A stretch of DNA of 37,255 nucleotides from a virus. Shown in pieces: positions 1-37,255 of this stretch (position 1 is the first letter of the stretch; each line of letters starts with the position of its first letter). The stretch covers positions 1 to 37,255 of IMG/VR virus record IMGVR_UViG_3300022871_000049. One strand, 5' to 3'. Made by a program: the position numbers and the translations under genes. The notes under the pieces are model-generated. The model was not told the DNA's origin, did no database searches, and saw nothing but the letters and a program-made list of their open reading frames with translations.

Positions 1-171
1 GTTGAATTACCATCTAATTTATTTTTACAAATTTTATTGGATTCATATGAAGACAAAAAAGATCTAATATTAAATTATACATTGAATCTTGTAAAAAATA
101 AGTCATTCGATGAAGAACTTAAAAAGTTCATTGAAAAATACATGGAAAATGAATCAAAACAGAAAAGATAG
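1..171 (+). CDS. C-terminal 56 codons of an unknown protein (5' truncated by the window)
   Basis: An open frame runs from the first base to a TAG at 169-171. The visible part is rich in Leu, Lys, Asp and Glu, looks helical, and ends in a charged tail (KYMENESKQKR). No domain is recognisable in so short a piece. The next gene appears to start inside it, 23 bases before its stop, so the two are probably translationally coupled. Its position just ahead of a baseplate cluster suggests a tail or baseplate assembly role, but that is inference from context only. Confidence 0.6.
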   Translation, partial: VELPSNLFLQILLDSYEDKKDLILNYTLNLVKNKSFDEELKKFIEKYMENESKQKR

Positions 172-460
172 GCGTAAATACGCGAAAGCGTTTGGGTTTT
201 TGAAGAAAAAAAACAAGATGAGCGATACGGAATATTTGGAACATCTTCATAAATCTATTTTAGCGGGCAAACAAATACAACGGGATTTTGATGATTATAT
301 TGAAAACGAAAAAATGAATCAATCTGCCGAACTTGATAGCAGAGTCATTGCTGGCTTGGTTAAAAATGGCATGAGTGAAGCTGAAGCTAAAAAAATTATC
401 GCCAATAACAATGAAATAAAAAAGAAGCGAATTGAAAAGCTTGCCAGAAAAAAACGATAA
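149..460 (+). CDS. Small basic hypothetical protein
   Basis: A protein of about 103 residues with a very basic N-terminus (MNQNRKDRRKYAKAFGFLKK) and a basic C-terminus (KKKRIEKLARKKR) around a helical, acidic middle. I chose ATG 149 over the in-frame ATG 110 because the first 13 codons after 110 lie deep inside the upstream gene, while 149 gives the usual short overlap. The motif MSEAEAKKII near residue 76 resembles a short helical, UBA-like turn, but I do not assign it. It sits 3 bases before the next gene, so it belongs to the same operon. The function is unknown; a nucleic-acid-binding or assembly-chaperone role would fit the charge pattern but is not shown. Confidence 0.65.
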   Translation: MNQNRKDRRKYAKAFGFLKKKNKMSDTEYLEHLHKSILAGKQIQRDFDDYIENEKMNQSAELDSRVIAGLVKNGMSEAEAKKIIANNNEIKKKRIEKLARKKR

Positions 461-463
461 ACA

Positions 464-925
464 ATGAAACTTTATGTAACAACACACAGTTTTGAAAAGA
501 TAAAAGAATCATTCATGAATCTTCGTTCATTTTATTTCATTGATGTGGATCAAATAATAAAATCATTTAACTACAGACGAAGCGAGTTAACAAAAACCGG
601 GATATTCATTGTTAATGATAAAATAAAAGAAAAATTAGCATCCGCTGCAAAATCCAAACGATACGAGGATATCGTTTACATTAACAATGAATTGGATGAA
701 GAAAGTATAAATAATCTTAACACATTCATTGAAGATTTTCCAGTCATAACTGAATCCATTCTCATCGAAGAAGATGATACAAATCCAAACAAATTTCAGA
801 AATTCTTCAAGGAAATTTTATTTTTCCCTACTGGTAAAAAAATAAAAATTTACGAATGCACTCCGATAAAAAGTAAAATGTTTTACTGGATCAATGGATT
901 AAATTTTCCATCTTCAATTGTTTAA
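464..925 (+). CDS. Hypothetical protein, 153 residues
   Basis: An intact frame starts 3 bases after the previous stop with an A-rich leader (aaacaATG). The product is mixed alpha/beta with no signal peptide or membrane segment. The N-terminal part (MKLYVTTHSFEKIKESF) looks like a beta-alpha unit, and the middle contains an acidic stretch (IEEDDTN). I recognise no family. It is the last gene before a 47-base gap that holds a promoter-like box, so it probably ends the upstream transcription unit. It could be a small structural or assembly protein, but there is no direct evidence. Confidence 0.65.
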   Translation: MKLYVTTHSFEKIKESFMNLRSFYFIDVDQIIKSFNYRRSELTKTGIFIVNDKIKEKLASAAKSKRYEDIVYINNELDEESINNLNTFIEDFPVITESILIEEDDTNPNKFQKFFKEILFFPTGKKIKIYECTPIKSKMFYWINGLNFPSSIV

Positions 926-949
926 ATCAACTTTCTCCCAAAGAATTAA

Positions 950-957
950 TATATAAA
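950..957 (+). promoter_or_regulatory. TATATAAA box, candidate phage late promoter upstream of the first baseplate operon
   Basis: TATATAAA starts 23 bases before ATG 973, in the only gap between the upstream small genes and the structural operon. The same box at similar spacing precedes the genes at 10229, 21318, 34410 and (minus strand) 21217. This copy is preceded by TTAA rather than GATA-type flanks, so it is a weaker member of the set. Confidence 0.4.
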
Positions 958-972
958 ATAAATTAAAAACTT

Positions 973-2811
973 ATGGGTGGAAATATTACATCAATGCCGT
1001 CAAGAACTGGTAATTACGATTTAACTGCGAATATAACACCAGAACTTATCAATACATACGTTGATAATAATAATATTCAACAAAGAATTCCTCCACATTT
1101 AACTGATAATAGATTATCAAGGGTTGATCCAGGTGGTAAAATAATTGTGCCATTTAGTACAGATTTCATGAAAGCAAGTACGCAAGGTTTAATTGATCCA
1201 ATTGATTCTGAATCCAACATATACGGAGTTGATGCAATCATGAATGATTACGCAATTGTTCTGTTATCCGGTGCAAGTACAAAGGGTGGTGGAACGAAAA
1301 ATTCATTGTTAAAGAATAATGTAGAAAACGAAAGAAAATGGTATGAAGAAGAAGCATTGGGTTTTGATTCAAAAAAAGTTACAGTATCAAAACTCATAAG
1401 CTGGAGCCAGGAAGAAATTAACAAAACAAAACGTCCTTACAGTTATGCAGATTTTGTTTACCTTAAATATTTTACAAAAATACCAGTAAATCATCAAATT
1501 ACATTACGACGTTTCCCATTCCCTGTAAATGATGGCTTATTTTTTCCTTTGGAAGACGGTGATACAAAACTTAGGCCACCGATGGCCCAAGCCATTACTT
1601 ATATGGGCGAAGAAACCGGCAATTCGATGAGTTCATTCTTTGAAATGGATTTTGGTTTAAACTGGGAAGATTTTCAAGCTGAGGTTTGGGATCAAAATGA
1701 AACAATGCCAGGAAGCGATGATTTACCCGGACTATTAGGAACTGTTACCAAATATTCTGCATTATCTTCAGGTGAAGCAAATTCCGGAACAATTGCAAAC
1801 CAAGGACGTTCTCTGCCAGACCCGTATGAAAATGGACCGTACGCTAACAGGATAATGGGACCTGTGAATCGAATTGATACAACAAAAAGACGTGCAAGCG
1901 GATTAAGGTTCGATCAAACAATAAGTTTAAATTTCCATTACGTTACAAGGGAAATTGGAGGAATAAACACAAAGGCAGCAATGCTTGACATAATTGCAAA
2001 TCTTCTTGCTTTAACATACGCAACTGCTCCATTCTGGGGTGGTGCAAACAGATTTACCGTTGCTGGTCCGGCGTATCCATTTGATGGAATGAATGATTGG
2101 TATAACGGTGAACCCGGAGATTTTTTTAACTCAATAACAAACAGTGTTGGAAGTGGATTGGATAATTTATCAAGTTTTTTCGGAAAATTGATGGAGGATC
2201 CAATCGAAACAATGAAAGGATTGGTAGGCAGTTTACTACAAAACTTCATGGCCAGAAAAGTTGCTGGCAACATGCCAAGTTACCTGGGTTTACGTTCAAT
2301 TTTAACAGGTGAACCTGTTGGAGAATGGCATTTAACAGTTGGAAATCCACTCAATCCGATCATGGAAATCGGAAACCTTGTTTGCACAGGAATAAATTTT
2401 TCGGTAGGAAAAACACTCAGTGCTGATGATTTTCCTGAGGAACTCACCGCAACAATAACACTGGAACATGGAATGGCACGGGATAGTGATGCAATAGCCA
2501 ACATGTTTAACAGAGGAAAAGGACGAATATATTCATTACCGGATGATTTCGAGGATGCTGCATCGAATAATGAATCCAAGATTGATAATTTTACAGGTCA
2601 AAATAACCCGTATCTTAATAAATTACAGGGAGATATTGAGTCTGAAAAGGAACATGCAACATTTACAAATGATGCTGCATACGCACAAGGGCAATACGAT
2701 GCAGCAAGGGATGGAGCAACAAGTTTAACAAGAAGCGCAAAAGATAGCAGCCAAGCGTATAAAAATGCAGGATTAACCGCATTCGGTTGGATAAAAAAAC
2801 AAGTATCGTAA
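973..2811 (+). CDS. Large virion structural protein, probably baseplate/tail-tube associated
   Basis: The product has 612 residues and heads the first baseplate operon. About residues 436-516 have the look of a tail-tube-type beta fold: LTVGNPLNPIMEIGNLVC followed by a DDFPEELTATITLEHG segment. I associate this pattern with tube-initiator and baseplate structural proteins of large myoviruses, by eye only. An earlier segment (FTKIPVNHQITLRRFPFPV, about residues 168-186) looks well conserved. Residues 375-425 are amphipathic and Gly/Ser/Phe-rich, and the last 90 residues are polar and Ala/Asn-rich. There is no signal peptide. The stop overlaps the next start as TAATG, so the downstream LysM-like gene is coupled. 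A tube-cap or tube-initiator role (T4 gp48/gp54 position) is possible but unproven. Confidence 0.75.
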   Translation: MGGNITSMPSRTGNYDLTANITPELINTYVDNNNIQQRIPPHLTDNRLSRVDPGGKIIVPFSTDFMKASTQGLIDPIDSESNIYGVDAIMNDYAIVLLSGASTKGGGTKNSLLKNNVENERKWYEEEALGFDSKKVTVSKLISWSQEEINKTKRPYSYADFVYLKYFTKIPVNHQITLRRFPFPVNDGLFFPLEDGDTKLRPPMAQAITYMGEETGNSMSSFFEMDFGLNWEDFQAEVWDQNETMPGSDDLPGLLGTVTKYSALSSGEANSGTIANQGRSLPDPYENGPYANRIMGPVNRIDTTKRRASGLRFDQTISLNFHYVTREIGGINTKAAMLDIIANLLALTYATAPFWGGANRFTVAGPAYPFDGMNDWYNGEPGDFFNSITNSVGSGLDNLSSFFGKLMEDPIETMKGLVGSLLQNFMARKVAGNMPSYLGLRSILTGEPVGEWHLTVGNPLNPIMEIGNLVCTGINFSVGKTLSADDFPEELTATITLEHGMARDSDAIANMFNRGKGRIYSLPDDFEDAASNNESKIDNFTGQNNPYLNKLQGDIESEKEHATFTNDAAYAQGQYDAARDGATSLTRSAKDSSQAYKNAGLTAFGWIKKQVS

Positions 2812-3641
2812 TGTATTTTCCACTAACAATAGATAATAAAAGAAAAATAGTTTTAAATGATTTAACCATTGTGGATTTATCTGAACAAAACTTTGAACAA
2901 GGTGATTATCAATTTTCGGTATTTGATGCTTTGTATTGTCCACAACGTTCTGAAATGAGAGTTGATCTTTTAGCAGAACAAGTTTACGGTAAAACTTCAA
3001 AAGCTGATATCATCCTTAAATACAATAAAATTTCAAATCCGTTTTCAATTGAACAAGGAGATTTCATTTTAGCAATAGACTCCGAATTCGCTAGAAAAAA
3101 ATTCAAAAAAGAAAATAGAGTTGAAGAATTAAACAAAAAAATACGGCAGCAATTCATTGATCCAACCAAAAAACCAGAAACAAATGAAACATTATCGAGA
3201 TTTAGAAACAGGGATTTATCTGTGCCACCCAACATAACCAAGACCAACACAAAATCCGTTGATATTAAAGAAGGAAAAATAACGGTTGGTGGTAATGTTT
3301 CAGGAATAACAACAAAAACAAAGGAAAAACCAATTGAAAGAAATAACTTTGAAAAGATAATAGAAGAATTGAAGAAAAAACCAATCAAAAAAATAAAAAC
3401 AAACACAAAGGGTTCATCCAACGTTGTAGCTGCAACATTGAAAACTCAAAAAATGAAAAAAATTCCTGACATTGATAATCCCACAAAAACAAAGTATCCA
3501 AACAGTACTAAAGTTTTCCATAGCATACCAAAAAGGGAAATAAACAAGCAAACATCTGTCACACCAACAATAAAACCAAAATTATCTTCAGCTAAACCGA
3601 TAAAAAGATCAAAGATATTTCCAATTGAACCAATAGATTAA
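2811..3641 (+). CDS. LysM-like baseplate wedge protein (T4 gp53 type) with long basic tail
   Basis: I start this gene at ATG 2811, inside the TAATG overlap with the previous stop. An in-frame ATG at 2787 would only add codons that lie within the upstream gene. Residues about 45-90 carry a LysM-like pattern: LLAEQVYGKTSKADIILKYN, then N-P-F and GDFILAID. This matches the small LysM-type domain of T4 gp53-like wedge proteins, which binds at the baseplate hub. The remaining two thirds (from about residue 100) are Lys/Thr/Asn/Pro-rich, low in hydrophobics and probably disordered, and much longer than a usual gp53-type tail. The gene is followed directly by the hub gene, which supports a structural role. 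The domain call is moderately sure; the tail function is unknown. Confidence 0.7.
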   Translation: MYFPLTIDNKRKIVLNDLTIVDLSEQNFEQGDYQFSVFDALYCPQRSEMRVDLLAEQVYGKTSKADIILKYNKISNPFSIEQGDFILAIDSEFARKKFKKENRVEELNKKIRQQFIDPTKKPETNETLSRFRNRDLSVPPNITKTNTKSVDIKEGKITVGGNVSGITTKTKEKPIERNNFEKIIEELKKKPIKKIKTNTKGSSNVVAATLKTQKMKKIPDIDNPTKTKYPNSTKVFHSIPKREINKQTSVTPTIKPKLSSAKPIKRSKIFPIEPID

Positions 3642-3658
3642 AAACAAGATAAAATAAA

Positions 3659-5107
3659 ATGCCAGATAATTCCATAATAAAATCTATACTAGATCCAACA
3701 ATAATACTAGATGAGCTTGTCTATGATGATATGGATGAAGGAACAGGTGAAATAGGTGAAAAATACCTAAAAACATTTGGAACCCTTGGTATGTTATATC
3801 CACTTGTACAAATAAACAATTATGTTTTTAAATCAAGTGAAATTAAAAAAATGACAATAGATAGTACTGGATTTTTACCAACAATTCAATTAAAACTTCA
3901 CATGAGATTTTCCGGAGCATTTGTTTCAAACGGAATTCCCAAGGATGGTGATGTTGTATCTATTTTCATAAACCAACGTCAAGATGTTTACAAACCCATC
4001 AGAAATGATTACTTGATTACATCGATCTCATCAAGTGGAACAAACAGCGAAGGAGTTGGTGGAATTTTATACATCGAAGGAGAATTAAGAATTCCAAGAT
4101 TGTACGATATTGCTGGTATAGCAATAAACGACACATCATTCGAAAGTCTTAAACTTATTGCAACGGATTTAGGCTTAGGTTTTTCAACAAATGAAGACTC
4201 CACAGATGATTTAATGACTTGGTTCAGTGGTGTTGATACGTATGAAAATTTCATTAAACATTTAACTACTCATGCGTGGAAAGATGAAAATAGTTTTTTT
4301 AAAATTTTCATTGATATCTATTACAATTTAAATTTTGTTAATGTTAATCATCAATTCAAGGATGATAATGAATTTCTTGCTGGTTCCATAGATAACATAA
4401 CAATTGGACCTGCATACGGTGATGAAGGAGGAAAAAATGAACCACAGGATTCACCTGTCGTCTTTTCAAACCATAGAAAATTAAATACCACCAGTTTTTA
4501 CATAACAGAATATAACCCTATAAACATAGGTGCAAGTATCGCAAAAAAATACGGTTACACCTTTGAACCTGTATTTTTTGAACAAAATACGTTGGAAAGT
4601 TGGAGTATTCCAATGGAACCACTTATTACTGAAGGATCCGAAGAAGAAAAAATTCTTCTAAGAGGAAGACCCAACGAAGAATTTTACAAAACACAAATTA
4701 AAAAACAATGGTTAGGAATTCAATACACCGGTGATGATCATAATACACATGAAAATTTTATGATTTCAAAAGTACAAAATATGATCAACAATCAAAATAC
4801 AGATAAATTCAACGTTCGTGTACTTATTAATAGAATAAATTTTAACATTTTTAAATACGGAAGATTTCCATTCATATTTTTTGTACAACAGGATGTACTA
4901 AGAATGATGCAAGAAATGAAAACTGATGATTATGCTGAATTAAAAACAGATATGGCAGTTGATTCTTTTTATACCGGTTGGTGGTTACTTAAAGGATTCA
5001 AAATTATTTTTGTCGATGACTCACCAGATGAAACAAACAAATTCAGGCAAGAGTTCATTTTATCAAGAAGGGAATTACCACTTCCTGCTACAACCAGTGA
5101 AACATAA
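3659..5107 (+). CDS. Baseplate hub protein (gp27 / late-control gpD type)
   Basis: The product has 482 residues. The strongest signal is at about residues 160-232: a helical stretch with TDLGLGFSTNEDSTDD, a Trp, then an FIKHLTTHAW helix and FFKIFIDIYYNLNFVNV. This is the pattern I know from hub proteins, where a peptide beside the central channel precedes the second beta-barrel. The N-terminal 150 residues look like the first tube-type beta domain (LKLHMRFSGAFVSNGIP, DVVSIFIN). In myoviruses such proteins form the trimeric hub that links tube and spike. The gene follows the LysM wedge gene by 17 bases and precedes the spike by one gene, as expected for a hub. The leader is ataaaATG, without Shine-Dalgarno. 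Confidence 0.82.
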   Translation: MPDNSIIKSILDPTIILDELVYDDMDEGTGEIGEKYLKTFGTLGMLYPLVQINNYVFKSSEIKKMTIDSTGFLPTIQLKLHMRFSGAFVSNGIPKDGDVVSIFINQRQDVYKPIRNDYLITSISSSGTNSEGVGGILYIEGELRIPRLYDIAGIAINDTSFESLKLIATDLGLGFSTNEDSTDDLMTWFSGVDTYENFIKHLTTHAWKDENSFFKIFIDIYYNLNFVNVNHQFKDDNEFLAGSIDNITIGPAYGDEGGKNEPQDSPVVFSNHRKLNTTSFYITEYNPINIGASIAKKYGYTFEPVFFEQNTLESWSIPMEPLITEGSEEEKILLRGRPNEEFYKTQIKKQWLGIQYTGDDHNTHENFMISKVQNMINNQNTDKFNVRVLINRINFNIFKYGRFPFIFFVQQDVLRMMQEMKTDDYAELKTDMAVDSFYTGWWLLKGFKIIFVDDSPDETNKFRQEFILSRRELPLPATTSET

Positions 5108-5119
5108 AAAAATAACAAA

Positions 5120-6943
5120 ATGGGACAATATTTTCCAAGTACAATTAAAAGATTTCAAGATCAATCAACAGTTGGTAATAACATGATGCCATCTTCTGAC
5201 TATTCAATAGGAGGGTTTGATAGTAATACTGGAGCTTATTCAGATCCTACTTACATGGGTTTTCGTGTTCTATTTCAAACAGCAAGCAATATGAGTGAAT
5301 CTGAATTACATTACGATTACGATAGTTTACCACAAGGTTTGTTGTTGAATCCAAAAAATGCTTATTCAACGCAAAATTATTTTTATAGATTAAGAGATAC
5401 AAAGGATCAATTATACATTAATCGGTTTCGGGAAGGTTTGTTTAAAATTGACAAAGATATGCCTTGGTACATTCAATCAATAACAGGCTTGGATGAAATA
5501 TACAAAATCGATCCTGAAAACAACTACAGAGCAAAAGATAAAACTATAACTTTAACATTTTTAGAAGATGTTAAATTACAAATGACCTATCTTTTTGATT
5601 TGTACAGAAAATCAATATGGGATGCAAAATACATGAGATGGAAGGTTCCAGAAAACATGAGAAAATTTGGGATGGAAGTTTACTTGATTGATATTCGAAA
5701 TTTTCAATCATTCAATCCTGTAGCAGGAACTGATGGTTCACATGATTGGGATTGGTTTGATCCAACAAGACCAATGAGAGCTGTTGATACTCTTCGAGGT
5801 GAACTAAAAGGTGCATTATCGTCAATGAAATCTAAATTAATGGCTGGGGGAGCTAACGGGAAGTTAAATGAAAAATTTTATTATGATTCCACCGAATCAC
5901 GAAATTCAAATCTTAGACATTCTGCTGATGCTTTTTTACCTGTTTTAAAACTTGAACTTGAAGATTGTGAATTTAATTTAATCCAGGATGGATTAAGTGG
6001 TTTTGGTGATATTTCAAATACTGTTGCTGGTGATCCTCGTGAAGTTTCATTAACAATAAATATTGGAAACGTACGGGAAGTGAATCAATATTCTTTGTTC
6101 GATGTAATATTGGATGATAATGGATCAATGTATGATGATTTACTACAAATAACAAAGGACATGTATAAAATTGCTAAAGATACAGATCCGGATACAGATC
6201 CAGTAAATCCAGCTCAAACAAGCGCACCTAATCCATTATTGGAAAAAATCAAAAATAGAGCTTTACAGGAAATCATAGGACGAATTGGAGATAAAGCAAA
6301 GGAATATATCAATCCATTTCTGTTGGGTAATATTTACGGACTTTCACCAACAGATCTACAAAATTCAATTGATAATTTACTAAAGAAAAATGAAGGTGAA
6401 ACAAGTTTACGAAAAAATATAGATCTCGAAGGCACAGGTAAAACACATGTTAACAACATGACAGATAACATAGATCGTGAAGGTATAGAACCAAATGATA
6501 GCATAACAGATAACATAGATCTTGAAGGTATAAATCCAAACAATAACATACCTACCAACATTGATTTTGCTGATCCATATGATGGTGCAGACAAACCTTC
6601 ACCAAAAAATATATATGATGGTGAGAATCCACCAGATCCTAATAAACCAACATCTCGTAATATAGAACTTAATGAAACAGTAACAAATGAAACTGTGCTT
6701 AATAATATTGAATTGGAAGGAACAGAATTAAATAAAAATGTACCTAATTCTAACATCAATTATGAAAATAATGAAATAGGTACAGGAAAACCTTCACCTA
6801 AAAATATTATAGATGAACTTGAACGCAGAAAATTAGAACGAAGTAAAGAAAAACCGTCAGAAAACAATTTATATGATAATGAAACATCAAAACCTAATAA
6901 ACCATCACCTCGTAATATAAATTTTAACGGACCGTCATCATGA
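5120..6943 (+). CDS. Baseplate/tail-tube-like structural protein with repetitive Asn/Pro-rich C-terminus
   Basis: The product has 607 residues. The N-terminal 420 residues are a folded structural region; a segment near residues 155-195 (YLFDLYRKSIWDAKYMRWKV, then PENMRKFGMEVYLIDIRNF) resembles tail-tube-related baseplate proteins of large phages. From about residue 427 the sequence becomes low-complexity and repetitive: three NID-[LR]-EG units (spaced about 17 and 15 residues) and several KPSP[KR]NI or related units. This tail is probably disordered or an extended fibrous linker. The start follows the hub gene by 12 bases with an A-rich leader, and its stop overlaps the spike start as ATGA. 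Location between hub and spike implies a central baseplate role. The exact T4 equivalent is not clear. Confidence 0.7.
   Translation: MGQYFPSTIKRFQDQSTVGNNMMPSSDYSIGGFDSNTGAYSDPTYMGFRVLFQTASNMSESELHYDYDSLPQGLLLNPKNAYSTQNYFYRLRDTKDQLYINRFREGLFKIDKDMPWYIQSITGLDEIYKIDPENNYRAKDKTITLTFLEDVKLQMTYLFDLYRKSIWDAKYMRWKVPENMRKFGMEVYLIDIRNFQSFNPVAGTDGSHDWDWFDPTRPMRAVDTLRGELKGALSSMKSKLMAGGANGKLNEKFYYDSTESRNSNLRHSADAFLPVLKLELEDCEFNLIQDGLSGFGDISNTVAGDPREVSLTINIGNVREVNQYSLFDVILDDNGSMYDDLLQITKDMYKIAKDTDPDTDPVNPAQTSAPNPLLEKIKNRALQEIIGRIGDKAKEYINPFLLGNIYGLSPTDLQNSIDNLLKKNEGETSLRKNIDLEGTGKTHVNNMTDNIDREGIEPNDSITDNIDLEGINPNNNIPTNIDFADPYDGADKPSPKNIYDGENPPDPNKPTSRNIELNETVTNETVLNNIELEGTELNKNVPNSNINYENNEIGTGKPSPKNIIDELERRKLERSKEKPSENNLYDNETSKPNKPSPRNINFNGPSS
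6411..6930 (+). repeat. Degenerate coding repeats in the C-terminus of the 607-residue baseplate protein
   Basis: Two DNA units beginning acagataacatagatc start at 6461 and 6506, exactly 45 bases apart. A third, diverged copy of the atagat core lies at 6419. At protein level these give NIDLEG, NIDREG and NIDLEG. Later units carry KPSPKNIYD, KPSPKNIID and KPSPRNINF. All spacings keep the reading frame. Confidence 0.7.
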
Positions 6944-7623
6944 AAAATACAGAAAAAAAATCAATGCTAACAAATGATCTACGTTCAAAAACATGGATTG
7001 GTCGTATCATTGAAAATGAAGATCCATTACGTCAATATAGATGTCGTGTTCGTATTTTTGGTTTACTTGATGAAATTGAGGATGAAATGTTACCCTGGTT
7101 TTTCCCATCTGGTAATAATACATTTGCGAGTACTGAAAATGGTGGATTCGGTGATGCAACTTACCCAAAAAAAGATACACTTGTTAAGGTGAGTTTTCCA
7201 TTCGGTGATATTTACAGTGGAGAATATTTCGCAATTCAACATATTAACCCTTCACTTAGTGCTGAATTGGAAGATGATTATGAAAATTCACAGATAATTA
7301 GGTACGATGAGGATGAGGAACTTAAAGTTTTATTTACACAGCAACAAGGATTTTTAATACACTTAAGAGAAAATATTATAAACATTGATAAAGATGATAA
7401 TATAACAATAAAGAACAATAAAGATGATTATGTCGAAATTTTAAACGATGGTAACATAAATATTTATGCGGCAGGTGAAATTAACAATAGTTCTAAATTA
7501 GGAATCAAAAATCCAACAAAAAATACGGCAATACCTTCAGGACAGGGGCATTATTGTGCTATTCCTATTTGCCCTTATACGGGATTAAATCACGTAGGAT
7601 ATGAAACATTACCAGGGAGTTAA
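6940..7623 (+). CDS. Baseplate spike protein with OB-fold (gp5/gpV type) and Cys/His tip motif
   Basis: The product has 227 residues. Residues about 17-105 match the OB-fold of phage and type VI spike proteins: WIGRIIENEDPLRQYRCRVR, then IFG, then LPWFFPSG, and a KDTLVKVSFPFGD strand with YFAIQH. Residues 110-190 are repetitive short beta strands (NIINIDKDDNITIKNN), compatible with a trimeric beta-helix spike. No lysozyme domain is inserted, unlike T4 gp5. The last 25 residues carry H204, C206, C211 and H218 next to CPYTGLNHVG, which recalls PAAR-like tips that bind a metal; this is inference. The gene starts within the stop of the upstream gene (ATGA overlap) and is followed 2 bases later by a hydrophobic protein gene. 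The spike would pierce the outer membrane of a Gram-negative host. Confidence 0.85.
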   Translation: MKNTEKKSMLTNDLRSKTWIGRIIENEDPLRQYRCRVRIFGLLDEIEDEMLPWFFPSGNNTFASTENGGFGDATYPKKDTLVKVSFPFGDIYSGEYFAIQHINPSLSAELEDDYENSQIIRYDEDEELKVLFTQQQGFLIHLRENIINIDKDDNITIKNNKDDYVEILNDGNINIYAAGEINNSSKLGIKNPTKNTAIPSGQGHYCAIPICPYTGLNHVGYETLPGS

Positions 7624-7625
7624 TT

Positions 7626-8147
7626 ATGGAAATACCAGAACAAATTTTAGCAATTATAAAACCGGGTGAAATTCCTGAAGATTTTAAACAGATTATAATA
7701 ATAGAAGCTGCTAAAGTTCTGCTTGAAGCAGCCGGAACTCTTGTAAGTACATTACCTTTAGACTATTTTGAAGAAGCTGGTGCTTTTAATACATCTAATA
7801 TAAAGGAACAAATTAAAGCAGAAGTCACTAAATTAAGTGACAAAGTTTCAGAAATAGCAAATGAAACTATAGCTATGGTTAATCCGGGATCAACAATAGG
7901 TTCAATAAACGGTGTAATGACTGCGTTGGGTGTTGTTCTTCCGTTAATAAATTCATTAGGAATCACAGGTCCACCACTTGACTTGATTAAAACTATTTTA
8001 ACAGCTGCGGGAGCAGCTATGACTGTTGCATTAGTTGCATATACGGCTTTAGGTGCTGTACCAATTGTTGGTCCTGTATCTTATCCACCAGATCCTGTTT
8101 TAATGGCAAAAGTACCCATAATAGTAGAGTTTCTTGCATCGTTATAA
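7626..8147 (+). CDS. Hydrophobic hypothetical protein encoded next to the spike
   Basis: The product has 173 residues. The first 90 residues are helical and amphipathic. Two hydrophobic, Gly/Ala-rich segments follow, at about residues 92-115 (VMTALGVVLPLINSLGI) and 121-150 (IKTILTAAGAAMTVALVAYT), separated by a GPP turn. The C-terminus is Pro-rich. I do not recognise the family. The ATG is 2 bases after the spike stop, preceded by an agggag that could serve as Shine-Dalgarno but is also the end of the spike coding sequence. Position next to the spike suggests a virion or membrane-interacting partner. A small membrane protein such as a holin is an alternative, but nothing else in the area points to lysis. 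It is the last gene of the operon. Confidence 0.65.
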   Translation: MEIPEQILAIIKPGEIPEDFKQIIIIEAAKVLLEAAGTLVSTLPLDYFEEAGAFNTSNIKEQIKAEVTKLSDKVSEIANETIAMVNPGSTIGSINGVMTALGVVLPLINSLGITGPPLDLIKTILTAAGAAMTVALVAYTALGAVPIVGPVSYPPDPVLMAKVPIIVEFLASL

Positions 8148-8327
8148 ACCATACTCAGAAGCTTTAATATAACATCTCGTAAATTTAAAATTATATTTAA
8201 TAGGATCATATTAAAAATAAATTTTACTTAAATTATTCCAATTTTATTCTTCTTAGTAGTAAACCTTTTTAATGTTATGTATTTAAAAATTGATAACATA
8301 TTTTTAACAATTTAAAACATTTCAATT
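8148..8327. other. 180-base AT-rich intergenic region with no assignable element
   Basis: This gap separates the spike operon from the S1-domain gene. I find no convincing hairpin terminator, no TATATAAA box and no good Bacteroidota-type -33 TTTG / -7 TAnnTTTG pair. It should hold a promoter for the S1 gene, but I cannot place it. Confidence 0.5.
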
Positions 8328-9500
8328 ATGAAATTAGTGAAAAACAATGATGTTGAAGCCGAACAAGGTACCAATGTTTATTGTCAAGAATCATATGCAC
8401 AAGAGTTGTACAATCGTTTGATGGATAACGAAACTCGAATGCCAACAACAATAAAGGATTTTTCAGATAATGATCTTTTGTTAATAACAGGAGTAAGTTC
8501 AATAGGAAAAACCGATATAGAATTTGAAGTAAACAATTCAAATACTATATCAATTGATCTTAACAAGGAAAAGAAATTCATGAACATGTATAATTTGGAT
8601 ATTGATGAATTTCTTTTATGGGCAAAAGGAGATACTGAAAACTTTCTCAAGGAAGAATCTTACATTTACATCACAAATGATGCACAAGGAATCAAAGGGA
8701 GTTTATCAAAAGGTTTGGCTGAAAAAATGAAACACGAATTTTTTAAGCAGATAACAAAGCAATCAACTGCATACATTGCAACTGTATTATCAAAAAATCG
8801 TGGTGGTTTTTTGGTTGATATCTTTGGTGTTGAAGCATTTTTACCCGGTAGTCTTGCAGCACCGAATAAAATTGTGGATTTTGATCAATTCATTGGAACA
8901 AAGGTTAATGTAATGATTGAAGATTACTTGAAATCTATTGGAACATTTATTGTAAGCAATAAAAAATACATTAAACATATTTTACCGATAAAAATCAAGG
9001 AACTTGATACCGAAAAAAAATATGTGGGAGTTGTTACAGACACAGCAAAATTCGGAATATTTATAGAAATTGAAGAATTTTTTACTGGTTTACTTCATAC
9101 ATCAAAAATGGATGAAGAAACATTGCAAACATTCAGGAATAGAGAATTCAATCCCCATTCAACAATTGATGTTTATATCAAGGAAATTAATGAAAAAAAT
9201 AAAATTGTTTTTACAAGTTACACGCCGGAAAAACAAAAGGAAATTGATATAATTCTTGAGAAAGAAAAGGAAGCCGATAGGAAGGAAGCGGAAGAAAATG
9301 CATTTAAAGTTAATGAATCATATGATGGTTTAATTACTTCAATAAAATTATACGGAGCCTTTGCAAGAATTTGGAACGGTAAAAAAACAGTAACTGGTTT
9401 AATTTTAAACAAAGATCAAGGAATTGAAATACATGAAGGTGATAAAATGAAAATTACTATCAAAAATGCTGAAGATGGTAAATATTTCTTTGAAATATGA
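8328..9500 (+). CDS. S1-domain RNA-binding protein (ribosomal protein bS1-like)
   Basis: The product has 390 residues with three S1-type OB-folds by eye. Domain A is about 146-216 (AYIATVLSKNRGGFLVDIFG, EAFLPGSL, then the KVNVMIEDY strand). Domain B is about 230-299 (KYVGVVTDTAKFGIFIEIEE, GLLHTSKM, then IDVYIKEI and KIVFTSY). Domain C is about 331-389 (SYDGLITSIKLYGAFARIWN, VTGLIL, then DKMKITIKN). The N-terminal 140 residues are acidic and helical. The LLHTSKM box in domain B is typical of bS1 and related proteins. Bacterial bS1 has more domains, so this is a short version. Such proteins bind single-stranded RNA on the 30S subunit or act in RNA turnover. The gene heads its own operon after a 180-base gap without the late-type box. 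A role in favouring phage mRNA translation is inference. Confidence 0.82.
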   Translation: MKLVKNNDVEAEQGTNVYCQESYAQELYNRLMDNETRMPTTIKDFSDNDLLLITGVSSIGKTDIEFEVNNSNTISIDLNKEKKFMNMYNLDIDEFLLWAKGDTENFLKEESYIYITNDAQGIKGSLSKGLAEKMKHEFFKQITKQSTAYIATVLSKNRGGFLVDIFGVEAFLPGSLAAPNKIVDFDQFIGTKVNVMIEDYLKSIGTFIVSNKKYIKHILPIKIKELDTEKKYVGVVTDTAKFGIFIEIEEFFTGLLHTSKMDEETLQTFRNREFNPHSTIDVYIKEINEKNKIVFTSYTPEKQKEIDIILEKEKEADRKEAEENAFKVNESYDGLITSIKLYGAFARIWNGKKTVTGLILNKDQGIEIHEGDKMKITIKNAEDGKYFFEI

Positions 9501-9533
9501 AAATAAATTAAAAACGAATAAATTAAAAACATC

Positions 9534-9656
9534 ATGAAAATAAAAAAGAGCTTTTGGGAAAAAGCAGATAAAATTTGCAGCGGAACTTTACAAGTTTTTA
9601 TGTGGTTATTAGGAGTACTTATCCTTATAACGTTAACCGAATCAATAAAATTTTAG
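9534..9656 (+). CDS. 40-residue single-pass membrane protein
   Basis: ATG 9534 to TAG 9656 gives a 40-residue peptide: a basic N-terminus (MKIKKSFWEKADK), then one hydrophobic segment at about residues 21-34 (VFMWLLGVLILITL). The leader aaattaaaaacatcATG is the A-rich type seen throughout the window. It sits 33 bases after the S1 gene and 4 bases before the next membrane protein gene, so it fits the same operon. The positive-inside rule places the N-terminus in the cytoplasm. The function is unknown. Confidence 0.5.
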   Translation: MKIKKSFWEKADKICSGTLQVFMWLLGVLILITLTESIKF

Positions 9657-9660
9657 AAAC

Positions 9661-9945
9661 ATGGCAACAAAAAAGAAAAAAATAAAAGTAATTAGTAAAT
9701 TTTCTAGTTTTTTAATTGGAATGCTTGGCTTTCTATTCATTTTAGCAAATGGAGGACTTTGGTTAGGAGTTGGAATAGCATTGTATGTGTTAGGACATTA
9801 TTACTACTATCATGGTCTTAGAATAAAAGGTAAAATAGTAAAATGTCCTCAATGTGGAAATGAAACTATTACATTTCCTTGTCCACATTGTGAATACATG
9901 CCACATAAAATTTTTGAAAATCAAGTTGATCAAAAAGGAACATGA
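9661..9945 (+). CDS. Small membrane protein with C-terminal zinc ribbon
   Basis: The product has 94 residues with a very basic start (MATKKKKIKVISK). A hydrophobic region at about residues 16-50 could form one or two membrane spans (LIGMLGFLFILANGG and LGVGIALYVLGHYYYY). It is followed by a zinc-ribbon motif CPQCGNETITFPCPHC at about residues 61-76, with four Cys as CxxC-x9-CxxC. The ribbon would lie in the cytoplasm if there are two spans. It is the last gene of the S1 operon, and the terminator hairpin is 72 bases downstream. Membrane-anchored zinc ribbons often act as adaptors, but no partner can be named here. Confidence 0.7.
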   Translation: MATKKKKIKVISKFSSFLIGMLGFLFILANGGLWLGVGIALYVLGHYYYYHGLRIKGKIVKCPQCGNETITFPCPHCEYMPHKIFENQVDQKGT

Positions 9946-9958
9946 TCAAATGTAAATC

Positions 9959-10129
9959 TTAGAAATATTCATGTCTTTCCCACTTTTGGTATTCCAAACA
10001 TGAATCACATAATCCATATTCAGGTGAAAAATTAACATTTTTGACCTGAATTATTTTTTTTGTCTTTTTGTTAAAAATATTTTGACATTTTTGGCATTTG
10101 AAGTATAAACTGGAATCCATCTCCTTCAT
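9959..10129 (-). CDS. 56-residue zinc-ribbon protein on the minus strand
   Basis: A minus-strand frame from ATG 10129 to TAA 9959 encodes 56 residues starting MKEMDSSLYFKCQKC. Two CxxC pairs are present: C12/C15 (KCQKCQ) and C41/C44 (LCDSCLE), separated by 25 residues, which is a classical zinc-ribbon or small zinc-finger spacing. The C-terminus is aromatic and charged (EYQKWERHEYF). It is convergent with the S1 operon and divergent from the amidoligase-like gene. The motif order makes a chance frame unlikely. The plus-strand intrinsic terminator lies inside its coding sequence. Function is unknown; small phage zinc ribbons are often transcription or host-takeover factors, but that is only a possibility. 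Confidence 0.6.
   Translation of the reverse strand: MKEMDSSLYFKCQKCQNIFNKKTKKIIQVKNVNFSPEYGLCDSCLEYQKWERHEYF
10018..10061 (+). terminator. Intrinsic terminator of the S1/zinc-ribbon operon, inside the antisense gene
   Basis: ATTCAGGT (10018-10025) pairs with ACCTGAAT (10044-10051). Inside it, after a G-G mismatch, AAAAAT (10027-10032) pairs with ATTTTT (10037-10042) around a TAAC loop. The hairpin is followed directly by TATTTTTTTT and then more T-rich sequence. Read on the plus strand this is a standard intrinsic terminator for the 8328-9945 genes. On the minus strand the tract is A-rich and upstream of the stem, so it should not terminate there. Confidence 0.8.
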
Positions 10130-10148
10130 TTTTAAATATATATTTTAC

Positions 10149-10171
10149 AAAGCATGCTTTAAGCATGCTTT
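10149..10171. promoter_or_regulatory. Tandem AAGCATGCTT palindrome between divergent genes
   Basis: Two copies of AGCATGCT start at 10151 and 10162, 11 bases apart, in the divergent region between the minus zinc-ribbon gene (start 10129) and the plus gene at 10229. Together they form a hairpin with a 9-base stem (AAAGCATGC / GCATGCTTT, loop TTTAA). It could be an operator with two sites on the same helix face or a structured leader. The short T run after it makes a weak terminator possible, although no gene runs into it on the plus strand except past the terminator at 10018. Confidence 0.5.
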
Positions 10172-10199
10172 TGCCGTTTTAAAAAATTTTCTAACAAAG

Positions 10200-10209
10200 A
10201 TATATAAAA
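10200..10209 (+). promoter_or_regulatory. GATATATAAA box, candidate late promoter of the second baseplate operon
   Basis: The sequence TAACAAAGATATATAAAA places TATATAAA at 10201, 28 bases before ATG 10229. The upstream TAACAAA flank is shared with the box before 21318. Confidence 0.5.
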
Positions 10210-10228
10210 AAATGATAAAAAATTTAAA

Positions 10229-11548
10229 ATGAGAGTCTTACAATACACAAAAGCTGAAATACTTAACGGTTCAAAAATTGGGTTTGAATTTGAATTTTTA
10301 TCAAAAAAACGAACAATTCAAACTGCACGAGAATTATCAGACATTCTCGGTGTAAAAGTGGTTGTTCCAATAAATGTTAATAACTTTTTAAAACCTGAAA
10401 AAACTGTTCATTCATCTTTCATCCCATCAAGTAATGTTTTTAAGTTAGAAAAAGATAATTCCGGTGGAAGTGAAATGAAAGAATTAATAACAGGCCCATT
10501 AAGTTATAATTTTGCTAAAAATGTTTTAATTAAAACTTTGAAATGGATAGATGAAAACGGTGAAACAAATAGTAGAACAAGTTTACATTTAAATATCTCT
10601 TTTGATGATAAAAAAATTGCAGTTAAAAGAGACATAGAAAAAATGAACATTTTAAAAATGTGCTTGGATTTTGATGAGGATTTTATCTACGATAGATTTC
10701 CAAGTAGAAAAAATAATGAATATTCAAAATCAATAAAAAATATAGTCGTTAATAACATTTTTTACTTTGGGAATTCAATAACATCAATGGGTGAAAGTCA
10801 TTTCATAGTCCCAAATACAAAATATTTTGGCATAAATTTCCTTAAACATTCCAAAAATTACTTGGAATTCAGGCAAATTGGAGGCAAAGATTACCAAAAA
10901 AAGGAAATTGAAATACTTGAAATTTTACATCACAATATTTTTGAATTATATAGAAATATCATGGAATCCGGATTAAATTCCCAAAATATGATGACTCTTA
11001 ATGGAATATTAAATAAACATCAACAGGTTTTAAGAGGATTTAAATCACCAGCAACTTTTGTAAAACTATTTCCAAAGATAAAAATTACAGCAAACCTGAA
11101 TCCTACCATTGAAGTGATAAAAACTCATTGGTTCCAGTTTAGAGATAAACTCATTGATTTGGTTATTTATGGTGGAATGGATGAAGGACAATTTAACTAT
11201 GATTCCGATTTTTCAACATTTCAACTTAAAAATGGTTTGTTGGATGGAGTTAATCTTAAAAGTTACGAATTCATAAATTGCAATCTTAAAGGAGAATTCA
11301 ATAATTGCATGTTTTACGAATGTGAAGTTGAAAAATCAATAGTAACAAAAAGTAAAATTATATCGGATAATAAATTTACGAATTCAAAAATTATAGAATC
11401 TCCTGTGTATGGAAAAAATAAAATGATAGATTGTTACATCGATAACAAAAATGAACTATTCAACGGAGAAACAATAGGTGGAGTATTCAGATCTGGTAAA
11501 AAAGGAGAACACTCAACAATATCAAAAGAAACAAAAATAGTTGAATAA
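10229..11548 (+). CDS. Putative amidoligase (GCS/glutamine-synthetase-like fold) with C-terminal repeat domain
   Basis: The product has 439 residues. The N-terminal part carries motifs of the amidoligase family: GFEFEF with E20 and E22, then DNSGGSEMKELITGP (D76, E82, E85), then SRTSLHLNIS (H120) and LEFRQIGG (E213, R215). In this family these acidic residues bind metal-ATP and the enzyme joins a carboxyl to an amine. Residues about 323-430 form a different domain with short repeating strands (FINCNLKG, FNNCMFYECEVEKS, SKIISDNKFTNSKI), like a pentapeptide-repeat or beta-helix fold. It heads the operon that encodes wedge proteins and has its own TATATAAA box. It might modify a virion peptide or host molecule, or be a structural protein that kept the fold. 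The family call is moderate; the substrate is unknown. Confidence 0.65.
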   Translation: MRVLQYTKAEILNGSKIGFEFEFLSKKRTIQTARELSDILGVKVVVPINVNNFLKPEKTVHSSFIPSSNVFKLEKDNSGGSEMKELITGPLSYNFAKNVLIKTLKWIDENGETNSRTSLHLNISFDDKKIAVKRDIEKMNILKMCLDFDEDFIYDRFPSRKNNEYSKSIKNIVVNNIFYFGNSITSMGESHFIVPNTKYFGINFLKHSKNYLEFRQIGGKDYQKKEIEILEILHHNIFELYRNIMESGLNSQNMMTLNGILNKHQQVLRGFKSPATFVKLFPKIKITANLNPTIEVIKTHWFQFRDKLIDLVIYGGMDEGQFNYDSDFSTFQLKNGLLDGVNLKSYEFINCNLKGEFNNCMFYECEVEKSIVTKSKIISDNKFTNSKIIESPVYGKNKMIDCYIDNKNELFNGETIGGVFRSGKKGEHSTISKETKIVE

Positions 11549-11570
11549 TTTTAAAAAATAAAAGTAAAAA

Positions 11571-12305
11571 ATGACAAAATACGAATTTATCCAAATGATA
11601 AAAGATGAACTAACTGTTGCTTGTGCTTTGCCATACAATTTACCGGAAATGGAATATGAAAGGATCATTAAACAAGCAAGAAACTGGTTCAGAAGTCATT
11701 ACGAGGAAGCAACTGAATTTAGGTACTATATCATAGAAAATGCAACATTTAAAAATGCTGGATTCAAAGCGGATAGAACCATTATTTTACCTGATTGTAT
11801 AATGGCAGTAACAGACACAAAGGAACTAAAAAGTAATGGAAATACTGGATGGGGCTCTGACTTTTCATTGGATAGAATGCTTGCGCATGAATTGTACATT
11901 AATAATTCTGAAATAACAGGAGATGATCTTGTAATGCAAACAGCTTATGCATCTTTTGTTGATTTAACAAAGGCATTTTTTCTTGATAGAATTTCATATC
12001 AATTTAATGAACATTCACATAAATTGATCATAAAGGGTCGTGACCCAAAATACCATGTGGTATTGGAAACTTACGTTGATATACAGGAAGAATTTTTGTA
12101 TGATGATTGGTATTTTCAACGGTATTGTACTGCAATGTCAAAAATAAGCTTGGGTAGAATGTTAGGATTATTCGATTTTAATTTACCGGGTGGTGTTTCA
12201 ATAAATAATGATATTTATACATCGGAAGGTAACGATGAACTTGCGGACATTAAAACTCAAATAGATGATAAACAACCACCTGATTGGTTCTTGGTTTGGC
12301 ACTAA
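11571..12305 (+). CDS. Virion structural protein, baseplate or neck, family not identified
   Basis: The product has 244 residues. The N-terminal 50 residues are helical (YERIIKQARNWFRSHYEEA), followed by a beta region (RTIILPDCIMAV). A distinctive C-terminal segment, LGRMLGLFDFNLPGGVSIN at about residues 199-217, precedes an acidic tail ending in PPDWFLVWH. This layout recalls small structural proteins of T4-related phages, but I cannot name the homologue. It lies between the amidoligase-like gene and the gp25-like region with an A-rich leader (aaaagtaaaaaATG). I expect a wedge, neck or tail-completion role from context. There is no membrane segment or signal peptide. Confidence 0.65.
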   Translation: MTKYEFIQMIKDELTVACALPYNLPEMEYERIIKQARNWFRSHYEEATEFRYYIIENATFKNAGFKADRTIILPDCIMAVTDTKELKSNGNTGWGSDFSLDRMLAHELYINNSEITGDDLVMQTAYASFVDLTKAFFLDRISYQFNEHSHKLIIKGRDPKYHVVLETYVDIQEEFLYDDWYFQRYCTAMSKISLGRMLGLFDFNLPGGVSINNDIYTSEGNDELADIKTQIDDKQPPDWFLVWH

Positions 12306-12322
12306 AAAATAAAAATGATAAA

Positions 12323-12772
12323 ATGATAAATAAATTTTTACATAAGGAAATTGATTTAAGTGAAAATGAACTTGAAATGTTTGAGTTTGAAATTAAAACA
12401 ATAGGCACAAAGGGAAACTCGTATTTCATAACAATAGATGATCATGAATACGGATTTAAACCGATCAATGGAACAACTGAACAGATAGCAAAGAAATTTA
12501 AAATGATTTTGAAGCATTCACCGGGTAAAGCCTTAGCGTGGTTAAAGAAACATGCAAAATTAATAAGTGGAAGTAAAGAAAAAAAGAAAGTAAACGAAAT
12601 GGAAAAAGAAATGAATGAAAAATTACCATCGGAAAGGGTTCCAACATTTTCTGAATTTGTTGAAAACAACAAAGAAAAAACCATAAAGGAAGAACCAAAG
12701 GAAGATTTGAAAAAAGAAAAAGATACAGATCCTGATATCGGCAGTAAATACACAAAAAAAGGTGAAGAATAA
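12323..12772 (+). CDS. Hypothetical protein with charged, probably disordered C-terminus
   Basis: I place the start at ATG 12323 (MINKFLHKEIDLSENE), giving 149 residues. An in-frame ATG at 12284 would overlap the previous gene by 22 bases and add 13 codons that include that gene's stop region. Residues about 1-75 look like a compact alpha/beta domain (FEFEIKTIGTKGNSYFITID, then helix TTEQIAKKFKMIL). Residues 75-149 are rich in Lys, Glu and Pro, with SERVPTFSEFVENN and a KEEPKEDLKKEKD stretch, and are likely disordered. The gp25-like gene follows after 2 bases. I see no family. A chaperone or linker role in the baseplate is possible by context. Confidence 0.6.
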   Translation: MINKFLHKEIDLSENELEMFEFEIKTIGTKGNSYFITIDDHEYGFKPINGTTEQIAKKFKMILKHSPGKALAWLKKHAKLISGSKEKKKVNEMEKEMNEKLPSERVPTFSEFVENNKEKTIKEEPKEDLKKEKDTDPDIGSKYTKKGEE

Positions 12773-12774
12773 AA

Positions 12775-13137
12775 ATGTTAAGAGAAATTTACCATAGATT
12801 ACCGGAAGAAAGTAATTACATCGAGGGTTTTCTTGAACACTCAAATGTGTTGGAAACATACATTGAAAAGATCAAAATGATTCTTAACACAACAAAGGGT
12901 GAAGTTATTGGATTTCCTAACTTTGGTATCAATCTTGAAAATTTAATTTTTGAATTAACATTTAATGCAGATCAGATAAGAAATGAAATTTTTTCGCAAA
13001 TAAATGCATATTGCGGTGAAGCACAGTATTTTGATACGTCAATTGATGTACAATTTGCAAAAGGAACAACAAGAGATATGGCAATTGTTGATATTAAAAT
13101 AAACTCAAACAAGGTCATTTCTGTACTTTTAAGATAG
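12775..13137 (+). CDS. gp25-type baseplate wedge protein (GPW/gp25 family)
   Basis: The product has 120 residues, the usual size for this family. The hallmark segment is TTKGEVIGFPNFGINLENLIFE at about residues 39-60: the family's GE...P.FG...E pattern in which a conserved Glu recalls the lysozyme fold. The C-terminal strands (SIDVQFAKG, AIVDIKINSN) complete the small alpha/beta fold. In contractile tails this protein joins the wedge core and the sheath. It is encoded immediately before the gp6/J-like gene, the expected order. The start is 2 bases after the previous stop. Confidence 0.88.
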   Translation: MLREIYHRLPEESNYIEGFLEHSNVLETYIEKIKMILNTTKGEVIGFPNFGINLENLIFELTFNADQIRNEIFSQINAYCGEAQYFDTSIDVQFAKGTTRDMAIVDIKINSNKVISVLLR

Positions 13138-13146
13138 AAAAACAAC

Positions 13147-14829
13147 ATGAAAATATTTAATACAGCACGAATAAAATACGATGAACTTTACGCAGATGCA
13201 GTAATTTTTCTTGAGGAAAAGTATGGACAATCGCGACAAGTTTTTAGCTTAGCATCACCATTTGGACAATTACTAACAGTAATTCTTTCACTTGGTAGAC
13301 TCATAATGTTTTACATTGAGGATTCAATAACAGAACTTAACATTTACAAAGCGCAAAGAGATAGTTCAGTCAGAGGTCTTTCAAGGTTAACAGGCCATAA
13401 TCCAACCAGAGCAATTGCAGCATCAGGTGATATAAAATTATCATACAATGGTAAAAAAATTGATATGTATGGAAATACATTGATAATTCCACAATTTTTG
13501 AAAATGTTTAACAAAGATAATGCTTTACCATACATCGTTATTTTACCACAGGAAGAAGCAAGATTGGAGCTCATCCAAAGAAATTCATTAAACGTAAAGA
13601 TAATGCAAGGATCAATGGAGGTTCAATTATTTACTGGTACTGCCAAGAAACTTCAATCCTTTGAAGTTTCTGTAAAAGATGGATATAACATAGATCAATA
13701 CATGATAAATGTTTTTGTCAACAACGAAAAATGGAAACCAGTAGAAAGTATCATGGATATGAGCTTGGATGAAAAAACTTATATTGTGAAAACCGGATTA
13801 TCAAAGGGTGTTGATTTATTTTTTGGTAACGGTTACTATGGTATGAAACCACCAAGCGGTGCAGAAATTAGAGTCGAGTATTTAACAACAAGTGGAGTAG
13901 AAGGTAACATTAGACAGGATGAGCAAACAACATGGAACTTTGAAGAAAGTGGATATGACCTCTCAGGAAATGAAATAGATCTTTCAGAAATTTTTAACAT
14001 ATCATTTGTAACAGATATTTCATTCGGTACAAACAAGGAACCATTAAATTTAACAAGATTAATGTCACCGAATCAATCCAGAAATTTTGTTCTTGCAAAT
14101 CCTATTAATTACATTTATTTTTTAAACAAATTTAATTATTTTTCCATAATTGACGCTTATACAACTTATGATGATAATGATTGGTCAGATGATAATGTAA
14201 TTTATCTTTTTTTAATCCCAGATATCAACAAAAGGCTCAAATCAAATGAAAATTATTTCAGTGTTCCGATAACTGAATTTTCGTTAAAAGATTTTGAAAA
14301 ACAAAAAATATTTAACTTGATTGAAGAAAGTGGTCAAAGATTAACTTCCGTTGTTAACACAATAGTCGATCCTGTTTTGAAAAAATATGTTATTAATATT
14401 TCATTAACCATATTTGAATCTTTTTCTGCTGATTTTATCAGACAACAAATAGAATCCAAACTATCCGATTATTTTTTAGGCGTTACAAGACGAGATAAAA
14501 TTCCAAAATCTGACCTAATTGCAATCATTGAAAACATAGAAGGAGTTGATAGTGTTAATGTTTCATTCATAAGCGAAGAAAATGAAATAGCACGTAAAAA
14601 AAATTCAAGCAGCGAACTCAAAGGTTTGGATAAATATGGTGATATCATTTTCAACAAAAATGAATTTATTCTTATACGAGGTGGTTGGTCAGATAAATAT
14701 GGAGTTTACTATGATGATTCACTTGATCCAAATAAATCATCCATATTAAACATTGAATTTAGAAAAGAAACCAAAAAAACGTACAATGAAGTTTTACAAC
14801 AGGAAAATATGAAAATTCTTAAAAAATGA
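13147..14829 (+). CDS. Baseplate wedge protein, gp6 / baseplate-J type
   Basis: The product has 560 residues. The N-terminal 100 residues are helical (LLTVILSLGRLIMFYIEDSI, RGLSRLTGHNPTRA), as in gp6/gpJ proteins. A core segment at about residues 224-258 (VDLFFGNGYYGMKPPSGAEI, VEYLTTSGVEGNI) is the diagnostic baseplate-J motif. The C-terminal domain contains a helix-strand unit (ADFIRQQIESKLSDYFLGVT) typical of the arm domain. In T4 the gp6 dimer links wedges into the ring. It follows the gp25-like gene by 9 bases and its TGA overlaps the next start. The three-domain order and size are consistent with the T4 gp6 branch. Confidence 0.85.
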   Translation: MKIFNTARIKYDELYADAVIFLEEKYGQSRQVFSLASPFGQLLTVILSLGRLIMFYIEDSITELNIYKAQRDSSVRGLSRLTGHNPTRAIAASGDIKLSYNGKKIDMYGNTLIIPQFLKMFNKDNALPYIVILPQEEARLELIQRNSLNVKIMQGSMEVQLFTGTAKKLQSFEVSVKDGYNIDQYMINVFVNNEKWKPVESIMDMSLDEKTYIVKTGLSKGVDLFFGNGYYGMKPPSGAEIRVEYLTTSGVEGNIRQDEQTTWNFEESGYDLSGNEIDLSEIFNISFVTDISFGTNKEPLNLTRLMSPNQSRNFVLANPINYIYFLNKFNYFSIIDAYTTYDDNDWSDDNVIYLFLIPDINKRLKSNENYFSVPITEFSLKDFEKQKIFNLIEESGQRLTSVVNTIVDPVLKKYVINISLTIFESFSADFIRQQIESKLSDYFLGVTRRDKIPKSDLIAIIENIEGVDSVNVSFISEENEIARKKNSSSELKGLDKYGDIIFNKNEFILIRGGWSDKYGVYYDDSLDPNKSSILNIEFRKETKKTYNEVLQQENMKILKK

Positions 14830-15098
14830 AAACACTAAGAACAAGACATAAATACACAACACGAGAAAGTTTACTTAACATTTCTGAACATAGATTGGAT
14901 CTAATTAAAAATATTGGATTTGATTATGAAGGAAAACAAATTAAAAAAAGTATTTCCAAGTACATTTTAAGTGACCCAATAAAAGAAGAAATTATTTCTT
15001 CATGGGAAATTTTAATTTTTAACTTAACAGAATACACAAAAAATATCAAAAAAGGTTTTAATTACGCAATTGATAAAAAATTCACTAAATTTAATTAA
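14826..15098 (+). CDS. Small hypothetical protein between gp6-like and gp7-like genes
   Basis: The product has 90 residues, basic (MKTLRTRHKYTTRESLLNIS) and mostly helical, with one amphipathic aromatic helix (IISSWEILIFNLTEYTKNI). The start lies within the upstream stop (ATGA), and the stop is 4 bases before the next start, so it is tightly embedded in the wedge operon. Position suggests a small wedge component or assembly factor. I see no family signature and no transmembrane segment long enough to call. Confidence 0.65.
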   Translation: MKTLRTRHKYTTRESLLNISEHRLDLIKNIGFDYEGKQIKKSISKYILSDPIKEEIISSWEILIFNLTEYTKNIKKGFNYAIDKKFTKFN

Positions 15099-15102
15099 AT
15101 AA

Positions 15103-18100
15103 ATGGTTTATACAAATAATTTTAAGTTTTTTGATAAATTTGGAAATAATTTTAATTTTTCAAAAATACCACAGTATACCATTGAAATAAATGATTCTGT
15201 TGGATTAAATGCAATAATGGAACCTGTTGTGAACATAAACGGAGTTCTTATCGATATTACTATCATTAACGCTGGAATAAATTACGTAAATCCGGAAATT
15301 ATAATCACGGATATCATTATTGGAACTATTTATAAACTGAAAGGTGCCGGATTGATAAAATTAACAAGTGAAGGCTGCATCAGTAGTATAAAAATGGATT
15401 CAAATCCAAATGGTTTTACGTATCCAGCAATTCAATATAGTGGATTTTCACTTTTTGATAAAATTTCAGTTGATTTAATAGAAAATTCACATGTTTTTAT
15501 TCTTGAAGAATTTTTCAATGATGTTACAGAAAAAACAGTTTATGATTTTCCACAATCCGATACGGATGGAACTCCAGCTTTGCCAACAAGCACAATTACA
15601 TGTTGGTTGGAAGAAAGTGAAACAATTGATGATGATAATGCCATGTTTTTATTTAATTTGGATTACAGTGATCCTGTAACACCAACATTCAACAAAACAG
15701 ATAAAATGATTTTTGAGTTAAACCCATCCACCGGAACCACTCATGACGGTTTAAGGGTGGATTCATCAACAGGCCAACAATCATTACAATCAAACATTGG
15801 CTTCAGTTTTTCGGAAGAAGGTGTATTTAAAAGAAATTTAATTTTTGCAATAGAACAAGATGGTAAAACTTATCCATTTTGTACCATTGAATTGGTTGGA
15901 GAAACTGAATCAGAAGATGAAAGATTTAAAACAATCCTGGAAAATTTTGGAATTGTTATAGGAGAACAAGAAGAATTAATTTTCAGGGATAGTGATATAT
16001 CTGAAGCTTTACCGAATTATGATCTTTTAAACACCAAAAGAAAAGAAATGCTTTTGGAAAATCATAACATTTTTCCGTACATTGGATCCTACAAAGCCCT
16101 GGTGAACATAATAAATTATTTTGGTTACAGTGATCTTAGAATTAAAGAATACTGGATAAATCTCAAAGAAACAAGTTCTACATACTTACAGTATAAACAT
16201 GTTGATATTCCATTTCAACTTTTACAAAGGGGTAAAAATGTTCCAACTGAACAATTATTACCTACCACTTCTTACAATAAAACTGATTACTTTGGTTTAT
16301 TTTACGATATTAACAAAGAAACTGGAACATTTGATGAACAAGGTGTCCCAGAAACTGAAGACACATTTATTTTTACAATTGAAGAAATTTTAATAAAACT
16401 TTTTGCGTTAAAGACTTACTTAAAAAATAAATTTCTACCGTTAAATGCAAGAATTATTGACATAACAGGAGAAGGAATTTATTTTACTCGTTATGTTTTG
16501 AAAACGTGGCAAGATAAAACTCAATCGTTCAATTTACAATGGAAAGTTTCTCCTGATTTTGAAACACTTCCAACAAATAAATACATTGTAGATATAACAG
16601 ACTACAACAATACAACCACACCTTTGGTTTACCCAGGATTAGTTGAAAGCGAAATAGGAACTCAATATGGTAACTATGTAGGAAATTATTCAACATCAAC
16701 CAATTATTCAGATGATCCCAAAACTTCAATTGCTGCACCAGTTGAATTGATATCAAAAACTTTTGATGTTGAATGGGATGAAATGAACATGAGTTGGAAC
16801 AATTTAATAACTTCGGAAGCATTGGATACAATGATCTTGATGGAAGGTGGAACAGTCACTGGTTTAACTTTTAGTGAACTTGCAGCAACTCTCCTGAAAA
16901 ATAGTTGGGATACAATAGGATACGGAGAATTCATAGAACTTGAATGGCTTATAACCCATGAAATAACTGATAAATATTTCTATGAAATACGAGATTCAAT
17001 TGAAACTTTAACAAATCATACAGTAAATTTACCGTACATAGGAAAATACAACGTGAAACTTACTGCAATAGATTTAAATGGATTTAAAGTAACCAAAAAT
17101 TCTCAGATTGAAGTAAAAATACCCAATGTTGATTTTATGTCATTGGCACGATTCTACAATTACATTAAAACATGGGATGATTCTGATGTTGCATGGAATA
17201 AAGTTTCTGATAATTGGACCAAACCTGGAATTTACCATGATAATAAATGGGATAACTTGGATTTAACATGGAATTCCATTGAAATGTCTTTTTACAAAAA
17301 TCAGGAATATCCAGTTAAAAAAATTAAGAACCTTAATATTTACGATATTTGGGAATCTTCACATGTGGAAGGAAATATTTTAAGTATAATCAAAGATAGT
17401 AATTTTATAATCATAAATAAACAAAAAAGAGCTCCTGAATTGACAATTGGAGATAATTTATTTTTAAAATTTGCAGAAAGTGTTACAACGGTTAAAATAG
17501 TAAATGTTAGTTACATAAATGATGTTGTTGAATTAACATTTGACAAACTTCCAATTGGAATAACAACGGAATGGAAAATTTATCGAACTTTGGTTTCCAA
17601 CATTATTCTTGAGCAAGATCAAATATACGATAAAATAAATAGGTTAAACGGATTAAAAATTGGAGATTTTTTATTACTTGAGGGTGTTGAAGATCCTGTT
17701 AGAATCAATGTTGAAAATTTTTTATTCGGTGAAGATCCAGTAACGTTGGATAAATGGTTAACTGGAGTTAAATTAGAAAAACAAATTAACATTAAATCGG
17801 GTGAATTTGGTAGGTTGTTTAAAATAAATAGTCAAGATTTAGGTTATTTATTTCCAATAACTGATTTACCATTCGATTTAACATTACCTGACGGTTTTGG
17901 TGAAATAACGAAACATGTAATAATTTTTGAAAAGCTTGTAACAGAAATGTATGTAAAAAGTGGATTTACTGAAATGTTATTAACCAATGACCTTGGTAAT
18001 GAAGTAAGAATTTTGGTTAAAAATCTAGAATACCAGGATATCATTAGTTCAACAATGTGTATCATAGATTACATAGACATAGATAGTGATGTTAAAGACA

Positions 18101-20115
18101 TAAGTGTTAAATCCGCAGAAAATGAATATTACGGCGAATTTTTGGTGGAATGGAAAGCAGGAGAATTCGGAACCAAAATTATTCCTGGATATTCAGGTGT
18201 AACAAATGAACTTTTGTTAAATTTTAACGATTATCCATATGAAAGTAAATTAGGAGAAAATTTACTAACAGAATCTGAAGAATTATCCGGTGAAGTTGAT
18301 ATAATTCCTTATAGTTTTGTATGCGTTGATGATGAATTAATTTTTACATTGGATGAAGATGTGAACGATAATGCAATTGTATTAATTAATGGAATTATTA
18401 TTTCTAACACTTTATACACAACAAGTGGAGCTGTTTTAACATTAGCAGGTTCAAGTCCATCCGGTTTTTCAATAAGTAAAAATGATTTTGTAAATGTTAT
18501 AAATTTCAAAGTTACTTCAAACAACATAAGATGGGAAACAGTATCAAACGGAGATAATAAAATATTTACTTTTGGCACTGTTCCAATAAATGAACATTCC
18601 ATAGTTGCATTAAACGGAATGATTCAAGATATTGAAACCACATATGAAATTTCAGATAATGTTATCACTTTTTACCCTAATGAAGCAACCATGACATTAT
18701 CAGAAGATGATGTAATAGTAGTTTTAAATTTTATAGATAGTGATTTTTCTGAAATTCCTTCAAGTGGTGTTGAATATTCAACATTAGGACAATCCGAAGT
18801 AATATTAACAGATAGAATAATGGGAACCGCCATCAGAGCTGGTGAAAATCTTCTAATTTGGGTGAACGGTGTTTTTCAAAATCGTGATCAATATTTCTTT
18901 TTAACCACACATTTATCAAGTGTATTTTTTAGATCTTCGTTTAATGAAAATGATCAAATTATTTACATTCAGGATATAGCAACAAACTTTATTTTTGACC
19001 AAGTTTATTTTTACGAAAAAAATCCAAAAAAAGCATCGGTAAAATTTCAAATACAAAATTTAGGTTTAATTGATGATAAAACCATTGTTGATGTTAACGA
19101 TGAGAAAAATGAATTATACATGTGTAATACTGATTTTGTCACATCAAAGAATAATTTTGATGAAAAATATGCAATGGAACATTACGGTACAAAAAATATA
19201 TCATGGGAAAAATCAAATGAAAATGCTTGGAATGATTTAACACAACATACATGGGATTTTTTGGAATACCACGAAGAAACTTTATGCAACTGGCAACTTA
19301 CAGAAGTTCAACAGGGTGGTGGAATAACAATAAATGGATTTGATAAATTTATTTTTACCGAATTAACTGGTGGTGACCTATTTGAAAAAGCGGTTGATGA
19401 ATTAAACAATTCTACAAACTTGGGAATTTCAAAATATAAATATTTACTAATTGATACTGTTAATATTGGAGCTGTTGCTAAGTTACCGAGCGGTTTAAAT
19501 TTAAATTACATCGAATTTGATAACGGAGTGGAAGGAGAATGGGATTCGGATTGGTCACACACATACCCAATTGGAAATTACCAAGATTGGATTTTTCCAC
19601 ATATTTATGGAGTAAATAATGCACCAGGTGCTAATAATGTAATATCAAATACATATTTTTACCAAGGTACTGATATTAATGGTGATAATGGTTGGTACCC
19701 ACGAACACAGTTAACTGGATCATCAGGATCTCCAGGATCTCCAGGAGCACTTTCAATAAAATTACCAAGAATGTATTCTTACATTGATAAAATTAATGAA
19801 GGATGTAGAATAGAATTTCTGAATGCAATATCAAGTTCATTTTCATGGGATGATACATCAATATCAAAAAATAATATCAATATCCCAAAAATGACCACAG
19901 TATTTTTCAATGATGAAGGATGTAAAATAATTGCAAAATCATCAAAAAATTGGAAAATTTACGATAAAGATGGTAAATTATTAATTGAAACACATAAAGA
20001 TTTTTTAATTTGGAAATTTACAACATCTGGGATTTTTGATATTGAATTATCAATATATGATAAAAATGGAAACAAAGGAAATGTTTACAAAAAAGGTTTA
20101 ATTAAAGTTCTTTAG
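15103..20115 (+). CDS. Giant baseplate wedge protein with gp7/gpI-type segment, PKD-like and collagen-like insert
   Basis: The product has 1670 residues. About residues 286-352 carry the tail-protein-I/gp7-type pattern: a cluster of acidic residues, an LLNTKRKEMLLENHN helix, IGSYKALVNIINYFGYSDLR and a final KEYW. Around 619-672 is a PKD-like beta domain (YIGKYNVKLTAIDLNGFKV). Three copies of a short Trp motif, WDxxxxxWN, lie at about 558, 691 and 716. A glycine run GSSGSPGSPGA at about 1539-1549 is collagen-like. The rest is beta-rich, as in large wedge proteins that carry fibres. It follows gp6-like and a small gene, the T4 order 6-7. It is much larger than T4 gp7, probably through added domains. 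It ends 6 bases before the stop of a convergent gene. Confidence 0.75.
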   Translation: MVYTNNFKFFDKFGNNFNFSKIPQYTIEINDSVGLNAIMEPVVNINGVLIDITIINAGINYVNPEIIITDIIIGTIYKLKGAGLIKLTSEGCISSIKMDSNPNGFTYPAIQYSGFSLFDKISVDLIENSHVFILEEFFNDVTEKTVYDFPQSDTDGTPALPTSTITCWLEESETIDDDNAMFLFNLDYSDPVTPTFNKTDKMIFELNPSTGTTHDGLRVDSSTGQQSLQSNIGFSFSEEGVFKRNLIFAIEQDGKTYPFCTIELVGETESEDERFKTILENFGIVIGEQEELIFRDSDISEALPNYDLLNTKRKEMLLENHNIFPYIGSYKALVNIINYFGYSDLRIKEYWINLKETSSTYLQYKHVDIPFQLLQRGKNVPTEQLLPTTSYNKTDYFGLFYDINKETGTFDEQGVPETEDTFIFTIEEILIKLFALKTYLKNKFLPLNARIIDITGEGIYFTRYVLKTWQDKTQSFNLQWKVSPDFETLPTNKYIVDITDYNNTTTPLVYPGLVESEIGTQYGNYVGNYSTSTNYSDDPKTSIAAPVELISKTFDVEWDEMNMSWNNLITSEALDTMILMEGGTVTGLTFSELAATLLKNSWDTIGYGEFIELEWLITHEITDKYFYEIRDSIETLTNHTVNLPYIGKYNVKLTAIDLNGFKVTKNSQIEVKIPNVDFMSLARFYNYIKTWDDSDVAWNKVSDNWTKPGIYHDNKWDNLDLTWNSIEMSFYKNQEYPVKKIKNLNIYDIWESSHVEGNILSIIKDSNFIIINKQKRAPELTIGDNLFLKFAESVTTVKIVNVSYINDVVELTFDKLPIGITTEWKIYRTLVSNIILEQDQIYDKINRLNGLKIGDFLLLEGVEDPVRINVENFLFGEDPVTLDKWLTGVKLEKQINIKSGEFGRLFKINSQDLGYLFPITDLPFDLTLPDGFGEITKHVIIFEKLVTEMYVKSGFTEMLLTNDLGNEVRILVKNLEYQDIISSTMCIIDYIDIDSDVKDISVKSAENEYYGEFLVEWKAGEFGTKIIPGYSGVTNELLLNFNDYPYESKLGENLLTESEELSGEVDIIPYSFVCVDDELIFTLDEDVNDNAIVLINGIIISNTLYTTSGAVLTLAGSSPSGFSISKNDFVNVINFKVTSNNIRWETVSNGDNKIFTFGTVPINEHSIVALNGMIQDIETTYEISDNVITFYPNEATMTLSEDDVIVVLNFIDSDFSEIPSSGVEYSTLGQSEVILTDRIMGTAIRAGENLLIWVNGVFQNRDQYFFLTTHLSSVFFRSSFNENDQIIYIQDIATNFIFDQVYFYEKNPKKASVKFQIQNLGLIDDKTIVDVNDEKNELYMCNTDFVTSKNNFDEKYAMEHYGTKNISWEKSNENAWNDLTQHTWDFLEYHEETLCNWQLTEVQQGGGITINGFDKFIFTELTGGDLFEKAVDELNNSTNLGISKYKYLLIDTVNIGAVAKLPSGLNLNYIEFDNGVEGEWDSDWSHTYPIGNYQDWIFPHIYGVNNAPGANNVISNTYFYQGTDINGDNGWYPRTQLTGSSGSPGSPGALSIKLPRMYSYIDKINEGCRIEFLNAISSSFSWDDTSISKNNINIPKMTTVFFNDEGCKIIAKSSKNWKIYDKDGKLLIETHKDFLIWKFTTSGIFDIELSIYDKNGNKGNVYKKGLIKVL
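19717..19749 (+). repeat. Collagen-like GSP triplets inside the gp7/gpI-like protein
   Basis: The codons read GSS-GSP-GSP-GA, with the 9-base unit ggatctcca repeated twice after a diverged unit. It is a short Gly-X-Y run placed in a loop between beta-rich regions. Confidence 0.75.
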
Positions 20116-20121
20116 AAACAC

Positions 20122-20520
20122 TTATATAGCTGCAGCAACTACTTCTAGTACTCCTTTTATTGTTTGACTAATTAAATCATATTCATTATCAGACATTATT
20201 TCATCAATGTCAACTGTTTTGGTTTTCACAATCAACCTATTATTTTCATTTGTTAAATTAATTCCTGCATCATGTCCTATAAGAATGTTTTTTGAATTTT
20301 CCATGTGTTTCTGTTGATACATATAATTCACTTCCTCCTTTGTGAAATGATAGCAATCACTTTTTGATGGATAGTACTTCATCAATAAATTTGCCCAACC
20401 AAACTTACATTCTTTAATATCCTGGATTGGCATCGAATGCCACCAATTTAAAGCGTGTTGCATATCTGCACAATGTTTAGGAGTTAAAAACTCATCCCAT
20501 TTTCTTTTGGTTTCTGCCAT
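20122..20520 (-). CDS. Hypothetical protein downstream of the exonuclease
   Basis: The product has 132 residues. The first 80 residues contain many Trp, His and Cys (DMQHALNWWHSMPIQDIKEC, then FGWANLLMKYY and CYHFTKEE), and the last 50 are beta/helix with an acidic stretch (DIDEIMSDNEYD). I recognise no domain. It begins 4 bases after the exonuclease stop, so the two form one minus-strand operon. It is convergent with the giant wedge gene and only 6 bases separate the two stops. A role with the exonuclease in nucleic-acid metabolism is suggested by linkage only. Confidence 0.6.
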   Translation of the reverse strand: MAETKRKWDEFLTPKHCADMQHALNWWHSMPIQDIKECKFGWANLLMKYYPSKSDCYHFTKEEVNYMYQQKHMENSKNILIGHDAGINLTNENNRLIVKTKTVDIDEIMSDNEYDLISQTIKGVLEVVAAAI

Positions 20521-20524
20521 AATT

Positions 20525-21217
20525 TTAACCTTGACTTTTTTGTATTTTTTTACAAATATCCACCAAAACTTTCACATCTTTTTTACAATAACGCCCAATT
20601 CCTTCTATGTTATTGTTTTGCCAGTATTCATGTCCAACATTTGAACCACTCATTTCATCTTTTGGAGATGGAATATCCAATGCCCAAGTTAATTCATCAA
20701 GAAAACAATTTTCCCAAGATGTTCCTTTCCACATGTCCATTGTATCCATGATTTTTATTTCCCATGGTTTTTTACCAAGAGTATTAAGGCATTTTGGAAC
20801 TTTAAACCCATACATCGTTAATTTTTTTACAAGATACGGTATATCAAATCCCTTTATGTTATGGCCAGATAAAATAAAACCAAGATCATCAACCTTTGCG
20901 AACAACCTAGAAATCCATTCTATTAAACTTTGTTCATCATCATTTTCAATGGTTTTAGATGATAATTTTAACTTACCTTCTTCAAAATACGCAAATGCAA
21001 TTGCCACAATTTTTCCGTATTCCGGAACAAGTGCGGCATTATCCTCATACGCAAGTTGTACTATTTTATTGTAAGATTCATTTGTGTTTTTTCTACGGTT
21101 GCATCTATCCTTGAAAACATTGGAACCTCTTTCGTCTTTTTCTGTAAACGTTTGAAAATTATCATAAAAGGAAACAGTTTCCAAATCAAAATAAAAAAAA
21201 TTTTTATAATTCATCAT
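20525..21217 (-). CDS. DEDDy-type 3'-5' exonuclease (PolB-exonuclease-related)
   Basis: The product has 230 residues with the exonuclease motifs in order: Exo I FDLETV (D11, E13), Exo II SGHNIKGFDIPYL (D125), and Exo III YCKKD (Y210, D214). Tyr four residues before the last Asp marks the DEDDy class. The layout, including KDEMSGSNVGHEYW before Exo III, matches the family of stand-alone exonucleases related to the PolB proofreading domain. It likely degrades single-stranded or mismatched 3' ends in DNA repair or replication. There is no polymerase domain. It is an odd gene within a tail region: minus strand, flanked by structural operons. Its promoter box is TATATAAA at 21236-21243 (minus). 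A second ATG at codon 2 (MM) is an equally possible start. Confidence 0.85.
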   Translation of the reverse strand: MMNYKNFFYFDLETVSFYDNFQTFTEKDERGSNVFKDRCNRRKNTNESYNKIVQLAYEDNAALVPEYGKIVAIAFAYFEEGKLKLSSKTIENDDEQSLIEWISRLFAKVDDLGFILSGHNIKGFDIPYLVKKLTMYGFKVPKCLNTLGKKPWEIKIMDTMDMWKGTSWENCFLDELTWALDIPSPKDEMSGSNVGHEYWQNNNIEGIGRYCKKDVKVLVDICKKIQKSQG

Positions 21218-21235
21218 TTGTTGTTATGTTCTATT

Positions 21236-21243
21236 TTTATATA
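21236..21243 (-). promoter_or_regulatory. TATATAAA box on the minus strand upstream of the exonuclease gene
   Basis: On the minus strand the sequence reads GTATATAAAAATAG, with TATATAAA starting 26 bases before ATG 21217. Spacing matches the plus-strand boxes, though the upstream flank is T-rich. Confidence 0.4.
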
Positions 21244-21294
21244 CAAAAAAGGTAAAAAGTTTATCTTTGACCCTGAAAAAAAATTTAACAAATA

Positions 21295-21304
21295 GATATA
21301 TAAA
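21295..21304 (+). promoter_or_regulatory. GATATATAAA box, candidate late promoter of the third structural operon
   Basis: The sequence TTTAACAAATAGATATATAAAA places TATATAAA at 21297, 21 bases before ATG 21318. The TTAACAAA upstream flank resembles the copy at 10201. Confidence 0.5.
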
Positions 21305-21317
21305 ATAAAAAATAAAA

Positions 21318-22115
21318 ATGGCAACAATTACAGTTACTGAAATATTGGGTACCGATAATGTAGGGTTATCAAGACCAATAATAAATGAGAATTTTAAAAC
21401 TCTCAAAGATGCTACAAATAACCTGGAAAGTTTTCTGGATACAGATGATAATGGTGCATTATCCATTGGAAGTGTTTCAATACCATTAACAACTGGAAGC
21501 ATAGCTGATGAAAATTTTTCATTAGCAAGCAGTGGAAACATAAGCGGAAATTTAAGCGTAAGTGGATCATATATCGTAAATCCAATAACGGTGGATATTG
21601 CAAGTTTTCAAGTAGAATTGGATGGAACAACGAGTTTCAATCAAAATGATTTAACATTTACAAAAAATGCTGGAAATAATTTAGGTGTTGATTACAACAA
21701 AGCAACTTTTGAATCCAATGTTATTATAAACGGTGGAATTTGCTTGGATTTACTTGCTGGTGATATCATTCCTGGTGATTACGTTGCAATAACACCGATA
21801 AATCCAAAGAAATTTTCATTCGATAGCGGTGCAACGTATCAACCGTTAAATATTCTTAATTTGGATCTCGTTAGTGCACCAACAACAACAGACATATACT
21901 TAGCAAATGGATTCGATGGACAAATTATCATTTTACGATTTGTTGATGTTACTGGAACCATTTCATGTGATGTTATTGGAAACATGGAAGGTGATGATGT
22001 AAGTACATCTGCTTCTTTAACATTAACAGGAGTTCAAAAAGCGGATACATTAACGTTAGGTTACGGTGGAGATGGCTGGGCAGTTTTAAATAAATACGGG
22101 AATTTAACAATTTAA
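21318..22115 (+). CDS. Fibre-like virion protein with a baseplate-attachment N-terminus
   Basis: The product has 265 residues. The N-terminus (TVTEILGTDNVGLSRPIINE, then NFKTL) resembles that of the collagen-like fibre gene at 34410: both carry a Gly-x-Asp turn followed by INENF. The middle has Ser/Gly-rich short strands (LASSGNISGNLSVSGSY) as in fibre shafts. The last 100 residues form a beta domain ending GYGGDGWAVLNKYGNLTI, as in fibre or tip domains. It opens the third operon. It is probably a short tail fibre or a baseplate decoration. The assignment is by composition and pattern. Confidence 0.65.
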   Translation: MATITVTEILGTDNVGLSRPIINENFKTLKDATNNLESFLDTDDNGALSIGSVSIPLTTGSIADENFSLASSGNISGNLSVSGSYIVNPITVDIASFQVELDGTTSFNQNDLTFTKNAGNNLGVDYNKATFESNVIINGGICLDLLAGDIIPGDYVAITPINPKKFSFDSGATYQPLNILNLDLVSAPTTTDIYLANGFDGQIIILRFVDVTGTISCDVIGNMEGDDVSTSASLTLTGVQKADTLTLGYGGDGWAVLNKYGNLTI

Positions 22116-22129
22116 AAAAGTTTTAACAC

Positions 22130-24286
22130 ATGCATGTAACACCTTACATACGCGATATTAAATTAGAAGGTGGATCTTTTTACACATTTGGATCCGCAGC
22201 GGAAGATTTAACATTTGCAATGAATAACGAGAAGAAAAAATTTAAATTCTCAAAATTTGCTTTATTAAAAATCCCAAATTTAGGACGTCCAACAAATTTT
22301 AAGAATCTTTTGCAACTTAATGCACCACCTGGTGCATGGGATGCATACGGTGGAACTCCAACAATTGATGGAAATCTCAATGAAGCATTTGCAGAAAGTT
22401 TACAAAATTACTGTTTGAATCTTGAAACAATGTTAACTGCTAGAGATGAATACGATGCAACACTTGATAAATCAGTAACCGAAAGAGTATTTTTTAAATG
22501 GCTTAAAGAAATAGGAGGTATACGGTTTATAACAGCATCGGATGAAGAATTTGATGGCCTAAGTGGAGAAACTCGATTTGTTGAGGAAACAGCAAATACA
22601 ATAACTGGAATAGATTACTACGACAGAGTTGTGCAGTACATTGGAGAAATAAATGTAACAAATGCCCTAAGAAACAAGTATAATGCGTACCAGGAGGTTT
22701 ATATTCATGTCCCTACATCACATGGAAATACATCTGATATTTTATTTCAAGCAATAGACGATAAAAATTATACAGCAGATTTATCAGTTACAAACAATCC
22801 AACCAACGCATTAAACGATGAAGTTATTTACGGAAGATCATGGGATGACGTGCATCCAACTGGTTTAAACATAAGTGCACACTATGATAGTGAAGGTGGT
22901 TTTACTGATTTTTGGTCATCGGATGACGGTGATGATTGGATAGAATATAACAATGTTGGATTCAGTTGGTGGTATACAAATACAAAGGATGCGACATATT
23001 TTTTAGAACCTACAACGTTTGAGGATCCAACCAACGATTATTTAGGACATGGAGATGATCCAAGTGTCGGTGTTAACCATATAAGTTTCAAAAGAAGTAA
23101 ATTGGATGGAATTTCAATTGATTGGGATACAACAAATTACACAAAAATTACAAAAAATGATGGTTTAAATAACTTCGGTGAATTCAACACATCTCAATAC
23201 GCACAAAATTTTGATTTCAATACAATTTTAGTTTACTATGATGTTTATGACCCTAATAGTACAGAAGATCACACAACAAATCTTTTTGGTGTTTTATTTT
23301 TAGACAATGTTGATCCAATTTCAACAGGTGGAGGAACTATATCATCATTACCAAAAATAAAACCAGATGAATTAAACCAATCAAATGGAAATTCTTATGC
23401 ATTTAAGTTAAACATGAAATGGGATTTAAGTGCTGATGATTCTGAAGTTGAAGTATCAATCAATGATTACAATACATACTCCTTAGAATTATATATTGAT
23501 GCCATGAATTCCATGCAAAATTTAACAGATTCAATAACATATCATTTTACACAATATGATACAATATTGGAAGAAATAAACAAACTAAAAGATGTTGTTT
23601 ATACATCAGATAATCTTGATACTGTTTCCAAAAAACTCACAGAAGTTGAAAATACAATACAAGATGCGTATGATGTTTACTTAAATAATACTGAATTAAC
23701 GAAGCTTATTAATAAAAATTACGATGAAATTTCAAATATTTACAAAAATTATACATCAATTGAGATGACTTACAATCTTAATTCTATACAAGATGGTGTT
23801 GGAATTAAATTTGACAGAAATGAAAAAAATAAATTATTAATAAAGAACTCAAATTTTGGATATGATTTAGGTGTTTCACCTTTAATTCATATTTCAGACT
23901 TTGATGATATTGCTAATACATACGAATACAATTTTACGATGACCGCGTTTGATAATTTTTTACGAATCATGGACGGATCAATAGATGAACTTTCAGATGT
24001 TGATAAAAATATGGTAATACGTTTAAATGATTCAATATATAAATGGGAAAAGGGTAAAAAAATGAGAATTTCATTTGAATACGGGTTGGATCTAAATAAC
24101 ACAAGTGGAGATTTCAAACTTTATTTATTTACAGATTCTACAGATTCTGTAGATAGTGGATTCTTTTATTCAAAAGAAATTGTGATCATCAATTCTCAAC
24201 AATTTGATGATAAAAACGGAAAACCCATAATTGAAATAACTTGTATAGATCCTGATGAATTTATATTTGTAACTGATATTTTATAA
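22130..24286 (+). CDS. Large baseplate/tail structural protein
   Basis: The product has 718 residues. The start DIKLEGGSFYTFGSAAEDL, followed by MNNEKKKFKFSKFALLKIPN, is a pattern I associate with virion structural proteins of large myoviruses. Residues 270-340 are Trp/Asp-rich and beta-like. Residues about 465-550 are predicted coiled coil (LEEINKLKDVVY, VSKKLTEVENTIQDAYDVYL). The C-terminal 150 residues are beta-rich. There is no enzyme motif. The start is 14 bases after the previous stop (agttttaacacATG), the stop is 13 bases before the next start. It likely acts as a baseplate or fibre-connector protein. Confidence 0.65.
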   Translation: MHVTPYIRDIKLEGGSFYTFGSAAEDLTFAMNNEKKKFKFSKFALLKIPNLGRPTNFKNLLQLNAPPGAWDAYGGTPTIDGNLNEAFAESLQNYCLNLETMLTARDEYDATLDKSVTERVFFKWLKEIGGIRFITASDEEFDGLSGETRFVEETANTITGIDYYDRVVQYIGEINVTNALRNKYNAYQEVYIHVPTSHGNTSDILFQAIDDKNYTADLSVTNNPTNALNDEVIYGRSWDDVHPTGLNISAHYDSEGGFTDFWSSDDGDDWIEYNNVGFSWWYTNTKDATYFLEPTTFEDPTNDYLGHGDDPSVGVNHISFKRSKLDGISIDWDTTNYTKITKNDGLNNFGEFNTSQYAQNFDFNTILVYYDVYDPNSTEDHTTNLFGVLFLDNVDPISTGGGTISSLPKIKPDELNQSNGNSYAFKLNMKWDLSADDSEVEVSINDYNTYSLELYIDAMNSMQNLTDSITYHFTQYDTILEEINKLKDVVYTSDNLDTVSKKLTEVENTIQDAYDVYLNNTELTKLINKNYDEISNIYKNYTSIEMTYNLNSIQDGVGIKFDRNEKNKLLIKNSNFGYDLGVSPLIHISDFDDIANTYEYNFTMTAFDNFLRIMDGSIDELSDVDKNMVIRLNDSIYKWEKGKKMRISFEYGLDLNNTSGDFKLYLFTDSTDSVDSGFFYSKEIVIINSQQFDDKNGKPIIEITCIDPDEFIFVTDIL

Positions 24287-24299
24287 AAACTTAACAAAA

Positions 24300-27200
24300 A
24301 TGAATAAATATACTGAATATAGTTTTTCGGAGTTAATAGAGGAATTTACAAAACTCCAAGCAAATGCACTTAATGTTATACAAGCAATTAGTGAATCTGC
24401 AGTAGGTGATAATGATTACATAACAATATCACTTGATACATACGACGGTTCAAAAGATTATCAAATTGTATCCTATAATTACATGAAACAATCTATAGAT
24501 AGAATTGATTCAACAATAGATCTAATGTTAGGTTTAAATAATTCAAGTGCAACTGTTAAATTACCAGATGGTAGTTATCAAAAGGTTTTTGCTTATAAGT
24601 TAAAAAAAGAACCTAATAATATTGGAAGTGTTATCGTACCAGAGGAATTTGAAACTCAGTCCAATTATTTTTTCGAAGATTATTTAAATCCTTTATTGAA
24701 AATAAGATTTAATTTGAATGATTTTTTGGAAGAAGATTACACACGAATTAAAGTTAAAAGAGTTCTTCTTGATGTATCAGATACAACAAGTTTGGAATAT
24801 TTTAATTCAATAAAGAATAAAAATAATATTGATCATGATACATTTATTGAGGAAATAATTAAAAAACGGATTCCCTATGTAATAGATGAAGAAGTTAAAG
24901 ATTTACCGATTTCATCATTTAAATATGATGGAGATTTTACTGTATTAAAAGTAGAAGAAGGAACTATTCCAATAACTTCAAATTTAACTGGATTATCAAA
25001 TAATTTACTTGTTGGAAATGAAAATCAAACAAATGAAAGAAAAGTTGATATTGTTCAATCTTCTGAAATCACATCAAAAACTACAAGATTTTACCAACTT
25101 GATAAACTTACATATTCAGACTTATCATATAATCAAATATATTCAGATTTATCATATAATCAAACAAGAGAAAAAACTTTAACAATTGGCGATAAGTTAT
25201 TCACCAAAACTTCATTGTTTGAAATTCAAACCATAGATAAAAATACAAATTTCATAAGTTTAAAAAGATTATCTGGTTATGATACAATAGAAATCTTAAA
25301 AATAAATTCTCTTTCTTTGTATTCCGAAACCAGTTCTTCAAAGGATGTTTTATTAAATGTTACATTAGATGAGAATTTAGTCATTTTCTTTAAATCAATA
25401 GATGATGATTTCAATTTACAAAATACAAATTGGTCTCCTGGTGTTTCATTTTTATCTAATGATATGAAAATATCTTGGTCTAATAAGGTTTATAATCTTA
25501 CTGATTTTTATCTTGAACAGGTTTATGATTTTGGTCAAGTTTTTAGAGGTGCTGTTACAGATGTAAATATTCCAAGAATTGATGCTGAAATAGATGATCC
25601 TATAACTCATATTATTCATGGATTACCACCTGAACCTGAAGATGTTGGTATTGGTAAAGTTAATGCACCAGTTCTTGTTAAAGAAAATTTTAAAATAGAT
25701 CTTATAAATGAACATAAATTTAATACAAAAAATCTTGAAGAAGTTCGTAAAAAGGGTGCAAGTAAAATAAAACTTAAATCTGAAATTAATCAAATTGGAA
25801 AATCAATAGAAAATAAAAAACAAGTTTTAAATACAACCAAAATAAAAAGTGAAATTGAAAAACGAGGAGTTAAAACTGAATTAGAAAATCTATTACGTGA
25901 AAAAAAATCCAAAATTGATCTTTATTCATCCACGGTGGAAGAATTGGCAATTGTTGCAAAAAATAAATTGCAAATTATACCATCTCCAAAATATAGAATC
26001 AGAGGATTTTTTGATATTCCAGCACCAATAAAAAATATAAATGGACTTCAACATGTTATTGCATTTAATGTAAGATATAGATATTTAAAATTAGATAGTT
26101 CAGCGCCAAGTGCAAAACAATTTGATTTTTTAGATAAAACTAATCAATTAAAACGTGCATCTTTTAGTCCTTGGATTGAAAAAGTTTCTAAAACAAAAAA
26201 GAAAATTTTAAATAGAACAAGTGGCAAATATGAATGGTCACCAGAATTTATTGATAGTGGTGACACAATAAACATTAATCAAATAGATATTCCCATAACA
26301 AATTCTGAAAAAGTTAATATTCAAGTTCAATCAATATCAGAGGCTGGGTGGCCTCAAAATCCGGCATTATCAAAATGGTCAAATGTTGTAACAATAGAAT
26401 TTGATGATAATAATAATGCATCAGATGAATCTGAATTAATTTTAAAAGATGCATTACAGGAACAAAATGTTGTTAAAATTCAAACAATGTTAACAGACGA
26501 AGGAGTAAATGAACATCTTTTATCTTCAGCTATTGTTGGGGATGAATATTTTTCCCATACACTAGAATCTATGGCATCAGGTTTTTTTACAACAGAAGGT
26601 AAAGCGGTGAATGCATACGAAAAAATAAAAGAACTCGAAAATGTATTGGTAACAATGAAAAATACAGTACAACAAGTAAAAGGGAAGTTAAGTATTTCCA
26701 TAATTGATACAGATGAATCTGGTGAAGAAACAAAAATAAATGTTCAAAATAATACAATAATTAAAATATTTGCTGGTTATTATACTGATTTCGTAACTGG
26801 GTTAAGTCAAAGTGAAAAGAAAGGCGCAATTGTTAATAAATCTTATAAAGTTGTTATTGAAAATTCTGAAACAACAACTCTTGAATTGATCACAAGATTA
26901 CCTGGTGGTTTGGGTGAAGATCTTCCTTTAACAATTTCCACACCATATTCTTCAGGTGATGAAGAATACAACTTAAAAAGAAAATATGATCAAGTACCAA
27001 TTGTAAATTCAAGTGTATCTTCGAATGAAACAAAAAATGGAATTAAAGTAAGAAGTTCCAATTTACAATCGCAACAATTATTATCACAATTTGCGTACAG
27101 TAGGTTTACAGATATTGGATTAAATACTTCAATATATTCAAATCCAACAGACACTACAGAACGTTATTTAATTCCATCCAGTGATTGGTCTGGAACACAA

Positions 27201-28019
27201 CAGGAAAATTTTGTTTGGAATTGGGCATGGGATATTTCCGAAATTGCACAAGGAAATGGAGTTATTTCAGATTTTTGTGTTCATAAAGATTCTCCATACT
27301 TGGAACAAGTTTATAATAAAATTACAACAAGTGGAGTTTCACCACTTGACGCACCAAGTGTTTATAAACAATTGGAAACTCCATTTATTACACAGGAAAA
27401 TGGTGAACCTGTTGGAGATTTAGTTTATTCTGAATTCAGACATGCTAAATATTTTAATCTTCTTTCAACGGAAGTTGATGGAAAAAAACAACTAGGTTAC
27501 AAAAATACATGGGTTGGTGGAACTGATGTAAATTTAACATTACCTATTGTTGAATATCCAGATAAATTTGGATTTACTGAAGGTGATCGATATTTAATTG
27601 GATCTCGAACATGTGGGTCTTATTTATTTTTTGCACCTTCTACAATAGATAATTTAATGGTTGCTGGTACAGATTTTTTAGCAAAAAGAAATCTTGAAAA
27701 CGGAGAATCAAATGCAATCACAATTCCTATGGTTTTTCAGTTCAGGATGGAAGATTATTACGGAGAAAGTGATAATGATGGAATCATTGGAGGATTTATT
27801 CCAACAAGTGTGGAAGAGCCTGAAAATTTAACTTACATAAAAAAAATTGGATTGGATATTTATCAAAAGGATGAAACTGTTTTTTCTTTTGATGTTGAAG
27901 TAACTGCAAAATATACAAAACAATCTCTTGTTGAAAAAGTTAGTTCAAGCATGTCAAGTATTGAAAATACATCTGAGAAAAATTTATCAGTTAAAAAAAC
28001 TGATCTTAAATCTCTATAA
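24300..28019 (+). CDS. Very large structural protein with coiled coil and an internal tandem repeat
   Basis: The product has 1239 residues. The N-terminal 200 residues are acidic and helical. A 9-residue tandem repeat (YSDLSYNQI, then YSDLSYNQT) occurs at about residues 272-289. Residues about 475-555 are Lys/Glu-rich and coiled-coil-like (KLKSEINQIGKSIENKKQVL). Next comes a region at about 565-700 that resembles a fibronectin-type or sandwich domain (IRGFFDIPAPIKNINGLQHV, then SISEAGWPQNPALSKWSNVV). The C-terminus ends in a Ser-rich segment. It sits between other giant structural genes, 13 bases downstream of one and 6 bases upstream of the next. The role is likely baseplate wedge or fibre scaffold; no T4 equivalent is certain. 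Confidence 0.65.
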   Translation: MNKYTEYSFSELIEEFTKLQANALNVIQAISESAVGDNDYITISLDTYDGSKDYQIVSYNYMKQSIDRIDSTIDLMLGLNNSSATVKLPDGSYQKVFAYKLKKEPNNIGSVIVPEEFETQSNYFFEDYLNPLLKIRFNLNDFLEEDYTRIKVKRVLLDVSDTTSLEYFNSIKNKNNIDHDTFIEEIIKKRIPYVIDEEVKDLPISSFKYDGDFTVLKVEEGTIPITSNLTGLSNNLLVGNENQTNERKVDIVQSSEITSKTTRFYQLDKLTYSDLSYNQIYSDLSYNQTREKTLTIGDKLFTKTSLFEIQTIDKNTNFISLKRLSGYDTIEILKINSLSLYSETSSSKDVLLNVTLDENLVIFFKSIDDDFNLQNTNWSPGVSFLSNDMKISWSNKVYNLTDFYLEQVYDFGQVFRGAVTDVNIPRIDAEIDDPITHIIHGLPPEPEDVGIGKVNAPVLVKENFKIDLINEHKFNTKNLEEVRKKGASKIKLKSEINQIGKSIENKKQVLNTTKIKSEIEKRGVKTELENLLREKKSKIDLYSSTVEELAIVAKNKLQIIPSPKYRIRGFFDIPAPIKNINGLQHVIAFNVRYRYLKLDSSAPSAKQFDFLDKTNQLKRASFSPWIEKVSKTKKKILNRTSGKYEWSPEFIDSGDTININQIDIPITNSEKVNIQVQSISEAGWPQNPALSKWSNVVTIEFDDNNNASDESELILKDALQEQNVVKIQTMLTDEGVNEHLLSSAIVGDEYFSHTLESMASGFFTTEGKAVNAYEKIKELENVLVTMKNTVQQVKGKLSISIIDTDESGEETKINVQNNTIIKIFAGYYTDFVTGLSQSEKKGAIVNKSYKVVIENSETTTLELITRLPGGLGEDLPLTISTPYSSGDEEYNLKRKYDQVPIVNSSVSSNETKNGIKVRSSNLQSQQLLSQFAYSRFTDIGLNTSIYSNPTDTTERYLIPSSDWSGTQQENFVWNWAWDISEIAQGNGVISDFCVHKDSPYLEQVYNKITTSGVSPLDAPSVYKQLETPFITQENGEPVGDLVYSEFRHAKYFNLLSTEVDGKKQLGYKNTWVGGTDVNLTLPIVEYPDKFGFTEGDRYLIGSRTCGSYLFFAPSTIDNLMVAGTDFLAKRNLENGESNAITIPMVFQFRMEDYYGESDNDGIIGGFIPTSVEEPENLTYIKKIGLDIYQKDETVFSFDVEVTAKYTKQSLVEKVSSSMSSIENTSEKNLSVKKTDLKSL
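25113..25166 (+). repeat. 27-base in-frame tandem duplication
   Basis: Two adjacent 27-base units begin tattcaga at 25113 and 25140. They differ at only a few positions and encode YSDLSYNQI and YSDLSYNQT. Confidence 0.85.
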
Positions 28020-28025
28020 AACAAA

Positions 28026-31000
28026 ATGGAAACAAGAAAAACAAAATTCGACTCATTTTATAAAACAAATTTTTCAAAGGATTTAGTATTGAAAAATAAA
28101 AAAACTATTTTTCTAAGAATTGAAAATAGAATAGATAACAATGATATAAGTGATGCTCGTAAATTATGGATTGCTGTCATACCAGAAAGTACAGGTGATC
28201 AATTTAAAATTAATATGGTAAGTGCTACAGACTTAACGAATGAAGTTAATGAAGAAATAATTACCAACTCAGAATTATTTAATTTAACTGGATCTAATTC
28301 TTTGGAGAATATTAAAGGATTTTCCTATCCACCTAAAAGTTTTTGGAGGGAAGTTAATTTTGAAGGTAAAACAGATTTTAGAGTTGATTATTTTGGTATA
28401 TCCAATGAAATTTTAAAACTTAGATTTTTATTTAGTTCAATTGATCCTGATGATTTTGATAATGAATTACCAAAATTAAATACAATTAGCACTACAAAGG
28501 CTGGTGATGTTATACATACAGAAACAGAATCTAGTATTTATGTAAACTCAACTACAACAGAAAATATCTTAGAAAGTAAATTAACATCTGGAATAAAATC
28601 AATACATGAGAAAAATTTAACAAATTTTAATCATGCTCTATTTTTTAACACGAATTATAAATTTGATTATAAAGATGTTTTTATTACTGGATACGCTACA
28701 GAAGATGAAGATTTCAGCCGAAATTATGGTAATTGGTTAAATCATCCAATAAGTGAAAAAGAAATTGTAAATGATAAATCATCATTTGGTTTAATGCGAA
28801 CTAATCCCAAATTATCAGGAAATATTAAAATAACAATAGATAAAAATCAAGACCTTTGGTTGGATACAATTGATGCTAACGATGCTTTGATGGATTCCAA
28901 ACTTAAACGAATTAAACTTAATTCAAATTCATCATACCCAAGTGATATTAAAAAATTCATAAGTAAAATTCCTGGTGATGTTTTATTTGATCTTTATGAA
29001 AATGATAAAACTTATGAAAATACAAAAAGAACATTAAGTGATCAACATGATCTATTTTATAGTTACGGCGTACAGCAAAATGACAATGAATTCTATGATG
29101 AAGATTTATCGTTTTTTGCACCCATATGGTTAAAAAAAGAATTACCGGAATATTTTGTCATCTTTAAAGTTGATCATTCTGTTAGCTTAGATTCTTATAA
29201 AAATAAATCAAATAAAGATATTGTTGATAATATTTTAGGTGATGCAGAATTAATAAAAACATATGACATGAGAAAAGGTTCCAAACTTGGAACCTACATA
29301 AGAAACATAACCAACAATTCAAGGTTTTCTGAACAACCATTATTTGTAAATTATGAAAAAGATTCTGAAACTACGTGGTCTGGTATTGACTATAAATATG
29401 GTGTTATGACCACAAAATCAGAATATATTTTTGATAACATTACACAGGATTCACCAATTAAAGAATTTGAAGAATTTATAACAAACGGTTTTGAAAGAAA
29501 TGACTTAATTTGCTCTAATTTATTAAATTTAAGTTTTTTGTTCGATGATGAAACATCAGATTTTTATGAAATAAATAGGTATCTAGGATTTTATGTTAAT
29601 GCAATAGAATTAGCAACATTTAGATTAGATAAAGATGAATTCAAAAATATAACAGATCAAACATCAGTTGAAAATAAAAACAAAGGAGAAGAATACAATT
29701 TAAAACCATTTTTACAACAAAACGAAAATGGAATAATTTTACCAGTTAATCAAGAAAGTATTTCAGGTAAATTGCCACTTAAAGAACATGTTGATAATAA
29801 AACAAGATTTTTAGTAATTCAGGATAGAAATAGTTTTTTAAAACGAATTACCGATATTGTTGAATACCGTGAACAAAAAACAGGAATTCAAATTAACGAT
29901 GACATTTTAGATATTTCAAGATTTTTAGGAATAACTGAACTTTCACATCAATTTTTTGCTGAACATTTGAAAGATAGTCACGCGCAAATGGTTATAAATA
30001 TTGATGGAGATATTAAACAAGGCGAAATATTTAAAATTTCATTGAATGTCAACAATAAAAATGTTACTTGGGAGGTTGAAGCCAATGATAATGGCTTGGA
30101 ACAAGGTAATTTCTGGAAATATCCAGTTTATGATGTAAGTACAAATACAAATAAAAATGTTTTTTCTCATACAGGTGAACTGGAAGATATTGCTAAAGCT
30201 TTGGCAGGAGCATTTAATTCATTTGAAAATCGAATATTCAATGCATATGCTGAAGATGAAAATATTTACTTTATTACAAAAAATAAAGAAGAAAATTCAA
30301 ATAAAGTTCAATTTGAAAGAATTTTAAGTACTGGTTCATACATTAATGCAATTAAATTTTATGACATTATTCCAGAATTTGTTTACAACTACAATGTAGA
30401 TTTAAATGAATGTAATTTAATATATGAAATAGACAAAAGTAAAATTTCAGTAATGTATACAGAATATACAGTGAATGTATCAAATTTTAAATGGGGATCA
30501 CCGAGCAATGATTTATTTAATTTGGAAGTTTACAGAAATGATGGAACTGTTGCATTAGATGCATACGTGAAAATAGGTGAAGAGGTTTTAATTGATGATT
30601 TTTTAACACTTAAAGCTTCAGAAATTTCAGAAAATGGTACATTTAAACTTATTTTTGATGAAATGAATGGAAAATCATTTTTTAAAGGTGCTAATGAAAT
30701 TTTCAAAAATAGAATAAAAATTGATATAGATGAAGCGACAAATCTATCAAACAATGATTGGTTTCAAACACAATTTGAAAAATTTGAAAAATTAAAAGAA
30801 TTTAAAATAAATAATCAAAGTTTTTACCATTTACCGTATTTGGATGAACCAATTTTTGAAAACGGTATTTTAACAGGATTTAATAACATTGACAATTTTG
30901 CAATTTTACAACTTGATAATGAAAATACTAAATTTTATTTGGATAATGAAAATTACATCGTTTCATTTCATGTGTTCAACACACCTTTAAGTGTCCTTTC

Positions 31001-34000
31001 ATTTTTTAATGTTAAAGATTTTGATTTTGATTTTTTAAAATCAGATTATGCGTATTCACCTTTGCTAGAATTGGATACTTATTTCGGTGACACAAAAAAT
31101 GGATTTAAAATAGTTAAAGATAATGAATATGAATTAACTTTGTTTAATTTTTATAAAAAAACTGGAAATGCTAACTTAAAACTTTTCGGTTTATATGATA
31201 ATAAATGGGAAGAAATTTTAGATTTTATTGAAGATCCATATTTATTCAACACATTTACACCTAATACAATTTTTGAGAGTCCAGGAAGCCCAGGAAGCCC
31301 AGGAAGCCCAGGAAGCCCAGCAGGTAATTTATTCTTTAATAAACTTTACAAAAGATTTAAAATCAAAGTTATATCAGGTGAAGGCTCAATAATGAATTTC
31401 TCATATTTTCAAGATAAAGATTTAAATAATTTTCAAGGTTTTTCATTTTTACGAGATTTTTGGTACATAAATGATGAACAAATAATGCAAAATTTAATCA
31501 GTGAAAATAATTTTGATAGATTTTTGTATAAAATGTTATTTACTGAATATGATAAACTCGCAGAAAATTCAAGAATTGAATTTGCAACAACATCAAAAGT
31601 GGTCCCATTCATTAATAAATGGGTGCAGGAAGGTACCGATGCACGAGATAATAAATATCGTTTAAATGTTTCTTCAGCTTTCGGATATACCAATTTCTGT
31701 CCAGATTATTTTGAAGAAAAAACAAATCCGCATTCTTTAACTCATGAATGGAATTACATTGATAGAATACCAAAAAATTACGATCAGGATTCCATAGAAA
31801 ATATACGATCATATTTCTTTGATCGTCTAGATAATATTGTTCCAGTTTTAAATAAAACATGGTATGAATTATTTCATGATAATGACAAAGATTGGTTTAC
31901 AAAATATTTTACAATTGGCTATCCTACTGAAAAATTTAAAAATGTAAATGTAGTAAAAAGAAAAGAAGAACGTTTTTCAACAATAAGTTACGATAGTATT
32001 TTGGATAAAGCTTTCAGTTTATTTAGAGGCGCAAAATTTTCAATAATTGAAACCGATGAAGAAAATAATAAAGTCGAATTTTCACAATTGTATAATGATT
32101 ATAAATTTGCTTCAATTTTAACATTACAAGCAAGTGGCTCTAAAATTTCAACGGAAATAATTGATAACAGAAAATTTAAAACTTTGTTAATTATCACAAA
32201 AATTAATTCTGTTGATTATAAATTTGAAAATAATCTGGATTTTGTTTCATTGTATTCAACAAAATCCACCAAGCGTGAAATTCAAATGTTTGATCCTACA
32301 AATTTAACCATAAATTTATCAGAAACAGATGTTTCATTAGACAATAAAAATTACATAGAAAATTTTAATCAACGAATTTTTGAAAATAATAAAGGTGGAG
32401 CACTTCTTGATTATGCAGATGTTAAACTTTTATCAAACATTGATATTTCCTCGTACGCAAGAACAAATAAAATCAATGAAAATATTTCTGATTATGATGT
32501 TACATTTGAAATTAATACAAATATATTAGATAATTTAGGATTAAATGTTCAATCAGAAATAAAACCAGTAAGATCTCAATTAAACTTAAGTTTCTTTAAA
32601 AATACAAGTTACATGTTTGCTTCGGATGATAATGAATATTATCAATTGGATCCAATGTATTTTGAAAAATATAATATTTCATCATTTAGTTCATTTAATG
32701 ATCGTTGGCCATCCGGCGGTACAAATAACAGAAAACCATTAACTGGTGTTAGAGGTAAAAGTGAAACAAGCAAAACTTTTTTAAATGGTAAACTTTTAAC
32801 AATAATAGGAGGAAAAAATGTACAATACACATACGCTATACTTGGTGAAAATATTCATACATTATCTGAAAGAGAAATGACTTTTCCTTTATCAATTTCA
32901 TATGTTAACTCAGAAACATTTTACTTAAATGGTGGATTAAAAATTGCAGAAATTTACATAAATGAACTATCATTTTCAAAAATGATAAAACGATTAGAAA
33001 ATGATAAAAACTTAACATATTCAACGATAAACGAAGATGAATCAATAGATACAGATAGAAAATTTGAAATTGAATTTATTGAAACTGATAAAATTTTCAA
33101 AACAAATCTTGAACATGTTGAAATAGATACAGATAAACCTGTTGAATACTTAAATGTTGATGTTATCGGATTTGATGGACAAAAAACAAACGAGAAAGAA
33201 GTTTTATACAGACATAGAGGAAACTTTGAACCAAAAACCAGAAATATTTTGGATTTTTGGGTACGTGAAAATGATTCATTTTCTGATCACTATGGAATAG
33301 ATTTTTTAGGAACCAACACAAGATTTTTATCAGGTTTTAAAAATTTTGGTACCATTTTAAATAAGTTTTCAAATAAAATTGCAGACAATGAAATAATGAA
33401 AGTATCAAGAACTTCCAATTATAAAAGTTTGTATCCACATATAAATGAAACAACATTATACGCTAAAGATTATTTTACATTTTTAAGTTCATGGGATCAT
33501 AATTATTATGATAAATTTAATTCAATAGATGATAGTATTAAAATAGATGGAACTAATGACTTAACAGAAAAAAAATCATTTTTTGGAAGCAAAGTCATGA
33601 AAATTCCAAAAGTTTTTGAATTTGAAACATTTAATGATACAGAACTTGATTATAAAATTAATTCTGCTAAAGATGGTAAAGAAATTCAACAATTAACAAA
33701 AACAACAGAAAAAGAATTAAAAGATTTAAGTAATATCATAGAAATAAACAGTTTAAAATCTGATAATGATAACCCACAATTTGTAATAAAAAGAAGTGGT
33801 GGTTCTGAAAGGATGGTGGTATCATTGGATTACCTGGAAAAAATAATAGGTCAACCGATAAAAGTAAAACAAACAGAATCTGAACAAACCAAAAAAAGTA
33901 TAAGCATAACTGTAAATGCTGGAAATCGATTAATAAGAGATATGTTGGAAAATAATGCTTTATCAGAATTCGAATGGCTAAAAGATAGTAAAATTCCAGA

Positions 34001-34295
34001 TTTTGTTAATCTAACATCACATGAACTTGAAATAAAAACACAGGATTACATTGAGAAAAATATCTTAAGTTTATATGAAATATACGAAGTAAAATTATTT
34101 TCAAAATCATCAAATGATAAAAATTCTATTTTGTTAACAAATGTAACAAAAGAAGAACTTTTAGCACAAGATTTTACCGAAGATAAAGGAATAAAGGTGG
34201 AAGAAGGAGAAAATCTTGTGTTAAAGATTGAAAAAATACTAGATTCAAAAGACTTTAAATCATTTATTTTATCAATAAGTATAAAAAGAATTTAA
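28026..34295 (+). CDS. Giant virion structural protein (2089 residues) with collagen-like insert
   Basis: This is the largest gene in the window. About residues 370-530 carry a conserved-looking block: LPEYFVIFKVDHSV, then KLGTYIRNITNN, the WSGIDYKYGVMTTKSEY strand, FITNGFERNDLICSNLLNLS and FLFDD. I associate this with giant baseplate proteins of large myoviruses. At about residues 1085-1100 there is a collagen-like run, SPGSPGSPGSPGSPAG, in a beta-rich context. The C-terminal 250 residues are charged and helical. It is in the same operon as the previous giants and begins 6 bases after the preceding stop. A role as an outer baseplate or fibre-anchoring protein is inferred from size, position and composition. 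No catalytic motif was seen. Confidence 0.7.
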   Translation: METRKTKFDSFYKTNFSKDLVLKNKKTIFLRIENRIDNNDISDARKLWIAVIPESTGDQFKINMVSATDLTNEVNEEIITNSELFNLTGSNSLENIKGFSYPPKSFWREVNFEGKTDFRVDYFGISNEILKLRFLFSSIDPDDFDNELPKLNTISTTKAGDVIHTETESSIYVNSTTTENILESKLTSGIKSIHEKNLTNFNHALFFNTNYKFDYKDVFITGYATEDEDFSRNYGNWLNHPISEKEIVNDKSSFGLMRTNPKLSGNIKITIDKNQDLWLDTIDANDALMDSKLKRIKLNSNSSYPSDIKKFISKIPGDVLFDLYENDKTYENTKRTLSDQHDLFYSYGVQQNDNEFYDEDLSFFAPIWLKKELPEYFVIFKVDHSVSLDSYKNKSNKDIVDNILGDAELIKTYDMRKGSKLGTYIRNITNNSRFSEQPLFVNYEKDSETTWSGIDYKYGVMTTKSEYIFDNITQDSPIKEFEEFITNGFERNDLICSNLLNLSFLFDDETSDFYEINRYLGFYVNAIELATFRLDKDEFKNITDQTSVENKNKGEEYNLKPFLQQNENGIILPVNQESISGKLPLKEHVDNKTRFLVIQDRNSFLKRITDIVEYREQKTGIQINDDILDISRFLGITELSHQFFAEHLKDSHAQMVINIDGDIKQGEIFKISLNVNNKNVTWEVEANDNGLEQGNFWKYPVYDVSTNTNKNVFSHTGELEDIAKALAGAFNSFENRIFNAYAEDENIYFITKNKEENSNKVQFERILSTGSYINAIKFYDIIPEFVYNYNVDLNECNLIYEIDKSKISVMYTEYTVNVSNFKWGSPSNDLFNLEVYRNDGTVALDAYVKIGEEVLIDDFLTLKASEISENGTFKLIFDEMNGKSFFKGANEIFKNRIKIDIDEATNLSNNDWFQTQFEKFEKLKEFKINNQSFYHLPYLDEPIFENGILTGFNNIDNFAILQLDNENTKFYLDNENYIVSFHVFNTPLSVLSFFNVKDFDFDFLKSDYAYSPLLELDTYFGDTKNGFKIVKDNEYELTLFNFYKKTGNANLKLFGLYDNKWEEILDFIEDPYLFNTFTPNTIFESPGSPGSPGSPGSPAGNLFFNKLYKRFKIKVISGEGSIMNFSYFQDKDLNNFQGFSFLRDFWYINDEQIMQNLISENNFDRFLYKMLFTEYDKLAENSRIEFATTSKVVPFINKWVQEGTDARDNKYRLNVSSAFGYTNFCPDYFEEKTNPHSLTHEWNYIDRIPKNYDQDSIENIRSYFFDRLDNIVPVLNKTWYELFHDNDKDWFTKYFTIGYPTEKFKNVNVVKRKEERFSTISYDSILDKAFSLFRGAKFSIIETDEENNKVEFSQLYNDYKFASILTLQASGSKISTEIIDNRKFKTLLIITKINSVDYKFENNLDFVSLYSTKSTKREIQMFDPTNLTINLSETDVSLDNKNYIENFNQRIFENNKGGALLDYADVKLLSNIDISSYARTNKINENISDYDVTFEINTNILDNLGLNVQSEIKPVRSQLNLSFFKNTSYMFASDDNEYYQLDPMYFEKYNISSFSSFNDRWPSGGTNNRKPLTGVRGKSETSKTFLNGKLLTIIGGKNVQYTYAILGENIHTLSEREMTFPLSISYVNSETFYLNGGLKIAEIYINELSFSKMIKRLENDKNLTYSTINEDESIDTDRKFEIEFIETDKIFKTNLEHVEIDTDKPVEYLNVDVIGFDGQKTNEKEVLYRHRGNFEPKTRNILDFWVRENDSFSDHYGIDFLGTNTRFLSGFKNFGTILNKFSNKIADNEIMKVSRTSNYKSLYPHINETTLYAKDYFTFLSSWDHNYYDKFNSIDDSIKIDGTNDLTEKKSFFGSKVMKIPKVFEFETFNDTELDYKINSAKDGKEIQQLTKTTEKELKDLSNIIEINSLKSDNDNPQFVIKRSGGSERMVVSLDYLEKIIGQPIKVKQTESEQTKKSISITVNAGNRLIRDMLENNALSEFEWLKDSKIPDFVNLTSHELEIKTQDYIEKNILSLYEIYEVKLFSKSSNDKNSILLTNVTKEELLAQDFTEDKGIKVEEGENLVLKIEKILDSKDFKSFILSISIKRI
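31278..31322 (+). repeat. 9-base tandem repeat encoding collagen-like SPG triplets
   Basis: Five 9-base units of agcccagga type (first unit agtccagga, last diverged to agcccagca) encode SPG x4 and SPA. The GC-rich unit stands out against the AT-rich surroundings. The repeat is in frame. Confidence 0.9.
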
Positions 34296-34300
34296 AGGAT

Positions 34301-34372
34301 AGACAACTCAAAATTTAAGTTTCTTGCACAAAGTTCAGTCTAATGACCACTTTAGCGTGCAAAGGGTTGTCT
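34301..34372 (+). ncRNA. 72-base structured RNA element of unknown function
   Basis: AGACAACTC (34301-34309) pairs with GGGTTGTCT (34364-34372), a 9-base-pair stem with one T-G wobble. Inside, TTGCACAAAGT (34324-34334) pairs with ACTTT (34349-34353) and GTGCAA (34357-34362), with a 3-base AGC bulge. The apical part has GTC/GAC around TAAT. The 14 bases at 34310-34323 form an unpaired 5' side. It starts 6 bases after the stop of the 2089-residue gene and ends before the TATATAAT box. There is no U tract, so it is not a standard intrinsic terminator. It may be a 3'-UTR stabiliser, a processing site or a small RNA. Confidence 0.55.
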
Positions 34373-34380
34373 CTGATAAA

Positions 34381-34390
34381 GATATATAAT
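34381..34390 (+). promoter_or_regulatory. GATATATAAT box, candidate late promoter of the collagen-like fibre gene
   Basis: The sequence TAAAGATATATAATC places TATATAAT at 34383, 27 bases before ATG 34410. It differs from the other boxes only in the last base. Confidence 0.45.
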
Positions 34391-34409
34391 CAAAGAAAAT
34401 AACAGATAA

Positions 34410-37255
34410 ATGATAAGCATTAAAACAGTACTATCCGGGGATACTTACAATGAAAGTATTCAAAAAATAAACGAAAATTTTAACCAATTGATGAATAGTG
34501 GAGGAGGGCCTTCAGGCCCTCCTGGAAATTCTGGTTTTCCTGGATTACCCGGACAAGATGGATTACAAGGGCCTTTGGGTTTACCTGGTACAACTGGTAC
34601 AAGATTCATTGTATTCGAAAGTGATAATCCAGGCTTAAACCTTTATCCACCAACAAATTTAACATCGCAACAAGCAATCATACTGGGGCATCTGGAAGGA
34701 GATACTTGGCTTGATCAAACTGAAAATACTTATTACGTTTTATCTTTTATTCCTTCACCAAATTGGGACACCAAAAAACATGATTGGATACTTGACGAAC
34801 AAATATTTAAAATGTCATCAACTACGATCGATTCAGTATCTTATGAACAAACACTTTTAAATACTACATATTTTCAACATGGTAATAATCCAACCTCAAA
34901 ACCATTAAATGATTTAGATTTATTTCATACTTCTGTTTGTTTATCTTCTGTTCTTTTAAGTGATCCAATAAGCATTGAAGATGTCTATAATAGTGCAAAC
35001 TTTCAAAAACCAATAATTGGAACTTGGGAAAGAAAGAATTTTAAGTTTTCAATAGATCAAGTAAGACAAGAAGCGGAAGGAGAACAAGGTTATGTTCCTT
35101 CTATTTACGGTGGAATTTTAAAAGGTTATAATTTTACACCGATTCTTTATTTGGGTGAAAGATTTGATACAACAACTGTAACTTCTGGTTTTGGGTTTTT
35201 ATTATACAGTGAAACTGGTGAAACAAAACAAATTTTAAACTTAACTGGTGATGATGATAGCGAAATTTATTTTGGTACAAATAAATTATGGTCAGACGGT
35301 GAAATTTTATTAAATACACATGGAGATTATGGACTTAATTCATTTAGTTCAATTTCAAAATCCAGAGTAAGTGCATCTTCATCTTGGTATGGTAACCAAG
35401 CTTATATTATTGAACCTGTTGAAACGTTTTCATCTTCCAGAAGAACTACAGGAATGGAAATAAGAAAAGAATCAAATGAATATGAAACATCGATACATTT
35501 TTGGACATCGGAAGATCCATTTCATCCTACAGATACATCAAAACAATCCAAAGAAGTATTAGAAATTAAATCGGACGGAGATCTTGAAATATTGGATGGA
35601 AATCTTATCATCACAAAGGATTCTGGTTTGGATAAAGTCCTTACAGATGATGGAACTGGGAAAGCTGTCTGGTCGGATGGAGGAAATGATACAGATAACA
35701 CACCATATTATACAGTAACAATGTATCCAAGTTCAAGTACAACCGCAACAACAACTTTACCTGAAGGTTGGTATAATTGTGATGGTAAAGCTTATGAAAT
35801 GAATGAAACTATTGCAGGTGAACCTTGGCTTACCGCATATGGTGGATATAGTACTAGTATTTATTTCATAACACCAAATTTAGTGAGATTTACTGAACTT
35901 GGATTTAACATGAGAAGCATCATAAAATTACCACCTGGCTTAACATACGCAGTACCAACTGGTAATTACAATTACATATGTTTAGGTGAATCCATTGATG
36001 ATACTTTAATTCCAACACCATTTAATACTGAAACTGATGGTATCTGTGGAGCTGTAGAAGAAGAAGATCCACCAACTGCATTGTTTACAATTGATCCTGA
36101 AACTGGTTTCGAACCTCAGGAATTTACATTCGATGGTTCAACCTCAACAGATCCATTGGATGATCAGGAAGACTTAATGTTCAAATGGGAAGGAATTAAT
36201 CTTCCTTCAGAATATGAAACTTGGGCAATTGGAAGAATAAAAACTTATACATTTAATAATTATGGAACATTTCCTGTAACATTAACCGTTAAAAATACAT
36301 TAGGTAAAATTGATATAAAAACAATTAATCTTACTGTAAATGAAGAGGTTGCTTCACCATCATTCATACAACCAACTTCCGGTTTTACATATGATCCAAC
36401 AGAAGGTGTTATTAATGTAACTGAATTTACATTCACAAGTACAGCATTAAATTACAATAATACACCAGCAGATGATCTTGGTTTACAATTACGTTGGTAT
36501 CTTGGTGAAGGAAATTGGACATCATGGGGTACTGATAAAACACCAACCAAAACTTTCACAACAATCGGTAGTAAGTCAATCAAACACCAATCACGTTTGG
36601 TTGCTGATACAGATGTAACAAGTACAGAAGTTACAGTTGTTGTAACAGTATCAAGCGCACCTAACATTGATTTTTTAACATTCAGTAATAAAATTGAAGT
36701 TGATGATATATTAATTGAAAATAATGATCAATTATTATTTCAAGCAGGAGAAGGTATTAATTTAACAATTTACTTGGATGTAAAAATGATAAAAATTGAT
36801 TTAGCACCAAGCTCAACTGGAACAGTTACATTTGAAGGTATTTCACAGAAACCAACTTCAACTAATTATTGGTCAATTGGTGTTACTGATTGGGATAGAA
36901 CAAATACTTATACAATGAAAATTGAACCAAATGATTCATTCCGTTTCATTGCTGGAGAAAATTTAGAATTATACCAAGAATTTGGCACAATTGGTAGCAC
37001 AACATCAGCAATTGAAATAAGTTTTGATCCGTCTGGTTACGTTGTTACAAGAACTGGTTCAGATGGAGATTCAGGCGATGGTTGGAACTTTGGAGTAACA
37101 TCATCTGAAGAATACATAAGTGATTCTGTAGATTTAATTAAATCAGGTGATACTTTATTTTTTACAGGTGATAGTAGTTCAATTTTAACAGAACATGATA
37201 CTTTAAATAAAATAATAAAAATTTCTTATAGTGGTGGTGTAAAACCATATATGAA
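34410..37255 (+). CDS. Collagen-like tail fibre protein with PKD-like domains (3' truncated by the window)
   Basis: The frame is open from ATG 34410 to the window end, at least 948 codons. The N-terminus (MISIKTVLSGDTYNESIQKI, then NENFNQL) resembles the fibre-like protein at 21318 and is probably the baseplate attachment. It is followed by 11 uninterrupted Gly-X-Y triplets at about residues 33-65 (GPSGPPGNSGFPGLPGQDGL), a collagen-like trimeric shaft. A large beta region follows. A PKD domain lies at about 553-640 (PPTALFTIDPETGFEP, FDGSTSTDP, YGTFPVTLTVKNTLGK) and a second related beta-sandwich at about 645-755 (ending VTVVVTVSSAPNIDF). Such domains often bind surface polysaccharide or form spacers, so this is likely the receptor-binding fibre. 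Its own TATATAAT box and the upstream structured element suggest separate control. Confidence 0.8.
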   Translation, partial: MISIKTVLSGDTYNESIQKINENFNQLMNSGGGPSGPPGNSGFPGLPGQDGLQGPLGLPGTTGTRFIVFESDNPGLNLYPPTNLTSQQAIILGHLEGDTWLDQTENTYYVLSFIPSPNWDTKKHDWILDEQIFKMSSTTIDSVSYEQTLLNTTYFQHGNNPTSKPLNDLDLFHTSVCLSSVLLSDPISIEDVYNSANFQKPIIGTWERKNFKFSIDQVRQEAEGEQGYVPSIYGGILKGYNFTPILYLGERFDTTTVTSGFGFLLYSETGETKQILNLTGDDDSEIYFGTNKLWSDGEILLNTHGDYGLNSFSSISKSRVSASSSWYGNQAYIIEPVETFSSSRRTTGMEIRKESNEYETSIHFWTSEDPFHPTDTSKQSKEVLEIKSDGDLEILDGNLIITKDSGLDKVLTDDGTGKAVWSDGGNDTDNTPYYTVTMYPSSSTTATTTLPEGWYNCDGKAYEMNETIAGEPWLTAYGGYSTSIYFITPNLVRFTELGFNMRSIIKLPPGLTYAVPTGNYNYICLGESIDDTLIPTPFNTETDGICGAVEEEDPPTALFTIDPETGFEPQEFTFDGSTSTDPLDDQEDLMFKWEGINLPSEYETWAIGRIKTYTFNNYGTFPVTLTVKNTLGKIDIKTINLTVNEEVASPSFIQPTSGFTYDPTEGVINVTEFTFTSTALNYNNTPADDLGLQLRWYLGEGNWTSWGTDKTPTKTFTTIGSKSIKHQSRLVADTDVTSTEVTVVVTVSSAPNIDFLTFSNKIEVDDILIENNDQLLFQAGEGINLTIYLDVKMIKIDLAPSSTGTVTFEGISQKPTSTNYWSIGVTDWDRTNTYTMKIEPNDSFRFIAGENLELYQEFGTIGSTTSAIEISFDPSGYVVTRTGSDGDSGDGWNFGVTSSEEYISDSVDLIKSGDTLFFTGDSSSILTEHDTLNKIIKISYSGGVKPYM

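Follow-up and report, generated by a model that had tools for sequence, protein, structure and literature searches.

A hairpin-forming stretch upstream of a phage fibre gene: probably part of an ordinary gene boundary or promoter

The type case of the phage late promoters with an A/T-rich box is the late promoter of T4 (TATAAATA), and the mRNAs of the phages T4 and T7 contain intercistronic stem-loops and RNase III sites. Both systems bear on positions 34301-34372 of a 37,255-nt virus record (the window, meaning the whole stretch of DNA that was analysed), which the initial annotation had described as a compact structured RNA between a baseplate gene and a fibre gene. As in T4-type late promoters, a short A/T box lies at a fixed distance before structural genes, here family-wide; unlike in T4, the box reads GATATATA, and an extra upstream motif accompanies it at some promoters only. 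Like the stem-loops of T4 and T7, the element lies between late genes and might define where an mRNA ends, but the sequence comparisons gave no sign of processing or conservation. The features of the locus, with the basis of each in brackets, are as follows.

28026..34295, + strand: baseplate-type structural protein, 2089 aa (ORF, tblastn, synteny)
34296..34380, + strand: private 85-nt segment from stop codon to promoter box, against about 0-60 nt in the nearest relatives (junctions of 45 relatives)
34301..34309, + strand: 5' arm of the outer stem, AGACAACTC (fold)
34324..34362, + strand: inner bulged hairpin, TTGCACAAAG...CTTTAGCGTGCAA (fold; pattern scans of IMG/VR and GTDB gave no relative)
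34364..34372, + strand: 3' arm of the outer stem, GGGTTGTCT, overlapping the promoter-upstream motif GTTGTCTNTGA (fold, motif)
34366..34388, + strand: extended promoter motif GTTGTCTCTGATAAA-GATATATA (spacing as in the promoters of the w265 homologue, see below, in distant relatives)
34381..34388, + strand: GATATATA box, probably the fibre gene's late promoter (conserved family-wide)
34410..37255, + strand, running off the window: fibre gene, collagen-like and PKD-containing (946 aa in L002, a second contig of the same virus)

The structural proteins of the window match those of huge or jumbo phages, mostly of Bacteroidetes hosts, namely LR756500 (462 kb), Lak-A1, Sphingomonas phage PAU, the Tenacibaculum phages pT24, PTm1 and PTm5, Chryseobacterium phage MA9V and Flavobacterium phage MaF61; homologues of the 2089-aa protein were found by tblastn in LR756500, PAU, PTm1/PTm5 and the Lak phages. 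Judged by these matches, the window derives from a huge phage akin to phages of Bacteroidetes and covers part of its genome. The second contig is 99.6% identical to it over 6.6 kb, and the end of the window (37241-37255) departs from that contig so that the fibre reading frame ends differently, either as a contig-end artefact or as real variation. Two further details of the window are a short collagen-like run (SPGSPGSPGSPGSPAG) near the middle of the 2089-aa protein, and a PolB-type 3'-5' exonuclease-like gene (PF10108) at 20525-21217 on the minus strand, against the direction of the surrounding structural genes.

Fold prediction for the 72 nt gave a minimum free energy of -19.6 kcal/mol and reproduced the proposed 9-bp closing stem and 11-bp bulged inner stem. 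The outer stem pairs 34301-34309 with 34364-34372 (9 pairs, one of them G-U) and the inner stem pairs 34324-34334 with 34349-34362 (11 pairs as 6+5, with a 3-nt bulge); a 3-bp apical stem caps the inner hairpin, and a 14-nt one-sided (asymmetric) internal loop separates the outer from the inner stem. The placement of the element between a stop codon (34295) and the next promoter-like box (34381-34388) is right, and the sequence 3' of the stem, CTGATAAAG, bears out the statement that no U tract follows. The element had also been said not to be a tRNA, and ARAGORN indeed finds no cloverleaf. A ribozyme was likewise set aside, the hammerhead core being absent by eye and Rfam giving no ribozyme match.

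The fold is real, yet unremarkable when one takes into account how its boundaries were chosen. Against 3000 dinucleotide-shuffled sequences, p is 0.005 for the 72 nt as first delimited, 0.025 (z -2.2) for the stretch from stop codon to promoter box (34296-34380) and 0.066 for the whole intergenic gap, so that a fold better than that of shuffled sequence is obtained with the boundaries first drawn and is marginal otherwise. A helix of at least 9 bp is present in 8-13% of the shuffles. Elsewhere in the window, some 17 non-overlapping stretches of 72 nt, mostly inside genes, equal or exceed the element in stability, and the rarity implied by describing the genome as otherwise unstructured was overstated; among the few non-coding gaps of the window, the element is one of the better folds. 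These figures, and the absence of the element in all relatives read, are what would be seen if the segment were an AT-rich spacer whose inverted repeat arose by chance and whose structure, as RNA or DNA, has no function. Such incidental pairing is nevertheless unlikely in our view, as the gap is unusually long for this junction and contains a shared promoter motif (described below). Stability peaks elsewhere in the window: the best 72-nt stretch (-26.5 kcal/mol) falls on a perfect GC-rich hairpin (GGAGGGCC-TTCA-GGCCCTCC, 34500-34525) where the fibre gene's collagen-like repeat begins.

To compare the locus across the family, the orthologous baseplate-to-fibre junction was read in 45 relatives (34 + 11, some of them near-duplicates), with a conserved gene order of 718 aa - 1239 aa - 2089 aa - fibre. 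The gaps at these junctions span 2-103 nt (9 nt in LR756500), and none of the 45 holds a comparable element, nor do the nearest relatives have a comparable hairpin upstream of the box. The copy in the second contig of the virus is identical and adds no variation; two-sequence alignments were used because single-protein searches for close relatives yielded that contig alone. A covariance model of the element, searched against 81 sources, returned nothing beyond the virus's own copies, and pattern scans for the inner hairpin in IMG/VR and GTDB genomes recovered the same virus only. With a looser pattern for the left arm in IMG/VR, both matching right arms among the at least 120 matches listed were again confined to this virus. 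Blastn of the element against phage records gave chance matches (E 9), no extra copy was found in the window or any fetched relative, and literature searches returned no description of the element or of the GATATATA box. Because it is absent at the junctions of the 45 relatives and its sole other copy is an identical one in the same virus, the element is, by these comparisons, private to this virus.

Neither conservation nor strong energetics supports, in these comparisons, a compact functional RNA such as a dedicated small regulatory or cis-regulatory RNA with a specific structure. The element beats shuffles if its boundaries are taken as given; against this, no second version appeared in any search, no promoter on the + strand is recognised just upstream (matches to sigma-70-type promoters around it do not rise above chance), and Rfam has no gathering-level match in the window, with chance matches only in the region (E 3-9, searched to E 10). 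The original framing as a compact structured RNA fares poorly, given the lack of the element at the junctions of relatives, the marginal fold and a competing DNA-level account of the 3' arm, and we consider a dedicated RNA highly improbable. The suggestion of a recombination target found no supporting evidence either. A small mobile or recombination element with AGACAACTC and GGGTTGTCT as terminal inverted repeats would appear, as this one does, as a private insertion relative to the junctions of relatives, and the similar A-rich strings TAAAGGATA and TAAAGATATA lie on either side of it; however, it is present in single copy in the window and all fetched relatives and has no clear target-site duplication, making an insertion of this kind extremely improbable.

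The position of the hairpin allows a role at the end of the upstream transcript. Stop-to-box gaps between codirectional genes of relatives often hold intrinsic terminators (LR756500, pT24, PAU, MaF61, L020 and L043; z -3.0 to -4.4), and the element occupies the same slot, at the end of an operon and before a promoter. It might therefore mark or protect the baseplate operon mRNA at its 3' end, just before the fibre promoter, as a stabiliser, a processing site or a non-canonical terminator. The likeness to the intrinsic (Rho-independent) terminators before the ATATATA boxes of LR756500, PAU, pT24 and MaF61 lies in having a hairpin between stop codon and promoter box. It does not extend to form: the hairpins of relatives are compact and mostly have U runs, whereas the element has a long stem with bulges and its asymmetric loop, is not a compact GC-rich hairpin with a U tract, and is not listed by a terminator scan; several other codirectional gaps in relatives hold no hairpin at all. 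Of the earlier proposal of a role at the mRNA 3' end, the hairpin and its operon-end position stand, the lack of a U tract and the terminator scan speak against it, and we regard the role as a fair, though less likely, alternative.

The box itself can be followed throughout the family, ~20-40 nt upstream of the fibre start or of further structural genes. Many of the 45 relatives have the same GATATATA box 20-40 nt ahead of the fibre gene; in the nearest relatives (~42-44% identity in the 718-aa protein), GATATATA or ATATATA is found within a few to ~35 nt of the stop codon, with the ATG 20-40 nt after the box, and in the window the fibre ATG (34410) is 21 nt past it. Near relatives have GATATATA shortly upstream of 22 of 199 ORF starts, with an A-rich stretch after the box, and the window has three exact copies of AGATATATAA, with a + strand ORF beginning 15-22 nt after each. 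Conserved in this way upstream of the orthologous gene, as members of a late-promoter class are, GATATATA is a probable promoter box and the fibre gene's own late promoter, where "late" is deduced from the position ahead of structural genes. Sequence alone suffices to recognise the family-wide box, and the upstream motif where a promoter has one, in huge relatives of LR756500 and PAU; this would make the transcription units of these uncultured phages predictable, which is more useful than the RNA finding, itself of little consequence. A terminator-like hairpin (AAAGCATGCTTTAAGCATGCTTTT, 10150-10180) is also present upstream of the GATATATA box at 10199.

The 3' arm of the outer stem together with its flank (GTTGTCTCTGATAAAGATATATA) matches a conserved promoter-upstream motif of a different structural gene in distant relatives, with identical spacing: GGGTTGTCTCTGATAAA-GATATATA of the window matches AAGTGTTGTCTGTGACAAT-GATATATA and variants of it ahead of the gene homologous to the window's 265-aa gene (w265). 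On a matrix from the promoters of these distant relatives, the 20 nt immediately upstream of the window's box obtain 13.5; of 250 boxes the best unrelated one obtains 2.1, and the fraction of random 30-mers from the window that attain 13.5 is 2.5e-5; it should be noted that the match was noticed after the fact, and these values are to be taken with caution. The strict pattern GTTGTCTNTGANNNNGATATATA occurs in 14 stretches in all of IMG/VR, comprising 12 promoters of w265 homologues, one in this virus and one that is intragenic. Within the window GTTGTCT is found once and AGACAAC only twice, and in near relatives TTGTCT/AGACAA amounts to 1.43 per kb in non-coding against 0.53 in coding sequence (9 sites); L031 carries TTGTCTC palindromes upstream of the promoter of its w265 homologue. 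The motif of the relatives is near-palindromic (TTGTCTGAGACA) and the copy in the window half palindromic (TTGTCTCTGATAA), with an inverted AGACAAC 63 bp upstream of the motif (centre to centre) that forms the outer stem with it. The fibre promoters of near relatives and the window's own w265 promoter are without the upstream motif.

We tentatively favour, with somewhat less than even confidence, a reading of 34301-34372 as mainly upstream regulatory DNA of the fibre gene's late promoter, possibly also serving as a transcript-end hairpin. The motif GTTGTCTCTGATAAA would be bound by a putative regulator, as suggested by the near-palindromic version in relatives, and the inverted AGACAAC would provide a second half-site, making the outer "RNA stem" a by-product of two inverted half-sites; on read-through of the upstream operon, the segment would also give that transcript a 3'-terminal hairpin. 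This promoter reading leaves the inner hairpin unexplained. A more elaborate arrangement seems very unlikely, namely a regulatory RNA or operator-hairpin specific to this lineage that acts as a switch, either terminating the baseplate transcript or activating the fibre promoter, by way of a motif that a second late structural gene also has. Taken as a whole, the hairpin stretch probably belongs to an ordinary gene boundary or promoter.

Two arrangements at the promoters of w265 homologues were also observed. The near-palindrome TTGTCTGAGACA is found at ~9013-9045 of L068, and in L064, L066, L084, L086, L091 and L094, between the start of a minus-strand gene and the GATATATA box of the w265 homologue; the proteins of these phages share only ~35% identity with those of the window, and the near-palindrome resembles a divergent operator. 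In L035 (~9060-9124; the same in L022 and L034), a ~20-bp inverted repeat (AATGTATTTTTTCTGCCTTT / AAAGGCAGAAAAAATACATT) surrounds the GATATATA box and puts the promoter box of the w265 homologue in the loop.
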